Of a stretch of 64,000 bases of DNA, positions 1 to 64,000 are shown one piece after another (the first letter of the stretch is position 1; each line of letters starts with the position of its first letter). A program made the position numbers and the translations under genes. The DNA comes from Sulfurovum sp. (GTDB taxonomy: Bacteria > Campylobacterota > Campylobacteria > Campylobacterales > Sulfurovaceae), in the NCBI RefSeq assembly GCF_015493435.1, contig NZ_WGDD01000054.1, positions 62,001 through 126,000 on the forward strand, given 5' to 3'. A model generated the notes under the pieces. That model was not told the DNA's origin and did no database searches. It worked only from the letters and a program-made list of their open reading frames with translations.

Positions 1-2024
1 GTTACGAATCCTTGTTCAAGACATTGGCCGCAGAAGAGGCTTACTTCATGAAGGCAGATTCTCTCCGCCATCCGATCATCTTTTATTACGGACATACCGC
101 TACGTTCTTTGTCAATAAGCTCAAACTTGCCAAGATCATTGACAGACGCATTGACCCGGAACTGGAATCTATTTTTGCGGTAGGTGTAGATGAAATGAGC
201 TGGGATGATCTCAATGGCCAACACTATGACTGGCCGACATTGGCACATACCCAGACATATAGAAACAAAGTCTATGTTCTGGTCTCGGAACTGATCGAGA
301 CCCTTCCTCTGACCCTTCCTATTACACAGGATTCGCCCTGGTGGGTGATCTTAATGGGGATCGAGCACGAGAATATCCACCTGGAGACTTCTTCTGTTCT
401 GATCCGTCAGCTTCCCCTTAACATGGTGTGTGAAACGGATCTGTGGCACCACTGTGAAGTATGGGGGGAAGCGCCGGAGAATGTACTGCTTTCTGTTTCG
501 GCCGGAAGTGTACAGCTCGGCAAAGGAACAGAGGGTGATTATTTCGGATGGGACAACGAATACGGACATCATCAGACCGAAATTCCTTCATTCCGGGCAT
601 CGAAGTTCCTGGTATCGCATGCGGAGTACCTTGCTTTTGTAGAGGACGGTGCTTATGACAATGAGGCACTCTGGAGTGATGAAGGTGCAGCCTGGAAAGC
701 GTATACCAAAACAAAACATCCGCTTTTCTGGAGAGAAGATGCACAGCAGGCGAATGGTTACCGTTTGCGTACCCTGACTTCCGAGATCCCTCTGCCGATG
801 AACTGGCCTGTAGAGGTGAACTGTCTGGAAGCGGAAGCCTTTTGTCGCTGGCTGAGCAGAAAAAAAGGCAGGAACATTACGCTGCCTACAGAAGATGAAT
901 ATATGCGTCTGCGACGTGCGGCAAACGTACCCGGGTATGCGGTCTGGTCTGCGCGTGGTACAGCCCCCGGCAATATTGACCTCAGAGATGCTGCTTCCTC
1001 TGTACCGGTCGACCGGTATGCACACAATGGATTTTACGATGTCATAGGAAATGTATGGCAGTGGAGCCGTACGCCTATCTATCCTTATGAAGGCTTTGAA
1101 GTACATTCTGTTTATGATGATTTTACGGTGCCCACTTTTGACGGGAAACACAATCTCATCAAAGGGGGTTCGTGGATCAGCTGCGGAAACCTGGCACTGG
1201 AGACAAGCCGCTATGCTTTCAGACGACACTTCTATCAGCATGCAGGTTTCCGCTATATCGAAAGCGGGTACGAAGAAAAGGTGGCGACCAATCCCTATAC
1301 GACGGACAGTATTATTTCGCAGTACTGCCATTTCGGCTGGGGCGAAAACAGGCTGGGGGTAGAGAACTATCCTGCCAAATGTGTCTCCCTGATTGCCGAA
1401 TATATGCAGAATAGGCCCAGTAAACGTGCTTTTGACATTGGCTGTGCCATCGGGAGAAGTACCTTTGAACTGGCACGAAATTTTGATGAAGTAATCGGGG
1501 TGGATTTTTCTGCAAGATTCATACAGGAAGCACAGAAACTCAAAGAGAGAGGTACTCTGTGCTATGTGATGCCCACAGAGGGAGAACTGGAATCTTTTCA
1601 TGAAGTATCGCTTGTGCAGTTCGGCCTCGAAGAGGAGAGGAAAAAAGTTGCTTTCTGGCAGGTGGATGCCTGCAATCTCAAACCGATCTTTGCCGGTTTC
1701 GATCTGATCTTCGCGGGCAATCTTCTGGACCGGCTGTACGATCCGAAAAAATTCCTCGACTCCATCGCTCCGCGTCTCAATGAACGGGGACTGTTCGTAC
1801 TGACCTCTCCCTATACCTGGCAGGAGGAATCTACACCCAAAGAGAAATGGATAGGCGGGTACAGGAAGGACGGAGAACATATGACCACTTTTGAGGGCCT
1901 CACAGAGATACTGGAAAAAGAATTCAGACTGATAGACAGAAAAGATGTCCCCTTTGTGATTCAGGAGACAGCGAGAAAACATCAGCACACAATTGCCGAA
2001 ATGACCGTATGGGAAAAGAAATGA
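1..2024 (+). CDS. ovoA: 5-histidylcysteine sulfoxide synthase / mercaptohistidine methyltransferase OvoA (5' end outside window)
   Basis: OvoA makes ovothiol: an iron-dependent sulfoxide synthase joins cysteine to histidine, and a fused methyltransferase later methylates the mercaptohistidine. The frame is open to the left edge (first complete codon at position 3), and the family normally has some tens of residues before the first visible LRHPIIFYYGHTATFF block, so the true start lies outside. An H-x3-H-x-E iron-binding motif (GIEHENIHLE) is at about nt 360-385. A formylglycine-generating-enzyme-like domain follows, ending near GGSWISCGN and the HAGFRYI block (nt 1170-1260). A class I SAM methyltransferase domain starts with AFDIGCAIGRS (nt 1430-1460). 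The gene ends with an ATGA overlap into the next one, so the two are probably co-transcribed. Family assignment is firm; ovothiol production is inferred. Confidence 0.92.
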   Translation, partial: YESLFKTLAAEEAYFMKADSLRHPIIFYYGHTATFFVNKLKLAKIIDRRIDPELESIFAVGVDEMSWDDLNGQHYDWPTLAHTQTYRNKVYVLVSELIETLPLTLPITQDSPWWVILMGIEHENIHLETSSVLIRQLPLNMVCETDLWHHCEVWGEAPENVLLSVSAGSVQLGKGTEGDYFGWDNEYGHHQTEIPSFRASKFLVSHAEYLAFVEDGAYDNEALWSDEGAAWKAYTKTKHPLFWREDAQQANGYRLRTLTSEIPLPMNWPVEVNCLEAEAFCRWLSRKKGRNITLPTEDEYMRLRRAANVPGYAVWSARGTAPGNIDLRDAASSVPVDRYAHNGFYDVIGNVWQWSRTPIYPYEGFEVHSVYDDFTVPTFDGKHNLIKGGSWISCGNLALETSRYAFRRHFYQHAGFRYIESGYEEKVATNPYTTDSIISQYCHFGWGENRLGVENYPAKCVSLIAEYMQNRPSKRAFDIGCAIGRSTFELARNFDEVIGVDFSARFIQEAQKLKERGTLCYVMPTEGELESFHEVSLVQFGLEEERKKVAFWQVDACNLKPIFAGFDLIFAGNLLDRLYDPKKFLDSIAPRLNERGLFVLTSPYTWQEESTPKEKWIGGYRKDGEHMTTFEGLTEILEKEFRLIDRKDVPFVIQETARKHQHTIAEMTVWEKK

Positions 2025-3220
2025 TGTTTGACAGTATAGACAGAAGCGGTACGTACACGACAAAGTATGAGGATGCGGTCAAGAAGTTCGGTACTGCTGA
2101 TCTCCTGCCCCTGTGGGTAGCCGATATGGATCTGGCATCTCCTGCCTGTGTACAGGAAGCACTGGTCAAACGGGCGCAGCATCCCCTCTATGGCTATACG
2201 GTTTACCCGGAACGCTATTACGATGCGATAAAAACCTGGTATGCAAAGGCTTACGGCTGGAAAATAGCAAAAGAATGGATCGTACCGTGCTACGGGGTCG
2301 TTCCCTCTATCAATTTTGCTATTGAAGCGTTTACGGAGCGGGGCGACGGTATACTCGTTCAGACACCGCTCTACCCGCCTTTTGTTGCCTCTGTCAAACA
2401 CAGAAAACGCAAAGTACTGGAAAATACGCTGGTCTATCAGGAGGGAAGATATGTGATCGATTTCTCAGACTTTGAAACCAAAGCACAAGAAGCGGAACTC
2501 TTTCTGCTTTGTTCTCCGCATAATCCTACAGGCCGAGCCTGGAATGTAGCAGAACTTGACAGGATCATCGATATTTGTGTGCAAAACAATGTGATGATCG
2601 TTTCCGACGAGATACATGGTGATATGGTGTATCGAAAGCAACATCATGCTCTGGGTACTTTTGATAAGATCCGAAAACACTGTGTGATCTTCAATGCACC
2701 TTCCAAGACGTTCAATGTTGCAGGTCTGAATACGTCTTTTGCCATCATTCCTGATGCCCGTGTGCGCAGAGCCTACAGACTTGAACAGGACAGATCGGGC
2801 ATTACCAATGGAAACCCTTTTGGCATTGAAGCACTGATGAGTGCCTATGAAAGCGGGGAAACATGGCTCAAAGCACTGAAAGTGCATTTGCAGGAAAATA
2901 TTGATTTTGTGAAGGGCTGCCTGCAGGAATATCAGCTTCCTATTATTCCGGTAGAGACTGAAGCAACCTTCTTGATGTGGCTTGACTGCCGTGCCATGGG
3001 AATGAGTCATGAAGTTTTGGTACAATTCTTCATTCAAAAAGCCAAACTTGGCCTCAATGACGGAAAAAGTTTCGGTGAATGCGGCAGCGGTTTCATGCGT
3101 TTGAATATTGCGACATCAAAAGAAACTCTGCATGAAGCGATGCATCGGCTGGAAAAAGCATACAGGGGACCTCCAATAATAGGTGATACCCACAACACCT
3201 CTAGCTTTTGTCTAGGTTAG
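2021..3220 (+). CDS. patB: PatB/MalY-type PLP-dependent cysteine-S-conjugate (cystathionine) beta-lyase, C-terminus altered by an insertion
   Basis: A fold-type I PLP enzyme of the MalY/PatB family, which cleaves C-S bonds of cystathionine or cysteine conjugates. Visible family signatures are LPLWVADMDLASP near the N-terminus, SPHNPTGRAW, SDEIHGDMVY, and APSKTFNVAGL with the PLP lysine at about residue 229. The start at 2021 gives an ATGA overlap with ovoA; ATG 2009 and 2024 are alternatives. In OvoA pathways a C-S lyase acts on the histidylcysteine sulfoxide, so this neighbour is a plausible ovothiol partner (inference). The last 18 codons (from 3164) are not native: they are read out of the MITE-like element. 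Removing that element restores an ending KAYKKKKDEK followed by a stop that overlaps the dacB ATG. Confidence 0.88.
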   Translation: MMFDSIDRSGTYTTKYEDAVKKFGTADLLPLWVADMDLASPACVQEALVKRAQHPLYGYTVYPERYYDAIKTWYAKAYGWKIAKEWIVPCYGVVPSINFAIEAFTERGDGILVQTPLYPPFVASVKHRKRKVLENTLVYQEGRYVIDFSDFETKAQEAELFLLCSPHNPTGRAWNVAELDRIIDICVQNNVMIVSDEIHGDMVYRKQHHALGTFDKIRKHCVIFNAPSKTFNVAGLNTSFAIIPDARVRRAYRLEQDRSGITNGNPFGIEALMSAYESGETWLKALKVHLQENIDFVKGCLQEYQLPIIPVETEATFLMWLDCRAMGMSHEVLVQFFIQKAKLGLNDGKSFGECGSGFMRLNIATSKETLHEAMHRLEKAYRGPPIIGDTHNTSSFCLG

Positions 3221-3430
3221 GCACTCTTTTGAAGTCCTAGCCGTAGCTAAGTCGAAAAAGAGTAACGACGCATAGGCGAAAGCTAGAGATGCCCAAAGGG
3301 TAGGCTTTGCAAACGCAATCTTGCACAAGATATTTACTTCGTCTTAGTTATGGCTAGGACTTGAAAGTCTCTTGCCCAATCTTACATTTGCAAAGCCCAT
3401 TGTGGGAATTACCTATTATTAGAGGTCCCC
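3165..3430. mobile_element. 266-bp MITE-like element with 31-bp terminal inverted repeats and TACA target duplication
   Basis: Positions 3165-3195 and the reverse complement of 3400-3430 match at 28 of 31 bases, both starting GGGGACCTC. The element is flanked directly by TACA (3161-3164 and 3431-3434), a 4-bp target site duplication. The interior has nested inverted repeats, for example CTCTAGCTTT near 3200 against AAAGCTAGAG near 3280, and AAGTCCTAGCC near 3232 against GGCTAGGACTT near 3353, so the RNA or single strand would fold strongly. It has no transposase ORF and must be non-autonomous. The parental IS is not recognised; a 4-bp duplication is compatible with IS5-like elements, but that is only a guess. 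It sits in the last codons of patB and separates that gene from dacB. Confidence 0.85.
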
Positions 3431-3453
3431 TACAAGAAAAAGAAGGACGAGAA

Positions 3454-5160
3454 ATGAAAAAAAGTATTATATGGTTCTTTGCCTTGACCATGTGGATATA
3501 TGCATTGCCTGCCGGAATCAGTAAGATCATCAGCCAATCGGGAATTCCTGCAAAAGATATCAGTATCTATATTAAAGAGACAGGAAACAGCAATCGTGTG
3601 CTTGCGTCTCTGAATGCCGAGACGGCACGGACTCCCGCTTCTGTTATCAAGGTGTTGACAACCTATGCGGCTGTTTTGAAACTGGGGTTTGATTACCGAT
3701 GGCCGACCAGGTTTTATATGACAGGCAAGATCAAAGGCGGTATATTGAGAGGCGATCTCCTTGTCAAGGGATTTGGTGATCCGACCCTTTCAGACAAGGA
3801 TCTGGATGATATTGTGACAAAGATCAAAGCCAGAGGGATCCGACAGATCATGGGAAATATTGTGATAGACCGGAGCTATTTCAAAGTAACTACCCGGGAC
3901 AATTCCGGGTTTGACGAACATACGTACAGTCCCTATAATGCCATGCCGGATGCCATGATGTTCAATGAGCGTATCAGTACCATTTGTGTTTCTCCCAAAC
4001 ATAACAGTGTGACCAAAAAAGTGGCTGACAACAGTTACACTATCGTCAATCACCTTCAACCGGTCAACAAGCCCTGCCGCGGACGCTATTCCTGGCCCTC
4101 CTTTAAGGTAGATAAAAGCCAGGGAACGCTAAGTGTACTCCTGAAAGGGCCTATTTCAAAACATTGCGGAACACGGAACTTGTGTCAGGTGATCACCAAA
4201 CCCTATAAATCATTCTATTATGCTCTGAAAGATGCATTGCAGAAGAGCGGTGTCAGTGTCAAGGGAAGTCTGCGTCTCAAAAAGGTACCCACCGGTGCCA
4301 AAGTACTTTTTACCCATTATTCGAAACCGCTTGAGAAGATCATTGCCAAAACAGCCAAAAAGAGCAATAATCTCTACGCAAGGCAGATACTGCTGACACT
4401 GGGTGCAAAAATGTACGGGGCACCGTCAACACTGGATAAAGGCAGAAATGCTGTTGCGTATATTCTTAAAAGCAGAGGTGCATTTACTTCAAGTGTTCTG
4501 CATATCGATAACGGCTGTGGCCTTTCACGTACTTCCAGACTTTCGGCAAAGCTTCTTGCAGATATGTTTGACCATGCCTATATCAGGTACGGGCAGCGAT
4601 GGATGAATACCCTTTCCATTGCCGGGGTGGACGGTACCATACGGAGACGTTTCAGGGGTACTGTAGTGAGAAAGCGCGCCTGGATGAAAACAGGAACACT
4701 CAAGCGGGTCAAGAACATTGGCGGATATGTCAAAAGCAGAACAGGAAGACTCTATACCGTTGTCATTCTGGTCAATACAAGACAGGGAAGATGGAAAGCA
4801 GCACAGCTGCAGAACAATATTATTAAGTGGCTGGTGATGTATAAAGGTAGAGGCAGCATACCCAGGAAGAGCACCCCGTCATTAGGAGCAGTATCACAAA
4901 ACAGTACGGTAAAATATTCGGCCGGTGTACAGCATCTGCAAGCCCGCTATTATATTCAGGCAGGTTCCTTTGACAAGGTACCGGCTGCAGTTTACCTCAA
5001 AAAGATCAAAACATCAGGGTTTTCCTATACAGTTCAAAACGGCTTGAAGTATAAGGTATTGATAGGTCCTTACAGTAAAGAAAAAAGAGCAAGGGCAGTT
5101 TTGGAAAAAGTACGGTCCGATATCAACGGGAAAGCTTTTTTGATCGCTGAGGACAATTGA
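3454..5160 (+). CDS. dacB: PBP4-type D-alanyl-D-alanine carboxypeptidase/endopeptidase with C-terminal SPOR domain
   Basis: Periplasmic S13-family penicillin-binding protein that trims or cleaves D-Ala cross-links in peptidoglycan. It has an N-terminal signal segment (residues 1-20). The three penicillin-binding motifs are in order: SVIK (S63-K66), SNN (S304-N306) and KTG (K412-G414). A SPOR domain follows from about residue 499 (YYIQAGSF...) to the end at 568, expected to bind denuded septal glycan. The start at 3454 is chosen because AGAAGGA lies just upstream and a signal peptide follows; a TTG start at 3361 would add sequence coming from the MITE. Before the insertion the ATG would have overlapped the patB stop. 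The SPOR fusion suggests action at the division site (inference). Confidence 0.9.
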   Translation: MKKSIIWFFALTMWIYALPAGISKIISQSGIPAKDISIYIKETGNSNRVLASLNAETARTPASVIKVLTTYAAVLKLGFDYRWPTRFYMTGKIKGGILRGDLLVKGFGDPTLSDKDLDDIVTKIKARGIRQIMGNIVIDRSYFKVTTRDNSGFDEHTYSPYNAMPDAMMFNERISTICVSPKHNSVTKKVADNSYTIVNHLQPVNKPCRGRYSWPSFKVDKSQGTLSVLLKGPISKHCGTRNLCQVITKPYKSFYYALKDALQKSGVSVKGSLRLKKVPTGAKVLFTHYSKPLEKIIAKTAKKSNNLYARQILLTLGAKMYGAPSTLDKGRNAVAYILKSRGAFTSSVLHIDNGCGLSRTSRLSAKLLADMFDHAYIRYGQRWMNTLSIAGVDGTIRRRFRGTVVRKRAWMKTGTLKRVKNIGGYVKSRTGRLYTVVILVNTRQGRWKAAQLQNNIIKWLVMYKGRGSIPRKSTPSLGAVSQNSTVKYSAGVQHLQARYYIQAGSFDKVPAAVYLKKIKTSGFSYTVQNGLKYKVLIGPYSKEKRARAVLEKVRSDINGKAFLIAEDN

Positions 5161-5229
5161 ATATAGAATGAGATTGATATCTTTTTATGTTACTAAATGA
5201 GTAATCATTCTCAGTTAATATAAATTATT

Positions 5230-5251
5230 TAAAATAATGTACATTATTTTA
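5230..5251. promoter_or_regulatory. 22-bp perfect palindrome, candidate operator
   Basis: The half-site TAAAATAATGT is followed immediately by its exact reverse complement. It lies 23 bp upstream of the CBS-GGDEF start codon, in an AT-rich intergenic stretch with no gene (5161-5274). It is not followed by a T-run or GC stem, so it is not a terminator. A dimeric regulator site is the simplest reading; the regulator is unknown. A weaker symmetric block (TGAG-N8-CTCA) lies about 25 bp further upstream. Confidence 0.45.
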
Positions 5252-5274
5252 GTCTTTTTCAATAAAATGGATTT

Positions 5275-6615
5275 ATGTATTTCCCCTTCATATCCGAAAT
5301 CGCAACTACAGCAGTATCGACTGTACCAGAAACAGCTACTCTGTCACAGGCAATTGAGCTTATGCTCAAGAGTGAGCATAGACATATTGTTGTGACAGGG
5401 AACAAAAGGTTTTACGTATTGGATATTTATGATATTCTGCGTATCAACAGGGAACACACAGATACAAATCTCCGGCTTGACACCTTACACCTCACACGCT
5501 TGCCAACGATTCGTAAAGAAATGAACATACTTGAAACACTGGATTATTTGCAGAATGACGTTGAACTGATTGCCGTTGTCAATAAAGATGAAACGCTTTA
5601 CGGTGTGATCGCACATTCAGATATTCTTTCCAGTATCGATCCCGATACCTTGATGGATAATTACCGTCTTTCTGATCTTCTGAAAAGAAAAAAGAGAAAT
5701 CGCTGGGTAGATAAAGAGGTGATCACTTACGATATTTTTCATACAATGGAAAAATACACACATGACGCCGCTATTGTTGTAGAGAATGGAAAAGCCCTTG
5801 GTATTATTACAACGAAAGATATTCTTAAACTCTTAAAAGAAAAAAAAGATCTCAGTCTGCCGGTCAAAACATACATGGTGACTCCGGTGATGACCATTCT
5901 TCAAACCTGTACACTGAATGAAGCACTTCGGTTGATGCAGGATCAACATTTCAAACGTATTGTCACTGTAGATGATGAAGGGTATCTGATAGGATTCATT
6001 ACGCAGAAAGAATTGATTTCTATTGCATACAGCCGCTGGACAAAGATGATGCATGGATATTATAAAGAGTTGGAACAGAAAAATGCAAAACTGGAGCAAA
6101 AGAGCAAAAAATATGAAAAGATCGCAGCGACGGATGCTTTGACGGGACTCTATAACCGTATGAAATTTATGGATCTGTTTTTGCTGGAGTACAGTATTAT
6201 GGTACAGCGGCACAATGCACTTTCCCTGCTCGTACTTGACCTTGACTACTTCAAGAAGATCAATGACAGTTACGGACACAATACGGGAGATGAAGTATTG
6301 AAACAGATTTCCAATCTTCTGTTGAGGGAATTGAGGAATGTCGATATTTTGTGCCGGTGGGGAGGAGAAGAGTTTGTGGCACTTTTACCGTCGACAGATG
6401 CTGGATTTGCCTACGAGGTTGCCGAAAAAATACGCCTTTCCATAGAAAATCTGGTATTTTCCGGTCTGCCGGCGGTCACTGCAAGCATAGGTGTGACACA
6501 GATCGATGAGAGGGATGAACTCCATGATGCCATAGAACGTGCTGACAAGGCGTTGTATATGGCAAAAGTAGCCGGTAGAAACTGTGTTGAAAAAGTGATG
6601 ATAGAGACTCCCTGA
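5275..6615 (+). CDS. Diguanylate cyclase with two CBS-domain pairs (CBS x4 - GGDEF)
   Basis: A soluble 446-residue protein expected to make cyclic di-GMP. Residues 1-120 and about 130-265 each look like a pair of CBS (Bateman) domains, which bind adenine nucleotides or SAM. A short charged coiled segment (YKELEQKNAKLEQKSKKYEK) leads into the GGDEF domain (DALTGLYNR to the end). The active site is GGEEF at residues 363-367 and the inhibitory I-site RxxD is intact (R354-D357), so an active, product-inhibited cyclase is expected. It has no transmembrane segment. It stands alone behind the AT-rich palindrome at 5230-5251. Linking cyclase activity to nucleotide status is inference from the CBS domains. 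Confidence 0.88.
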   Translation: MYFPFISEIATTAVSTVPETATLSQAIELMLKSEHRHIVVTGNKRFYVLDIYDILRINREHTDTNLRLDTLHLTRLPTIRKEMNILETLDYLQNDVELIAVVNKDETLYGVIAHSDILSSIDPDTLMDNYRLSDLLKRKKRNRWVDKEVITYDIFHTMEKYTHDAAIVVENGKALGIITTKDILKLLKEKKDLSLPVKTYMVTPVMTILQTCTLNEALRLMQDQHFKRIVTVDDEGYLIGFITQKELISIAYSRWTKMMHGYYKELEQKNAKLEQKSKKYEKIAATDALTGLYNRMKFMDLFLLEYSIMVQRHNALSLLVLDLDYFKKINDSYGHNTGDEVLKQISNLLLRELRNVDILCRWGGEEFVALLPSTDAGFAYEVAEKIRLSIENLVFSGLPAVTASIGVTQIDERDELHDAIERADKALYMAKVAGRNCVEKVMIETP

Positions 6616-6640
6616 TCTCTATATTTAACCCCAACTTCGA

Positions 6641-6646
6641 TATAAT
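6641..6646 (+). promoter_or_regulatory. Predicted -10 element (TATAAT) for dapC-unknown-murC
   Basis: A perfect TATAAT lies 23 bp before the dapC start and just after the end of the CBS-GGDEF gene, in the short gap between the two. No convincing -35 is seen, as is usual for this phylum. Confidence 0.5.
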
Positions 6647-6668
6647 CTGATAAAAAATCAGGGCCAAT

Positions 6669-7805
6669 ATGAATTTTGAAACCTATCCTTTTGAAAAACT
6701 CAACCAGTTGCTTGAGAATGTGACACCTGACAGTCGCTACAGCCCTCTGAGTCTTACCATCGGTGAGCCGCAGTTCGATACGCCGAAATTTATTCTGGAT
6801 GCATTGAAGGCACATGCTGCGCTGCTGAACAAATATCCGAAAACGGCAGGAGAAACAGTGCTGAGAGAGGGAATGCTGACCTATCTGAAAAACCGTTTCG
6901 GCCTGACACTGGACAATGGACAGATCATACCGACTTTCGGTACGCGTGAAGTACTCTTTAATTTTCCGCAGTTTTTGCTGCATGATGTTGAAACACCGCA
7001 TATCGTTTTCCCCAATCCTTTTTATCAGATCTACGAGGGGGCGGCCAAAGCGAGCGGTGCAGATGTGGTTTACCTGAACCTGAATGAAAGTAATGGTTTT
7101 CAGCCGGAGATAGATGAATCTATACTGGCCGAAACCAACCTGGTCATTTTGAACTCCCCGAACAATCCGACAAGTTCCGTTATGGGGATGGAAGCAATGA
7201 TAAAATGGGTCAATCTGGCTCTCAAATATGAGTTTGTCCTCCTGAATGACGAATGTTATGCCGATCTTTATCTGGAAGAAGCTGTACCCTCCCTGCTGAA
7301 TGCCAGTATGGAAGCAGGCAATAAAGATTTTAAAAATATTCTGGTGATCAACTCCATCTCAAAACGTTCTTCGGCTCCCGGGCTTCGCAGCGGTTTTATG
7401 GCGGGGGATTCGGAGATACTCAAGGCATATATGGTGTATCGCACCTATGTGGGCTGTGCTTCTCCTCTGCCGCTTCAGGAAGCCGCTGCAGCAGCATGGG
7501 CCGATCAGAAGCATGTAGATATTTTCAGAGAGAAGTATAAAAAGAATTTTCAGATCGCCAAAGAGGTACTGGGAGTGGATGCCCCCGAAGCGACCTTTTA
7601 TATCTGGCTCAAAGTAGAGGATGAGATAGACTTTACTGTCAAACTGTACGAAAAGTACAACCTCAAAGTAATTCCCGGGTCGTTCCTCGGCCGTGAAGGC
7701 GTGGGGAAAGGCTATGTCAGGCTGGCACTTGTATATGAAGCGGACAAGACAAGAGAAGCACTGCAGCGCATCGCTGCCTTGAAAGATGACAAAACCAAAT
7801 CGTAG
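6669..7805 (+). CDS. dapC: Succinyldiaminopimelate aminotransferase (DapC-type class I/II aminotransferase)
   Basis: A PLP aminotransferase of 378 residues resembling the epsilonproteobacterial DapC, which transaminates N-succinyl-2-amino-6-ketopimelate on the way to diaminopimelate and lysine. Motifs are SLTIGEPQFDTP at the N-terminus, SPNNPTSSVMG (substrate and PLP contacts), LNDECYADLY, and the PLP-lysine block SISKRSSAPGLRSGF. It is followed at 36 bp by the 200-residue unknown and then murC, all on the same strand, which fits a peptidoglycan-precursor operon. The substrate cannot be proven from sequence because the class is broad. Confidence 0.82.
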   Translation: MNFETYPFEKLNQLLENVTPDSRYSPLSLTIGEPQFDTPKFILDALKAHAALLNKYPKTAGETVLREGMLTYLKNRFGLTLDNGQIIPTFGTREVLFNFPQFLLHDVETPHIVFPNPFYQIYEGAAKASGADVVYLNLNESNGFQPEIDESILAETNLVILNSPNNPTSSVMGMEAMIKWVNLALKYEFVLLNDECYADLYLEEAVPSLLNASMEAGNKDFKNILVINSISKRSSAPGLRSGFMAGDSEILKAYMVYRTYVGCASPLPLQEAAAAAWADQKHVDIFREKYKKNFQIAKEVLGVDAPEATFYIWLKVEDEIDFTVKLYEKYNLKVIPGSFLGREGVGKGYVRLALVYEADKTREALQRIAALKDDKTKS

Positions 7806-7841
7806 GATACGTAGCTCTCCGCACCACAATAAAGGAAAAAA

Positions 7842-8444
7842 ATGGAAATGCCCGAAATACATGTAGAAGAACTCAAGAAAGACCCCGAATTTCTTGCCAA
7901 TATCAAAAGACTTGAAGAAGAATGCAAAGCAGAAGAGAGCATTGCCAAAGGCTATCAGCTTCTGGATGCGCAGCTTGTTATTGAAGCGGATGAAGATGAG
8001 ATCAATGAAATCTTCACCTATATCGTCAACACGGCTTTTGACAAACTTTCACAGTACCTTGTTGAGCACAGATCCTTTGACATGACTGATGAGGAAGAAC
8101 GTGCTATTGCCAGAGCGATCTATGAACATGCCATTCAGCGCTATAGTGAAAATGACCGAAAAGCAGCAAAAGAGATGTTTCTTGTACTGCATCACACGAT
8201 GGACCATCAGGGTCTCAAAGATGCGATGATGATCCATGCTTCTGCAGTGATGTCGGGTATGGATTTTGATGATTTCATCGACAATCTGGTAGATGTGGGC
8301 GATGTAGACCCGAATGATCCTCTGGCACTTTTCATTCAGAGTTTTGTGCAGCCCAATGATATTCTTTTGACGATGTATGCCAAGTATGTGGCGCAGGGGA
8401 AAGAGGAACTGAAAGTATTGGAAGAAGATAAGCACGTATCATAA
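7842..8444 (+). CDS. Uncharacterised acidic cytoplasmic protein between dapC and murC
   Basis: A 200-residue protein with no recognised domain. It has a good start: AAAGGAAAAAA precedes ATG 7842. The composition is acidic and largely helical, with no signal peptide, no membrane segment and no cysteine-rich motif. There is an EDEINEIFTYIVNTAFDKL stretch near residue 50 and a DMTDEEERAIARAIYEHAI stretch near residue 80. Codon use and base composition look like the neighbours, so it is a resident gene. It sits in one transcription unit with dapC and murC, which may hint at a cell-wall-linked role, but no function is claimed. Confidence 0.8.
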   Translation: MEMPEIHVEELKKDPEFLANIKRLEEECKAEESIAKGYQLLDAQLVIEADEDEINEIFTYIVNTAFDKLSQYLVEHRSFDMTDEEERAIARAIYEHAIQRYSENDRKAAKEMFLVLHHTMDHQGLKDAMMIHASAVMSGMDFDDFIDNLVDVGDVDPNDPLALFIQSFVQPNDILLTMYAKYVAQGKEELKVLEEDKHVS

Positions 8445-8505
8445 TGGCAGTGCAGGGGCAATTCTTGATGGTTGTCCTCTGGAAGAATTACAGGAGGGAG
8501 AGGTA

Positions 8506-9819
8506 ATGAAAATACATTTCATAGGCATAGGCGGCATAGGTCTGTCGGCACTGGCAAAATTTCTTTACAATGACGGACACAAGATCTCCGGATCAGATAT
8601 CAAACAGACTGAGATCACCAATGATCTGGCAACGAACTTCAATGCAAAGATCACGATTCCACACCATGCTGATGCCGTGGAAGGAGTGGACAGGGTCATT
8701 TACTCCGCTGCGGTTCGCCCGAACAATCCGGAGTATCAGAGAGCCAGGGAACTCGGCATAGAACTGCTTTCCCGAAAAGAAGCGCTGAAGTTCATTCTGG
8801 GAGACAAAGAAGTCTATGCGGTCGGTGGTGCACACGGTAAAAGTACCACATCGGCGATGCTGGCTTCGCTCATCCCGGAATCCAATGCCCTCATCGGTGC
8901 GATCTCCAAAGAGTTCGGCTCCAACGTGCGTAACTTCCCCAACGACAAAGTGGTCTTTGAAGCGGATGAGAGTGATGAAAGTTTCCTGAACTCCAACCCG
9001 ACCCTTGCCATCGTGACCAATGTCGAACCGGAACATATGGAGTATTATGAGTATGACGAAGAACGTTTTTACAATGCTTACAGGAAGTTTCTCTCCCTGG
9101 CGAAAACTCGTGTTATCAATGCCGAAGATGCATTCCTTGCTTCGCTCGATATGGAGAGTATCAAACTCTACCCCTCCAAAGATATGAGGAATATAGAGTT
9201 TGTACTGGTCAACGGTGAACCCCATACACGGTTTGAACTGCTGGACTTTGGTACATTTGAAGTCTTCGGTTTCGGAGAACATATCGCCCTGGATGCGGCT
9301 TTGGCCCTATTGGCTGCACTGGAACTGGGAGAAGATATAGAGGCGATCCGTACGCGGCTTCGTCATTATAAAGGGATCAAAAAACGTTTTGATATTGTTC
9401 AGAACAGGGAGAACTGTGTGGTCATTGATGATTACGGCCATCACCCTACGGAAATAAAAGTGACCATGCAGTCCCTCAAAACCTATGAGGCATTGAGAGA
9501 TTTTTCACAGCTCAATGTGATTTGGCAGCCGCATAAATATTCGAGGACCATAGACAACCTTCCGGGGTTCGTAGAGTGTTTCGAAGGTGCGAATGAGCTG
9601 GTGATACTGCCTATCTGGGCTGCGGGAGAGCTGGAAGTAGACATCGACCTCAAGGGAGCATTCAGCCGCTACAAACTGATTATGGCCGATTCCGTGACCA
9701 AAGAGGATAATGTGGTAAAAGTGTTCAAGGATGGACATGTCATCAGAGAGTACAGTGAAGGGCTTGTCTGTGCATTCGGTGCGGGAGATATTACTTATCA
9801 GATACGGGGTGAGGCGTAA
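8506..9819 (+). CDS. murC: UDP-N-acetylmuramate--L-alanine ligase MurC
   Basis: Cytoplasmic Mur ligase that adds L-alanine to UDP-MurNAc using ATP. It has the N-terminal Rossmann motif HFIGIGGIGLSALA, an ATP-binding loop GAHGKST (K112; most homologues have GTHGKTT), the central EADESDESFL and NVEPEHMEYY motifs, and a C-terminal domain beginning near RFDIVQ with DDYGHHPTEI. Length (437) is normal. ATG 8506 has GGGAGAG upstream. It is the third gene of the dapC unit and converges on adk. Confidence 0.95.
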   Translation: MKIHFIGIGGIGLSALAKFLYNDGHKISGSDIKQTEITNDLATNFNAKITIPHHADAVEGVDRVIYSAAVRPNNPEYQRARELGIELLSRKEALKFILGDKEVYAVGGAHGKSTTSAMLASLIPESNALIGAISKEFGSNVRNFPNDKVVFEADESDESFLNSNPTLAIVTNVEPEHMEYYEYDEERFYNAYRKFLSLAKTRVINAEDAFLASLDMESIKLYPSKDMRNIEFVLVNGEPHTRFELLDFGTFEVFGFGEHIALDAALALLAALELGEDIEAIRTRLRHYKGIKKRFDIVQNRENCVVIDDYGHHPTEIKVTMQSLKTYEALRDFSQLNVIWQPHKYSRTIDNLPGFVECFEGANELVILPIWAAGELEVDIDLKGAFSRYKLIMADSVTKEDNVVKVFKDGHVIREYSEGLVCAFGAGDITYQIRGEA

Positions 9820-9832
9820 AAAAGAGGAATCG

Positions 9833-9849
9833 AAGCGGAAGAACCGCTT
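9833..9849. terminator. Hairpin between convergent murC and adk, probable bidirectional terminator
   Basis: AAGCGG and CCGCTT form a perfect 6-bp stem with a 5-nt loop in the 42-bp gap between the two stop codons. On the minus strand a T-rich run follows about 10 nt downstream; on plus there is none. It is therefore a weak canonical terminator but well placed. Confidence 0.5.
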
Positions 9850-9861
9850 GGGTAAGGGAAG

Positions 9862-10422
9862 TTAGAGTAGACTTGTCAAATGGCTGTCGATATCTGTGAT
9901 GACAGCATCGAGGTTTCTTTCCCCGTCAATGACTTTCAGCACATGTTTGTCTTCATAGTGCGCTTCGATCTCGGCGAGAGACGCTTTGTACGACTTCAAC
10001 TCATGTTCGAATATCTCCGGGTCTCTTCCCGAAGCGATCCAGCGTTCTCTGGCAAGTTCATCGTTTACTCTGACCTCGATGACAGAGACTACCTGAATCT
10101 TGTCGTTGTTGAAGATATAGTCACAGAAGTACTGCATCTGTTTCTCTTTTCCCGGGAAACCGTCAAGAAGTACGGCCGGTGTGGGTGCTTTGTTGACCGC
10201 ATCGACGATCATTTCTACCACGATCTGTGTCGGTACGAGATCACCTTTTTCCACATAACTTTTAGCGATATGGCCGATTGCTGTTCCTTTTTCGACTTCC
10301 GTCTTAATCAGCTCTCCTGTTGAGTAACTGGTGATCTCAGGATGTTTTTCCGCGATTAGTTTGGCATCTGTGGTTTTTCCGGAACCGGGGGCACCGATGA
10401 TCAATATGAGTTTTTTGGGCAT
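9862..10422 (-). CDS. adk: Adenylate kinase, short form
   Basis: Catalyses AMP + ATP = 2 ADP. A P-loop GAPGSGKT is at residues 10-17, followed by the AMP-binding region (SYSTGELIKTE) and DGFPGKEKQM. The 186-residue length and the very short region after RWIASGRDP mean the long zinc or beta-hairpin LID of larger adenylate kinases is missing, as in other short-type enzymes of the phylum. It starts at 10422 with GGAG upstream (AAAGGAGAAATTT before ATG). It is divergent from frdC and convergent with murC. Confidence 0.9.
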   Translation of the reverse strand: MPKKLILIIGAPGSGKTTDAKLIAEKHPEITSYSTGELIKTEVEKGTAIGHIAKSYVEKGDLVPTQIVVEMIVDAVNKAPTPAVLLDGFPGKEKQMQYFCDYIFNNDKIQVVSVIEVRVNDELARERWIASGRDPEIFEHELKSYKASLAEIEAHYEDKHVLKVIDGERNLDAVITDIDSHLTSLL

Positions 10423-10445
10423 AAATTTCTCCTTTGTATTGTAAT

Positions 10446-10451
10446 ATTATA
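10446..10451 (-). promoter_or_regulatory. Predicted -10 element (TATAAT) for adk
   Basis: On the minus strand TATAAT lies about 24 bp upstream of the adk start codon, in the divergent adk-frdC spacer. Confidence 0.5.
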
Positions 10452-10565
10452 TCAAATTGTAGTGTTAAAAGGGGCTTATTCGCAAGAGAAAAGAACAAAA
10501 AGGTAAAAAAGGAGCCCAAAGCGGATTTTATCGTTTTTTTAACACGGTGCTATTGATTATTCTGC

Positions 10566-10571
10566 TATAAT
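10566..10571 (+). promoter_or_regulatory. Predicted -10 element (TATAAT) for frdCAB
   Basis: A perfect TATAAT lies 31 bp before the frdC ATG, in TGCTATAAT context. In the same divergent spacer, GTGTTAAAA occurs near 10463 and again in inverted orientation near 10537-10545, which could be paired regulator half-sites (weak). Confidence 0.5.
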
Positions 10572-10601
10572 AAATGTTTATATCTATGAGTAAGGAAATG
10601 C

Positions 10602-11363
10602 ATGTTGAGCAGGGGATACACGACGGAACTCTTAACGGGGAAGGACAGCAGTAAACGTAAAAGCCGGATACCGGCAAGGATTGATTTCCTTCAAAGTGTC
10701 TCAGGCCTGGTACTGGCACTTTTTATTATGTTCCATTTAGTGTTTGAATCCTCTATCCTTCTGGGGAAGGATGCTATGTATATGCTTACAAAAGTTTTTG
10801 AAGGAGAACCGTTCATCCAAGGCGGAGAACCCTTGATCATTTCGGTACTGGCATTCATTATTTTTGCATTTTTCGTGCTTCATGCAGGGGTTGCTATGCG
10901 AAAATTCCCCTCTTCCTATAAAGAGTATCGGCGATACACAGAACATAAGGCACTTTTGAACCACAATGATACCAATTTATGGTATGTGCAGATCATGACA
11001 GGGTTCATTATGTTCTTTCTGGGTTCCATTCATCTTTATATCATGATGACACAGCCTGAAAATATCGGTCCGTACGCTTCTTCTGACAGGGTTTACAGTG
11101 ATCTTATGTGGCCGATGTATCTGGTCTTGCTGATCTCTGTTGTGCTGCATGCGGGAATAGGTCTGTATCGTCTGATCATCAAATGGGGTGTATTTGACGG
11201 TAAAGACCCTAAAGCCAACAGGCAAAGGAGCAGGAGAATCGCAAAAGTATTGGTGACAGCCTATCTTCTTCTCGGGCTTGCTTCCCTGGGGGCCTATATG
11301 CGGATTGGATATGAGCATCGGGGTGAGTATGGGCAAAGATATGTACCAGGGAGCGGAAAATGA
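10602..11363 (+). CDS. frdC: Fumarate reductase diheme cytochrome b subunit FrdC
   Basis: Membrane anchor that passes electrons between menaquinol and FrdAB. Five hydrophobic segments are visible. The four heme-b histidines of the Wolinella enzyme (H44, H93, H143, H182) map with a constant +1 offset to H45, H94, H144 and H183. The quinol-site glutamate E66 maps to E67. The E-pathway glutamate E180, however, maps to V181 in the segment [14 protein letters not shown]. The TAAGGA upstream supports ATG 10602. The gene overlaps frdA by 4 bp. Order C-A-B is the Wolinella order. Direction in vivo (fumarate reduction, reductive TCA, or succinate oxidation) cannot be read from sequence. Confidence 0.93.
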
Positions 11364-13345
11364 AGATCATATATACAGATGCGCTTGTCGTCGGCGGCGG
11401 TCTGGCAGGTTTGCGTTCTGCCATTGCGGCAAGGGACAAGGGACTTGATACCATCGTACTGAGTATGGTTCCTGTCAAACGCTCGCATTCGGCAGCTGCA
11501 CAGGGCGGTATGCAGGCAAGTTTGGCGAACAGTGTCAAGGGAGAGGGAGACAATGAAGATATCCACTTTGCTGATACGGTCAAAGGAAGTGACTGGGGAT
11601 GCGACCAGAAAGTAGCGCGTATGTTCGTGACCACCGCACCCAAAGCGATCCGTGAACTGGCAGCATGGGGCGTGCCCTGGAGCCGTATCGGGAAGGGTGA
11701 GAGGACAGTGGTCATTAACGGAAAGCATGAAACCTTCAACGAACGTGATGAAGCCTATGGACTCATCAATGCCAGGGATTTTGGCGGGACAAAGAAGTGG
11801 CGTACCTGTTATACCTCCGATGCAACAGGACATACGATGCTTTATGCTGTAGCCAACGAAGCATTGAAACGTGATGTTGATATTCATGATAAAAAAGAAG
11901 CGATCTCCATTATTCACGACAATGGTGTATGTCACGGTGTGATAGTGCGTGACCTTATTAACGGAGAGCTGATCGCTTATGTGGCGCGCGGGACAATGAT
12001 CGCTACAGGCGGATACGGGCGCATTTACAAACAGTCGACGAATGCCATTATCTGTAAAGGAATCGGTACTGCCATTGTACTTGAGACGGGCATTGCAGAA
12101 CTGGGCAATATGGAGGCAGTACAGTTCCATCCGACGCCGATCGTACCGTCGGGTATACTGCTGACAGAAGGATGCCGAGGGGATGGAGGCGTGCTTCGTG
12201 ACAAAGACGGGTACCGTTTTATGCCGGATTATGAGCCTGAAAAGAAAGAGCTTGCTTCCAGAGATGTAGTAAGCCGCCGTATGATCGAGCATATCCGTAA
12301 AGGCAAAGGGGTCAAGTCTCCGTACGGGGACCACCTGTGGCTTGATATTTCCATTCTTGGGCGTGAGCACATTGAGAAGAACCTGCGTGACGTACAGGAT
12401 ATTGCCATCAGTTTCAATGGTATTGATCCGGCTGATGAAGGACCAAAGGGGTGGATGCCTGTATTGCCGATGCAGCACTACTCCATGGGCGGTATACGTG
12501 TTAAACCTACCGGAGAGAGTACCACGATGAAAGGCCTTTTTTCTGCGGGAGAAGCGGCATGTTGGGACTTGCACGGATTTAACCGCCTGGGAGGGAACTC
12601 TGTCAGCGAAGCAGTCGTATCCGGTATGATCGTAGGTGAATACTTTGCCCAATATTGTCATGAGACACATTTGAATACCAATACTTCGGTGATCGAAGGA
12701 CATCTTGAAGCCCAGATTAACTATCTGAAGGAAATCCTCAGTTATGACGGAGGGCTCAATATTTTTGATATCAAAGATGAAATGAGAAGCATTATGCAGG
12801 AGAAAGTAGGGATCTTCCGAAACGGTGATGATCTTCTCGAAGCAGTACATAGACTTGAGGCCTTGCTGAAAAAGACGAAAGAGATCACGGTCGAGTCCAA
12901 AAGTCTGGGAAACAACCCGGGACTCAATGAAGCCTACCGTGTACCCAAAATGCTCAAACTGGCACTGTGTGCGGCAAAAGGCGCATTGCAGCGCACTGAA
13001 AGCAGGGGTGCGCATTACCGGGAAGATTATCCCAAACGGGATGACATGCATTGGCTGAAACGTACGATTACGACATGGGAAAATCCGGAAGATACGCTGC
13101 CCTCTATCCATTATGAAGAGATCGATATTATGGAAATGGAAATGCCCCCGGCTTTCAGAGGATACGGAAGAAAGGATTCACTGATCGAGAATCCGATGAG
13201 CGCACAGCGGGAAGCCGAGATAGAAGAGATCAGGAAAACGTTGGGTACGGTCGACCGTTTTACGATTCAGGAAGCGCTGCTTGACTACGAGCTTCCCGGA
13301 AAGCTTAAACATAAAAATGAAAGAGTAGGAGTAGGGTATGCCTGA
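11360..13345 (+). CDS. frdA: Fumarate reductase flavoprotein subunit FrdA
   Basis: The catalytic subunit with covalent FAD, interconverting fumarate and succinate on the cytoplasmic side. It shows the Rossmann motif [12 protein letters not shown], the FAD-linking histidine in [10 protein letters not shown] (H43), HPTPIVPSG, a GCRGDGGVL block and the active-site arginine R301 (ASRDVV); both numbers coincide with the Wolinella enzyme. Other blocks are [10 protein letters not shown] and [12 protein letters not shown]. At 661 residues it is full length. It overlaps frdC by 4 bp and frdB by 8 bp, so the three are translationally coupled. Confidence 0.96.
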
Positions 13346-14072
13346 GAATGAAAATTACAGAGAGATAGAGATCACCGTTTTCCGTTACAATCCTCAGGAC
13401 AAGGATTCCACACCGGAATACCAGACCTATACCCTGACCGAAACACCCGGAATGACACTCTATATTGCCCTGATCCAGATATGGTCAAAGATGGACCACG
13501 ATCTTAGTTTCGATTTTGTCTGCCGTGCAGGTATCTGCGGCAGCTGTTCTATGGTGGTCAACGGAAAACCGAGACTGGCCTGTAAAACACGTACGAACGA
13601 ATTCGAAGATGGAAAGATCACACTGCTGCCTCTGCCGGCATTCAAACATATAAAAGATCTTTCTGTCGATACAGGAAACTGGATGAATGCAATGAGTAAA
13701 AAGCTTGAAAGCTGGATACACACACAGGAAGAGACGGACCTTTCACGCATCGAAAAACCGGTAGATCCTGAAGTGGCAGATGAAGTTTTTGAACTCGACC
13801 GCTGCATCGAGTGCGGGATCTGCCTTGCGAGCTGTTCGACGAAGATCATGCGCGATGATTTTGTCGGTGCAGTCGGCCTCAATAGAACCGCACGTTTTTC
13901 CATCGATCCTCATGACCAGAGAACAGATGAGGATTTTTACGAGCTTATCGGTGATGAGAACGGTGTATTTGGCTGTATGAGCCTTATGGGGTGTGAAGAC
14001 CACTGCCCGAAGAACCTGCCTTTGCAGACCAAGATCGCCTACATGAGACGCAAAATGGTCAAGGTGAAATAG
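13338..14072 (+). CDS. frdB: Fumarate reductase iron-sulfur subunit FrdB
   Basis: Carries the electron relay between heme b and FAD. Cysteines for the [2Fe-2S] cluster are in CRAGICGSC plus the later LACKT; those for the [4Fe-4S] and [3Fe-4S] clusters are in [11 protein letters not shown] and [14 protein letters not shown]. It is 244 residues, normal for the family. The start ATG 13338 overlaps the end of frdA. It is the last gene of the unit, followed by a GC-rich hairpin. Confidence 0.95.
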
Positions 14073-14083
14073 ACTGTTTCACG

Positions 14084-14104
14084 CTCCTGCGTTCGACGCG
14101 GGAG
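14084..14104 (+). terminator. GC-rich hairpin after frdB
   Basis: CTCCTGCGT pairs with ACGCGGGAG (one G-T pair) around a 3-nt loop, 12 bp after the frdB stop. There is no proper T-run behind it. It sits between convergent frdB and the esterase gene. Confidence 0.4.
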
Positions 14105-14201
14105 TATAGATTCCCGGTACGTTAATTATCTGATATATGCATTCCTCCGCGCAGGATGGAGAAAGTAACCTGACAATGTGCTATGTTCAGTATGGTTGAA
14201 G

Positions 14202-14810
14202 TCAGAGCCATCCGTACTGCTGCAACGCTTCAACTATTCTTTCGGCCATGATCTTGTAGCCTTTGCCATTGGGATGGATCTGGTCACTTTTGAGAGAAGG
14301 GTTCCCCAGTATATTTGACAGCAGACCGCTGACAAGAGGCACCTCCTCTTCTTCTGCCACCTCTTCGTAAAGATTGAGAGGAGAGAGGCCAAAGAGTGAG
14401 AAATCAGGTACCGCAGTCAAAAGTACGCCTATACCTTTTGCTTTGGCCATCTGTATCATATGTTTCAAATTTGTTTTGAGCTGTTTCATAGATTTTTTCT
14501 GCAATATGTCATTCCCGCCAAAACAGAGGATCATCATTTTGACGGTTGGATCATCCAGAAGTGCGGGCAGACGTTTCATCCCTTCGGCAGAAGTATCACC
14601 GTTCCTGCCGGCATTGATGACACAGTGGCCGCTGAGTCTTTGGAGGACAGCGGGGTAACTCTTTTCGGGCGGCGCGCCGAAACCGTAGGTCAGACTATCC
14701 CCCACAGCCAGGACAGTATCACCGTTTTTCAGCTTAGGCATGTGGCTCTTTTTGCCGGAGAAAAGCGTAAAAAGTATGAGTACAAGTATGGTACCGATGA
14801 CATATTTCAT
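14202..14810 (-). CDS. GDSL/SGNH-family lysophospholipase or arylesterase (TesA-like), exported
   Basis: A 202-residue serine esterase. Residues 1-20 form a signal peptide or membrane anchor (MKYVIGTILVLILFTLFSG). SGNH blocks are visible: block I AVGDSLTYGFGAP with the catalytic serine, the NAGRNGDTS block, block III FGGNDILQ, and block V DQIHPNGKGY with Asp and His. The start at 14810 is chosen because AAAGGAGAAAG precedes it and the signal peptide begins there; the frame is open further upstream into the mutS2 region but without sense. It acts in the periplasm or inner membrane; the substrate is unknown. Confidence 0.85.
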   Translation of the reverse strand: MKYVIGTILVLILFTLFSGKKSHMPKLKNGDTVLAVGDSLTYGFGAPPEKSYPAVLQRLSGHCVINAGRNGDTSAEGMKRLPALLDDPTVKMMILCFGGNDILQKKSMKQLKTNLKHMIQMAKAKGIGVLLTAVPDFSLFGLSPLNLYEEVAEEEEVPLVSGLLSNILGNPSLKSDQIHPNGKGYKIMAERIVEALQQYGWL

Positions 14811-14841
14811 CTTTCTCCTTTGGGTATATGCAGTATTATAG

Positions 14842-14847
14842 TATAAT
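14842..14847 (+). promoter_or_regulatory. Predicted -10 element (TATAAT) for mutS2
   Basis: A perfect TATAAT lies 39 bp before the mutS2 ATG in the divergent spacer with the esterase gene. Confidence 0.45.
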
Positions 14848-14886
14848 CCCATTAACGATTTCAGTGAACAATATTTACGGAGAAGC

Positions 14887-17103
14887 ATGCAGCAGACACA
14901 CGAAAAGACCATTATCCAGAAACTGGATCTTGACGGATATATCCAACAATTCAAACTCTTCTTTGCACGTGATAAAAGCGTAGCAATGATGGGTGACATC
15001 AATCAGCATTTCCGTTACATTAAAGCGCTTTCCAATGTGCAGTTCCCCGCGCCGGGTCCGGTACCTAACCTTGACAGAGAATTGAACCTTCTGAAAAAAC
15101 AGGCGGTACTTTCCCTGGATGAGATCCATGCATTTGTCACGATAATCTCTTATTTCAATACCCTCAAGAACGTTGCTTTTCCCGAACCCGTCGCCTCCTG
15201 GATACAGGGGATAGAGATTCATGAAGAGATCCTCGAAGTGCTGGACTATTTTACGCAAGAGGGAGATATCAACCCTGAACGAGACCCTGAACTCTACAAG
15301 CTTGAACGCGCCATCAAACAGAACAGAATAGACATCAAAGAAACACTCTACAAACTGGCACACTCCAGCAGACTCAGGGACTATCTGGTCGATACACAGG
15401 TGCATTTCAACGGCGGAGAGGAGACACTGCTGGTGCGCGGCGGTTTCAACAACGCCATCAAGGCGACCGTAGTGGCACGGAGTTCGGGAGGGTTTTTCTA
15501 CATACTGCCCCAGAGCATCTCCCATCTCAAAGAGAAAGAGTCAGCACTTCTGAGCAGCAAAGAGGAGCTCATTTACCGCTACTGCAAATCAATCTCGGCC
15601 ACGTTTTTCAAATGGGAGCGTTTTCTCGCCTATATCAACAAGGAGTATGACCGATTCGACCATTATCAGGCACGCGTAATGTTTGCCAGGGCCAAAGAGT
15701 ACGAGTTCATACTGCCCGGCAGACAGAAACGTATCAAACTCCAGGACTTTGCCCATCCTGCCATTGAGGATCCGGTACCCGTCACCATTGACCTCAATAA
15801 ACAGGTTATGCTGATTACGGGAGTGAATGCCGGCGGTAAAACGATGCTGCTCAAATCGATGCTCTCAGCAGTCTATATGAGCAAGTACCTGCTGCCTTTC
15901 AAATGCGACGCTTCCAAAACGGAAGTGGGGCACTACAAAAGCATCGGAGCAGTCATTGATGATCCGCAGTCCGTCAAAAATGACATTTCCACCTTTGCAG
16001 GGCGTATGCAGGAGTTTGCCAAACTCTTTGGTAAAGAAGATGCTATTGTAGGCGTGGATGAAATAGAACTGGGAACCGACTCCGACGAGGCGGCAAGCCT
16101 TTTCCGTGTCATGCTGGATGAATTACGAAAAAAAGGGATTACTTTTATCGTTACAACACACCATAAACGGCTGGCTTCTCTGATGGCCAGCGATGATGAT
16201 GTCGAACTTATTGCTGCCTTGTACGATGAAGAACGCAGGATGCCGACCTATACGTTTCTGCAGGGCAGCATAGGAAAAAGCTATGCTTTTGAAACGGCAC
16301 AGCGTTACGGTGTGCCTGTAGGCATTGTGAACCAGGCCAAGAAAGTTTACGGCGAGGACAAAGAGAACCTCAATGAACTCATAGAGCGTTCTACATCGCT
16401 GGAACGCGAAATGCGTCTGAAGATCGCCAAAGTCAACGAAGAACTCAAAGCGGTCGAAAAGCAGAAGCACAGGCTGGAAGAAGAAGAGGGCAAACTGAAA
16501 GAGGCTCACAGGAAAGCGATCGCCACTCTGGAGAACCGTTACAATGCCGCAACCAAAAAGGCAAGAGAAGCACTGAAAGCCAAAGAATCCACCGAGGGAA
16601 GAAGACTCCTGAACGTTGCCCATCAGCGTAAAGCATTCAAACAAAAAGAAATCGAGCGTACCAAAGAGGAACCGCTCAGAGAGGGAGACAAGGTCAAGTA
16701 CCGTTCCCATAAAGGTGAACTTCTTTCCATACGGGGCAAGGATGCCACCATCATCGTGGACGGGCTGAAAATGCGTGTGCCGCTTTCGCAGCTCAAACGA
16801 CGGGGAGATATTCCTTCTGTCAAAATAACATCCAAACCCAAAGAAGCAAAAGTCCATGTGGAAAAAAGCGGTGCGTCCGTGTCGGTAAAACTGCTTGGCA
16901 TGTATGGTGATGAAGCCATCGATACGGTAGACAAATTTCTTTCAGATGCATTGGTGAACGGTTTGAATGAGGTACAGATCATTCATGGAACCGGCGGAGG
17001 CGTGCTGGCCAAATTGGTAACGGATTATTTGAAACAGCATCCCAAAATACAGAAATTCTACCGAATGCCCGGGAATCTCGGAATTACAGTGGTAGAGCTT
17101 TAA
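14887..17103 (+). CDS. mutS2: MutS2-family DNA-binding ATPase with Smr domain
   Basis: MutS2 acts against homologous recombination or in ribosome rescue rather than in mismatch repair. It has core and clamp regions (residues 1-300), then an ABC-type ATPase with Walker A GVNAGGKTMLL, Walker B IVGVDEIELGTDSDEA and H-loop TTHHKRL, a long charged coiled coil (about 495-590), a KOW-like linker, and a C-terminal Smr domain (about 660-738). In the Smr domain the HGxG motif is kept as HGTGGG, but the usual LDLHG motif reads VKLLG, so residues linked to nuclease activity are missing. ATG 14887 follows ACGGAGAAGC. No MutL or MutS1 is in the window. Confidence 0.93.
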   Translation: MQQTHEKTIIQKLDLDGYIQQFKLFFARDKSVAMMGDINQHFRYIKALSNVQFPAPGPVPNLDRELNLLKKQAVLSLDEIHAFVTIISYFNTLKNVAFPEPVASWIQGIEIHEEILEVLDYFTQEGDINPERDPELYKLERAIKQNRIDIKETLYKLAHSSRLRDYLVDTQVHFNGGEETLLVRGGFNNAIKATVVARSSGGFFYILPQSISHLKEKESALLSSKEELIYRYCKSISATFFKWERFLAYINKEYDRFDHYQARVMFARAKEYEFILPGRQKRIKLQDFAHPAIEDPVPVTIDLNKQVMLITGVNAGGKTMLLKSMLSAVYMSKYLLPFKCDASKTEVGHYKSIGAVIDDPQSVKNDISTFAGRMQEFAKLFGKEDAIVGVDEIELGTDSDEAASLFRVMLDELRKKGITFIVTTHHKRLASLMASDDDVELIAALYDEERRMPTYTFLQGSIGKSYAFETAQRYGVPVGIVNQAKKVYGEDKENLNELIERSTSLEREMRLKIAKVNEELKAVEKQKHRLEEEEGKLKEAHRKAIATLENRYNAATKKAREALKAKESTEGRRLLNVAHQRKAFKQKEIERTKEEPLREGDKVKYRSHKGELLSIRGKDATIIVDGLKMRVPLSQLKRRGDIPSVKITSKPKEAKVHVEKSGASVSVKLLGMYGDEAIDTVDKFLSDALVNGLNEVQIIHGTGGGVLAKLVTDYLKQHPKIQKFYRMPGNLGITVVEL

Positions 17104-17139
17104 GGCGGATACAATAACCCTATTTTTAACTCCAAAAGG

Positions 17140-17145
17140 TATAAT
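17140..17145 (+). promoter_or_regulatory. Predicted -10 element (TATAAT) for the YfgM-like/BamB-like unit
   Basis: AAAAGGTATAAT is placed 32 bp before the GTG start at 17178, after the mutS2 stop. Confidence 0.5.
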
Positions 17146-17177
17146 ATAGCCAATTAAATATCCTTGAGGAGAAGTCG

Positions 17178-17756
17178 GTGAGTATTCAGGACGATGTAAA
17201 ATATGTTAAAAGTGAACTGAGCGGTGATGAAAAAATATTGGAGAGCGCCTTTAAACTGGAGACACTCTATAAAAAATACAAGCTTCCCATCTGGGGTACT
17301 GCGGCCGTATTGATTTTTTTCTTTGTCGGTTCCGGTATCATGGACGGTATGCGCAACTCCAGACTTGCAGAGGCAAACAATGCTTTCTTGACACTCCAGA
17401 AAAAGCCTGGTGATACCGCAGCACTGGAAACACTCAAGTCAAAAAACCCGGCACTTTTTGAACTGTACAGTTTTTCAGAAGCCGTCAAGAAAAAAGATGT
17501 CGCTACGGTCAAAGTACTCACCGCAAGCAAAAATGAAGTCATTGCAGATTCCAGCAGGTATGTGGCGGCAAACTTTGAAAACAAAGAGGCAAACACTAAA
17601 CTCTACAAAGAAATGGCTGAACTTGAAGGTGCATATCTTGCCATCAAAGCGGGTAATACAGAAAAAGCCAGAGAAAAACTTGAACTGATTGATGCCCGTT
17701 CGGCAGTTGCACCGCTTGCAACACTTCTGAAGCATGCCACACTAAAGGTAAAGTAA
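17178..17756 (+). CDS. Membrane-anchored YfgM-like tetratricopeptide-type protein
   Basis: A 192-residue protein starting with GTG behind GAGGAGAAG. It has a cytoplasmic N-terminal stretch, one transmembrane helix at about residues 37-57 (LPIWGTAAVLIFFFVGSGIM), and a helical, TPR-like periplasmic part ending in NTEKAREKLELIDARSAVAPLATLLKHA. This is the layout of E. coli YfgM, an ancillary SecYEG/periplasmic chaperone partner. The next gene encodes a BamB-like lipoprotein, and in E. coli yfgM also lies directly before bamB, which supports the call. The sequence similarity itself is not strong enough to be certain. Confidence 0.65.
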   Translation: MSIQDDVKYVKSELSGDEKILESAFKLETLYKKYKLPIWGTAAVLIFFFVGSGIMDGMRNSRLAEANNAFLTLQKKPGDTAALETLKSKNPALFELYSFSEAVKKKDVATVKVLTASKNEVIADSSRYVAANFENKEANTKLYKEMAELEGAYLAIKAGNTEKAREKLELIDARSAVAPLATLLKHATLKVK

Positions 17757-18766
17757 TGAAAAGATTGTCACTTCCGCTATTGGCGGCAGCTGCATTGCTC
17801 TTTTCCGGCTGTAGTTCAAAACAGTATTTTGAACCGGCGCAAACGTATTCTGCTTCCTATGCCACGTCCACATACGGCAGCAAGATCGTTGACCTGAGCC
17901 GTGACGGTGCTACACTCCAGAACGGCCAGTATATCGGAAAAAAAGGTGTACAGCATATCAACCTTGGCGAGGGATACAGATTTTTAAGTGAAAGTTCTGC
18001 TTATGTTCTTGCCGGAAATGCAGAAGGAAAACTGAAAATCATCAATAAAAAGAGCGGTAAAACAATACGTACTGTCGATCTCGAAGTCCCTATTGTTTCT
18101 GCTTCCGTACATAACGGTATGATTGCCTATATCCTGAACAGCAATGCCTTTGGGATTTACAGTATCAAGGCCAACAAAAAAGTGATGGAAAACCGTTCCG
18201 AAGTTACCTATGCTATCGACACGAGAGCAGCGAGTCCCATGTTTATTGATTCACTGGTGGTCATGCCTATGCTCGATGGCAAACTGATTGTACTTGATTC
18301 GAACAATCCTGTGGATGCCAAAGTGATCTATCTGAGCAGTGACAAAGTTTTCAATAATGTGATCTTCCTTGACCGTATGGGAGACACCATGGTGGCGGCA
18401 ACTCCGGAAAAGCTTATTACACTGGGGGTAGACGGACAGATGGAGTATCGTGCCGAAATCTCGGATGTGGCAGTATCGGGAAGTACGATTTATCTTTTCC
18501 AAAAAGACGGGGAGATTCTCAAGCTTAACAGAATGCTTGAAGTCCTGGCGCAAAAGAAATTCAAATATGCACATTATGCTGCATCCACCGCTTTTGGCGG
18601 AAAGGTATATGCACTTGACCAGCAGGGAGCGCTTATTGTGCTCTCTTCCGATCTGAAAAAACATAAGATCTACGACCTTGGCGAAGTGGAAACTCCTGTA
18701 TTTATAGGTGGTCACAAGCTGTATAAAGACGGAAAGATCATTGATCTTTCCAAGCTGGGCTATTGA
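17756..18766 (+). CDS. BamB-like outer-membrane lipoprotein (beta-propeller)
   Basis: 336 residues with a lipoprotein signal peptide ending in a lipobox (LLFSGC, Cys about residue 20). The rest is a run of short beta-rich repeats separated by turns such as SGKTIRTVDLE, DGKLIVLDSNN and GKVYALDQQGALIVLSSD, as in PQQ/WD-like beta-propellers. BamB helps the BAM complex fold outer-membrane proteins. The start overlaps the preceding stop (TAATG), so the two genes are translationally coupled. The BamB identity rests on lipobox, propeller repeats and the YfgM-like neighbour; a different propeller lipoprotein remains possible. Confidence 0.65.
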   Translation: MKRLSLPLLAAAALLFSGCSSKQYFEPAQTYSASYATSTYGSKIVDLSRDGATLQNGQYIGKKGVQHINLGEGYRFLSESSAYVLAGNAEGKLKIINKKSGKTIRTVDLEVPIVSASVHNGMIAYILNSNAFGIYSIKANKKVMENRSEVTYAIDTRAASPMFIDSLVVMPMLDGKLIVLDSNNPVDAKVIYLSSDKVFNNVIFLDRMGDTMVAATPEKLITLGVDGQMEYRAEISDVAVSGSTIYLFQKDGEILKLNRMLEVLAQKKFKYAHYAASTAFGGKVYALDQQGALIVLSSDLKKHKIYDLGEVETPVFIGGHKLYKDGKIIDLSKLGY

Positions 18767-18773
18767 CAAAAAA

Positions 18774-19589
18774 GTGAGCGATATACTCGTTGCGTTTGAA
18801 GAGTACATCGCTGTAACGCGGGCACTGGACAGCCTTACCGTCTCTTCCTACCTCAATGATCTGAAACAGCTTGAAGATTTTTCCCAAAAGCCGCTTCTCA
18901 AAATAGAGACTGCGGATGTCCTCTCCTTTCTCTCTACATTTGAAAACAAACGTACCCTCAATAGAAAACTTTCCTCTGTCAATACCTTTTTTCACTTCTG
19001 CCATGTACAGAAATTTACCCATGAAAAAATCAGGATTCCTATGGCAAAGCTGCCGCGGAATCTTCCAAAATATCTTTCTGCAGAAGAGATCATGGAGGGA
19101 GTGTCACTCATTGATAAAAGTACGGTAATGGGTCTGCGAGACTATGCGCTGATCCTTTTTCTCTATGCCAGCGGATGCCGCATCAGCGAAGCATTGGCTG
19201 TACAGAGGAGTGATATTCTCGAAGGGTGGCTTAAAATACGTTTTGCCAAAGGAGAGAAAGAACGTGTCGTACCGCTGGCCCCCCTTTCCATAGAGGCACT
19301 GGAAGCCTATCTTGCCGCACAAGATATGAGCAGCAGTGCTATTTGGCTCAATTACCGGGGTGAACAGCTCAGCCGTATTTCCGCCTATAAGATCGTTAAA
19401 AAGTACCTGGGGGTCTCCCCGCATGTTTTACGCCATTCGTTTGCTTCATCCCTCATTATAGGAGGGGCTGACCTGCGTGTGGTTCAGGAACTGCTTGGTC
19501 ACAGTTCACTGGAAACAACGCAGATATACACACATATTCAGAAACAGAATCTTGCCGATACTATGCGAAGCTTTCATCCGCTTGCATAA
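18774..19589 (+). CDS. Tyrosine recombinase of the Xer family
   Basis: Site-specific recombinase, probably for chromosome dimer resolution. It has an N-terminal SAM-like core-binding domain (about 1-85) and a catalytic domain with all the expected residues: R136 (SGCRISEA), K159 (AKGEKERVV), H217 and R220 (PHVLRHSF), H243 (LLGHSSLETT) and nucleophile Y252 (QIYTHI). GTG 18774 is the most likely start, 5 bp after the bamB-like stop; the open frame extends further upstream inside that gene. At 271 residues it is XerC/D-sized, shorter than the roughly 350-residue XerH of Helicobacter and Campylobacter. No dif site was recognised in the window. Confidence 0.85.
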   Translation: MSDILVAFEEYIAVTRALDSLTVSSYLNDLKQLEDFSQKPLLKIETADVLSFLSTFENKRTLNRKLSSVNTFFHFCHVQKFTHEKIRIPMAKLPRNLPKYLSAEEIMEGVSLIDKSTVMGLRDYALILFLYASGCRISEALAVQRSDILEGWLKIRFAKGEKERVVPLAPLSIEALEAYLAAQDMSSSAIWLNYRGEQLSRISAYKIVKKYLGVSPHVLRHSFASSLIIGGADLRVVQELLGHSSLETTQIYTHIQKQNLADTMRSFHPLA

Positions 19590-19655
19590 AGTCGATCACT
19601 TCCCGGTACTGCATGATTAATGGATACCAAATCGACCCTTGGGTATGATAAAACT

Positions 19656-19991
19656 ATGAAAGAGATCGTAGAGTATTTACAGCAAAAGAACATTATTTTC
19701 AAATCTTTGGAAGAGGTTGCCCCAAAAGAAGTGGGTTCAAGAAAAAAGGTTAGGCTTTATATCGGCGTGGATCTCAAAGGCTTTTATGCACTGGCAGTAC
19801 TGCTTGAAAAAAAAAGCAGGGTCTTGAGAAAAGAGGCTGAAGTACTGATGGCTCTGCATGAAAAGCTGGAAGGTTTTATCGGCAGCAAGATCACCAAAAA
19901 GTATATCATTATCAAAGCGCCGCTCTGTTCCAAGGCTAAAACTCTGCTGGAAGAAAATGGCTGGAAGGTGATGCATGTTTGGCAATCGTGA
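19656..19991 (+). CDS. Small basic protein of unknown function
   Basis: About 111 residues from ATG 19656 (an in-frame start at 19620 would add 12). It is lysine-rich with no signal peptide. A plausible alpha/beta pattern (RLYIGVDLKGFYALAVLLEKKS, then KKYIIIKAPLCSKAKTLLEENGWKV) could be a small nuclease- or ferredoxin-like fold, but no family is recognised. A TATGAT lies directly before ATG 19656. It sits between xer and coaX on the same strand, with codon use like its neighbours. Confidence 0.6.
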   Translation: MKEIVEYLQQKNIIFKSLEEVAPKEVGSRKKVRLYIGVDLKGFYALAVLLEKKSRVLRKEAEVLMALHEKLEGFIGSKITKKYIIIKAPLCSKAKTLLEENGWKVMHVWQS

Positions 19992-20076
19992 ACTGCTTCC
20001 TGCTTGTAACGCAGGAACCGAAACGGTCATAATGAACTGGAGCCTTGAAGGCTGGAAGCTTAAGGAAGAACAGTGA
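19975..20076 (+). CDS. Possible 33-residue ORF overlapping the coaX start
   Basis: ATG 19975 opens a 33-codon frame that begins inside the end of the preceding gene and stops with TGA overlapping the coaX GTG (GTGA). It contains two small inverted repeats (stem TTCCTGC/GCAGGAA at 19997-20017 and AGCCTTGAAGGCT near 20041). It could serve only to couple translation into coaX, or be chance. It has no own ribosome site. Confidence 0.25.
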   Translation: MFGNRELLPACNAGTETVIMNWSLEGWKLKEEQ

Positions 20077-20699
20077 ATAGCTTGTTAGCTGATATCGGAA
20101 ATACCCATTTTCATATCTATGACGGTGGAAGTGTGGAACATTGGACGTATGATGAGGCCATAGACAAATATGCCGACAGACCATTGAAGTATATCTCCGT
20201 CAACGCAAAAATAGAAGAAAAAATCGGACAGATAGCACTATGGGAGAATATCTCCGCCCTGATCCGCATACCCAATGAATACGAAACAATGGGAGTGGAC
20301 AGAAAAGCCTTCTGTCTGAGCCATGACAACGGAGTTTTTATTGATGCGGGCTCGGCGATCACCGTTGATGTGATGCAAAGGGGTATTTACCGGGGCGGTT
20401 ATATTTTTCCCGGTATCAGAGCAATGCTGGAAAGCTATAAGCGTATATCGCCTGTACTGGATGTTCCGCTGGATAGACACATTGATGTTACCAGGCTTCC
20501 TCTTACAACCAAAGAGCAGATAAGCTATGGTATAATCGCGTCAATAAAAGCCCTTATAGATAGACACAGTAATGGACAGATGCTCTATTTTACCGGAGGA
20601 GACGGCAAATTTATGGCTGGCTTCTTTCGTCATGCTGTCTATGATGAGGCACTGGTGTTCAAGGGGATGGAACATGCCCTGGCCCAATTCAAAGATTAA
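20073..20699 (+). CDS. coaX: Type III pantothenate kinase CoaX
   Basis: First step of coenzyme A synthesis: phosphorylates pantothenate with ATP. Family motifs are present: LLADIGNTHFHIYD (phosphate loop), TMGVDRKAF, FIDAGSAITVDV with the catalytic aspartate, and GGYIFPGIRAM. At 208 residues it is slightly short, as in Helicobacter. The start is GTG 20073, preceded by AAGGAAGAA at proper spacing. Confidence 0.92.
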   Translation: MNSLLADIGNTHFHIYDGGSVEHWTYDEAIDKYADRPLKYISVNAKIEEKIGQIALWENISALIRIPNEYETMGVDRKAFCLSHDNGVFIDAGSAITVDVMQRGIYRGGYIFPGIRAMLESYKRISPVLDVPLDRHIDVTRLPLTTKEQISYGIIASIKALIDRHSNGQMLYFTGGDGKFMAGFFRHAVYDEALVFKGMEHALAQFKD

Positions 20700-20752
20700 A
20701 GATTAAAGTTGAAAATTAAAAATTTTTGGTTTTATAGTAAAGGTAAAATGAA

Positions 20753-21373
20753 ATGTTGACCGTAGCACTTCCAAAAGGAAGAATTGCAGAGCAGACTTTG
20801 GAGATCTTTGCGGAGATCTTTGGCGGAGAGTTCACCTTCGAGGGGCGTGAACTCATTATGGAAAAAGAGGGATTTTGTTTTCTCAATGTACGCAACCAGG
20901 ATGTACCGACCTATGTGGAACACGGTGCAGCGGATATTGGTGTGGTTGGTCTTGATGTCATTACCGAAAAAGAGCTTGACATCATACAGCTTCTTGATAT
21001 GCAGTTGGGAAAATGCAAAGTGGCCATTGGTATCAAAAATGAAGATGAACTCGACTGGAGCCGTCCCAATATCAAAGTGGCCACCAAAATGGTCAACATC
21101 GCCAAAAATTATTTTGCACAGAAAGCGGTCGGCGTGGAAGTAGTCAAACTCTATGGTTCCATTGAACTTGCTCCGCTTGTCGGCCTGGCAGATGCCATTG
21201 TAGATATTGTCGAGACAGGCAATACTATGAGAGAGAACGGCTTGAAGGTGGCAGAAGACATTATGGACTCTTCCGCACATCTTATTGCGAACAAGAACAG
21301 TTTTTACAGCAAAAAAGAGGAAATACTCTCTTTGTATGAAAAGATCAAAACTGTCGTAGAAAGAAATGCCTAA
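20753..21373 (+). CDS. hisG: ATP phosphoribosyltransferase, short form HisG
   Basis: First enzyme of histidine synthesis, joining ATP and PRPP. It begins LTVALPKGRIAEQ and contains PTYVEHGAADIGVVGLDV, KVATKMVNIAKNYF and LADAIVDIVETGNTMRENGL, which are HisG catalytic-core blocks. At 206 residues it lacks the regulatory C-terminal domain of the long form. Short HisG normally needs the HisRS-like partner HisZ, which is not in this window. AAAGG precedes ATG 20753. It overlaps the next gene by 8 bp. Confidence 0.93.
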   Translation: MLTVALPKGRIAEQTLEIFAEIFGGEFTFEGRELIMEKEGFCFLNVRNQDVPTYVEHGAADIGVVGLDVITEKELDIIQLLDMQLGKCKVAIGIKNEDELDWSRPNIKVATKMVNIAKNYFAQKAVGVEVVKLYGSIELAPLVGLADAIVDIVETGNTMRENGLKVAEDIMDSSAHLIANKNSFYSKKEEILSLYEKIKTVVERNA

Positions 21374-22079
21374 CACTTCGGATTCTCTTGACCTCTACGC
21401 CAAGGTAGAGGACCTTCTCGGCGTGAAGGAGGCTGCTCCAGGCCTCTATGCCCATTACCTGCTTTTTCTCAACACCATCACATGCGATTCACTGTTGGAT
21501 GTAGGCTGTGGTTCCGGGGACTTCCTGCGGCAGATGCAGGGTGCTCTGGCCATTCCTGAAGTCAAAGGGATCGACCTCAGTCCGCTTATGATAGAGCGGA
21601 CATCCGAACAGGGATTCGAGGCAGAATGTATCGACCTGTGTGAGATGCAAGGTACCTACGATGTGATCACCGCAGTTTTTGACATGCTGAACTATCTGGA
21701 TAAAACACAGTTGAAACGATTCCTCGGCTGTGTCAGGGAGCATCTCAATGAGGGCGGATATTTTCTCTGCGATATCAATACGCTGTACGGCTTTGAAAAT
21801 GTAGCTGTTGGCTCTTATATCGTAGATGATGACGAAAGATTTCTAACAGTGGACAGTGACTTTGAAGCGGGTGAATATATCTCGGAATTCACATTGTTTG
21901 AAAAAGAAGGTGAATGTTTTAAAAAATTGCAGGAGACGATCCGACAGTATTATCATACGGTGGATGAATTGCTTGCATTAAGTGGTTTGGAGCTGGTAAG
22001 TTCTGATGAGGTCAATCTCTATGAATTGGAAAATGCGGATAAAAATTTTATGGTATTAAGGAAAATGCAGGGTGCGTAA
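21366..22079 (+). CDS. Class I SAM-dependent methyltransferase
   Basis: 237 residues. SAM-binding motif I is LLDVGCGSGDFLRQM, followed by acidic motif II (VKGIDLSPLMIERT), the post-motif TYDVITAVFDMLNYLDK, and LNEGGYFLCDINT. The substrate is unknown. It overlaps the end of hisG by 8 bp, so it is translationally coupled to it, which does not by itself prove a role in histidine synthesis. Confidence 0.8.
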   Translation: MPNTSDSLDLYAKVEDLLGVKEAAPGLYAHYLLFLNTITCDSLLDVGCGSGDFLRQMQGALAIPEVKGIDLSPLMIERTSEQGFEAECIDLCEMQGTYDVITAVFDMLNYLDKTQLKRFLGCVREHLNEGGYFLCDINTLYGFENVAVGSYIVDDDERFLTVDSDFEAGEYISEFTLFEKEGECFKKLQETIRQYYHTVDELLALSGLELVSSDEVNLYELENADKNFMVLRKMQGA

Positions 22080-22092
22080 AGATGCACCCTGC
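22067..22092 (-). terminator. 9-bp perfect hairpin between convergent methyltransferase gene and rpsR
   Basis: GCAGGGTGC and GCACCCTGC form a perfect stem around an 8-nt loop that contains the methyltransferase stop codon. On the minus strand it is followed by ATTTTCC, giving a usable intrinsic terminator for rpsF-ssb-rpsR. On plus it lacks a T-run. Confidence 0.65.
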
Positions 22093-22102
22093 TGCACGCA
22101 AT

Positions 22103-22366
22103 CTATTTGAGAAGTTCAAACGGATTTTCTACAACATTCTTTCTATCTACGATATAAGGAATGAGTGCTGTCTGTCTTGCTCTTTTGATCGCTACGGTTA
22201 CCATTTCCTGGTGACGTTTACAGTTACCTGTCAATCTTCTTGGCATGATCTTGAATCTTTCGCTCAAACTGAATTTAAGCGCATTCAAGTCTTTGTAGTC
22301 AATGAAATCGACTTTCTGCTCACAATATTTACAATATCTCTTTTTAAATTTTCTTCTTTCTGCCAT
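22103..22366 (-). CDS. rpsR: 30S ribosomal protein S18
   Basis: 87 residues starting [17 protein letters not shown], a zinc-ribbon-type CxxC variant of S18, then the conserved [33 protein letters not shown] core that contacts 16S rRNA. It is the last gene of the standard rpsF-ssb-rpsR unit, 11 bp after ssb, with GGAGAAAC before its ATG. Confidence 0.96.
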
Positions 22367-22377
22367 GGGTGTTTCTC

Positions 22378-22878
22378 CTAAAACGGTATTTCATCTTCGT
22401 TGATGTCTATTTCCGGGATGTTCTGTACGGGTGTCTGCTGTTGCTGTTGCGGTGCAGCCTGGGGTGCGCTCTGAGAAGGTGCCGGCTGTGAGTAAGTGTT
22501 CTGCGCCTGAGGTGTGTTATATCCGCCCTGTGCCGCCATCTGCTCACTCTGGCCTTTTGTATCGAGCATCTGCAGGTTCTCTACTGTGACTGAATGCTTG
22601 CTTCTCTTTGTGCCGTCCTGTGCTGTCCACTGGTCAAGCTTTAACCTGCCATCCACTAAAACTTTGCTTCCCTTACGTAAATACTGGTTGGCAATTTCAG
22701 CAGTTCTGCCAAAGAAGGTCAGGTCTACAAAAAGTACTTCCTCTTTCTGCTCACCTGTCTGAGACTTGAATTTGCGTGAAGTGGCAATGGCCGTATTTCC
22801 GATGGCCGAACCACCCTGCGTATATCTTATCTCTACGTCTCTGGTAAGGTTTCCTGCTAAAATTATCTTGTTGTACAT
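22378..22878 (-). CDS. ssb: Single-stranded DNA-binding protein
   Basis: 166 residues: an N-terminal OB-fold ([20 protein letters not shown] to about residue 105), a Gln/Pro/Ala-rich flexible linker, and the acidic tip ending DEIPF that docks DNA-repair partners. It lies between rpsF and rpsR in the usual order, with AGGAGA before ATG. Confidence 0.96.
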
Positions 22879-22899
22879 AAGGTTTCTCCTGTGGGTCGA

Positions 22900-23286
22900 T
22901 TACGCTTCTGTTGTTTCTTCGGCTTTTGCTTCTGGAGCAGGTGCTTCCGCTTTTTTACCGGCAGCAGCAACAAGCTTGTCAAATTGAGCGATCTCTTTGT
23001 TTTTTACATATTTTACAGTGAGAAACTTAATGACCTCTTCGTTGATCTTCAGATTTCTTTCGATCTCTGCGATCGCATCGCCGTTCGCTTTGTAGAAAAG
23101 CACAGTATAGTACCCTCTGTCATTCTTCTGTACAGGATACGCAAGTCTTCTCATACCCATATCGTCAGTAGCAAGAAGTTCTGCTTCTACTTTTGCAAGC
23201 ACATCTTTGATCTTCGCGATCTCGGCTGCTGTCTCTTCTTCTGTCAGTGTAGGCTTCACTACAAACAGTGTTTCATAACAATTCAT
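22900..23286 (-). CDS. rpsF: 30S ribosomal protein S6
   Basis: 128 residues. It starts MNCYETLFVVKPTLTEEE and contains DMGMRRLAYPVQKNDRGYYTVLFYKA, the S6 beta-sheet core that pairs with S18. It has an Ala/Glu-rich C-terminal tail after about residue 105, common in this phylum. First gene of the unit, with AAAGGAACA before ATG. A minus-strand TATTAT at 23370-23375 is the likely promoter, giving a leader of roughly 80 nt where S6:S18 autoregulation might act (inference). Confidence 0.96.
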   Translation of the reverse strand: MNCYETLFVVKPTLTEEETAAEIAKIKDVLAKVEAELLATDDMGMRRLAYPVQKNDRGYYTVLFYKANGDAIAEIERNLKINEEVIKFLTVKYVKNKEIAQFDKLVAAAGKKAEAPAPEAKAEETTEA

Positions 23287-23424
23287 GTTGTTCCTTTTGG
23301 TTTAATAGCCCATTAAAAACGCGGATATTTCCTAACCGTCCAAAAATGAGCAAGAATTTTGGAAGCGATATAATACAGTTTTTCAGCTTCGTTTTTGTTG
23401 AAACAGTGTACGTATATTTTTGGC

Positions 23425-23527
23425 GTAGGTTTGGCCATGCCAAACGTTCACAATATAATGAATGCTGAAGAAATATATTGCCTTTTATACCATATCAGGA
23501 TTTAGCGTTTGGCACGGCCAAACCTAC
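23425..23527. repeat. 103-bp inverted-repeat (REP/MITE-like) element overlapping the holA stop
   Basis: The outer arms 23425-23446 and 23506-23527 are inverted copies of a 22-bp sequence beginning GTAGGTTTGGCC, with one mismatch. Each arm is itself palindromic (TTTGGC-N3-GCCAAA), so the element can form either one long or two short hairpins. The right arm contributes the holA stop codon (TAG, 23524-23526). No ORF lies inside. It occupies part of the 237-bp rpsF-holA gap; the rest (23287-23424) is AT-rich and probably holds the rpsF promoter. Confidence 0.7.
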
Positions 23528-24501
23528 AGATACCCCTGTATCTTGATCAGCATACTGTAGAGTAGCACTTCTCTCTGTGTCGCAGGAGCCTGTTTCATCT
23601 CTATCTCGCTCTCGAGGAGATGTTCGAAGATCTTGAGCAGGGAGGCAGATTTGACACGCAGCGCGAGCTGGGCCTTCTGCTCTTCGATCGGCTTGGGGAG
23701 TTTGTGGCCGAGAATGGCTGCGGAATCGACATGGCCGTGCAGTTTGATGTAGGCATGAAAGAGGAAGATCTGATTGACGAAGAACTGTGTCGATCGCAAC
23801 AGGTCGTTCTCATTTTCACCCAGATCAAGCAGTTTGGTGATGGTCGCGGTGATGGGCTTTTTGTTGAAAAGGTCTATGAGCAGCTGTTCCGTGGCAAGCG
23901 GTGCGGTGGAGTAGACCAGCCTGTCGATGTCCTTGCTGGTGATCGGAGTTTGGAGAATGGCAAGTTTGTCCAGTTCGTTGGTACAGAGGGCAATGTTGTT
24001 GTTGAGCAGAAGCATCAGATGCTGGAGTGCATAGTGGTCGATGTCAAGTCCGATATGCTGTGCTTTTTGCTGTAGTATGGCTACCCCTTCACGGATGTTT
24101 GCTTCGAAGAGGCGCACCCATGCACCGCCTTTCTTGTCAGTGAATGCCGACTGCATGCTTTTGGCCTCTTTGGCCGTGCCGTCGTAGAGGTAGAGGAAAT
24201 AGTTGTCGTCATTTTTGTTGGCCAGCGCTACCAGTACATCCAGTTCTTTCTTGTGTATCTTCTTGTCATGTTTGACTATCACCAGGTTGGTACCGCCAAA
24301 GAGCGAGGTCTGCGAAAGGAAATTCTTGGCCTGCTCGAAGTTCCATTCGTCGTAATAGAGGTTCAGCGCACTCTCTTTGGCATCGAGTTTTGTTCGGTAG
24401 AGTTCGACATAATGGTCCATCATGTAGTCATTTTCCCCAAAGATCAGTACGGCTTTGGGAAGTCCCTGTTTCAGACGCTGATCGAATTCTCTTTGATACA
24501 T
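23524..24501 (-). CDS. holA: DNA polymerase III subunit delta
   Basis: Clamp-loader wrench subunit that opens the beta clamp. 325 residues beginning MYQREFDQRLKQGLPKAVLIFGENDYMMDHYVELY, the typical epsilonproteobacterial HolA N-terminus, followed by the nonfunctional AAA+-like domain and a helical C-terminal collar. ATG 24501 overlaps the rnr stop by one base. Its stop codon lies inside an inverted-repeat element. Confidence 0.88.
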   Translation of the reverse strand: MYQREFDQRLKQGLPKAVLIFGENDYMMDHYVELYRTKLDAKESALNLYYDEWNFEQAKNFLSQTSLFGGTNLVIVKHDKKIHKKELDVLVALANKNDDNYFLYLYDGTAKEAKSMQSAFTDKKGGAWVRLFEANIREGVAILQQKAQHIGLDIDHYALQHLMLLLNNNIALCTNELDKLAILQTPITSKDIDRLVYSTAPLATEQLLIDLFNKKPITATITKLLDLGENENDLLRSTQFFVNQIFLFHAYIKLHGHVDSAAILGHKLPKPIEEQKAQLALRVKSASLLKIFEHLLESEIEMKQAPATQREVLLYSMLIKIQGYL

Positions 24502-26468
24502 TACAGCTCCATCTCCTCTTTACTCAGCTTGTTCACCAGTTCTGCCATGATGACGGCCTGCGGGATGTTCACTTCGGTGATCATGACGCGTATTTTGTCG
24601 AAGAGCATAATATTGTCACCTCTGAGGTGAACGGTGACGCCCTGGATCTCACCCTGAAGTACGGCTTTGGCACTCTCTCCGGCCTCGATGACTTCGGCTT
24701 CGAAGAAAGCGCCGATCTGTGTTTTGGCCCAGCGGGCGAATTTGCGGTCTCGGAAGTCCCATTCGGCTTTGGTTGCGTCACGCTCAAGCTCGCTGACTCT
24801 GACACAGAGCGGTTCTATGTTTCGCAGCAGGTATTCGGCTTCTTTCTCATTATGGGTGAGCTGTGTTTTGATGAGCCTGTGTAAAATAAGGTCGGGATAC
24901 CGGCGGATGGGAGAAGTAAAGTGGCTGTAGTGGCTGAATCCCAAACCGAAATGTCCGACATTATGCGCCGAATAGCTGGCCTGTCTGAGTGATTTAATAA
25001 TGAGTGCATCGACTTCTGCGGACAGTCCCATTTTTTCTGCTTCTTTCTGTATGGCACGGATAAGCGAAGGGGCATCTTCATACGACTCGACATACAGGCC
25101 TATGGCTGAAAGTTCGGTGAGCAGGGCTTCCATTTTGCTCAGCTGCGGTGGTTCATGAATACGGAAAATACTGTCTCCGTCTCCCTCAAAACGTTTGGCT
25201 GCCGCCTGGTTGGCAAGCAGCATACATTCTTCTATGAGTGAATGTGACGGCGTACCGGTCTCTACCTGTGTACTGGTGAGAAGATGTGCTTCGTTGATGG
25301 TCAGTTTGATCTCTTCGCTTCTGAAATCAAAACCGTGTTTAAGCCGTTCCTTTCTCAGCCTTACCGTGATTTTCTGTAGTGGGAGCAGCCATTTCAGGAT
25401 ATGTTCGATGACGGGGTCGCTTCCTGTATATCCGTTGTCAAGAATACGGTCAATGGTTTCATAGTTGAAACGGTGCTTGGAGTGGATGATCGCTTCGAAA
25501 AATTCTTCTTTGAGCGGTTTGAGTGATTTTTTGTCCAGCGTGATCTTTGCAACAAATGCCAATCTGTCCACTTTGGGTTTGAGCGAACAAATGTTTTCGC
25601 TCAGCTCACGCGGAAGCATGGGGAATGATTTGTGCGGCAGGTAGGTCGTAAAGCCCCGCTTCTTCGCTTCCTTGTCTATCTCGGTGAAGTAGGGGACATA
25701 GTGGCTGACATCGGCAATGGCTATGTAGAGTGTGTACCCGGGAATATCGAAATAAACGGCATCGTCAAAATCTTTGGCTGTAACCGGATCGATGGTACAG
25801 AAATCGAGATGGGTAAGGTCAATACGGTCTCCATGCTCTTCTCTGCTTACCTCGGATTCGATCTTCAGCGCCTCCTGGGTACACTCCGGCGGAAATTCGT
25901 CATGCCGGTTATAGAGTGCAAGCGAGATCTTTTCATCCACTCTGGGATCGTCAAGGTGTCCAAAGACGGCGAGTACTTTGTCATCTTCGACATCAACCTT
26001 CATGACAGTCCCCAGTTTAAAGGCTTTGAGATCCATTCCTTTCATCACAGCATGGGTAGGTTCTCCGGTCTTGATGTCGAGTATCATAAAATTGCCCATC
26101 TCGTCGCGGTGTGTATAGGCGATGGTGAAAAGATGTGCCTTGGTGATGATCAAGACTACTTTTCCGCTGGCGCGTCCGCGTCTTGCAATAATGCGTTTAA
26201 CGACGACCGTATCGCCGTTCTTTGCCTCTCCTAGATGGTCGGGTTCTACCAGCAGGTCTTTTTGTTCTTTGAACTGCGATTCGACATAGCCTCTTCCGTC
26301 TTTGCCGATGTAGAGTTGTCCCGCACGGTAGAGAGATCCCAGTTTCCACAGACCGTTAACCTCTTCAAGTACCCCAATGCGCTGCAATTCCTCAAAAGTA
26401 TTTTTGTCCTCAAGTTCGATATCTGAAGATAGACATCCGTTGGTGAGTTGTACGGCGAAAGCACTCAT
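24501..26468 (-). CDS. rnr: Ribonuclease R family 3'-5' exoribonuclease
   Basis: 655 residues. It has N-terminal cold-shock-like OB regions, then the RNB catalytic domain from about residue 220, with CTIDPVTAKDFDDAVYFD and IAIADVSHYV carrying the metal-binding aspartates, and HNVGHFGLGFSHYSHFTSPIRRYPDL. A C-terminal S1-like segment ends the protein. It degrades structured RNA. It is shorter than E. coli RNase R (about 810) but normal for the phylum. The ribosome site before ATG 26468 is weak (AAAGG at long spacing), and a small GGC-loop-GCC hairpin lies directly upstream. Confidence 0.92.
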   Translation of the reverse strand: MSAFAVQLTNGCLSSDIELEDKNTFEELQRIGVLEEVNGLWKLGSLYRAGQLYIGKDGRGYVESQFKEQKDLLVEPDHLGEAKNGDTVVVKRIIARRGRASGKVVLIITKAHLFTIAYTHRDEMGNFMILDIKTGEPTHAVMKGMDLKAFKLGTVMKVDVEDDKVLAVFGHLDDPRVDEKISLALYNRHDEFPPECTQEALKIESEVSREEHGDRIDLTHLDFCTIDPVTAKDFDDAVYFDIPGYTLYIAIADVSHYVPYFTEIDKEAKKRGFTTYLPHKSFPMLPRELSENICSLKPKVDRLAFVAKITLDKKSLKPLKEEFFEAIIHSKHRFNYETIDRILDNGYTGSDPVIEHILKWLLPLQKITVRLRKERLKHGFDFRSEEIKLTINEAHLLTSTQVETGTPSHSLIEECMLLANQAAAKRFEGDGDSIFRIHEPPQLSKMEALLTELSAIGLYVESYEDAPSLIRAIQKEAEKMGLSAEVDALIIKSLRQASYSAHNVGHFGLGFSHYSHFTSPIRRYPDLILHRLIKTQLTHNEKEAEYLLRNIEPLCVRVSELERDATKAEWDFRDRKFARWAKTQIGAFFEAEVIEAGESAKAVLQGEIQGVTVHLRGDNIMLFDKIRVMITEVNIPQAVIMAELVNKLSKEEMEL

Positions 26469-26532
26469 AGGCGAAAGCCTTTGGCATTTAGCAGTGGGTA
26501 TAAATATTTTCTCATGGGCTGATTATAGCCTA

Positions 26533-27366
26533 TTAGTGTTTTAATGCTTCTAATCTCTCAATTCTCGCTTCGGTCGTCGGGTGGGTAGAGAAGAGCTGTC
26601 TGAGTGACATATCTTTGCCTGTAAAAGGATTGATGATGAACATATGTGCCGTTTGGGGGTCTGCTTCAGGCAGGCTAATACCTTTTGCATAATTGTCCAG
26701 TTTTGCCAAAGCACTTTGCAGCCACTCCGGGTGGCCTGTCATACGGGCAGATCCTTCATCGGCTTTGAACTCGCGACTGCGGCTGACCGTCATTTGAATG
26801 ACAGAGGCTGCCAGTGGCATGATGATCATCAAAGCGATCATGACAATGGGGTTGGGGCGGTCCCTGTCCCCTCCGCCAAAGAACATGCCGAACTGTGCAA
26901 GCATTGCAATGGCTCCGGCAATGGTTGCGGCAACCGTACCAATAAGCATATCGTAGTGTTTTACATGACTGAGTTCATGCGCGATCACCGCTTCTACTTC
27001 CTCGTCGCTCATAAGCTGAAGCAATCCTTCTGTTACTGCAACAGCGGCATGCTCATAGTCTCTGCCTGTAGCAAAGGCATTGGGCTGTTGTTCGGGTATG
27101 ATGTAAAGTGCGGGCATGGGCAGCCCCGCACGCTGTGTCAACTTCTCTACGATCCGGTAAAGGCCGCTTGCATGGGCCCTGTCCACAGGCTGGGCATTGT
27201 AGTGTTTCAACACTGCCTGGTCACTGTAGTAATAGGCATAAAAGTTCATTCCTGCTGCGGCGACCAGTGCAATGATCATCCCGCTCTGTCCGGCGATCAT
27301 TCCGCCGAACCAGATAAAAAGCAATGTCAATCCGGTCATCAGGGCATAGGTCTTTAACTGTTCCAT
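26533..27366 (-). CDS. htpX: HtpX-like membrane zinc metalloprotease
   Basis: 277 residues of peptidase family M48B, which removes misfolded membrane proteins. It has two N-terminal transmembrane segments, the zinc motif in [11 protein letters not shown] (HExxH), two further hydrophobic segments, and the third-ligand glutamate in [19 protein letters not shown] precedes ATG 27366. It is upstream of rnr on the same strand with a 65-bp gap. Confidence 0.93.
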
Positions 27367-27538
27367 ACTCTCTATCCTTAAATTTGTATCTTTTATATAA
27401 TAGTAACATAGTGTAAATCGAAAGTAAATATCAGCATATGCATGAATAAAATGTTATAGTTCAGTACAAAAAATAAACAGCTTATGTCACAGTGAATCTC
27501 CTCACACAAATCATAAGTAATCCGACAAAGAAAAGAGC

Positions 27539-27702
27539 ATAAAAAATATTTTGATCATTACAGCTCATCCCAAAGAGGAGAGCTTTTCGTTTGCGATGGC
27601 AAATGCCTATAGAGAAAATGCCCAGAGCAAAGACAGCAGTGTAGAGATGCCGGATATGCAACTATGCTATAATTATCCGATAAAGGAAAGATCCGTCTCA
27701 TG
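27539..27702 (+). pseudogene. 5' remnant of a flavodoxin-fold NAD(P)H quinone oxidoreductase gene
   Basis: Reading from 27539, codons spell (I)KNILIITAHPKEESFSFAMANAYRENAQS, which matches the N-terminus of the NAD(P)H dehydrogenase (quinone)/MdaB-YwrO family, where ITAHP and the following ESFS contact the flavin. The start codon reads ATA instead of ATG, and similarity fades after about codon 38; the rest of the domain (more than 100 residues) is missing. The frame closes at the start of the next gene. The 334-bp gap between htpX and the M15 gene otherwise shows only AT-rich sequence (27367-27535). Confidence 0.6.
27668..27673 (+). promoter_or_regulatory. Predicted -10 element (TATAAT) for the M15 peptidase gene
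   Basis: TGCTATAAT is placed 27 bp before ATG 27700, with TAAAGGAAAG as ribosome site between them. It lies just beyond the point where the quinone-reductase remnant loses similarity. Confidence 0.5.
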
Positions 27703-28338
27703 AAAAAAATGATTTTAGTTTTGTATCTGTTCTGCCTTACCATCCTGCATGCCGAATATCATGCACATATCTCGAAAATCACTCCGCAGGTCAAACAGCG
27801 TATGCTGAAGGGGAACTCCTGGAGAAAAGGCTGCCCTGTACACCTGAACGATCTGCGCTACCTTCGTATGACCTACCGCGATTTCAGCGGCAGGGAGAGG
27901 CAGGGGGAGATGGTCGTGAACAAAGCGGTCGCTTCCGAAGTCACGCAGATCTTCGAAGCGCTGTACGATAGGGGCTACCCCATCCGCCAGATGAGGTTGG
28001 TGAGCGACTATAACGGCAATGACTGGCAGTCCATCGAAGCGGACAACACTTCGGCGTTCAACTGCCGCAAAGCTACCGGTTCGAAGCACTGGTCCAAACA
28101 CTCCTACGGCAGAGCGATCGACCTGAACTCCATAGAGAACCCGTACATTTCCCGTTCGGGACGGATCGCGCATAAAGAATCACTCCAGTACAGTAAGCGG
28201 GTACACAGGAACCATACTGCTGCAGACAAAGCCGTTCTCCTGCGAAACGACAAAGCGGTGAAGATATTTAAAAAGCATGGCTGGAAATGGGGCGGTGACT
28301 GGAACGGTGTGAAGGACTATCAGCACTTTTCAAAATAA
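27700..28338 (+). CDS. M15-family peptidoglycan endopeptidase/carboxypeptidase, exported
   Basis: 212 residues with a cleavable signal peptide (MKKMILVLYLFCLTILHA). The zinc-binding pattern of VanY/CwlK-type M15 peptidases is visible: SKHWSKHSYGRAIDLN (His and Asp ligands) and the C-terminal DWNGVKDYQHF (third ligand His). Such enzymes cut the peptide stems of peptidoglycan in the periplasm. The exact bond is not predictable. It is followed by pyk at 15 bp on the same strand, a pairing with no obvious functional sense. Confidence 0.8.
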   Translation: MKKMILVLYLFCLTILHAEYHAHISKITPQVKQRMLKGNSWRKGCPVHLNDLRYLRMTYRDFSGRERQGEMVVNKAVASEVTQIFEALYDRGYPIRQMRLVSDYNGNDWQSIEADNTSAFNCRKATGSKHWSKHSYGRAIDLNSIENPYISRSGRIAHKESLQYSKRVHRNHTAADKAVLLRNDKAVKIFKKHGWKWGGDWNGVKDYQHFSK

Positions 28339-28353
28339 CATTCAGGAGAGAAG

Positions 28354-29823
28354 ATGAAAAAAAGAACCAAGATCGTAGCGACCATCGGGCCGGCGTCAGA
28401 TTCGTATGAGAAGATCAAAGCATTGATGTATGCGGGGGTCAACCTCTTCCGGCTGAATTTTTCGCACGGGACACATGCGTATCATACCGAAGTACTGAGC
28501 CGCATCCGGAAGGCGATCAAAGAAACAGGACTGATCACCGGCATTTTGCAGGATATCAGCGGTCCGAAGATCAGGGTAGGGATGCTGGAAGAGGATTTTA
28601 TGCTCAAGAGCGGTGACATACTTGAGTTTGTCAAAGAAGAGATCGTAGGACATAAAGTCAAAGAAGGGCTCTACCGTCTTTGCATCAATGAACCGGATAT
28701 TCTGGACCAGCTGAAGGTAGGAGAATCCATCTATCTGTATGACGGGATCATACGTGCCGTAGTAAAAGAAAAAAGTACAGACGGTGTGAAAGTGGAGATA
28801 GAGAATAACGGAATGCTCTCTTCCAGAAAGGGGGTTAATTTCCCCCATACCCATTTGGGTATTAGTGTTCTTACGGAAAAAGATAAAAAAGATATCCTCT
28901 GGGGGATCGAGCATGAAGTGGATTTTATGGCGATCTCTTTTGTCCAGCATCAAAAAGATATGACTGCGGCACGGGAGGTGATCACTTCCAATGGCGGAAG
29001 TGTACAGATGCTGGCCAAGATAGAAAAATTTGATGCCATTGAGAACATCGATGCTATTCTTGAAGCAAGTGACGGGATCATGGTCGCGAGGGGAGACCTT
29101 GGGATCGAAATTCCCTACTATGATGTGCCCCTGATCCAGAAAATGCTCATCAAACGGGCGAACAATATGAGCAAACCGGTGATCGTAGCGACACAGATGC
29201 TGCTCTCCATGACGACTAAAGAGACCGCCTCTCGTGCGGAGATCAGTGACGTGGCCAATGCAGTACTTGACGGTGCGGATGCTGTGATGCTTTCCGAAGA
29301 GAGTGCTATAGGACATTATCCCCTGCTGGCGGTAAAAACGATGGTGCAGACCATACAGGCGGCAGAGAAATATTATCCCTATCAGAAATTCTCCCACTTT
29401 GATATGCATGACAGGGGAGACAAGATAGACGAAGCCGCGGTACGGATGTCGGAAAGCCTGAACTGTGCCGGGATCATCGCGATGACTTCGTCAGGAGGTA
29501 CAGCCAAAAAAGCGGCTCGCTACAGACCAAGCCAGCCGATCTATGCAGTAACACACGACAAACGGATCGCTCAGTCTCTGACGCTTGTGTGGGGTGTAGT
29601 ACCGGCATTCTTTGTGGCCAAGAGTGATTTGCGCAGTATGATAGTCGAAGTGATGGATCAGGGATTGCAAAGAGGTATACTGGATCTGGACAATACATAT
29701 ATCCTTATCACGGGTGACCCTGTAGGCGTACCGGGATCGACCAACCTCATTCGTGTGGTGACTCGCTATGAAATGGAATTTTTTGCTTCCCTTGCAAAGC
29801 AGAAAAAGGAGTGGGTGGATTAG
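28354..29823 (+). CDS. pyk: Pyruvate kinase
   Basis: Converts PEP + ADP to pyruvate + ATP. 489 residues beginning KKRTKIVATIGPASDSYEKI with LFRLNFSHG. The signature MLAKIEKFDAIENIDAI carries the catalytic lysine, followed by GIMVARGDLGIEIP, a substrate-binding ATQMLLSM block and DGADAVMLSEESAIG. A C-terminal regulatory domain is present. AGGAGAGAAG precedes ATG 28354. Confidence 0.95.
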   Translation: MKKRTKIVATIGPASDSYEKIKALMYAGVNLFRLNFSHGTHAYHTEVLSRIRKAIKETGLITGILQDISGPKIRVGMLEEDFMLKSGDILEFVKEEIVGHKVKEGLYRLCINEPDILDQLKVGESIYLYDGIIRAVVKEKSTDGVKVEIENNGMLSSRKGVNFPHTHLGISVLTEKDKKDILWGIEHEVDFMAISFVQHQKDMTAAREVITSNGGSVQMLAKIEKFDAIENIDAILEASDGIMVARGDLGIEIPYYDVPLIQKMLIKRANNMSKPVIVATQMLLSMTTKETASRAEISDVANAVLDGADAVMLSEESAIGHYPLLAVKTMVQTIQAAEKYYPYQKFSHFDMHDRGDKIDEAAVRMSESLNCAGIIAMTSSGGTAKKAARYRPSQPIYAVTHDKRIAQSLTLVWGVVPAFFVAKSDLRSMIVEVMDQGLQRGILDLDNTYILITGDPVGVPGSTNLIRVVTRYEMEFFASLAKQKKEWVD

Positions 29824-29844
29824 AAATCCCCCTGATCCACTTTT
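29815..29844 (+). terminator. Stem-loop with TTTT after pyk
   Basis: GTGGAT (29815-29820) pairs with ATCCAC (29835-29840), followed by TTTT. The stem starts inside the last pyk codons. It is a weak six-pair stem with a 14-nt loop in the convergent gap with the SPFH gene. Confidence 0.35.
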
Positions 29845-29853
29845 CAGCTCCTC

Positions 29854-30714
29854 TTACTTTTTAAACACATTCCCCAGCATGCCTTTGATGGCACCCTGAA
29901 GATCGGCAGGGTAGATGACGAATTTGGAGTTCTGAGATTTTGAGATCTGCTCGAGCGACGTGATGTACCGATCTCCCAGAAGGAACATGGCCGGCAGTTC
30001 CTTGTCTTTGATATTGTCGGAGATCAGGCGGATCGCTTCGGCGGAGGCGTTGGCAAGTGCGACCTGTGCTTCCGCTTCTCTTTTGGCGGCTTCAAGTTTT
30101 CCCTCCGCTTCGAGGATGGCGGCATTCTTGTTTCCTTCCGCCGTAGTTTCTATGGCGCGTCTTTCTCTCTCTGCCGCTGCCTGTCTCTCCATAGAGTCCT
30201 GCATGGAGGCTGAAGGTGAGATATCCTGTATCTCCACCGATTTGACGGTCACGCCCCAGTCGGCGACATCATCGATGATCTGGTCTTTGAGTTTGGTCTT
30301 GATATGTTCACGGTTCGAGAGCGCTTCATCGAGCGTCATTTCTCCGAGGATGGAACGCAGTGTGGTCATGACGAGCTGCTGGATGGCCAGATAGAAATCT
30401 TCCACGCCGTAAATGGCATCCTGAGGACGGGTGACACGTATGAAAGTAACCGCATTGGTGAGAATGACGGCATTGTCTTTGGTAATAACCTCCTGCTGAG
30501 GAATGTCAAGAATGATATCTCTGGTCGAAACCTTTTTTCTTACGGCATCGAGGTAGGGGATGATGATATTGAGCCCCGGCTTGAGTGTACGGCTGAACTT
30601 ACCCAGTCTTTCGACGACCCACTCTTCGCCCTGGGGGACGATATTGATTCCCTTGTAGATCGTGATGATGACCCCGGCGGCCAGCAACAGCATGATTATC
30701 AGTGTTTCTTGCAT
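29854..30714 (-). CDS. SPFH/band-7 (stomatin, QmcA-like) membrane protein
   Basis: 286 residues: one N-terminal membrane helix (residues 5-23), then the SPFH domain (IVPQGEEWVVERLGKFSRTLKPGLNIIIPYLD...) and a long Ala/Glu-rich coiled coil (MERQAAAERERRAIETTAEGNKNAAILEAEGK...), ending with a hydrophobic oligomerisation tail. These scaffold proteins form membrane microdomains and often control FtsH-like proteases. The gene lies 23 bp downstream of a NfeD gene, the classic operon partner. Confidence 0.9.
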   Translation of the reverse strand: MQETLIIMLLLAAGVIITIYKGINIVPQGEEWVVERLGKFSRTLKPGLNIIIPYLDAVRKKVSTRDIILDIPQQEVITKDNAVILTNAVTFIRVTRPQDAIYGVEDFYLAIQQLVMTTLRSILGEMTLDEALSNREHIKTKLKDQIIDDVADWGVTVKSVEIQDISPSASMQDSMERQAAAERERRAIETTAEGNKNAAILEAEGKLEAAKREAEAQVALANASAEAIRLISDNIKDKELPAMFLLGDRYITSLEQISKSQNSKFVIYPADLQGAIKGMLGNVFKK

Positions 30715-30737
30715 ATTCTTTTCCTTTTAAATGTGAG

Positions 30738-31202
30738 TTATGAATTTGAAACGGGTGCCACTTTGATAAGCTGTCCGTTCACTGCTTCTATCTTTACCCG
30801 TTCGCCCGTTTCCAGTGTCTGGTTTGCGGAGGCATGCCAGACAGTATTGCCCAGGACAGGCGTGTCGAACCGTACTTTGCCCCTTCCGTGCTGTTCTATT
30901 TTTTTTGTCACGGTACCCAGCGTATCAAGTCCCTGGTCAGACTGGCCCGAGCTCGATACGGTAGGCTGCTTTTTAAAATATTTGAACAAAAAAGCGATGA
31001 TGGCGACTGAGAGTAAGAGCCAGAGTGAAACCTGTACCAGAAAGTTCATGCCGAACAGGAGTTCGAGCAGGCCGACGATGACCGCAGCCACACCGAAGCC
31101 AAGCGTGATGAACGTACCCGTTCCCATCTCAATGATGATAAAAAGTATCCCGAGGATGATCCAGTGCCACCATGCGATATATTGTGTTAAAAACTCGATC
31201 AA
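30738..31202 (-). CDS. NfeD-family membrane protein
   Basis: 154 residues with three to four transmembrane segments in the first half (WWHWIILGILFIIIEMGTGTFITLGFGVAAVIVGLLELLF, then LVQVSLWLLLSVAIIAFLFKYF) and a C-terminal OB-fold (GTVTKKIEQHGRGKVRFDTPVLGNTVWHA...). It pairs with the SPFH protein encoded just downstream. AAGGAGATTATTT precedes the start at 31202. Confidence 0.88.
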   Translation of the reverse strand: MIEFLTQYIAWWHWIILGILFIIIEMGTGTFITLGFGVAAVIVGLLELLFGMNFLVQVSLWLLLSVAIIAFLFKYFKKQPTVSSSGQSDQGLDTLGTVTKKIEQHGRGKVRFDTPVLGNTVWHASANQTLETGERVKIEAVNGQLIKVAPVSNS

Positions 31203-31231
31203 ATAATCTCCTTGAATCAGTATTAAGAAAA

Positions 31232-31237
31232 ATTATA
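31232..31237 (-). promoter_or_regulatory. Predicted -10 element (TATAAT) for nfeD-SPFH
   Basis: On the minus strand GCTATAAT lies about 30 bp upstream of the nfeD start, back-to-back with the ilvC promoter. Confidence 0.5.
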
Positions 31238-31285
31238 GCATAAAATATTCTTAGGCTAATTACAATACGAAAGTATAGACAATAA

Positions 31286-32359
<1,074 letters not shown>

Positions 32360-32374
32360 TCTTTTCGTCGATTT

Positions 32375-32399
32375 GCATCCATCTTTGAATGATGGGTGC
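32375..32399 (+). terminator. Hairpin after ilvC
   Basis: GCATCCATC pairs with GATGGGTGC (one mismatch of wobble type) around a 7-nt loop, 15 bp after the ilvC stop. No T-run follows, so termination efficiency is doubtful. The stretch 32400-32514 shows nothing further that I recognise. Confidence 0.4.
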
Positions 32400-32545
32400 G
32401 GTCAGCTACAGATTGCAGCCTCCCTTACCCAAACATTCAAACCTGAATACAACTCAATAAAAATCCTAATTCTCTTCATTGATTAAAATCGCCAAAAATA
32501 ATTTACAGTTTTTACTCTTATTAGTGTTCGGTTAAACTACTTGTT

Positions 32546-32674
32546 TTATAATTCTTCCATAAGAGCATCAGAAGGAACCAGATTTATTCTCCCCTGATAA
32601 AATTTCGGTCTCCCTTTTTCATAAGATTTTTTTCCTCCTCCTTTTAAAACTTCTTGATGCTCTTTATCCTTCAT
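32546..32674 (-). CDS. 42-residue ORF in repeat copy 1
   Basis: Starts MKDKEHQEVLKGGGKKSYEK and ends LVPSDALMEEL. It is preceded by AAAAGGA at good spacing, which comes from the junction with copy 2. Very basic N-terminal half with a GGG turn, no signal peptide. No family recognised. The copy 2 ORF differs by three residues and the third copy is broken, so expression as a protein is uncertain; it may be a fragment of a lost mobile-element gene. Confidence 0.35.
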   Translation of the reverse strand: MKDKEHQEVLKGGGKKSYEKGRPKFYQGRINLVPSDALMEEL

Positions 32675-32714
32675 CAAATTATCCTTTTATTAGTGTTCGG
32701 TTAAACTACTTGTT

Positions 32715-32843
32715 TTATAATGCTTTCATAAGAGCATCAGAAGGAACCAGATTTATTCTCCCCTGATAAAATTTCGGTCTCCCTTTTTCATAAGATTTTT
32801 TTCCTCCTCCTTTTAAAACTTCTTGGTGCTCTTTATCCTCCAT
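32715..32843 (-). CDS. 42-residue ORF in repeat copy 2
   Basis: Same frame as in copy 1, with K2 to E and the C-terminal EEL changed to KAL. No AGGA motif precedes its ATG, unlike copy 1. Function unknown; may be non-coding repeat sequence. Confidence 0.3.
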   Translation of the reverse strand: MEDKEHQEVLKGGGKKSYEKGRPKFYQGRINLVPSDALMKAL

Positions 32844-32863
32844 CAAATTAACACTTACTCTGC

Positions 32864-32869
32864 TATAAT
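32864..32869 (+). promoter_or_regulatory. Predicted -10 element (TATAAT) for the polysaccharide deacetylase gene
   Basis: TGCTATAAT begins 14 bp after the end of repeat copy 2 and 28 bp before ATG 32897. Confidence 0.5.
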
Positions 32870-32896
32870 GGCCAAAATAAATACTATGTGGATTTT

Positions 32897-33967
32897 ATGG
32901 CACCCCGATCAAACAAGAACAGTAAAACTTCATCAACAAAAAAACAGTCAACTGCGAAAAAAGCAGCAGCCAAAAAACAGGCAGCCAAAAAATATGTGAG
33001 TACAAAACGGACGGTCAGAAAAAAACAAAAGACCGGAAGTACAAAAAAAGGTTTTGTATGGCTTTTTTTACTTTTTGCGATGGTCTCTCTTGTAGCATTT
33101 GGCTATTATCTCGGTCAGCAGAGCAAAGCATCTTCTTCGGTAAAAAACAGTAGAACCGTTTTAGCTGAAAAAACGGAACACCACAAATATACAGCCAGTG
33201 TTTTTTCCAAACTAAAGACAAAACGGCCTGACGGGGAACATCGATATTCCTCTGTCAAAAAAGACCATAAAGCCATAAATGCCAAAGCAGAAGCTGCTTT
33301 GGCATATCGTAGTAAAAAACCGAAACTTGTGATCATCATCGATGATGTTTCAAATGCAAGACAGCTTAAGCAGATCAGAGCACTCGGTATGCCGGTAACA
33401 CCCTCCATTTTCCCCCCGTCACACCTTTCCATGAGCAGCCACAAACTTGCCAGAGGGCTAAAACACTATATGATACATTTGCCTATGGAGTCGGGAAGCA
33501 GACAGTTCAACAAACAGTACAAAACACTCAAAACCTCCTTTTCTGCAGCCCGAATGGAAGCAAGGATTAAAGAGATGAGAAAACTGTTTCCTACGGCACA
33601 TTATATCAATAACCACACCGGATCGGTCTTTACCGGAAACTATAGGGCAATGTATATACTGTACGGCCTTATGAAAAAAGAGGGGTTTAGATTTATTGAC
33701 AGCCGGACGACAGCTTCTACCAAGGTTAAAAAGATAGCACACCAGTATGGGGATGCCTATATTGCAAGAGATGTTTTTATTGACAATATACAGAATATAC
33801 CCTCTATACACAAACAGTTGAGAAAAGCAGTGAAGATTGCCAAACAAAAAGGGTATGCTGTTGCTATTGGGCATCCGCATAAAACGACTATGCAGGCACT
33901 GGCTTCTGCAAAAAACATATTGAAGGATGTTGATCTGGTTTACATTGACCAGATATATCAACCATAA
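32897..33967 (+). CDS. Divergent polysaccharide deacetylase (YibQ-like), membrane-anchored
   Basis: About 356 residues. The first 45 are an Ala/Lys/Thr-rich cytoplasmic tail, then one transmembrane helix (GFVWLFLLFAMVSLVAFGYYLG), a linker, and a deacetylase-family-2 domain from about residue 140. Its motifs are KPKLVIIIDDVSN (metal aspartates), MIHLPMES, NNHTGSVF, FIDSRTT and AVAIGHPHKTT. It probably acts on a periplasmic glycan. ATG 32897 is preferred to the in-frame GTG 32888, though neither has a strong ribosome site. Confidence 0.85.
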   Translation: MAPRSNKNSKTSSTKKQSTAKKAAAKKQAAKKYVSTKRTVRKKQKTGSTKKGFVWLFLLFAMVSLVAFGYYLGQQSKASSSVKNSRTVLAEKTEHHKYTASVFSKLKTKRPDGEHRYSSVKKDHKAINAKAEAALAYRSKKPKLVIIIDDVSNARQLKQIRALGMPVTPSIFPPSHLSMSSHKLARGLKHYMIHLPMESGSRQFNKQYKTLKTSFSAARMEARIKEMRKLFPTAHYINNHTGSVFTGNYRAMYILYGLMKKEGFRFIDSRTTASTKVKKIAHQYGDAYIARDVFIDNIQNIPSIHKQLRKAVKIAKQKGYAVAIGHPHKTTMQALASAKNILKDVDLVYIDQIYQP

Positions 33968-34060
33968 TGACCCTGCCGGATTATCTGACAATATGACATA
34001 TTTTTCAATACTTTCACCCTGATCTGTTACTATTACCTCAAATATAGAAGAAGGATGGAA

Positions 34061-34837
34061 ATGAATATGACTGTAACAGAACATATATCTGCATTGGACG
34101 CTATGAAGAAATATCCTCCTGCACTTTTCTATAAAGGTGACCTTTCACTGCTTAAGCGTCCAAAAGTTTCTATTGTGGGGACACGGCGTCCTATGAATTA
34201 TACACGGGAATTTACCTATACACTTGCAAAGGCACTGGCCCAACGGGGTGTATGTGTGGTCAGTGGTGCTGCGATGGGGGTAGACGGGATAGCCCATGAA
34301 GGTGCAGGTGCTGAAAATACGATTGCTGTGGTTGCCAACGGATTGGATATACGTTATCCTGCCGTGCATAATGCATTGATATCTTCCATTGAAGAGAAGG
34401 GCCTGGTGCTCAGCCAGTTCAATGAAGGGTTCAGAACAACAGGATGGAGTTTTGTAGTGCGCAACGAATTGGTCGTAGCCCTGGGCGATATTCTTATTGT
34501 GACTGAAGCTGATCTGGACAGTGGTTCCATGCGTTCTGTCGAATTTGCTCTAAAGATGGGTAAAGAGATATTTGTGCTGCCTCACAGACTGGACGGGAGC
34601 AGGGGAACCAATGCTTTGCTTCAGGAAGGAAAGGCAACAGCCATTACCGATGTGGAAAAATTTGCATCACGCTTTGGTACTGCGGTAGAGCAAACCGTGG
34701 AAAAAGATGATTTCTTCTATTTCTGTCAGTGTATGCCGACCTTCGATCAGACAGTGGAAAAATTTGGAGACAGAGTCTATGAGGCTGAGTTGGAGGGAAT
34801 TATCACGATACACAACGGTATCGTGAGACTGCAATAA
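34061..34837 (+). CDS. dprA: DNA-processing protein DprA
   Basis: Loads RecA on incoming single-stranded DNA during natural transformation. Rossmann-like core: VSIVGTRRPMNYTREF, VVSGAAMGVDGIAHEGA, TIAVVANGLDIRYPA, LSQFNEGFRTTGWSFVVRNELV and LIVTEADLDSGSMRS. It is short (about 258 residues): the C-terminal winged helix is reduced to a small piece (EAELEGIITIHNGIVRLQ). Of three clustered ATGs, 34061 has the best spacing to AAGGA. Confidence 0.92.
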   Translation: MNMTVTEHISALDAMKKYPPALFYKGDLSLLKRPKVSIVGTRRPMNYTREFTYTLAKALAQRGVCVVSGAAMGVDGIAHEGAGAENTIAVVANGLDIRYPAVHNALISSIEEKGLVLSQFNEGFRTTGWSFVVRNELVVALGDILIVTEADLDSGSMRSVEFALKMGKEIFVLPHRLDGSRGTNALLQEGKATAITDVEKFASRFGTAVEQTVEKDDFFYFCQCMPTFDQTVEKFGDRVYEAELEGIITIHNGIVRLQ

Positions 34838-34841
34838 AAGT

Positions 34842-35363
34842 TTATTTTAGCGCGTCAAGCTGTCTGACAAGTTCTTCAAGTGAAGATTCAGGCAGCATGC
34901 CGGCCTGAACGAACTGCACATTTCCTTTTTTATCGAGTGCGACCATGAAAGGAATACTTCCTCTCCATTGTGCTCTTTGTGCGATATAGTCAGTAAATTT
35001 TCCGGCTTTTTCATTTGCCACGACAATATAATTCATTCCTTTTTCTTTCGCGAACTGCTGAAGCTGTCCATTGGTCAGTCCCTGTACTTCTATGGAAATG
35101 ACCGCGAGTTTGTCTTTGTATTTTTTCTGCATATCGATCAAATGGGGAATCGAAGCAAGACAGGGAGGACATCTGTGGCCGAAGAATTCCAAAAAGATGA
35201 TCTTGCCTTCAAGTCCTTTGATCTTGAAACCCTGTTCTGTACCCGTAATATGATAGGTATGGCCATTAATATCGGTAATATTCATTACCGGCTGTTTTCC
35301 GGCTGCCTGAGAAAATGAGGAAAGTGCAAATAGCATCAGTGCTGACATGAGTATGTTTTTCAT
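34842..35363 (-). CDS. Exported thioredoxin-fold protein (TlpA/ResA-like)
   Basis: 173 residues with a signal peptide (MKNILMSALMLFALSSFSQA). The thioredoxin active site reads CPPC in FFGHRCPPCLASIPHL, within the TlpA-type fold (GKIIFLEFF, KLAVISIEVQG, GSIPFMVALDKKGNVQFVQAG with the cis-proline). It is a likely periplasmic disulfide reductase. It is convergent with dprA; a minus-strand TATAAT is at 35383-35388. Confidence 0.88.
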   Translation of the reverse strand: MKNILMSALMLFALSSFSQAAGKQPVMNITDINGHTYHITGTEQGFKIKGLEGKIIFLEFFGHRCPPCLASIPHLIDMQKKYKDKLAVISIEVQGLTNGQLQQFAKEKGMNYIVVANEKAGKFTDYIAQRAQWRGSIPFMVALDKKGNVQFVQAGMLPESSLEELVRQLDALK

Positions 35364-35455
35364 AAAAACCCTTTTTTGTTTAATTATACACTGTCTACAT
35401 TAACATGAATACAGGAATCGTACAGTTCAGGTACAAAATATAATAAATTTTTTTT

Positions 35456-35619
35456 GTTTGATGGAATTTTAAGAGCATCCGAGAATTTTAAAAGGAGGAG
35501 GAAAAAATCTATGAAAAAGGGAGACTGAAATTACTATCAGGGGAGAAATGAATTTCGTTCCTTCAGATGCTCTTATGGGAGAATTATAAAACAAGTAGTT
35601 TAACCGAACACTAATAAGA
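35456..35619. repeat. Third, inverted and diverged copy of the 165-bp repeat
   Basis: Reads in the opposite orientation to the tandem pair at 32515-32850. AGGAGGAGG, TATCAGGGGAGAA, AGATGCTCTTATG and ACAAGTAGTTTAACCGAACACTAATAAGAG are shared. The 42-codon ORF is destroyed by an early stop and small indels. Together with the heptamer array it makes up most of the 329-bp spacer between the thioredoxin gene and nagZ. Confidence 0.8.
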
Positions 35620-35632
35620 GAAGGGTAGAATT

Positions 35633-35681
35633 AGAAATTAGAAATTAGAAATTAGAAATTAGAAATTAGAAATTAGAAATT
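35633..35681. repeat. Heptanucleotide tandem array (AGAAATT)x7
   Basis: Seven perfect head-to-tail AGAAATT units, preceded by a six-base unit AGAATT (35627-35632). It ends one base before the AAGGA ribosome site of nagZ. Arrays like this change unit number by slipped-strand mispairing and can alter promoter or leader spacing. Confidence 0.9.
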
Positions 35682-35692
35682 CAAGGATACTA

Positions 35693-36778
35693 ATGAAAAA
35701 AATATTTTTAGCGGCCGCAGTGATGGCTGCAACATCGCTGTGGGCGAGGGTTTCTCTGGACCAAAAGATAGGACAGATGCTCATGATCGGTTTCCACGGA
35801 ACTTCGGCACCCCAAAATAGCCAGATATGCAAGGATATAGGCAAATACCATATTGGTGCAGTGATCCTTTTTGACTACAATCCCGTAGATAAGAGCAAAG
35901 CCAAAAATATTGCAAGCAAACAGCAGTTGAGCAGGCTCACGGCAGAACTTCAAAAATGTTCTTATGACAGAAAACTGCTGATTGCAGTCGACCAGGAGGG
36001 AGGAAAGGTACAGCGCCTTAAAAGCCGTTACGGATTTTACGGTCATTTTCCCAAAGCTTCTGAGGTGAAGTATCTGCATCAGAAGCAGATCAAAAAAACC
36101 TATGTAAAGATGGCAAAAGAACTGAAAAGCGTCGGGATCAATTTTGATCTCGCTCCTGTGGTTGACCTGGATATCAACCCGAAAAATCATGTCATTCACG
36201 GTTTGGGCCGTTCTTTCGGAAAAAACCCAAAAAAAGTAGCAGCCTATGCCGGTACCTTCATCGATGCAATGCATCAGTATGGTGTATTGACTTCTCTGAA
36301 GCATTTTCCGGGACACGGATCTTCGATGGGAGATACCCATAAAGGCTTTGTAGATGTGACACATCTTTGGAAAAGAAGCGAACTTGAGCCTTACAGACTT
36401 TTAAACAAAAAGGCAGATACGGTCATGGTTGCACATGTTTTCAATAAAAGACTGGACCCGAAGTATCCTGCAAGCCTCTCGGAAAAAACAGTTGACGGTC
36501 TTTTGAGAAAGCAGCTTGGATTTCACGGTGTCGTGATCACAGATGACATGCAGATGGGTGCGATCAGCAAAAAATACAGTTTGAAGCAAAGACTGAAACT
36601 GGCGGTCAATGCCGGTGACGATATGCTGATCTTCGGGAACCAGCTTGATCCGAGACATACCGTCAGCTCCGCAATACTGGTTGAAACGGTGAAATCACTG
36701 GTTGAAAACGGTGAGATCAGGGAAAGACGTATTGACAATGCATATAGGCGCATACAAAAATTGAAAAATAAACTCTAA
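35693..36778 (+). CDS. nagZ: Beta-N-acetylhexosaminidase NagZ-type (glycoside hydrolase family 3)
   Basis: Removes N-acetylglucosamine from peptidoglycan fragments. 361 residues with a possible signal peptide (MKKIFLAAAVMAATSLWA), unusual for the cytoplasmic E. coli NagZ and suggesting a periplasmic enzyme. Motifs: IGQMLMIGFHG, AVDQEGGKVQRL, FDLAPVVDLDIN, SLKHFPGHGSSMGDTHKG (the NagZ His-Asp acid/base loop) and the nucleophile block VITDDMQMGAI. AAGGA precedes ATG 35693. The upstream heptamer array may make expression variable. Confidence 0.9.
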   Translation: MKKIFLAAAVMAATSLWARVSLDQKIGQMLMIGFHGTSAPQNSQICKDIGKYHIGAVILFDYNPVDKSKAKNIASKQQLSRLTAELQKCSYDRKLLIAVDQEGGKVQRLKSRYGFYGHFPKASEVKYLHQKQIKKTYVKMAKELKSVGINFDLAPVVDLDINPKNHVIHGLGRSFGKNPKKVAAYAGTFIDAMHQYGVLTSLKHFPGHGSSMGDTHKGFVDVTHLWKRSELEPYRLLNKKADTVMVAHVFNKRLDPKYPASLSEKTVDGLLRKQLGFHGVVITDDMQMGAISKKYSLKQRLKLAVNAGDDMLIFGNQLDPRHTVSSAILVETVKSLVENGEIRERRIDNAYRRIQKLKNKL

Positions 36779-37167
36779 ATACGGTCCAAATAACGTTCGA
36801 GAATGATTTTTGCCGCGATAGAATCGATCTTCCCGTCTTTTTTGTGCCTGAACTGTCCCCTGGTCATCTCTTTGGCTTCAAAGCTGCTGCCCTGCTCATC
36901 CTGGTAGGATACATCGATGTCATCCAGGGCAAGCAGAGAGACAAAATGTTTGATCCGCCGTTCCATTTCTTCAGAGCCGGACCCATCTTTGGGAAGGCCG
37001 ACTACAAGTTTTTCTATCTCCCATGCATGTAGAACATCCCGGACATCCCTCGCTGCCTGGTTCCGGTTCTTTCGCAAAATGGCATCCTGCGGCAGAACGA
37101 TCTTCCCGTCCAGGGAAATCGCTACACCGATACGTTTGAGTCCAACATCTATACAGGCAGTTTTCAT
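36775..37167 (-). CDS. ruvX: RuvX/YqgF-type RNase H-fold Holliday junction resolvase-like protein
   Basis: About 130 residues starting MKTACIDVGLKRIGVAIS (the first acidic residue of the RNase H-like site), followed by KLVVGLPKDGSGSE, VSYQDEQGSS and KDGKIDSIAAKIILERYL. In other bacteria it processes the 16S rRNA 5' end. The start at 37167 is preferred to an in-frame ATG at 37185. It overlaps the nagZ stop by 4 bp (convergent). Confidence 0.88.
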   Translation of the reverse strand: MKTACIDVGLKRIGVAISLDGKIVLPQDAILRKNRNQAARDVRDVLHAWEIEKLVVGLPKDGSGSEEMERRIKHFVSLLALDDIDVSYQDEQGSSFEAKEMTRGQFRHKKDGKIDSIAAKIILERYLDRI

Positions 37168-37200
37168 AAGCTGATTATAGCGCAATATGGCTATATGCTC

Positions 37201-38094
37201 CTATAGGATCTCTGCTATGAATGCGGTAGGTTCGATCTCTTTTTTGACCTTTGGCAGTATGTCAAGCGCTGTAGCCTTGTATCTGTACGGTCCGATAAGG
37301 AGTTTGGATATCTGTCTGCCGTTCATGGGAAAATGAATGATTTTGTAACTGTACCCGAGTCTGCGTATCTTGTAAAGCAATGCACTTTTCGGTTTTCCTC
37401 TGAATGAGCCGACCTGTACAAAAAAAGCCCCTTTTTTGCTGCTGTTGTCAATGACAGGCCGACTTGCAGTCCTCTGTTGTACTGCTTTGGCCTGTGTTTT
37501 CCTTTTCAGGTCGGCAATAGCTTTGGTCTTCCATGGGCTGTTGTGCTGTTTGGTCTGTGCAAGAAGGGACTGTTTTGTGCTGGGCAGGTAGCGTCTGCAA
37601 ATGCGCAGGCGTTTTTTATAGTACGGTGAAGTGCGCAGGTTGGAGTAGACGACTTCGTTTTTGGTAGTACTGGCATGCGTGAACCATCCGTCACCGAGAT
37701 ACATACCTACATGGGTGATCTTCCCGTTGCGTCTCTTGGTTGTATCGAAGAAGATCAGGTCGCCGTATTTGAGTTCGGAAGGTTTGATGTATTTCCCGAC
37801 CTTTGCCTGTTCTCTTGCTGTTCTGGGAAGATCGATTCCCATACTGCCGTACATATAGTAGGTGTATCCGGAGCAGTCAAAATTGTTTGGCCCCTCTTCA
37901 GCCCATACATAAGGACTGCCTTTGAGCTTTTTAACCATTTTCTCAAGGCTTTTTTTTGTCGGACTGTATTTTACTTTTGGTTTTTTAATTTCGTAATGCG
38001 GATGTTTTGGATGGGGTGAAGGTTTGCATCCTGAAAGAAAAAGAAGAGAAGAAAGAAGCAGCACCGCACTCAATAGTTGATAAATTCTATGCAT
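37201..38094 (-). CDS. NlpC/P60 lipoprotein peptidase with C-terminal SPOR domain
   Basis: 297 residues. A lipobox FLSGC sits at the end of the signal peptide (Cys about residue 23). The NlpC/P60 domain (about 50-165) carries the catalytic cysteine in NNFDCSGYTYYMYG, histidine in ITHVGMYLGDG, and HAS. After a basic linker, a SPOR domain (about 223-297, AFFVQVGSFRG...LLIGPYRYKA) follows. It probably cuts peptide stems at septal peptidoglycan from the outer or inner membrane. It is paralogous to the next upstream gene, which lacks the SPOR part. Confidence 0.88.
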   Translation of the reverse strand: MHRIYQLLSAVLLLSSLLFLSGCKPSPHPKHPHYEIKKPKVKYSPTKKSLEKMVKKLKGSPYVWAEEGPNNFDCSGYTYYMYGSMGIDLPRTAREQAKVGKYIKPSELKYGDLIFFDTTKRRNGKITHVGMYLGDGWFTHASTTKNEVVYSNLRTSPYYKKRLRICRRYLPSTKQSLLAQTKQHNSPWKTKAIADLKRKTQAKAVQQRTASRPVIDNSSKKGAFFVQVGSFRGKPKSALLYKIRRLGYSYKIIHFPMNGRQISKLLIGPYRYKATALDILPKVKKEIEPTAFIAEIL

Positions 38095-38153
38095 TCGTCT
38101 ACCCTGAAGTTGAGATATTCAATTATAGTCCAAAGCGGCTTTGAAAAGAGCCT

Positions 38154-38780
38154 TTACGGTACCGCCTTTCTGGGAATGTTCATACCGGGTTTCCACGGTG
38201 TGGTATAGAGTGTACTGGTAACTTTCATTTTCTTCAGAGGTGCACTGCAGTTCATGTAAAAGGTTCTTTCGTCTTCACTCATATAACGTTTGCATATCTT
38301 AATGCGTTTTTTATATCGCGGTTCTTTGTCAAAACTGCTGATGACTACTTTACGGTGCTTGCTGCTGGCCTGAGCGAACCATCCGTCCCCCAGGTACATA
38401 CCTACATGGCTGATACGTCTGCTGTGTCTATTGGTCGAACCGAAGAAGATCAGGTCGCCGTAGGTCAAATCTTTAAAAGCGACGGTTTTACCCACTTTTG
38501 CCTGTTCGCATGCCGTCCGGGGCAATGTAACACCCATGGAACCGTAAATGTTGTAGGTCAGGCCGGAACAGTCAAAAGCATTGGGTCCCTCTTCAGCCCA
38601 GATATAGGGTTTTCCGAGATACTGGTTGAGAAGTTTCTGAATATTCTCTCTGTTGGGTTGACAGACTTTCTCAGGTTTGATAATGGCGTAGTTTGGATAA
38701 CTGTAGGGTTTGGGAGTACATCCGCTTAAAAAGAACAGAAGTGTAAACAGAGTGGAAAGTAATGGGAAAGCTGTTTTCAT
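38154..38780 (-). CDS. NlpC/P60 lipoprotein peptidase
   Basis: 208 residues with lipobox FLSGC (Cys about residue 21) and an NlpC/P60 domain: PYIWAEEGPNAFDCSGLTYNIYGSMG with the catalytic Cys, then RISHVGMYLGDGWFAQAS with the His. It shares PRTA.EQAKVGK, YGDLIFF and YLGDGWF with the adjacent SPOR-bearing protein, so the two arose by duplication. The C-terminal tail is short and ends in a cysteine-containing basic stretch. It lies directly after queA on the same strand. Confidence 0.88.
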   Translation of the reverse strand: MKTAFPLLSTLFTLLFFLSGCTPKPYSYPNYAIIKPEKVCQPNRENIQKLLNQYLGKPYIWAEEGPNAFDCSGLTYNIYGSMGVTLPRTACEQAKVGKTVAFKDLTYGDLIFFGSTNRHSRRISHVGMYLGDGWFAQASSKHRKVVISSFDKEPRYKKRIKICKRYMSEDERTFYMNCSAPLKKMKVTSTLYTTPWKPGMNIPRKAVP

Positions 38781-38791
38781 TTAAACCCCTT

Positions 38792-39841
38792 TTAGAGTAT
38801 CAGCATGGCATCTCCGTAAGAAAAGAACCGATATTTTTTTGCGATAGCCTCTTTATATAATTGTAGCGTTTTTTCTCTTCCTATAAAAGCACTCACCAGC
38901 ATAATGAGGGTACTTTTGGGCAGGTGGAAATTAGTGAGTAGATGGGTGACTCTTCGGGGCGGATTGTGCGGATTGAGAAAGAGGTCGCACTCTCCCTGTG
39001 TTTTTTGGGTCCGGACATAATACTCTATGGTCCTTGTCACGGTAGTACCTATGGCAAGTATCTCTCTGTCACTGTCAAGTACACGTGCGGCATCCTGTGG
39101 GATATCAAAGTACTCGGAATGCATGGGGTGGTCCAGTATCTTCTCTGCTTCGACAGGTTTGAATGTACCTGCACCCACATGCAGGGTTATTTTGTGTGTT
39201 CTGTGCCTTTTTTGCAGGGCGTCAAAAAGTTCGGGCGTAAAGTGCAGGGATGCCGTAGGTGCTGCAACTGCCCCGGCATTTTCGGCAAAGAGGGTCTGAT
39301 AGTCCGTTTCGTCTTCTGTGTTGTCTTCTCTCTGCATATAGGGAGGCAGCGGTATATGGCCTATCTGGTCGAGTATCTGTACCAGCGTTTCAAAGCGGAT
39401 CTCTTTGTTTTGATGGGTAAACGTGACGATACGGGAACCGTCTTGATTCAAGTCGGTAACGGTTGCTGCCAGTTCGTTGTCAAAAAGCAGTATGGTTCCT
39501 TTGTTGACTTTTCCCCTGATGAGAACCAGATAGCGATGTGCATCGAGAGGTTTGTTGAAAAGCAGTTCCACTTTTCCTCCGCCCTGGCCGTTAGCTGAAA
39601 ATTTGCGCCCGAAGATGCGTGCTTTAATGACACGGGTGTCATTGAGAAAAACATCACATGTCTCAGGAAGAAATTCCAGAAGATGTTTGAACGTAGTGTG
39701 TGTAACACTGTTATCAATTCTGTTGTACACAAGGAGTTTTGCTTCGTCCCTGGGATGTACAGGTGTCGTCGCGATGAAACCCTCGGGGAGGGTATAGTCG
39801 TAGTTTCGGGTCAGAAGTTCAGGCAGGATCGGTGTAGGCAT
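38792..39841 (-). CDS. queA: S-adenosylmethionine:tRNA ribosyltransferase-isomerase QueA
   Basis: Penultimate step of queuosine synthesis in tRNA anticodons. 349 residues: YDYTLPEGFIATTPVHPRDEAKLLVYNR, FLNDTRVIKARIFG, KVELLFNKP, LPPYMQRED, YQTLFAENAGAVAAPTASLHFTPEL, LHVGAGTFKPVEAE and TNFHLPKSTLIMLVSAF are all QueA blocks. It abuts the tatC stop, so tatB-tatC-queA and the NlpC genes may form one unit. Confidence 0.95.
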   Translation of the reverse strand: MPTPILPELLTRNYDYTLPEGFIATTPVHPRDEAKLLVYNRIDNSVTHTTFKHLLEFLPETCDVFLNDTRVIKARIFGRKFSANGQGGGKVELLFNKPLDAHRYLVLIRGKVNKGTILLFDNELAATVTDLNQDGSRIVTFTHQNKEIRFETLVQILDQIGHIPLPPYMQREDNTEDETDYQTLFAENAGAVAAPTASLHFTPELFDALQKRHRTHKITLHVGAGTFKPVEAEKILDHPMHSEYFDIPQDAARVLDSDREILAIGTTVTRTIEYYVRTQKTQGECDLFLNPHNPPRRVTHLLTNFHLPKSTLIMLVSAFIGREKTLQLYKEAIAKKYRFFSYGDAMLIL

Positions 39842-40882
39842 TTATGGTTTGTCTAACTCGTCTGGCAATGCGTTTTGGGTACTTTCGTTTTCATGCGCTT
39901 CTGCGTCGTTCTCTTCTTCCTCGTCATCCTTTTTTTCCGGGTTGACCATACGTACGATGAAAATGGAGAGAACGTACAGAAGAACAAGCGGTGCAGCCAT
40001 AAGCAGCTGTGTCAAAATATCCGGCGGTGTCAGAATGGCGGCAAGTACAAAGATGATGACAATGGCATATTTGAAAAAATCGATCAGTGTACGGTCCGTG
40101 ACAAGTCCGAGCAGTGCAAGGAAGTAGGCAAATACAGGCAGTTCGAATGCAATACCGAAACCGAGCATGATCTTGGTAAAGAATCCGACATAATCTTCGA
40201 TATTGATGAACGGCGTATAGAGGAAAGATCCAAAAGTAATGAGGAACTGAAAACCGAACGGTGTGACCACATAATAGGCAAAAACAACCCCGATAAAGAA
40301 CATAAGCGATCCGCCGACAACAAAAGGAATGACCATTTTCTTTTCATTGCTGTAGAGCCCCGGAGCCACAAAAAGCCAGAGCTGATACAGGATGAACGGC
40401 ATGGCACCGAGAAGCCCTGCAAAAAATGAAACTTTCAGGGCGACAAAGAAAGCGCCTCCGACCTGGTGTGTGGTGATCTTCCCTTCAAAATTGTGCTGGT
40501 TCGGACGGGCAGAATTATGATCGCGTTTTTTGATCGTGTCATCCAGTATCCGGGCAGCATCGGCTGCATTTTTAAGCAGCGGAGCCAGTTTCGGATCAGC
40601 AGCTTTGGCAGCTTCATAAAGGTTTTTCTGAAGCTTTTCAGCGGCTTTCACGGCAGGTGTCTTGCTTGTGTTCTCCTCCTGCTTCATGGTCCAGGTTGCC
40701 TTTTCCTGTGATTCTATGATACGTCCTACTTGTGTCAGCGCATTGTTGAGGGGTGCGGTGATCCATGTGAGAATGGCATTGTGGAAGGTAAATGCTATGA
40801 TAAAAGCAACAAAAACGGAAAGAACGGAAAGTCCAAGCCTTTTCCTCAGTTCAGCGAGGTGGGGACGAAGGTCATCAAACAT
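39842..40882 (-). CDS. tatC: Sec-independent protein translocase TatC with enlarged first periplasmic loop
   Basis: Receptor subunit that binds twin-arginine signal peptides. It begins HLAELRKRL (the signal-binding N-terminus), with six hydrophobic segments. At 346 residues it is about 90 longer than usual. Roughly 80 extra residues lie between PL at 44-45 and the KITTHQVGGAFFVALKVSFFAG block (135 onward), a helical Ala/Lys-rich insertion in the first periplasmic loop. The C-terminus has an added acidic tail (KKDDEEEENDAEAHENE). It overlaps tatB by one base. Confidence 0.93.
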   Translation of the reverse strand: MFDDLRPHLAELRKRLGLSVLSVFVAFIIAFTFHNAILTWITAPLNNALTQVGRIIESQEKATWTMKQEENTSKTPAVKAAEKLQKNLYEAAKAADPKLAPLLKNAADAARILDDTIKKRDHNSARPNQHNFEGKITTHQVGGAFFVALKVSFFAGLLGAMPFILYQLWLFVAPGLYSNEKKMVIPFVVGGSLMFFIGVVFAYYVVTPFGFQFLITFGSFLYTPFINIEDYVGFFTKIMLGFGIAFELPVFAYFLALLGLVTDRTLIDFFKYAIVIIFVLAAILTPPDILTQLLMAAPLVLLYVLSIFIVRMVNPEKKDDEEEENDAEAHENESTQNALPDELDKP

Positions 40883-41370
40883 CAGGCTTTGTCCTCATTC
40901 TTTTGGATTTTATCTTTGTTGGTTGCAGGTTTTTCAGGTTTTTGATCATTTTCTCCGGAAGTTTTCTTTTTCTTTTTTGATTTTTTCTTGAAAGTGACAG
41001 TATCGCTTTTTTCTTCAACCTGCGGGGCAGGTCTTTCATCGGCATACGGAGATGCTTTTTCAGGCTGCTGTATCTCATGGGTATCCGTATCATAAATAAT
41101 GTCCTGCATATCATCAAGTCCGATATTTTTGAAACTTCTGAGTTCGTCTGTGGCACTGTCCAGCTGCTGCTTGTAATTAAGTGCTTCTTCTTTGAGGTCA
41201 GCGATACGAAGCTCTTCATCGAGAGAACTTTTTGCGTCACCTATGGTCTTTTTGACACTTTTGATGAACTTTGCGATCTGGACCATCGCCTCGGGCAGTT
41301 TGTCCGGTCCTAGAAAAAGGATCGCAATAATAGCTATGAGAAGTATTTCGGTAAAACCTATGCCAAACAT
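40882..41370 (-). CDS. tatB: Sec-independent protein translocase TatB
   Basis: 162 residues: an N-terminal membrane helix (GIGFTEILLIAIIAILFLGPDKLPEAM, with the FLGP hinge), an amphipathic helix (VQIAKFIKSVKKTIGDAK), then a long charged tail with a lysine-rich block. The length and tail favour TatB over TatA. It is followed directly by tatC; no tatA is in the window. Confidence 0.9.
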   Translation of the reverse strand: MFGIGFTEILLIAIIAILFLGPDKLPEAMVQIAKFIKSVKKTIGDAKSSLDEELRIADLKEEALNYKQQLDSATDELRSFKNIGLDDMQDIIYDTDTHEIQQPEKASPYADERPAPQVEEKSDTVTFKKKSKKKKKTSGENDQKPEKPATNKDKIQKNEDKA

Positions 41371-41406
41371 CGAATGCCTTTGAATTAATTGCTGTATTTT
41401 AGCAAA

Positions 41407-42462
41407 TTATTCTAAAATATAGAGTGCAAGGGCGTCGGCAATAAAAAAGTTCTCATTGTAGAAGTGTGTACTGTTCTGTATCAGTTTCCCTTCCTTCACA
41501 AGCAGTTCGGCTCTTGTACGCATTGTGGTGTTCAGAAGGCCTTTTTCAATGCCGATAGTGCTTCTCAGACCCAAAAAGATCTTTTCGGTAAGCAGATTTT
41601 CCGCACTGAGGAATTCTTCACTGATAGTCAGAGGATCGGCAATATACCTTTCAATATCGGTTTGCGGGTAATAACGGGTATTTTTGAGAAAACCGACGGC
41701 ACCGGCACCGGCACCGATATAGTCATCGAGTTCCCAGTACCCTTTGTTGTGCCGACTTTGGTACTGTCCGAAATTGGAGATCTCATAGTGTGTAAAACCT
41801 CTTTTTACGATTTCCCCGGCAACGAAAAAGGCGAGATCGTCATTCTCCTGCCTGACTTCAGGTGTGCTTGAAAACCTGGTGCCCTCCTCTATGGTGAGCT
41901 CATAGGCCGAAATATGGTCGATCGGCAGTGCAAATGCCTGTTCGATATCGCTCTCGAGAAGGGTTTTTGTATCGCCCCGGTAATTGTAAATGAGGTCAAG
42001 GGAAAGATGTTCAAAGCCAAGTGATTTGGCCGTTAGAACAGCTGTTTCTGCCTGTTTGGGGGTATGTGCCCGGTTGAGGGCTTTGAGTTTCCCACTGTTA
42101 AAACTCTGTACACCGAAACTGACACGGTTTACGCCGAGCTCTTTCATGCCTTTGAGCCATATTTCTGTGGCGGAATTGGGGTTGGCTTCCGTTGTGATCT
42201 CTGCATCTTTGCAGAGATAGGGTCTTAGAAGATCAAAAACAGGCCTATAGAGTTCGGGTGCCACGGTCGAGGGGGTGCCTCCTCCGATAAACAGGGTTTC
42301 TATCTGTCCGTGCTGTACACTGAAACGCTGCAGTTCAACCACCAGCTGACGGTAGAGTGCCTGCATATAGCTATTGCGTGTGTCGAACTTGTCTACATAG
42401 GAGTTGAAGCTGCAGTAGTGACATTTCGAGTCACAATAGGGGATGTGAATGTAGGCTAACAT
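41407..42462 (-). CDS. hemW: HemW-type radical SAM protein (coproporphyrinogen oxidase-like heme chaperone)
   Basis: About 351 residues. The radical SAM cluster motif CDSKCHYC is near the N-terminus in MLAYIHIPYCDSKCHYCSFNSY. Further blocks: LFIGGGTPS, ITTEANPNS, RVSFGVQSFN, LDLIYNYRG and HISAYELTIEEGT. The absence of the extra N-terminal region of true HemN, and the CxxxCxxC followed by S rather than further cysteine, favour HemW. The start 42462 has AAAAGG upstream; the frame also opens at 42510. Confidence 0.88.
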   Translation of the reverse strand: MLAYIHIPYCDSKCHYCSFNSYVDKFDTRNSYMQALYRQLVVELQRFSVQHGQIETLFIGGGTPSTVAPELYRPVFDLLRPYLCKDAEITTEANPNSATEIWLKGMKELGVNRVSFGVQSFNSGKLKALNRAHTPKQAETAVLTAKSLGFEHLSLDLIYNYRGDTKTLLESDIEQAFALPIDHISAYELTIEEGTRFSSTPEVRQENDDLAFFVAGEIVKRGFTHYEISNFGQYQSRHNKGYWELDDYIGAGAGAVGFLKNTRYYPQTDIERYIADPLTISEEFLSAENLLTEKIFLGLRSTIGIEKGLLNTTMRTRAELLVKEGKLIQNSTHFYNENFFIADALALYILE

Positions 42463-42590
42463 TTTTTTGCCTTTTTCAAATGGATATAACCGTATTTTAG
42501 GTAGAATCATATCAGAAATTTAAGAGCAAGTCTCTAAATGACGCAGTTATTTGACTGTTTTTTAAAAATGATTGAAAATGAGTATTTGGT

Positions 42591-43064
42591 ATGCAAAACA
42601 AAAAGAGCTACAGGCCCAATGTTGCAGCTGTTATACTCTCTTCAAAATATCCGGAAAAGTGTGAATTTTTCATTGCACATCGAAGTGACATACGAAATGC
42701 CTGGCAGTTTCCGCAGGGCGGCATTGATGAGGGAGAAACACCCCAGGATGCACTCTACCGGGAACTGCTTGAGGAAATCGGATGCAACAGTGTTGAGATA
42801 CTGGGGGAGTTCCCGGAGTGGATCACTTATGACTTTCCTAAAACGGCAAGGGGAAAAGTGTATCCTTTTGACGGTCAGACACAGAAATATTTTCTGGTTC
42901 GGCTGAAAGAAGATGCGCAGATCGATCTTCATGCTTTTGAAATTCCGGAGTTTAAAGAGTATACCTTTGTAAACTATGAAGAACTGTTCAGAAGAGTGAC
43001 CTATTTTAAGCGTAAAGTGTATCGCAAAGTGATCGATCATTTTATGAAAGAAGGTCTGATATAA
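42591..43064 (+). CDS. rppH: RNA pyrophosphohydrolase RppH (Nudix)
   Basis: Removes pyrophosphate from mRNA 5' ends to trigger decay. 157 residues. It begins [14 protein letters not shown], with [14 protein letters not shown] and a complete Nudix box (G-x5-E-x7-REL-x2-[25 protein letters not shown] minus the first two residues). EWITYDFPK and [11 protein letters not shown] are also typical. It is divergent from hemW and leads a long co-directional run. Confidence 0.93.
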
Positions 43065-43121
43065 CAGGAAGCTGTGGGAAGCACAGCCGTAAAATGATTT
43101 TTTGACAAGAGGAATAGATTG

Positions 43122-44327
43122 ATGTTGATCGTACAGAAGTATGGCGGTACAAGTGTAGGCGGACTGGAACGCATCGAAAATGTAGCGAACCGTGTTGCCA
43201 GAGCAAGGGAAGCGGGGCATGACCTTGTCATCGTCGTTTCCGCGATGAGCGGCGAGACAAATAAACTGCTGGGGTATGCAGAGCACTTCAGCAAAACACC
43301 TGCGAAAAAAGAGATGGATATGCTGCTGAGCTCGGGAGAGAGGATCACGGCAGCGCTTCTCTCCATTGCCCTTCAGGCAAAAGGCTACGAAGCGGTTGCC
43401 ATGACCGGACGTCAGGCGGGTATCGTTACGGATGACCTGCATACTTTTGCGCGGATAGAATCGATTCATCCTGAAGCCATGCAGCATGCTATCAGGGACG
43501 GAAAGATCGTTGTTGTGGCCGGTTTTCAGGGTGTCAACAGGAATGGTTCTGTCACAACACTCGGCCGGGGCGGTTCCGATCTCTCGGCGGTAGCACTTGC
43601 CGCAGCGCTCCATGCGGATCAGTGTGAGATCTATTCGGATGTAGACGGTATCTATACAACCGATCCGCGTATTGAACCCAATGCCAAAAAACTGGATGTG
43701 ATCTCCTATGACGAAATGCTTGAACTCTCCTCTCTGGGGGCAAAGGTATTGCAGAGCCGGTCGGTCGAACTGGCAAAAAAACTGAATGTCAAGCTCTATG
43801 CCAAGAGCAGTTTCAGTGATGATAAAGGTACATTGATAACGAAGGAGAACGGAAATATGGAAGCAGTTTTAGTCAGCGGAGTCGTGCTTGATAAAAATCA
43901 GGCAAGGGTAACACTCCGGGGTGTAGTGGACAGACCCGGGATCGCGGCAGAGATATTTTCTGCACTGGCAGAAGCAAATGTCAATGTAGATATGATCATT
44001 CAGAATGTGGGAACGGACGGATTGACCAACCTCGGTTTTACCGTGCCCCAAAGTGAAATAGAAGATGCCGAGAAACTGGTAGAATCTTTTAACGAAGATA
44101 TTCAGGGGGCTGATTTTGACGAACATGTCTGCAAGGTATCTGTGGTCGGTGTGGGCATGAAGTCACATTCCGGTGTAGCAGCTACAGCGTTCACTGTTCT
44201 GGCAGACAGCAATATCAATATCCAGATGATCTCTACGTCAGAGATCAAAATTTCCCTGATCATTGATGAAAAGTACGGTGAGCTTGCGATCCGTGCGCTT
44301 CATGAAGCGTACGAACTGGATAAATAA
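43122..44327 (+). CDS. lysC: Aspartokinase
   Basis: First step of the aspartate family (lysine, threonine, methionine, diaminopimelate). 401 residues: LIVQKYGGTSVGG, VVSAMSGETNKLL, GFQGVNRNGSVTTLGRGGSDLSAVALAAAL, SDVDGIYTTDPR, then two ACT domains from about residue 265 for feedback control. ATG 43122 is preferred over TTG 43119 because GAGGA precedes it. It directly overlaps hobA, as in Helicobacter. Confidence 0.96.
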   Translation: MLIVQKYGGTSVGGLERIENVANRVARAREAGHDLVIVVSAMSGETNKLLGYAEHFSKTPAKKEMDMLLSSGERITAALLSIALQAKGYEAVAMTGRQAGIVTDDLHTFARIESIHPEAMQHAIRDGKIVVVAGFQGVNRNGSVTTLGRGGSDLSAVALAAALHADQCEIYSDVDGIYTTDPRIEPNAKKLDVISYDEMLELSSLGAKVLQSRSVELAKKLNVKLYAKSSFSDDKGTLITKENGNMEAVLVSGVVLDKNQARVTLRGVVDRPGIAAEIFSALAEANVNVDMIIQNVGTDGLTNLGFTVPQSEIEDAEKLVESFNEDIQGADFDEHVCKVSVVGVGMKSHSGVAATAFTVLADSNINIQMISTSEIKISLIIDEKYGELAIRALHEAYELDK

Positions 44328-44875
44328 TGCAGGCTCTCCTGAAGTGGACACTGGATACGATACGGAATGAGAAATCTGATTTCTCATGGATGGAAGAATA
44401 TCGCTATGAGTGGGCACCGCTTGTCAAGTCCGCTGTATCGCAGATGATTGAAGGCAATACCGTACTGATCGTGACGGACGAGCACCATGAATGGTTCGGG
44501 CAATATATTCTCAACAGTGTCAATGATCTTCGCAAGAAAAGACCTTTGCTTCCAGTCTACACGCTAAACAAGTGTTTTCCCAATCTCAAGTCCCTGAAAT
44601 CCACAGAAAACATACAGCTTCTTGAAGATATGTTCGAAATTTCCTATCCGAACGGATATTTTATCTGGTATATTGGAAAAGGGAATCATCCTTATACCAA
44701 GATCGCCTACAGGAACGAAGACAGTTTTTTGTGGATCATGGATGAGGAAGTGCAGAACAGTTTTGCGTTTCGTTCCTCTGACCCTTTGCTTGACATTAAG
44801 CTGCTTCAGCTCTACAAACTTTTTGATGAGACACTTTCAGCGGCACTTTTTGGAGACTTAGATCTGGAGCTATGA
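44327..44875 (+). CDS. hobA: DnaA-binding replication initiation factor HobA
   Basis: 182 residues. HobA is the Campylobacterota functional counterpart of DiaA: a tetramer that bridges DnaA molecules at oriC. It has the SIS-like pattern VLIVTDEHHEWFGQYILNSVN, a tryptophan-rich N-terminus (WTLDTIRNEKSDFSWMEEYRYEWAPL), and FIWYIGKGNHPY. The position between lysC and holB is the same as HP1230 in H. pylori, which strongly supports the call. Its start overlaps the lysC stop and its end overlaps holB. Confidence 0.88.
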   Translation: MQALLKWTLDTIRNEKSDFSWMEEYRYEWAPLVKSAVSQMIEGNTVLIVTDEHHEWFGQYILNSVNDLRKKRPLLPVYTLNKCFPNLKSLKSTENIQLLEDMFEISYPNGYFIWYIGKGNHPYTKIAYRNEDSFLWIMDEEVQNSFAFRSSDPLLDIKLLQLYKLFDETLSAALFGDLDLEL

Positions 44876-45492
44876 TGAGATTGATCAGCCAGGTACTCAT
44901 CACGAACGATATGGATGGCACGATCGAGGCACTTGAATCTGCTGTGACCACAGAACGTATTGTCAAAATATGTGAAGGGGAGAAAGCCTTTTCTGTTGAA
45001 GATGCCAAACTGGCCATAGAAAAAGCCTATATGGCAAGTGAGGAAACGACCGTGATCATTCTGGCGGCAAAGGTCTTTACGCCGCTCGTCCAGAATAAAC
45101 TGCTTAAAGTCATCGAAGAGCCTCCGCCTAAAAAAGAATTCATCTTCATTACCCCCTCAAAAGCGACTATCTTGGGTACTATTCGTTCCAGACTGCCTGT
45201 AACGGTACTGAAAGAAGAGAAACAGGAGACACTTCTGGGACTGGATATGCAGCATCTCAATCTGGCAGCCGTGTATGAATTCATTCAGTTGCATAAACGA
45301 ACCGATGCCAAGGGGATGAAACTGCTGGTCGAAAATATTGCCAAAGAGGCGATCCGGTCACAACACTATGATCTGGATGAAAAAACACTGATACTGTTTT
45401 CCAATGCCTTTGTTGCTCTCGATGTCGGTTCTCCCTCTCAATTCGTACTGACGACACTGCTTTTGAAACTTCTGGCGAGAAAGAAACGCTAA
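44872..45492 (+). CDS. holB: DNA polymerase III delta' subunit (short form)
   Basis: 206 residues, shorter than the roughly 330 of E. coli, as in Helicobacter. Visible clamp-loader features: TTVIILAAKVFTPLVQNKLLKVIEEPPPKKEFIFITPSKATILGTIRSRL, which corresponds to the AAA+ sensor 1 region (LLKxxEEPP...IRSR). The N-terminal P-loop part is lacking. It overlaps hobA by 4 bp. Confidence 0.87.
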   Translation: MMRLISQVLITNDMDGTIEALESAVTTERIVKICEGEKAFSVEDAKLAIEKAYMASEETTVIILAAKVFTPLVQNKLLKVIEEPPPKKEFIFITPSKATILGTIRSRLPVTVLKEEKQETLLGLDMQHLNLAAVYEFIQLHKRTDAKGMKLLVENIAKEAIRSQHYDLDEKTLILFSNAFVALDVGSPSQFVLTTLLLKLLARKKR

Positions 45493-45567
45493 ACGCCGTT
45501 TTCCCCCAAATCCCGAAACAAAAATTCTACCCTTTGGGTTCTCCATAAGTTTTTATGCCACTTATAC

Positions 45568-45573
45568 TATAAT
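45568..45573 (+). promoter_or_regulatory. Predicted -10 element (TATAAT) for the DUF805-folP run
   Basis: ACTATAAT is placed 31 bp before ATG 45605, in the 112-bp gap after holB, suggesting a second promoter inside the long run. Confidence 0.5.
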
Positions 45574-45604
45574 GATAACATATTGAATTCTCAAGGAGTA
45601 TGGA

Positions 45605-46123
45605 ATGTGGAATGTGTATTTTGGTGAATGGAGCAAGGGAAGACTGAAACGTCTTCCTTATCTGGGATATTATGTTTTATTGATCGTCCTGGTCATTGCG
45701 GCAGCATTCGGTATGATCTTTGCTGCAGGGTCTTTGGAAGCTGTCATGAACGGTACAATCCTGGAGAATCAGGCGGCACTGCTTGAGCATTTTGGTATAG
45801 CAACACTGATCGGAGTCGTGACATTTATGGTTGTTGTGATCGTTGCTCAGGTCAATATTCTGGCCAAACGCATTCGTGATATGGGGCTGCCGGCCTTCTG
45901 GACCATTGTGGGACTGATCGCTGTTTCGGTACTGCTGAATATACTTTTTCCCGTACAGCATACAGAGATCAGTTCCGCTGTACTTCATACTGCCGCGGGA
46001 ACTTCGACTGCTTTTCAAGCCCACAGTTCCACAGGCAGCAAAGTAGTACAGCTCTTTGACCTTGTGGTATTCCTCTGTCTGGTTTTCATCCCCAGCGATG
46101 CGTTTAGAAAACGAACAGCCTGA
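45605..46123 (+). CDS. DUF805 family membrane protein
   Basis: 172 residues with about four transmembrane segments (YYVLLIVLVIAAAFGMIFAAG, TLIGVVTFMVVVIVAQVNILA, FWTIVGLIAVSVLLNILF, LFDLVVFLCLVFIPSD). The DUF805 signature AKRIRDMGLPAFW is present after the second helix, and F.GR..R..Y appears as GEWSKGRLKRLPYLGY at the start. Function unknown. CAAGGAGTATGG precedes the start. Confidence 0.85.
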   Translation: MWNVYFGEWSKGRLKRLPYLGYYVLLIVLVIAAAFGMIFAAGSLEAVMNGTILENQAALLEHFGIATLIGVVTFMVVVIVAQVNILAKRIRDMGLPAFWTIVGLIAVSVLLNILFPVQHTEISSAVLHTAAGTSTAFQAHSSTGSKVVQLFDLVVFLCLVFIPSDAFRKRTA

Positions 46124-46134
46124 TCGGAGCAGAG

Positions 46135-47274
46135 ATGCAGATTTACAGACTGGGCACCATGGCAGACAAGAGAGCTGTGCTCAAAACCCTTGGTGTGGAA
46201 AGCGGCGGTATTTCCATTATGGCCGGGAAGATGGAGCTTGTCTTTTTTTATATTAAAGCGCTCAAAACACCGGCAGCGAATATACTGAAACAGGATGCTT
46301 TGAGCATTGGGGCGGAACTTGCGGTACCCGGCGGGGTGATTCTCTGTGAAAAGCCGGTGTATGACTGCATACTTATCGGTACGGTCAAACAAATGAAAAT
46401 ACTTGCCCGAAAAGAGCTGGTACAGCCTTTCGGACTCAAAATACTGGCAAAACAGCTGAGTGCTTTTTTTTCTCCGCGGGATTTTCCGCTTCGGATCATG
46501 GGGGTCATCAATGCCAATGATGACAGTTTTTATGCCGGCAGCCGTTTCATGGCTGACGATGCGGTAAGGCAGGTCAAAAAACAGATAGAAGAGGGAGCGG
46601 AGATCATTGATATCGGTGCCGTTTCTTCCCGCCCCGGGGCAAAGCCGGTCAGCGAGGCGGAAGAATTGAAACGTATCATCCCCGTCTGTGAGGCACTCAA
46701 GGCGGAAGCACTGTATGAAAAAGCACTCTTTTCCATAGACAGCTACCGTCCGTCTGTAGTAGAATATGCCCTGCAAAGCGGTTTTGGGCTTATTAACGAT
46801 ATTACCGGTGCTTCAGACGAACGTCTGATCAGACTGGCCGAGGTGTATGGTGCCAAACTCTGCATAATGCATATGCAGGGAACACCTCAGACAATGCAGG
46901 AAAATCCGCAGTATGAAGATGTAACGGCTGATGTAAGCACTTTTTTTGAAACACGTATCGAAAAATGCGAAGCACTGGGACTGGGGAGAGAATCGCTTAT
47001 TCTCGATGTGGGCATTGGGTTTGGAAAAACGCTTGAACACAACCTGACGCTGATAAAAAATCTGGAACACTTCAAACATTTCGGCTGTGAAGTATTAATC
47101 GGGGCAAGCCGTAAATCAATGATAGACAAGATCATCCCTGCAGCAGTGGACGAACGTCTGCCGGGTACACTAGCACTGCATCTCAAGGCGGTGGAGAATG
47201 GTGCGAGTATTGTACGCTGCCATGATGTCCCGGCGCACAGACAGGCCCTTGCCGTATGGAAAGCCCTGCGCTAA
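46135..47274 (+). CDS. folP: Dihydropteroate synthase with Campylobacterota-type N-terminal extension
   Basis: Folate synthesis: joins pterin and p-aminobenzoate. 379 residues. The TIM barrel starts only near residue 120 (RIMGVINANDDSFYAGS, in place of the common NVTPDSF), then IIDIGAVSSRPGAKPV, SIDSYRPSV, INDITGA, CIMHMQGTPQTMQ, LILDVGIGFGKT and IGASRKSMI. The roughly 115-residue N-terminal extension is as long as in the Helicobacter protein, and its role is unknown. The order hobA-holB-(DUF805)-folP parallels H. pylori. Confidence 0.93.
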   Translation: MQIYRLGTMADKRAVLKTLGVESGGISIMAGKMELVFFYIKALKTPAANILKQDALSIGAELAVPGGVILCEKPVYDCILIGTVKQMKILARKELVQPFGLKILAKQLSAFFSPRDFPLRIMGVINANDDSFYAGSRFMADDAVRQVKKQIEEGAEIIDIGAVSSRPGAKPVSEAEELKRIIPVCEALKAEALYEKALFSIDSYRPSVVEYALQSGFGLINDITGASDERLIRLAEVYGAKLCIMHMQGTPQTMQENPQYEDVTADVSTFFETRIEKCEALGLGRESLILDVGIGFGKTLEHNLTLIKNLEHFKHFGCEVLIGASRKSMIDKIIPAAVDERLPGTLALHLKAVENGASIVRCHDVPAHRQALAVWKALR

Positions 47275-47277
47275 GAG

Positions 47278-50578
<3,301 letters not shown>

Positions 50579-50649
50579 GATGCCGTGTCCTCATCAACAC
50601 TATTAAGTATGGAGTATTGTCAGCAGACAAAGTCCTTCAGGAGAGAAGT

Positions 50650-51465
50650 TTGAACATACAAAACAACATCAGATCCATTGCCATAGGTTCATTTGACGGA
50701 ATGCATGCAGCACACCAAAAGCTCATAGAACAGGTCGATGCCCTTGTTATCATCGAGCGCAATACCGGTTACCTTACCCCCGGATACAAGCGTTCTCTGT
50801 ATACCGAAAAAATGTGCTGTTTTTATTATTTTGAGAAGATCAAAACGTATACCCCTTCGGAATTTGTAGCAAGACTCCAGGAAGATTTTCCTCTCCTTGA
50901 GCGTATTGTTGTCGGTTATGACTTTGCGTTTGGAAAAAACAAAACCGGAACACCGGAAATATTGTCTGAACTTTTCGGAAGAGAAGTCATTGTGGTCGAT
51001 GAAATTTCTTTTGAAGGCATACCGATACATTCGCGTACCATCAAAGCGTATCTCAGGGAAGGCAATATTGTAATGGCAAACAGGCTTCTGGGCCGACACT
51101 ACAGCATAGAAGGCAATGTTATTTCCGGGCAGGGATTGGGAAAAAAAGCGTTGGTACCGACGCTCAATTTGAAGATCTTTTATTATCAGCTGCCTATGGA
51201 AGGGGTATATGCGACCCGAAGCAAAATCGGTACAAAATGGTTTCCCTCTGTAAGCTTTTTGGGGCATCGTGTCACTACAGACGGCTCGTTCGCAGTAGAA
51301 ACACATATTCTGGATGAAACGATCGAAACAGCAGAAGGAGAGGTTCAGGTGGAATTTATGGACTTGATACGCAAAAACAAAAAGTTTGATTCGCTGCAGG
51401 CACTTAAAATGCAGATAGAGGCCGATATTGCGCAAACCCGGAAAATACTTTTATCTCGGGATTAG
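50650..51465 (+). CDS. ribF: Bifunctional riboflavin kinase/FAD synthetase RibF
   Basis: About 271 residues. The FAD synthetase half has IAIGSFDGMHAAHQKLI (nucleotidyltransferase HxGH-like site, here HAAH), IVVGYDFAFGKNKTG and SRTIKAYLREGNIVMANRLLGRHYSIEGNVISGQGLGKK. The kinase half has VPTLNLKIFYYQLPMEGVYATR. TTG 50650 is preferred because CAGGAGAG precedes it; another TTG at 50617 lacks one. Last gene of the long plus-strand run; it overlaps the convergent next gene by 4 bp. Confidence 0.9.
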   Translation: MNIQNNIRSIAIGSFDGMHAAHQKLIEQVDALVIIERNTGYLTPGYKRSLYTEKMCCFYYFEKIKTYTPSEFVARLQEDFPLLERIVVGYDFAFGKNKTGTPEILSELFGREVIVVDEISFEGIPIHSRTIKAYLREGNIVMANRLLGRHYSIEGNVISGQGLGKKALVPTLNLKIFYYQLPMEGVYATRSKIGTKWFPSVSFLGHRVTTDGSFAVETHILDETIETAEGEVQVEFMDLIRKNKKFDSLQALKMQIEADIAQTRKILLSRD

Positions 51466-53279
51466 CCTAACCCATAGGTATTGCTGCAGTACAGTGCTTC
51501 ATGTCTCTGAAAGAATGCGATAGTGTTCTTCCCCTGTTTTTTGGCATTGTACATGGCTTGGTCCGCCGCACTGAGGATCGCTTCGGGGCTTTGGGCATCG
51601 TTGGGGTAGATCGCCGCACCGATACTGATACCAACTGTAAGTTCAATGCCGTTGATACTAAAACTCTGGTTGGACAGTGTACGGATTTTTGAGAGCACGG
51701 TTTCCAGGCTCTCGAAGCCTTTCAATTCTTCGATGAGAATGACAAATTCGTCTCCGCCGTAACGGCATAGTGTGTCATCCTTTCGCAGGATTGATTTCAT
51801 AATGCCGGCAATATATTTCAGGACTTCATCTCCGACGGAGTGCCCGTAGGTATCATTGATGGGTTTGAAGTTGTCAAGATCACAGAAGATCACAGCAAAG
51901 CATTTGTCGAAACGTTTGGCATGTTCTATCGCATGTTCCAGGCGATCATGAAGCAGTACTCTGTTTGAAACACCGGTTAGAGGATCATGGGTTGCAAGAT
52001 AGGCATTGTGCTGGGCGTCTTTATGCTGATGCGTGACATCGGAAAAAATGCCGATGAAATTCTCTATTTCACCGTTGTCATTGTGAATGGCATTGACACT
52101 GAGCCATTCAATATAGATCTCCCCGTTTTTCTTACGGTTGGTGATCTCTCCCTGCCAGTTCCCTTTTTGGGTCAATTGTGTCCACATTTGCTGGTAAAAA
52201 TGTTTGTCATGGGTGCCTGATTTCAGGAATTTCGGATCTTTGCCGACAACTTCTTCAGGTTGATACCCCGTAATATCCGAAAAGGCTGCATTGACATGCA
52301 TGATACGGTTGTCCGCATTGGTAATGAGTACTCCGTCCATCGTATGCTCAAACACCGCTGATGACATTTCAAGAGAATGAAGGTTCCGTTCATTGTTGAT
52401 GGCTGAACCGATGATGGAAGCAACCGTACTGAGCATTTCAATATTGGTGACATTGAGACGGTAGTCTACGGTATTCCCAATGCCGAGAAAGCCCCACCAC
52501 TCTTTGTTGACAAAAATAGGAAGTATCAAAAGACACTCTATTTTGAATGCTTTGAGAAGTTTCTGTTTGGATTTGTCGTAACTGTAAATACTTCCATTGA
52601 CATATTCCCCGCGCTCCAAATGCCTTTTCCACCGCATGAGATGATGTTTTCGGTAATGTACCTGTTTCCGTGCACGGGCCTGTACATCGTCATTGACCGC
52701 ATAAAGGCGTTTGGCAACGAGTTCATTTTTTTCGATATGATTCTGGTAAATAAAGATCGCAGACGTATCTGCTGCATTCTTAAGACGGACCATTTCCGTA
52801 TTGAGTGCAGCTTTCCAGTCTACATGCTGCAGAAAGTTATGTGCCATCTTCTTAATGGCATGAAGAATATTCTGTTGTCGTGCCAATTCGGTACTGATAC
52901 GGCGTTTTTCCAGAACATCATCGCACAGAGGCTGAATGACTTGTGCAAAGACTTTGGCTTCAAAAGGTTTGGAAAAGAACTGGTTGACACCGAATTTGAT
53001 TGCCTGAAGAAGAATATCACGGTTTTCAAAGTTCGTAAAGATGGCGATCTTGACATGTTCGTCAAGTTTGCGTATCTGCTCCACCATTTCCAGACCGCCC
53101 ATACGGGGCATATTGATATCTGTGAGTACGATGTCGGGTCTGTGTTCTATGAAAAGTGAAAGTCCCTCTTCACCATTGGAAGCAATAATGACATGATCTG
53201 CATACTTGTCAAGCATGTGGGAAAGTATGGCGGTGGTAATCTTGTCATCGTCTACGACAAGTACAGTCAGCTGTTGCAC
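51462..53279 (-). CDS. Response regulator diguanylate cyclase (REC-GAF-PAS-GGDEF)
   Basis: 605 residues. A receiver domain (phosphoacceptor D54 in IVLTDINMPRMGG) is followed by a GAF-like domain (about 150-300), a PAS domain (VFEHTMDGVLITNADNRIMHVNAAFSDITGY...) with PAC, and GGDEF from about residue 435 (THDPLTGVSNR). The active site is YGGDEF near residue 508, with an intact I-site RKDD five residues before it. It is expected to make cyclic di-GMP on phosphorylation. No cognate kinase is adjacent. The 253-bp upstream gap is AT-rich and holds nothing else recognised apart from the cmoA promoter (TAAAAT). Confidence 0.9.
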   Translation of the reverse strand: MQQLTVLVVDDDKITTAILSHMLDKYADHVIIASNGEEGLSLFIEHRPDIVLTDINMPRMGGLEMVEQIRKLDEHVKIAIFTNFENRDILLQAIKFGVNQFFSKPFEAKVFAQVIQPLCDDVLEKRRISTELARQQNILHAIKKMAHNFLQHVDWKAALNTEMVRLKNAADTSAIFIYQNHIEKNELVAKRLYAVNDDVQARARKQVHYRKHHLMRWKRHLERGEYVNGSIYSYDKSKQKLLKAFKIECLLILPIFVNKEWWGFLGIGNTVDYRLNVTNIEMLSTVASIIGSAINNERNLHSLEMSSAVFEHTMDGVLITNADNRIMHVNAAFSDITGYQPEEVVGKDPKFLKSGTHDKHFYQQMWTQLTQKGNWQGEITNRKKNGEIYIEWLSVNAIHNDNGEIENFIGIFSDVTHQHKDAQHNAYLATHDPLTGVSNRVLLHDRLEHAIEHAKRFDKCFAVIFCDLDNFKPINDTYGHSVGDEVLKYIAGIMKSILRKDDTLCRYGGDEFVILIEELKGFESLETVLSKIRTLSNQSFSINGIELTVGISIGAAIYPNDAQSPEAILSAADQAMYNAKKQGKNTIAFFQRHEALYCSNTYGLG

Positions 53280-53531
53280 TATTCTCCCACCTCATTTGTT
53301 TTTTTTATATTTTATCTTTGTATATTATAATTATTTTAATATATTTGCTGCTTTAAGTTCTTTAAAACAGGGCTGATTTGAAAGTATTCATACGTATAGG
53401 CAGCTTTACGTACAGTGTATTATCAGTTTTATCTATTGATATATAAAATATGTTGAAAATAATTGTTAATGTTTCGGTTGAATTATGCTAAAATTCGCTC
53501 TATCACTATTTGGTATGTAAAGGACAACAGC

Positions 53532-54242
53532 ATGGAAAAAGATAAAGTATTTTCAAAACAGATTGAAAAAAAATTTGAATTCGATCAGGCAGTCGCTTCG
53601 GTATTTGATGATATGCTCAACCGTTCTGTTCCCTTTTACGATGAAGTCAGGCGCCTGGTGATCTCCCTGATTCTTGCTGAGCAGAAAGAGGGTAAAAAAA
53701 TACTTGATCTTGGTGTATCTACCGCGAAATTTCTTTTGGACCTGCACAGTAAAATGGAAGTCTCTATGCAGCTTAAAGGCATTGACAATTCTCCTGCTAT
53801 GCTGGAAAGAGCAGAACAGAAATGCAAAGCGTTCGGTGCTGCCGTCGATTTGGAGCTGGCCGATATGACAGAATATGATTACCGAAATGAAGACATTATC
53901 GTTGCGAACTATACCCTGCAGTTCATCCGCCCCATGCAGCGTATTGAACTTGTCAAAAAACTGTATGAAGGACTCAACAGCGAAGGTATTTTTATCTTTT
54001 CGGAAAAAGTGGTTTTTGATGATAAGCGCCTTGACAAAGAAATGATCGACATTTACTATGACTACAAGAAAATACAGGGTTACAGCGAATATGAGATCGC
54101 ACAAAAGCGTGAAGCGCTGGAAAATGTCCTGATTCCCTTCACGATCGAAGAAAATATCCGCATGTGCAAAGAAGCAGGGTTTGTCCATATCAATACTGTT
54201 TTCCAATGGGCGAATTTTGTAACATTTGTTGCCAAAAAGTAA
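53532..54242 (+). CDS. cmoA: Carboxy-SAM synthase CmoA
   Basis: 236 residues. CmoA converts SAM and prephenate to carboxy-SAM for wobble-uridine modification (cmo5U) of tRNA. The family N-terminus is clear: [27 protein letters not shown], then [16 protein letters not shown] (SAM motif), [28 protein letters not shown] and [14 protein letters not shown] 53532 has AAAGGA upstream. CmoB, its usual partner, is not in this window. Confidence 0.9.
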
Positions 54243-54265
54243 CACTTTTATGTTATGCCCCTAAA

Positions 54266-54416
54266 ACACGGGTTCCATTATTTAATATGAGTTTTCACAT
54301 GTTATTCACCCTGTGAAAAAATCAAAAAAACAAATAATTTTATTCTTGCCGGGACAGACGGGTTTCATTATTTAATATGAGTTGTTCACATCTTATTCAC
54401 AAGGTGAAAAAGTCAA
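54266..54416. repeat. Direct repeat of a ~60-bp block with DnaA-box-like sites upstream of aroF
   Basis: Blocks at 54266-54326 and 54356-54416 (about 90 bp apart) share CGGGTTYCATTATTTAATATGAGTT, then TTCACAT, TTATTCAC and GTGAAAAARTCAAA. Each contains TTATTCACC or TTATTCACA (54302-54310, 54393-54401), close to the DnaA box consensus TTATNCACA, framed by TTCAC and GTGAA as an inverted pair. The blocks lie 82-232 bp upstream of the aroF -10 element. Together they fill most of the 288-bp cmoA-aroF spacer. Confidence 0.75.
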
Positions 54417-54497
54417 ATTTCTTCCAAAATACAAAGGATTATTTAAGATATTTTCAGCATTGTAACCATATCCATATGATTTTCATATTTTTTCAGC

Positions 54498-54503
54498 TAT
54501 AAT
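54498..54503 (+). promoter_or_regulatory. Predicted -10 element (TATAAT) for aroF
   Basis: CAGCTATAAT is placed 27 bp before ATG 54531, with TAAGGAACT as ribosome site. Confidence 0.55.
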
Positions 54504-54530
54504 CTTTGCAATTTATTTTAAGGAACTATT

Positions 54531-55883
54531 ATGAGTTGGACACCAGGCAGCTGGAGAGCATTTCCCATCAAGCAGCAACCAACATACCAGGATCAGGAAA
54601 CACTGAGACAGGTTGAATCCGAGCTGGCTTCCTACCCACCGATCATTTTTGCCGGTGAAGCAAGGAATCTTAAAAGAAAACTGGCTGCGGCCGGACGCGG
54701 TGAAGCCTTCCTGCTTCAGGGCGGAGACTGCGCTGAAAGTTTTGCGGACTTTAGTGCCGCAAGCATTAAAAATCTTTTCAAACTGATGCTTCAGATGAAT
54801 ATGGTCCTGATGTACTCTACAGGCAAACCTGTCGTAAAGGTCGGACGTATCGCGGGGCAGTTTGCCAAGCCGAGATCTTCTGATTTTGAAGAGATAGACG
54901 GTATAAAACTTCCGAGCTACCGTGGTGATATCATTAACGGCGTTGAGTTCAGCGAAGAGGCAAGAATACCCAATCCGCACAATATGATCAAAGCCTATAA
55001 CCAATCGGCAGCGACATTGAACCTGCTGCGTGCTTTTTCACGGGGTGGGCTGGCCGACCTGAACAAAGTACATCAGTGGAATCTTGATTTTATTAAAGAC
55101 AATCCTCTGGGCAAGCGCTATGACGAACTGAGCGATAAAATAGACCATGCCATGAAGTTTATGGCAGCATGCGGATTGACAAGCGAAGCAATGCCACAAC
55201 TGCATCAGACGACGCTTTATACATCTCATGAAGCATTGCTGCTGAATTATGAGGAAGCACTGACACGCTTAGATACCGAAACGGGTGAATGGTATGACTG
55301 TTCTGCGCATATGCTCTGGATCGGTGATAGAACGAGAGACCTCAAGGAAGCACATATAGAATATTTCAGAGGGATCGCAAACCCTATCGGCTGCAAAGTC
55401 GGGCCGAGTATGGAGGAAGATGAGCTCATTGGACTCATTGATGCGTTGAATCCGACCAATGAAGAAGGAAGACTGAACCTGATCGTTCGAATGGGTGCGG
55501 ACAAGATCGGAAAATATTTTCCCCGACTGCTCAAGCGTGTCCGGGACGAAGGAAAAAGCGTGGTTTGGTCCTGTGACCCGATGCATGGGAATGTTGAAAA
55601 ATCTTCTACCGGTTTCAAGACCAGAGATTTTGACAATATCCTTTCTGAAGTAAAACAGTTCTTCGAAATTCATAAAGAGATGGGTACGATCGCTGCAGGT
55701 ATTCACCTCGAGATGACAGGAAATGATGTGACCGAGTGTACGGGAAGTACTTCCTGTGCCATTACAGCTGAAGGGCTCGCGAGCCGTTACCATACGCAGT
55801 GTGACCCGAGACTCAATGCGTCTCAGGCCCTGGAACTTGCTTTCATGCTTTCCGATACGATTTGTGACGACTGCAACGAATAA
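54531..55883 (+). CDS. aroF: 3-deoxy-7-phosphoheptulonate synthase, class II (DAHP synthase)
   Basis: First step of the shikimate pathway. 450 residues of the plant/type II family: [132 protein letters not shown]-like block and [16 protein letters not shown]. It is unrelated in sequence to E. coli AroFGH. The upstream duplicated block suggests transcriptional control. Confidence 0.95.
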
Positions 55884-55904
55884 AAACAGTTGATGTTTTG
55901 GCAG

Positions 55905-55928
55905 GGTACGGTGCTGAAAATCCGTACC
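55905..55928. terminator. Hairpin between convergent aroF and sensor kinase genes
   Basis: GGTACGG and CCGTACC form a perfect 7-bp stem around a 10-nt loop, 22 bp after the aroF stop. There is no clear T-run on either side. Confidence 0.4.
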
Positions 55929-55991
55929 GCGTAGTTTGTATATGCCATTTATCTGCAAGGGTGACTGTCTTCCGGCAGCACCGCTATCCGC

Positions 55992-57182
55992 TTATTTCAC
56001 TGTAAAGATATTATTCCCCTCTTCATACCTGTACGCCAGTTCCATATGGTGAATATCCAGAATACTTTTGACAATATAGATCCCAAGCCCCAGTCCGCTT
56101 TTTGATGTATGGAACGGTTTGAAATAGTTTTCGATCGTTTCAGGAAGTGCCTCTCCTTTGTTGATGATCTCTACACGGTCTTTTTTGATCTTGACAGTGA
56201 CATGTTTGTCTGTGCTGTATTTGATAGCATTGTCAAGCAGGTTTTTCATGGCAAGCGTGAAAAGTTCGAAGTCAGCTTTGACAATGTAGTCTTCTTCAAT
56301 CTCTATGGTAACCAGTCTTTCCGGGTTTTCTACCATCAGTATGTCAATACTCGCTTCAGCCAGGTCTGACATTTTATAGGGACTGATATGCAGGTCGAAA
56401 TTGCGTGAAGTGATCTTTTCTATTTTGGCAAATTCGTCTATGAGCAGGTTCATGCGTTCAAAAATGCTGTGCATGCGTGCCCTGCTTTTTTCGTCGGGAA
56501 GCATTTCGCTCATCAGGCGACCTTTGGCGATGGGTGTTTTGAGCTCATGCATAATGGCACGCAAAAAGAGCTGTCTCGACTGTATGAGTTCGCGTATCAT
56601 GGTCACTGCATGGTCAAACTCATTGGCGACTTCCGCAATTTCGTCATCTTTGTCACTGGCACAGCGTATGTCAAGATTGCCCTCGGAAAATGTTTTGATC
56701 TTCTCTTTGAGTTCCGAGAGAGGTTTGAGACTCTGCACGATCCACAGGTAAAGAAAGAGAATAAACAGCAGCACAATGGCAAATACTATAATACGTTTGA
56801 CCGGGTATCTCGGTCTGTTTTTATTTTCCAAAAAAAGTTTGAACCGATCATTGTTGATCAGAATGATACGCTGCAAACGGTAGGTATCGACCGCATATTT
56901 CTTGTATTTCCCTTTTTCTTTAAAGTAGCGCTCTATCTGTACTTCCTGCGCTTTGTCTTTGACAAGTGAGACATTCTGTGACTCAAGATAGGCTTCATCT
57001 ATTTTTCCCGTTTTGAGATAATACTGATAGAGATAATGGGCTATGTCGCGTTCATGCGCGGCATTGTGTTCTTCAAATTTGGCATGGTCGTATCTGACCG
57101 AAGCAATGAAAAGTGTGGCAAGGAGAACCAGCGTTATGGAGAAAACAAGATTGATCTTGTTTCGCAGGGAGTCTTTAAACAA
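55992..57182 (-). CDS. Sensor histidine kinase (ArsS-like architecture)
   Basis: 396 residues: a transmembrane helix at about 10-28, a short periplasmic sensor region (about 29-128) rich in charged residues, a second helix (130-150), HAMP, HisKA with phosphoacceptor H212 in MHELKTPIAKGRL, and a HATPase domain (NLLDNAIKYS, SGLGLGIYIV). The small sensor domain and H-box resemble the epsilonproteobacterial ArsS family, an acid- or metabolite-responsive kinase, but the signal is not predictable. It overlaps its response-regulator gene by 8 bp. Confidence 0.88.
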   Translation of the reverse strand: MFKDSLRNKINLVFSITLVLLATLFIASVRYDHAKFEEHNAAHERDIAHYLYQYYLKTGKIDEAYLESQNVSLVKDKAQEVQIERYFKEKGKYKKYAVDTYRLQRIILINNDRFKLFLENKNRPRYPVKRIIVFAIVLLFILFLYLWIVQSLKPLSELKEKIKTFSEGNLDIRCASDKDDEIAEVANEFDHAVTMIRELIQSRQLFLRAIMHELKTPIAKGRLMSEMLPDEKSRARMHSIFERMNLLIDEFAKIEKITSRNFDLHISPYKMSDLAEASIDILMVENPERLVTIEIEEDYIVKADFELFTLAMKNLLDNAIKYSTDKHVTVKIKKDRVEIINKGEALPETIENYFKPFHTSKSGLGLGIYIVKSILDIHHMELAYRYEEGNNIFTVK

Positions 57183-57828
57183 GCTTGTATCCTACACCAC
57201 GGACAGCCTGAATACGTTTGTTGTCCCCGATCTTGCTGCGTATCTTGGAAATGATGACATCAAGGCTTTTGCCCTGTGAATCAATGCTCATAGTACCGGA
57301 GGTATTGATGATCTGTTCCCGTGACTGTGTGATGCCCTGGTGTTTGACAAGCAGGGAGAGTACTTCAAATTCAGCCGGTGTCAAAGTAAGCGCCTGTCCT
57401 TTAAAGTAAATGGTATCTCCCTTGATCTCAAAATCACTTTTGGGAAGGGAATTCTGTTTTTCTCCGTCCTTTTGGACACGGCTCAGAATGGACATGATGC
57501 GTGCGTACATCTCTTTGGGATCATAGGGTTTCGGCAGATAGTCGTAGGCACCGAGTTCAAAGCTTTTTACTTTGTCGCTGATGTCGCTCCGTGCTGAAGA
57601 GATGATCACCGGCATATCATATTTCCGTACGACCTCTTCGCAGACTTCCAGTCCGTCCATCCCTGGCAGTGTCAGGTCAAGTATCATCAGGTCATATTTC
57701 TTGACACCGGCGCTCAGACCGAGGAACGGGTCTTCATAATTGGTGATCTTAATATCGAACTGTGAAAGATATTCGCTCAGAAGTTCCGCAAACTCCGGAT
57801 CGTCTTCTATCATTAGGATGTTGATCAT
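57175..57828 (-). CDS. OmpR-family response regulator
   Basis: 217 residues: a receiver domain (acidic pocket EDD at 8-10, phosphoacceptor D51 in LMILDLTLPGMDG, lysine in YDYLPKPYDP) and an OmpR/PhoB winged-helix DNA-binding domain (LTPAEFEVLSLLVKHQG to the end, IQAVRGVGYKLV). First gene of the pair with the downstream sensor kinase. Confidence 0.92.
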   Translation of the reverse strand: MINILMIEDDPEFAELLSEYLSQFDIKITNYEDPFLGLSAGVKKYDLMILDLTLPGMDGLEVCEEVVRKYDMPVIISSARSDISDKVKSFELGAYDYLPKPYDPKEMYARIMSILSRVQKDGEKQNSLPKSDFEIKGDTIYFKGQALTLTPAEFEVLSLLVKHQGITQSREQIINTSGTMSIDSQGKSLDVIISKIRSKIGDNKRIQAVRGVGYKLV

Positions 57829-57867
57829 AGCTAAACCTTTTTGCTGTACTTGACGTATATTTATTTT

Positions 57868-57886
57868 ATTATAACCTTGAAAGGTT
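57868..57886 (-). promoter_or_regulatory. -10 element with adjoining AACCTT-N2-AAGGTT palindrome for the two-component operon
   Basis: On minus, TATAAT is at 57873-57868, and a perfect 6-2-6 palindrome spans 57873-57886 directly upstream, so a bound regulator would cover the -10/-35 spacer. It could be an autoregulatory site of the response regulator (inference). Confidence 0.4.
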
Positions 57887-57899
57887 AATTGAAATCAAA

Positions 57900-59231
57900 T
57901 CACCTGATATGAGGTGACTCAAGCTTTTCCCATTCAAGATTTCCCCATTTTTTCAGATCATCCTGAAGCTGGTCGAGTGTTTTGTCTTTATGGCAGGCAA
58001 AACAGGCATTGGTTTCCGGCGGCATACCGTAGGCTTTCGTCTGTGCCGGGTAGGTAAAGCTGAAACGGTGCGAACGTACCGTTAACGGCGATTTCCCCGT
58101 ATGTCTGCCGGTTTTCGGCATATGGCATTCGATGCAGAGCGACCCTTTGCTGCCGGCTTTGTGATGGGTATGCTGTTCCAGCGTATCCTGATGCGGCCCG
58201 ATGATCGAACCGAACGAGTGGCACTTCATACAGGCAGCATTTCCCTGGGGTTTCTGTGCTGTATTGGTCAGTTTGTGCGGATCGTGGCAGTTGATACAAG
58301 TGATCCCGTGCTGATACATACGGTCATGAATATATTCATTCCCCTGGGTACGGTTTTTCTTTGCTGCACCGTTGGCCCAGAATTCTTTGGTCTCTTTTCC
58401 CGGCGCGAAAGGGGCAGGAAGTTTGTAACTGATCAGCGGTTTCCCCGGTGCATATCCTTTGGGATAGTCTGTAGCCGTCATCCATAATTCTTTGGCTGTC
58501 GCGTGTTCTGTTTCGATGCGTTTGTCACGGTTTCTCATATGGCACTGGAAACATACTTCATTGGTTCTGATGGGGTCGACAAGGCTTGCTTTGAAGACAG
58601 GGGAGTTCGGGTCTTCGGCATGTTTGCTTCCCGGACCGTGACAGTTTTCGCAGGCGATGGCCGGTTCCACCCGTTTACCCGTAGCCATAAATCCGGTAAA
58701 ATGGCATCCGTCACATGTGGTTGAGGTCGGGAACTGTTTATTGTCATGCGGGTAGGAGTCATGGTACCAGTATTTGTAGGGTTTAAAATGCTGCCATTTT
58801 TTGGTTTGGCTGTTCCACTGGTAATTCCCCAGTCTGAAATCTGACTTGCCGTTGATCGTTGCAGGGATCATATAGCGCTGTTTGAACTTGCCTCCAATGG
58901 TATAGACCGCTTCTTTGAGTGTAAAGTCTGCATCTTCGGGAAGTCTGGAAAAATCGGCTACGACCGCTTTGGGATCTTTGGCGATGACCTGTATCATTTT
59001 GGAGTGCATGGAAGCTTTCCAGTCATGATAGTGCTCTTTATGGCACTCTTTGCATTTGCCTGAGCCGACAAAGTGGGCTTCTTTCTGCTCTTTGGGCTGA
59101 AGGTCGAGGTTGAGTCCGACACGCGGTTTGGTCAGCTGCTTGTAATACGGGGCGATCTTGGGCATATTTCCGTAAATGAATGCCGCAACAACGAGCAGAA
59201 TAAAAAAGAGCCAGAAAAGTAATTTTTTCAT
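57900..59231 (-). CDS. Membrane-anchored octaheme c-type cytochrome
   Basis: 443 residues with an uncleaved N-terminal anchor (LLFWLFFILLVVAAFIYG) and eight CxxCH heme sites: CKECH, CDGCH, CENCH, CFQCH, CINCH, CMKCH, CIECH and CFACH. Extra histidines (for example HHKAG and HTGKS near the seventh heme) can supply distal ligands. The block YTIGGKFKQRYM after the first heme is typical of a cytochrome family with a WYHDSYPH-type region. The catalytic lysine or tyrosine features of NrfA and HAO are not seen, so an electron-transfer role in the periplasm is more likely than nitrite or hydroxylamine chemistry. No oxidase or reductase partner is adjacent. Confidence 0.87.
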   Translation of the reverse strand: MKKLLFWLFFILLVVAAFIYGNMPKIAPYYKQLTKPRVGLNLDLQPKEQKEAHFVGSGKCKECHKEHYHDWKASMHSKMIQVIAKDPKAVVADFSRLPEDADFTLKEAVYTIGGKFKQRYMIPATINGKSDFRLGNYQWNSQTKKWQHFKPYKYWYHDSYPHDNKQFPTSTTCDGCHFTGFMATGKRVEPAIACENCHGPGSKHAEDPNSPVFKASLVDPIRTNEVCFQCHMRNRDKRIETEHATAKELWMTATDYPKGYAPGKPLISYKLPAPFAPGKETKEFWANGAAKKNRTQGNEYIHDRMYQHGITCINCHDPHKLTNTAQKPQGNAACMKCHSFGSIIGPHQDTLEQHTHHKAGSKGSLCIECHMPKTGRHTGKSPLTVRSHRFSFTYPAQTKAYGMPPETNACFACHKDKTLDQLQDDLKKWGNLEWEKLESPHIR

Positions 59232-60025
59232 AATATAAATGCCTTTTGCATATAGGATTTGATGGCATCGAATGTATATCGGTGCTCCGTGAAATGTTCA
59301 AATGCGATAATCCCCTGATAAAGCAGCATGTCGCTGCCGTCCTTGGTTGGTTTTCCGTGGGATTGTGCCAGTTTCAAAAAAGGTGTCTTTTTGCCGTAAA
59401 TAACATCGACACAGGCTTGTGCCGGAGGGATGACGGTATTGAGCAGTGCCTCTGGGGCAGGTAGGTCGTCATCTTCCAGTCCTGCTGAAGTCATATTGAT
59501 AACAAGATCATAGGTTTCAGGAATGAATGTCTCGAACGTGGCTGTCGTAAAGCCGTTTTGGGCAAATTTTTCCAGCCGGCCGGCACTTCGGTTCAGTATA
59601 GTGACATCATAGCCTTCATCCCGCAATATGGCAGAAGTGGACTGGGCCGTACCGCCTGCACCGAGAAAGAGGACTGTTTTTACATCGCCGAATTCGGAGA
59701 TGGTTTTAAGAAAGCCGGGAGCATCGGTATTGTAGCCGTAGAGTTTTCTTTCTTTCTCAATGATGGTATTGACCGCGCCGACTTTTTTTGCAAAAGGGTC
59801 AAGTTCGTCGCAGGCAGCATAGGCATGCTCTTTGTGCGGTACGGTAATATTGATGCCTTTGAGTTTCAAAGCGAAAAAGGTTTCTTTGAGCTTGCTGCCG
59901 TCTTCAAGTCTGTAGCGGTTGTAGCATCCGTCATATCCCAGACCTTTAAAGGCAAGGTTGTGCATAAGCGGAGATTTGGAATGTGAAACGGGGTTGCCGA
60001 AAATAGCAAAGAGATCTGTGCCCAT
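59228..60025 (-). CDS. aroE: Shikimate dehydrogenase
   Basis: Reduces 3-dehydroshikimate with NADPH. 265 residues: LFAIFGNPVSHSKSPLMHNLAF (substrate serines), INITVPHKEHAYAACDELDPFAKKVGAVNTI (catalytic lysine), YNTDAPGF, VLFLGAGGTAQSTSAIL (NADP loop), LNRSAGRL, INMTSAG and LLYQGIIAFEHF. The start is 60025, one base after the trpE stop; the frame also opens at 60067. Last-but-one step of a SPOR-trpE-aroE unit. Confidence 0.94.
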   Translation of the reverse strand: MGTDLFAIFGNPVSHSKSPLMHNLAFKGLGYDGCYNRYRLEDGSKLKETFFALKLKGINITVPHKEHAYAACDELDPFAKKVGAVNTIIEKERKLYGYNTDAPGFLKTISEFGDVKTVLFLGAGGTAQSTSAILRDEGYDVTILNRSAGRLEKFAQNGFTTATFETFIPETYDLVINMTSAGLEDDDLPAPEALLNTVIPPAQACVDVIYGKKTPFLKLAQSHGKPTKDGSDMLLYQGIIAFEHFTEHRYTFDAIKSYMQKAFIL

Positions 60026-60026
60026 T

Positions 60027-61433
60027 TTATAGATTTTCCATCTCTTTGAGGGTGGCCAGCAGGGCACCCAGTTTGTTCTTTACTTCGAGGTATTCCAGTT
60101 CGGGAACAGAGTCTGCCACAATGCCTGCACCTGCCTGAAGGGTGATAGAATCGGGTTTTATGAGTGAGGTTCTGATGGCAATGGCGGAATCCATGTTTCC
60201 GTTGAAAGAGAAGTAGCCTACGGAGCCGGAGTAGAATCCGCGCTTAAGTCCTTCAAAATTGGCGATGAGTTCCATGGCCTTGATCTTTGGTGCACCGGTC
60301 ATGGTTCCTGCGGTGAAGGTTGCGGCAAAGAGATCGAACATATCTTTGTCATCCCTAATGATCGCTTCTACATCCGAAACCATATGCATGACATGAGAGT
60401 ATTTCTCCACGCGCATCATGTCGGTTACTGCTACCGTTCCGGTTTTTGCGACACGTCCCACATCGTTACGGCCGAGATCTATGAGCATGAGATGTTCGGC
60501 ACATTCTTTGGGATCGTTCAGCATTTCAAGTTCAAGTTCTTTGTCGCGTGCATGTGTTTTTCCGCGTTTTCGTGTACCGGCGATAGGACGCAAAAGTATT
60601 TCTCCGTCAGTCAGCCGTACCATTACTTCAGGACTGGAACCGCAGATGGAGAATGTTTCATAGTCGAGCAGGAAGAGGTAGGGTGAAGGGTTTTTTGAAC
60701 GCAGTACCCGGTAAAAACTGAGCGGGTCTATCTTGCCTTTTTGTGTATACCGGTTGGCAAGCAGTATTTGGAAGACGTCTCCGGAACGGATACTCTCTTT
60801 GGATTCTACGACAAGTGCTTTAAACCGCTCTTCATCAATGCTGAAGCTGCCTTCCCCTTCGAGTTCGACTGCTTTGAGTCCCATGGGGGTGAATGTTTCA
60901 TGCAGCATTGCCTCAATCGCATTAAACCCTTCTTTCATCTTTTCATCATTAAGGATGAGCGTGAGTTTGGCACTTTTGTGCGAGTAGGCAATGATGATCC
61001 GGGGACGTATAAGATCGAGATCGGGGGTATCCAGCGGATCGAGCAGGGTATCCATACTTTCACAGAGTACCGGTTCAAAGACTTTGACCATGTCATAGGC
61101 AATGAAGCCGATGAAACCGTCTACAAAAGAAAAACCGGCTTCAAGAGACAGTTCTTTGTATTTTTCCTGGTCTATTGCCTGATAATAGGACTTCATAAAT
61201 GTGAACGGATCTTCATCGAGAACTTTTTCTTTGCCTGAAGCATCGGTATAGTATGTCGTTTTGTCCTTGTATTTCAAACGTTCCTGTGCACCGATGGCAA
61301 TGAAAGAGAAATTCCCGTCACTGGTGTTGACAACACTTTCAAAAAGCATTGTGATCTCGTCAGGGAAAAGTGTTTTGATCTTGCCGTAAAGGGCAACCGG
61401 AGTGAGTTGGTCGAAAAGAACAGTTTTTAACAT
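60027..61433 (-). CDS. trpE: Anthranilate synthase component I
   Basis: Converts chorismate to anthranilate with a glutamine-amidotransferase partner. 468 residues: GFIGFIAYDMVKVFEP, SGDVFQILLANRYTQ, PSPYLFLLDYETFSICGSSPEVMVRL, LLRPIAGTRKRG, ECAEHLMLIDLGRNDVGRVAKTG, FTAGTMTGAPKIKAMELI and LQAGAGIVADSVPE. PIAGTR favours TrpE over PabB. The partner TrpG and other trp genes are not in the window. Confidence 0.92.
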   Translation of the reverse strand: MLKTVLFDQLTPVALYGKIKTLFPDEITMLFESVVNTSDGNFSFIAIGAQERLKYKDKTTYYTDASGKEKVLDEDPFTFMKSYYQAIDQEKYKELSLEAGFSFVDGFIGFIAYDMVKVFEPVLCESMDTLLDPLDTPDLDLIRPRIIIAYSHKSAKLTLILNDEKMKEGFNAIEAMLHETFTPMGLKAVELEGEGSFSIDEERFKALVVESKESIRSGDVFQILLANRYTQKGKIDPLSFYRVLRSKNPSPYLFLLDYETFSICGSSPEVMVRLTDGEILLRPIAGTRKRGKTHARDKELELEMLNDPKECAEHLMLIDLGRNDVGRVAKTGTVAVTDMMRVEKYSHVMHMVSDVEAIIRDDKDMFDLFAATFTAGTMTGAPKIKAMELIANFEGLKRGFYSGSVGYFSFNGNMDSAIAIRTSLIKPDSITLQAGAGIVADSVPELEYLEVKNKLGALLATLKEMENL

Positions 61434-61437
61434 GGAC

Positions 61438-62223
61438 TTACTTCTTTACGATGAACGCACCTTTGTTGATGCGGTCTTTGACACGGACTAATGCATTGTC
61501 GGCATCCACTCTGCTGGGGTAAGGCCCGATGAGCAGTTTTTTGGTTCCGTTTGACGTAGGTGCGGTGATCTTATAGTGGAAACCGTGTTTTTTGATAGTA
61601 TTGAGAAAGCGTGTACTCGGTGTCTGGGAGAAAGAACCAACCTGAATGTAATAGTGCTCTGCCGCTGCCGTTTTTTTTGCGGCAGCAGGTGCAGGCGATT
61701 CACGGTATACCTGCTTGGGTACGACGATCTTGTCGGCATGGGCAGGCTTGCTTGTCTCTTTTGGTACTGTAGGTACCTTAACAGGAGCAGATACTTCTTT
61801 TTTAGCAGGTTTGGCCGAGACAGGTTTAGGTACTTCCGGTACGGAAGCAATATGCTCTTTTCCGGGAGCAGATTTCTCTTCGTTGATTTCGACAGTTTCT
61901 TTTTTGATCTCTTCTGTCTTTTTCGGGGCGGTGAGTTTCTCTTCGATCATGGAAGAGAGTTTTGTCTCATCTTTGGGAGTTTCTTGGGAAGTTTTTGCTT
62001 CGGCTTTGCTCTGAAGGGTCAGTTCCGGACTGATCAGGTCGGTCATGTTTTCTTCCAGTGCGATTTCTGTATTTTTCGGCTCGTTCAATACGGTTTTTGT
62101 AAAGACGATCGCAACGATCAGAACAACAATAATAAGTGCGATGATCGTTAAAAAACTTTTTGCCTTGTTGTTTTTCGGTTCAATATTGTCGATGATCAGA
62201 TCATCTAAATTATGGTCATTCAT
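61438..62223 (-). CDS. Single-pass membrane protein with C-terminal SPOR domain
   Basis: 261 residues: a short cytoplasmic N-terminus, one transmembrane helix (about 23-47, SFLTIIALIIVVLIVAIVFTKTVLN), a long Lys/Glu/Pro/Ala-rich periplasmic linker, and a SPOR domain (about 190-261, HYYIQVGSFSQTPSTRFLNTIKKHGFHYKI...KLLIGPYPSRVDADNAL). This is the layout of FtsN/DamX-type division proteins that bind denuded septal glycan. It lies 4 bp before trpE, an association with no obvious metabolic sense. Confidence 0.85.
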   Translation of the reverse strand: MNDHNLDDLIIDNIEPKNNKAKSFLTIIALIIVVLIVAIVFTKTVLNEPKNTEIALEENMTDLISPELTLQSKAEAKTSQETPKDETKLSSMIEEKLTAPKKTEEIKKETVEINEEKSAPGKEHIASVPEVPKPVSAKPAKKEVSAPVKVPTVPKETSKPAHADKIVVPKQVYRESPAPAAAKKTAAAEHYYIQVGSFSQTPSTRFLNTIKKHGFHYKITAPTSNGTKKLLIGPYPSRVDADNALVRVKDRINKGAFIVKK

Positions 62224-62256
62224 TTTGGGAAGGTCTCCGGATACGATTTTGGAATA

Positions 62257-62262
62257 ATTATA
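62257..62262 (-). promoter_or_regulatory. Predicted -10 element (TATAAT) for the SPOR-trpE-aroE unit
   Basis: On minus GGGTATAAT lies about 34 bp before the SPOR gene start; the ribosome site is weak. Confidence 0.5.
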
Positions 62263-62320
62263 CCCTATAGAATGTATAGAAAAGTTTATTTATTTTAGAT
62301 TGTTATGGATGAAGCAAAAC

Positions 62321-62337
62321 CCCTCTCCCGGGAGGGT
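62321..62337 (-). terminator. Probable terminator after the RND gene
   Basis: On minus, CCCTC-N6-GAGGG is followed by GTTTTG, 60 bp downstream of the RND stop codon. It overlaps the perfect palindrome CTCCCGGGAG. Confidence 0.5.
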
Positions 62338-62396
62338 CTAATGTATCAGAAAGAGGAAAGAGTGCTGTTTTTGTTCCGGTTGTGTCAAAGGCTGTT

Positions 62397-64000
62397 TTAC
62401 AAACCCAGTTTTTTCTGGTTCATAATGGTATAAAGTACCGGCAGATAAAGCAGGTTGAGTACGGTTCCCCATGCCAGTCCGAAACCCAGTGCTATGGCCA
62501 TAGGCTGAAAGATTGCCGCCTGTCCTACAGGGAAAAACACCAGAGAAGCCAGGCCGATAAGTGTGGTGACGGATGTCAGTATGATAGGTCTGAAGCGCTT
62601 GGCGGCATAATAGTATATTTCTTCAAGATTCCTAGCTTTTTTGAGATTCATCAGCATGATGATCCCGTCATTGATGACTACGCCGGAGAGCCCCAGCATA
62701 CCGATGATGGAAGGCATGGAAAGATTCAGTCCCATGATAAAATGTCCCAGCAGTACACCAAGAAAAGAGAAGGGGATCACGGACATCATCATGAATGTTT
62801 CCCTGAACGAATTGAAAAGATAGAGCAGGGAGAGCATGATCAGCAGCATTGCCATGGAAGAGGCAAGCAGCATGTCATGTCTGAGCTCTTTTTTCTTTTC
62901 CTCTTCTCCCTTGAAGACAATTTTGATCCCCTCTTTTTTGGCCTGTTTCAAAAGAGGGTCTATTGCCGCGATCGCTTCCGTGGCAGTGAGTACTTTGCTG
63001 TTGACATTGGCATAAATGTAAAAATTGGTCTCTCCGTTGTCTTTGATGATCTTTTCAAACGAACGTATCGTATGGAAGTCAGCAACATCTTCCAGTACGA
63101 CGGAAGAGCCGTCATCCAGTCTTATGAGAAACGACTTGAGTGCTTTGAGAGAGTCTTTTTGGCTGCTGCGTACTTTGAGCTCAAGCAGATCGCTGCTGTC
63201 AAAAGCAAAACCGATACGTTTTTCAAGATAAAAGTCTGAAAGCAGGGTTCCCAGTTTTTTTTCGTTAAGACCCAGCGACTCTCCGTAGGCATTGACTTTC
63301 AGTTTGATCTCATCGACGCCGTAATGCATCGAATCATTGACAGAGACGATCCCTTTCATTTGACCAAGCTTCTTTTCGATCGCCTGTGTATACTGCATGA
63401 TCTTTTGGCTGTCATCGGAGATCAGTCCTATTTTGAGGTCTGATTTGATAGGTCCGACTTTTCGCTCAACAATGGCAAGGTCACTGAGACCAAAACGCTC
63501 TTTATACTTCTGTTTCTTCAAAAAAGCTCTGAGTTTTTCTGAGATAACGGAAGATTTTTCCTCTCTGGTGCGCCCTTTGCTGTCATAATAGAAACTCAGT
63601 GCAGGGGTAATATAGCGGTCCACAAAATTTTGTGCTTTGAGTTTTTGCAGTTCAATGTCGATATTCCCTACGTACGGGTAGGTTTCCGAGTTGCCCGCAC
63701 TGTCCCTTCTCCATCCGGCTACAGAGCCTACATGCTTGATATAGAATGCTTTTCTGTGGGCATACAGGTCTTTCTCAATAGCTTTGAGGTAAGCCATGGT
63801 CTGTTCTGTCGTTGAATTGACATTTGCTTTGAGGGTGACGCGTATGGTACTTGCATCAAATTTGGGAAACATTTGGAACCGGCTCTCTTTGACCCCGAGA
63901 ACGGTCAGCAGCGGTACGAGTATCAGAAAAAGTGTCAAAAATGTTTTCCGGTAGTGCATCAGCAGGTGGATCACCCTGCTGTAAATACGGTTCACCGGTT
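62397..64000 (-). CDS. RND-family efflux transporter, C-terminal half (5' end outside window)
   Basis: The frame is open to the right edge; the first visible GTG (63995) is not a credible start, because sequence begins at the seventh-helix region (HYRKTFLTLFLILVPLLTVLG) that opens the second half of RND proteins. There follow a large periplasmic porter domain (about residues 35-345 of the visible part) and helices 8-12, with FNSFRETFMMMSVIPFSFLGVLLGHFIMG, GLSGVVINDGIIMLMNL and RFRPIILTSVTTLIGLASL. The GVVINDGI block is typical of HAE/HME-type proton-driven exporters. Substrate unknown; adaptor and outer-membrane genes would lie outside the window. Confidence 0.88.
   Translation of the reverse strand, partial: PVNRIYSRVIHLLMHYRKTFLTLFLILVPLLTVLGVKESRFQMFPKFDASTIRVTLKANVNSTTEQTMAYLKAIEKDLYAHRKAFYIKHVGSVAGWRRDSAGNSETYPYVGNIDIELQKLKAQNFVDRYITPALSFYYDSKGRTREEKSSVISEKLRAFLKKQKYKERFGLSDLAIVERKVGPIKSDLKIGLISDDSQKIMQYTQAIEKKLGQMKGIVSVNDSMHYGVDEIKLKVNAYGESLGLNEKKLGTLLSDFYLEKRIGFAFDSSDLLELKVRSSQKDSLKALKSFLIRLDDGSSVVLEDVADFHTIRSFEKIIKDNGETNFYIYANVNSKVLTATEAIAAIDPLLKQAKKEGIKIVFKGEEEKKKELRHDMLLASSMAMLLIMLSLLYLFNSFRETFMMMSVIPFSFLGVLLGHFIMGLNLSMPSIIGMLGLSGVVINDGIIMLMNLKKARNLEEIYYYAAKRFRPIILTSVTTLIGLASLVFFPVGQAAIFQPMAIALGFGLAWGTVLNLLYLPVLYTIMNQKKLGL

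Follow-up and report, generated by a model that had tools for sequence, protein, structure and literature searches.

A 266-bp MITE at the patB-dacB junction of Sulfurovum and its conserved, folded core

The patB and dacB genes of Sulfurovum sp. (assembly GCF_015493435.1; 2.16 Mb in 61 contigs) adjoin one another within a 64,000-nucleotide stretch of contig NZ_WGDD01000054.1 that was analysed as a whole and is referred to here as the window. A non-autonomous element bounded by inverted ends and a short target duplication occupies the junction of the two genes and supplies the last codons of patB (Table 1).

Table 1. Features of the patB-dacB junction and of the inserted element (window coordinates)
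Feature	Position	Strand	Remarks
patB (MalY/PatB-type aminotransferase)	2024..3220	+	ATG at 2024; native to 3163, element codons from 3164, TAG 3218-3220
TACA, left copy of target duplication, 4 bp	3161..3164		
Non-autonomous element, 266 bp	3165..3430	+	Plus orientation (hairpin 1 first)
Left terminal inverted repeat, class A	3165..3195	+	GGGGACCTCCAATAATAGGTGATACCCACAA
Hairpin 1 (I4 arms)	3196..3291	+	Folded-strand selection on + strand
Apical motif of hairpin 1	3234..3253	+	GTCCTAGCCGTAGCTAAGTC
CCC-NNN-GGG mini-hairpin	3292..3300	+	Between the two long hairpins
Hairpin 2 (I3 arms)	3302..3398	+	Upper stem leans to selection on - strand
Apical motif of hairpin 2	3343..3358	-	Hairpin 1 motif read on - strand
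Right terminal inverted repeat, class A	3400..3430	-	
TACA, right copy of target duplication	3431..3434		
dacB ribosome-binding sequence AAGGA	about 3443..3447	+	Intact; read from sequence
dacB (D-alanyl-D-alanine carboxypeptidase/PBP4-like)	3454..5160	+	ATG (3454-3456) overlapped ancestral patB stop

Read from its ATG, the patB frame passes through 380 native codons, continues into 18 codons of the element (RGPPIIGDTHNTSSFCLG) and ends at TAG. Excision of the insert together with one TACA copy yields a patB end of ...KAYKKKKDEK, with a TGA stop that overlaps the dacB ATG as ATGA. The 31-bp inverted ends, the perfect TACA duplication and the clean joining of the flanks on one TACA bear out the original prediction, which held that a MITE had inserted into the last patB codons and that the empty site could be reconstructed exactly; the frame reading agrees with its further claim that seven native codons were exchanged for 18 element-derived ones, and the dacB ribosome site was spared, as had been stated. 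The patB genes of relatives stop soon after the same KAY motif. Among 27 relatives in the genus that carry both genes, the site is empty in every one; the two genes overlap by 4 bases in 24 of them and are separated by 5 bp in the other 3, confirming that an ancestral overlap of patB stop and dacB start was broken. It follows from the sequence that translational coupling of patB to dacB would have been lost through the insertion. The description of the event as relatively recent is not borne out, since the closest available DacB is only about 74% identical and the insertion is undatable by it.

The left and right 31-bp ends of the window copy match at 28 of 31 positions (32 nt and 91% complementary in a repeat search), and in nearly all copies analysed 16-20 of the 20 outermost positions match. 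These terminal inverted repeats, the target duplication with an empty site in relatives, the non-coding interior and the occurrence in many dispersed copies are those of a MITE; no reading frame is open in any of 61 cores. Folded as RNA, the element reaches -122.6 kcal/mol on the + strand and -129.2 kcal/mol on the - strand (z = -10.9 and -12.6), well outside chance expectation.

Within the genus, copies are present in 42 of 78 genomes, with up to about 20 matches per genome, many exactly 266 bp long; full-length relatives occupying different sites in other genomes are 85-94% identical. One hundred copies were retrieved and their ends and duplications read, giving 4-bp target duplications that are mostly TAAA, TTAA, TTTA, TATA or TTAT. 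Within the bacterial family, 78 of 175 genomes contain related cores, covering 9 of 11 genera, and plain BLAST over 399 genomes of the order finds the core in 69. In a sample of the phylum, a covariance model (R1) detects it in 42 of 328 genomes, representing 16 of 60 genera and eight families, all of one order, the Campylobacterales; genomes positive for R1 often carry seven or more copies. In a pattern scan across 84,980 species genomes, 79 of 80 matches listed are either Campylobacterota, to judge by their record titles, or an unassigned MAG. A phage or plasmid origin was considered and rejected, the core pattern being unmatched in viral contigs and represented by one Sulfurovum plasmid record. 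A search of the literature on MITEs in Sulfurovum, Sulfurimonas, Epsilonproteobacteria and Campylobacterota returned nothing on this element, and the large group of elements with the conserved folded core is apparently undescribed. Separately, one complete genome (G001:C1) holds six copies with identical model scores, which suggests a recent burst of transposition.

Alignment of the copies reveals a constant interior between changing ends. From element position 27 to 240 most columns are conserved; the outer positions 2-26 are variable, and at least eight end types, comprising the outer 20-26 bp or so, surround the same 214-nt core in elements whose total length stays near 266 bp regardless. 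The main end classes are A (GGGNACCTCTAATAATAGGT), the type found in the window, B (GAACCCTCTGAATAACC), C (GGGCACCTCTAATAACCCTA), E (GACTTCTTGCATAACC) and J (ACTGACCTTACGCAC), with at least three more; within each copy both ends match each other. The core of L107, a class A copy, is 97% identical to that of L147, a class B copy, with 6 differences over 214 positions, yet the 20-bp ends of the two are unrelated. Of 25 class B cores, 18 have a class A core as nearest neighbour. A tree of the cores requires 24 changes of end class where the minimum is 2; its resolution is poor, and its starred branches force at least three changes for class B. The ends have thus been repeatedly exchanged between transposase specificities while the core was held constant.

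Two of the end classes can be assigned to autonomous elements. Class B ends are those of autonomous IS5-like (PF01609) elements of 1.2-1.3 kb present in several genomes (L073, L075/L420, L418 and L423), and class C ends are those of autonomous L409 (1,270 bp, with a TTAA duplication) and L412; the transposases of these two groups are about 31% identical. Because the first 15 bp or so of class A equal those of class C, the class C enzyme may move class A elements, and we infer that class A is mobilised by an enzyme of the IS5 type. Searches for an autonomous IS with class A ends led to solitary sites that are 24-bp, 53-55-bp and 163-173-bp derivatives or single ends, and no transposase lies between class A ends in 20 stretches from other genomes. 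For class J, only elements of about 267 bp and single ends were found.

The conserved core has a defined architecture, with an outer stem enclosing hairpin 1, the mini-hairpin and hairpin 2, and both its length and its fold are kept down to 54% mean identity. RNAalifold applied to 61 diverse cores predicted 64 pairs, of which 42 show two-sided changes. When the full structure of 76 pairs was scored over the 61 cores, 96.9% of cells were paired, with 325 two-sided cells against 82 +/- 7 after shuffling and 28-42 when the structure was slid along the alignment. Sixty far copies, an independent set that averages 54% identity and was aligned on sequence only, not fitted to the structure, display the same fold: 92.8% of cells are paired against 42-51% in slid controls, two-sided changes occur at 66 of 69 pairs and most stem pairs are found in all four Watson-Crick types. 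When all column pairs are ranked with the tree taken into account, most of the top 17 places go to the proposed hairpin pairs; a tree-aware test of single pairs, which is too conservative to decide alone, retained two pairs at E<0.05. The stems also contain specific mismatches that are nearly invariant (58-101, C.A in 95 of 95; 51-108, G.A in 94 of 95; 150-222, C.A in 91 of 95).

The strand on which this fold is selected can be read from its substitutions, as the same mutation at a double-stranded DNA pair in a stem appears as G.T on one strand and as A.C on the other. Parsimony on the + strand of hairpin 1 counts 57 changes from Watson-Crick to G.T pairs and 5 to A.C, about a tenfold difference; 28 pairs lean to G.T and none in the opposite direction (p about 2e-11 without fixed wobble pairs). 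Mutation bias does not explain this asymmetry, because the opposite lean (18.5 versus 33.8) is seen where hairpin 1 is unpaired. The far set agrees with hairpin 1 in strand polarity, with 113 versus 22 cells. Hairpin 2 as a whole displays no strand preference (22 versus 32), and its upper part, at about 3.5 versus 19, leans to the - strand, on which its tip has the sequence of the hairpin 1 tip. Hairpin 1 is selected as a folded single strand on the + strand, and selection on the - strand is suggested for the top of hairpin 2. Since the pairs of hairpin 1 drift mainly to G.T and seldom to A.C, the selected strand would most simply be RNA.

No orientation bias relative to neighbouring genes was seen among 54 insertions, co-directional cases numbering 11 versus 12, and divergent gaps are over-represented among the sites (16 of 44), so that read-through transcription is not obviously favoured. 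No conserved promoter- or terminator-like site was found in the element; one weak promoter-like match was no more than is seen in shuffled sequences. If hairpin 1 acts from one strand and hairpin 2 perhaps from the other, the lack of orientation bias would fit.

We propose a model in which IS5-type DDE transposases would move the MITE in trans, acting on its outer 20 bp or so and duplicating about 4 bp of target. At the present locus the element landed in the last patB codons, giving the protein an 18-residue foreign tail and separating the gene from dacB. It belongs to a Campylobacterales superfamily in which a core of about 214 nt is held constant and the ends are swapped among transposase specificities. 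The folded strand would be read-through RNA, each hairpin working in whichever direction gives its tip the reading CUAGCC..AGCUAAG, and the core RNA may be recognised by an RNase or RNA-binding protein of the host, with the result that insertions in transcribed gaps would be tolerated in either orientation. To the whole of this explanation, a trans-mobilised MITE with conserved core, exchanged ends and strand selection, we assign a probability of roughly two in three. The functional step within it, from read-through RNA through direction-dependent hairpins and host recognition to tolerated insertions, is a tentative proposal and falls well short of an even chance.

The strongest alternative, which we nevertheless regard as unlikely, is that the hairpins act as DNA, in the form of cruciforms or single-stranded hairpins bound by a host protein or by the transposase, for example in excision or replication, with no RNA involved. 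The same apical motif is present in inverted orientation in both hairpins, much like a bound DNA site, and the overall neutrality of hairpin 2 and the lack of orientation bias or promoter would suit such a role. A cruciform, however, exposes both strands equally and predicts no G.T/A.C asymmetry in hairpin 1, and with insertions in mixed orientations one strand would not always be the lagging-strand template.

Unlikely too, and ranked next, is an ordinary fold-back MITE with functionless hairpins, in which template switching (quasi-palindrome correction) during replication keeps the arms complementary. MITEs are often palindromic, matched changes between both terminal repeats of one copy are very common here, and the 24, 53-55 and 163-173 bp derivatives indicate that the hairpins are easily lost. 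Template switching is strand-symmetric, however, and would not be expected to produce the hairpin 1 excess of G.T (57 versus 5); it should also erase mismatches, yet specific ones are nearly invariant, and the core keeps its length and fold at 54% identity.

Kissing-loop contact between the hairpin tips, giving a compact RNA, was suggested by tips x and x', which are complementary over about 14 bp and nearly invariant in the genus, but it is very improbable and was rejected on covariation: two-sided tip-tip changes number 5 cells versus 1-11 in slid controls, and the tip positions covary inside each hairpin instead. That the insert is a normal inherited patB tail, as its in-frame reading over 18 codons might suggest, is refuted by its absence from all 27 relatives with both genes, the perfect duplication and more than 100 homologous copies at unrelated sites, and retains next to no probability.

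The trans-mobilised MITE with a selected fold can be compared with several known systems. NEMIS/Correia, RUP and ERIC elements, considered here by description, are likewise intergenic fold-back MITEs; they are simple in structure and not known to contain two conserved inner hairpins. This group has been reported to be transcribed and to alter the expression of neighbours through RNA structure (PMC3733652). REP/BIME repeats tagged GTAG or CGTC have been reported in Sulfurovum sp. NBC37-1, and G.T pairing has been taken as a sign of RNA function in such repeats (PMC3733652). They share paired inverted palindromes with the present elements but are, by description, units of 20-40 bp without terminal inverted repeats or target duplications, and an assignment of the window element to them was rejected given its 266 bp, terminal repeats and 4-bp duplication. 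Structured RNAs in Rfam show a similar RNA-like compensatory pattern; neither the window nor related copies gave a match at the gathering score of any Rfam 15 family. MITEs of the IS5 type are alike in inverted ends, short duplication, non-coding interior and copy number, and the class B and C ends are those of autonomous IS5-like elements. Ordinary MITEs, in contrast, have been described as remnants of one parental IS (PMC3733652, PMC4853749), whereas here a 214-nt core conserved across an order is framed by at least eight end types.

A comparable layout is found outside the Campylobacterota. An alphaproteobacterial contig labelled Martelella (L334) carries a 272-bp element of the same layout that scores 87 bits with R1. 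Its neighbours encode PurC and RlmN proteins that we take to be rhizobial. The first 156 bp of this element match 82 Rhizobium plasmid records, and full Rhizobium elements of about 290 bp (L492-L498) have two hairpins around CCCTTCGGG; together, the Rhizobium elements and that of Martelella (L334 4223-4492) span 270-290 bp across plasmids and contigs. A Campylobacterales core aligns to the Martelella copy with z=16 and to a Rhizobium copy with z=5.5. The two-hairpin layout of these rhizobial intergenic repeats is that of the Campylobacterales elements, but their ends differ and R1 misses the Rhizobium copies. They may be known rhizobial repeats (RIME). Some REP elements of S. meliloti are transcribed (PMC2873474).

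The element thus appears to be a variant MITE with interchangeable ends and a core that, to judge from its substitutions, is selected, folded and RNA-like. The usual view takes MITEs for the decaying remains of a single parental transposon. In these elements the interior has outlasted the ends, and a core fold retained throughout an order under repeated exchange of the ends points to a function under selection within a MITE. The swapping of both ends at once calls for a mechanism, and the RNA hypothesis can be put directly to the test through the strand polarity of the substitutions. It is conceivable, at somewhat less than even odds, that these elements represent an undescribed class of selfish element with a structured core, active as RNA with one hairpin per strand, whose spread through Campylobacterales and rhizobia relies on the repeated capture of available IS ends.

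The 31-bp ends had been proposed as a probe for the parental IS and for other copies in the source genome: the copies and their derivatives were found, while the expected parent was not, no PF01609 transposase being present in that genome. A 165-bp element at C43:7440-7604 is a single-hairpin part with the same ends as the window element, a 54-bp element at C29:156684-156737 consists of the two ends only, with TTAA flanks, and C22 and C56 hold single ends. A third, diverged core with ends TATTACCRCACCRACTAAATACCC was detected by the covariance model at C3:5818-6030 (L477 1319-1531); its hairpin 1 tip reads TCGC..GCGA in place of the usual TAGC..GCTA, a compensatory change. At C26:35504-35530 (L009), a 27-bp half-end lies between two TACA copies, as if nearly the whole element had been deleted after insertion. 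In other genomes (G004, G041, G060), 24-bp micro-elements, GGGCACCTCTAATAATAGGTGCCC, recur beside genes (L273, L275, L278, L283, L285 and L286) and are apparently two class A ends fused together; the remaining derivatives of class A elements measure 53-55 bp and 163-173 bp. Finally, GGTGCGGTAATAT is present at two places in the source genome (L009, around 1440-1500, and the right flank of the L477 copy) and is perhaps another small repeat family.

Follow-up and report, generated by a model that had tools for sequence, protein, structure and literature searches.

Linked residue changes in the FrdC membrane anchor of a Wolinella-family quinol:fumarate reductase from Sulfurovum

Does a fumarate reductase whose anchor lacks the glutamate of the transmembrane proton path simply do without it, or has the anchor been altered around the missing residue? 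Wolinella variants at Glu180 of the anchor subunit FrdC are not known to grow on fumarate, and the case for or against charge compensation of transmembrane electron transfer in dihaem complex II rests largely on this one residue in one organism. According to PMC10739449 and PMC7447783, the Wolinella enzyme binds its distal haem through His44 and His143 and its proximal haem through His93 and His182, oxidises quinol near Glu66 on the periplasmic side, and turns over electroneutrally because protons return via the E-pathway with Glu180. The stretch of 64,000 nucleotides from the sulfur-oxidising Sulfurovum sp. that was analysed here (the window) encodes an FrdC in which an earlier note, made by eye from the sequence, had read Val in place of that glutamate.

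The frdCAB operon and its anchor

The enzyme encoded in the window is a Wolinella-family quinol:fumarate reductase with linked changes in its FrdC anchor. The genes form a compact operon on the forward strand in the order frdC (10602 to 11363; dihaem cytochrome b membrane anchor, 253 aa), frdA (11360 to 13345; flavoprotein subunit, 661 aa) and frdB (13338 to 14072; iron-sulfur subunit, 244 aa), and each product exceeds the curated cut-off of its Campylobacterota fumarate reductase model: FrdC with 333.3 bits against the NCBIfam equivalog NF010072 (cut-off 187), FrdA with 1156.9 bits against NF006383 (663) and FrdB with 420.9 bits against NF010071 (264). FrdC, present in one copy in this genome, reaches 37.6 bits against TIGR02046, the Bacillus/b558 succinate:menaquinone reductase family, the cut-off of which is 96. 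Its AlphaFold2 model (mean pLDDT 93.9; 73-row alignment) has a five-helix membrane fold, and a fold search of the PDB returned Wolinella FrdC first (TM-score 0.86-0.89, 46-48% identity); the top match by sequence and by fold was 2bs4, the Glu180-to-Ile variant, though this preference is slight. Score, the four haem histidines on four helices, the Glu66 counterpart, operon and fold all place the protein with the Wolinella-type dihaem enzymes (NF010072; type-B complex II), and subunits and gene order are those of Wolinella FrdCAB (2bs2 and 1qlb; E180Q variant 2bs3, E180I variant 2bs4).

FrdC residues 10-239 align with residues 9-238 of W. succinogenes FrdC (phmmer against the PDB, best E 2.7e-77), and as this alignment is ungapped from the match start through helix V, the offset of one that had been assumed by eye is valid at every site named earlier. 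The four haem histidines and the quinol-site glutamate are kept as claimed: H45 (codon 10734 to 10736, forward strand, as are all the following) and H144 (11031 to 11033) stand for the distal-haem ligands H44 and H143, H94 (10881 to 10883) and H183 (11148 to 11150) for the proximal-haem ligands H93 and H182, and E67 (10800 to 10802) for E66. Wild-type Wolinella E180 of helix V aligns with V181 (GTG, 11142 to 11144). Misalignment at this position was ruled out, the region being ungapped at about 46-50% identity and the fold search agreeing; so was the presence of a substitute acid elsewhere in helix V, as residues 170-195 of the window FrdC contain no Asp or Glu. The stretch marked in the earlier note, 11100 to 11170, takes in V181 only. 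Helix I carries a new glutamate, E49 (GAA, 10746 to 10748), four residues past H45 and at the place of Wolinella V48, and the multiple alignment puts A214 (11241 to 11243) where E-type enzymes have Lys (Wolinella K213, helix VI), the window's own Lys standing in a different register at 215. The combination E49/V181/A214 represents what is termed here the swap type, as distinct from the E type with Glu181.

Among better-known enzymes, Bacillus subtilis SdhC has Ile at the Glu180 place, and the dihaem succinate:menaquinone reductases (Mycobacterium smegmatis Sdh2 and the Bacillus type) belong to another sequence family (TIGR02046) than the window FrdC. With V181 the window FrdC departs from the E-pathway fumarate reductases, which have Glu at 180 of helix V, and agrees with the electrogenic dihaem succinate:menaquinone reductases in having no acid there. 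M. smegmatis Sdh2 likewise has no acid at this place (PMC7447783), and the Prevotella bryantii enzyme has the unprotonatable Trp170, although the text covered of PMC10739449 reports no reciprocal acid and the sequence is distant. The Desulfovibrio gigas enzyme (5xmj), as portrayed in PMC6175931, resembles the window protein in its dihaem type-B anchor and in Glu60, the Glu66 counterpart, but has Glu164 at the Glu180 place and an extra Glu193. The missing Glu180 has been remarked on for Prevotella and Mycobacterium; in the open-licence PMC literature nothing was found on FrdC residues or a reciprocal acid in Sulfurovum or Sulfurimonas, and the Sulfurovum indicum transcriptome paper (PMC10045233) leaves fumarate, frd and succinate unmentioned. 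The linked rearrangement of this known enzyme is apparently undescribed, the evidence for novelty being weak because the literature scope was open-licence PMC.

Acids at positions 49 and 181 across Campylobacterota

FrdC was found in 301 of 397 genomes of the phylum, in 15 of 30 of the window's family, and in 39 of 44 and 36 of 121 genomes of two further families surveyed. The rows compared grew from 90 loci to 172 rows (80 loci of named records among them) and then to 244 rows, 195 of them distinct; the sample is not random, since best-scoring matches and chosen genera dominate it, and several named records apparently duplicate other genomes. All 172 rows have the four haem-ligating histidines and 170 have the Glu66 counterpart. 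Two loci (L128, 8001-8777; L152, 8001-8735) have Ser for E67 and Arg at 214 while keeping Glu181.

The alignment of the phylum at residue 180 that had been proposed revealed Val181 as a clade-wide state accompanied by a reciprocal Glu49. Glu is absent at 181 in 52 of the 172 rows, the window's nearest relatives included, which rules out a loss specific to this organism; these rows are Sulfurovum-like, Sulfurimonas- and Sulfuricurvum-like, or belong to L024 (a locus of genus g33) and L081b. When the row sets were compared column by column, site 49 was as sharp as 181: all Glu181 rows have Val or Ile there, and nearly all rows without Glu181 have Glu or Asp. It can be seen from the 195 distinct rows that 140 combine Val/Ile49 with Glu181 (V/E 138, I/E 2) and 50 combine Glu/Asp49 with Val/Ile181 (E/V 41, E/I 8, D/V 1), the remainder being four with Thr49 (T/V 2, T/I 1, T/T 1) and one truncated (V/gap). 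Acids at both sites, or hydrophobic residues at both, occur in none of the 195, and a carboxylate stands at one or the other in 190 of 194 complete rows. The Thr49 rows, with no acid at either site, are three of the swap clade (g2) and L081b. Conservation is strict within each type, and 60 columns are type-associated with a frequency distance over 0.5. Glu181 also occurs in seven of the 172 rows from records labelled Pseudomonadota, Myxococcota or Latescibacterota, which suggests that it is the older state; L115, labelled Gammaproteobacteria but perhaps on a misbinned contig, has Ile at 181. L081b itself (L081, 640-1395, reverse strand) is a divergent second FrdC-like protein with Thr49 and Thr181, encoded downstream of frdCAB in a Wolinella-like genome (G167), and at L055 and L204 (G182) and L234 (G446) the frdC frames have stop codons inside the initial match.

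Site 214 is Lys in 138 and Arg in 2 E-type rows, Met, Ile, Val, Gln, Ala, Leu or Thr in the swap clade, Gln in L024 and Arg in L081b. While the ungapped multiple alignment pairs window A214 with Wolinella K213, the pairwise phmmer alignment leaves A214 against a gap and sets K215 opposite K213, and Lys215 occurs in 32 of the 52 rows without Glu181, the window among them; a shift of the lysine is consequently as likely as its loss. L024, with Gln214, has no Lys at 215 in its own sequence. Site 214 is therefore a weaker marker than 181, and its lysine may have been displaced or lost. As to the consequence of losing Glu180, the absence of the E-pathway glutamate stands, but the earlier account missed the reciprocal Glu49 and the coupled change at 214, with which a coordinated, clade-wide rearrangement is indicated rather than a bare loss.

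Descent of the two anchor types

The FrdC tree (172 rows, columns 49 and 181 masked) has three changes at each of these sites and unites the Sulfurovum and Sulfurimonas swap rows in one clade on a starred branch (99), whereas the tree of FrdA genes directly downstream of frdC (230 rows) has ten changes of FrdC type, both types interleaving among Sulfurovum-like FrdA and likewise among Sulfurimonas-like FrdA. Either frdC was replaced several times within the operon on one FrdAB core, or the change recurred, in which case the FrdC tree would have been drawn together by parallel sites. An earlier FrdC tree of 90 rows had the Sulfurimonas-like swap rows among E-type rows; monophyly of the swap type was not rejected by a topology test, and removal of the 60 type-associated columns, a biased removal, split the swap clade without significant rejection (p 0.125). 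On the FrdA tree, starred branches yield eight independent pairs with unlike residues at 181, and every one of them shows the matching difference at 214 and a matching difference of polarity at 49 (p 0.0078 by sign test; with an acid at 49 as the criterion, 7 of 8, p 0.016). If frdC moved as a unit, however, these pairs show repeated choice of type and not repeated evolution of residues.

L024, of an unrelated lineage, has repeated the set independently. It is D49/V181/Q214, and the 11 sister rows compared are all V/E/K; they represent about 8 genomes, L121, L138 and L148 looking like second copies. E-type rows show at least 98% conservation at 44 sites. From this consensus the swap clade departs at 42, 49, 181 and 214 and L024 at 49, 181, 214 and 224, so that three of four departing sites coincide (P=0.0012; at the 95% threshold P 0.0099); with the overlap at 214 set aside, two shared sites remain (P about 0.02, by hand arithmetic). 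Grouping of L024 with the swap rows was rejected in the AU test (p=0.008). Two anchor types on related FrdAB cores, a lasting counterpart of E180I in many lineages, and L024 among its E-type sisters constitute a matched natural set in which the E-pathway idea becomes directly testable.

Charge balance and direction in the cell

The reading we prefer, tentatively and at somewhat below an even chance, is that the E-pathway has been dismantled and that the enzyme is probably electrogenic, acting in the cell chiefly as a succinate dehydrogenase driven by membrane voltage. The cytoplasm-directed proton path would have been taken apart and a carboxylate set on the periplasmic side of the distal haem, such that protons would be exchanged with the quinone to and from the periplasm only. 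From the helix ends of the AlphaFold2 model, by helix-length arithmetic, 49 falls nearer the periplasm than the distal haem does, 181 falls between the two haems, and removal of a mid-membrane acid together with addition of an outer-side acid fits such periplasmic retention of quinone protons. As two charges would then be moved against the usual proton-motive force, fumarate reduction with menaquinone would run uphill and succinate oxidation downhill. The potential of fumarate/succinate is about +30 mV. With menaquinone (-67 to -74 mV; PMC6175931) the main role in the cell would be that of a voltage-driven succinate:menaquinone reductase, and with 8-methylmenaquinol (-124 mV; PMC6682613) the enzyme would work near equilibrium in either direction. 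The swap-type enzyme may thus couple to membrane voltage differently from the Wolinella enzyme. The natural set of anchor types would also help to predict which way flux between succinate and fumarate runs in the autotrophs abundant at vents and in sediments.

Under this proposal the reduction of fumarate needed for carbon fixation would fall to a cytoplasmic SdhABE. Counted by PF02910 as an addition to FrdA and to the shorter aspartate-oxidase-like proteins, a second complex-II flavoprotein (about 570-621 aa, a partial frame in two fragmented genomes) occurs in 37 of 39 swap-type genomes (the two without it have a completeness of 72-74%), in 18 of 30 E-type genomes checked, and in each of the 15 genomes of the window's family that lack FrdC. 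Its neighbours, read in the window's own genome (G000) and in G331, make up SdhA, SdhB and an SdhE with two CCG domains; the best match of SdhE, below cut-off, is the 8-methylmenaquinol:fumarate reductase anchor, and no twin-arginine leader was seen in the cluster of either genome. The different proton route and the succinate-oxidising enzyme that had been predicted are both possible, but a role mainly in the reductive TCA cycle is less likely, because the 15 FrdC-less genomes keep the second flavoprotein and because a cytoplasmic two-subunit enzyme was proposed for the cycle (Sievert et al. 2008, as reported in PMC4674564). ATP-citrate lyase is present in the window's genome, and strong matches to it (PF16114) were obtained in 33 of the 39 genomes of the swap type and in 20 of 57 with the E type. 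A strict tie to it failed, as G419, G429 and G487, at 92% completeness or better, gave no strong match; the idea of the swap type as a marker of SdhABE absent from E-type sisters (G331 against G061) failed too, most E-type g33 genomes having such a flavoprotein. The window FrdA has Gln near the flavin His, as does Wolinella FrdA. With Gln in both, the Gln/Glu distinction that separates succinate dehydrogenases from fumarate reductases elsewhere (PMC10308238) does not discriminate here.

The electrogenic reading is favoured by the exclusive pattern at 49 and 181, the independent repeat in L024, the eight FrdA-tree pairs that change together, the excess of second flavoproteins in swap-type genomes, the presence of both FrdC types side by side in G423 and G427, and the likeness to M. 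smegmatis Sdh2, which belongs to a class regarded as powered by the proton potential (PMC7447783). In the literature we found no activity, potential, structure or other measurement for any swap-type enzyme, and nothing on Val in enzymes with a proven E-pathway. The chief doubts are that one or other of the two sites almost always retains an acid, as a working relocated path would also give, and that the P. bryantii enzyme without Glu180 is described as building no proton gradient (PMC10739449, PMC8516057). Also against it are the ATP-citrate lyase gene, with which net fumarate reduction is expected somewhere, the commonness of SdhABE-type flavoproteins in E-type genomes, the Thr49 rows with acid at neither site, and the Lys215 of many swap rows, with which the lysine may have shifted rather than gone.

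The main rival, possible though less probable, is a relocated E-pathway in which Glu49 replaces Glu180 beside the distal-haem propionate and turnover stays electroneutral by a somewhat different route. Reciprocal acids are the expected trace of such a compensated exchange, L024 keeps an acid in Asp49, and Lys215 could stand in for Lys214; on the other side, 49 is five and 181 eleven residues from the periplasmic ends of helices I and V, a depth difference of roughly 9 A if the ends are level in the model, so that the two probably do not occupy the same spot, and three swap-clade rows with Thr49 have no acid at all. It is improbable that the distal-haem sites only set a midpoint potential or pick another quinone with charge balance unchanged: 49 lies a single turn away from a distal-haem ligand and many more positions differ by type, but tuning alone leaves unexplained why loss of the E-pathway glutamate coincides exactly with gain of the new acid. 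Functionless inheritance of one old substitution set is very improbable, for although most swap rows are one FrdC clade, and row counts therefore overstate independence, L024 changed separately, the FrdA tree has its ten type changes and each type is strictly conserved.

Going beyond the electrogenic reading, FrdC might be an exchangeable coupling cassette whose toggle at 48/180 (with 213) switches FrdAB between electroneutral and electrogenic operation, flipped repeatedly in Campylobacterota (up to ten times on the FrdA tree), both versions sometimes being kept for opposite directions; we regard this as a doubtful but tenable extension. G423 shares its layout with the named record BB26, in which two frdCAB operons stand tail to tail, and a third case of both types is the MAG CSMAG_270 (L100, L127), where mixing is possible. 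One Sulfurimonadaceae locus (L165, 7953-14868; L241, 5940-12807) has such a pair of frdCAB operons, one swap and one E type, the E-type frdC being cut by the contig end. At L237 (3989-6100) a swap-type FrdC without FrdAB is followed, 3 bases on, by a 455-aa FAD/NAD disulfide oxidoreductase, the best matches of which are CoA-disulfide reductase models, far below cut-off. In several Sulfurimonadaceae-like genomes (G419:C12, G447:C161, G426:C11 and G360:C1) the second flavoprotein gene lies a few kilobases from frdCAB.
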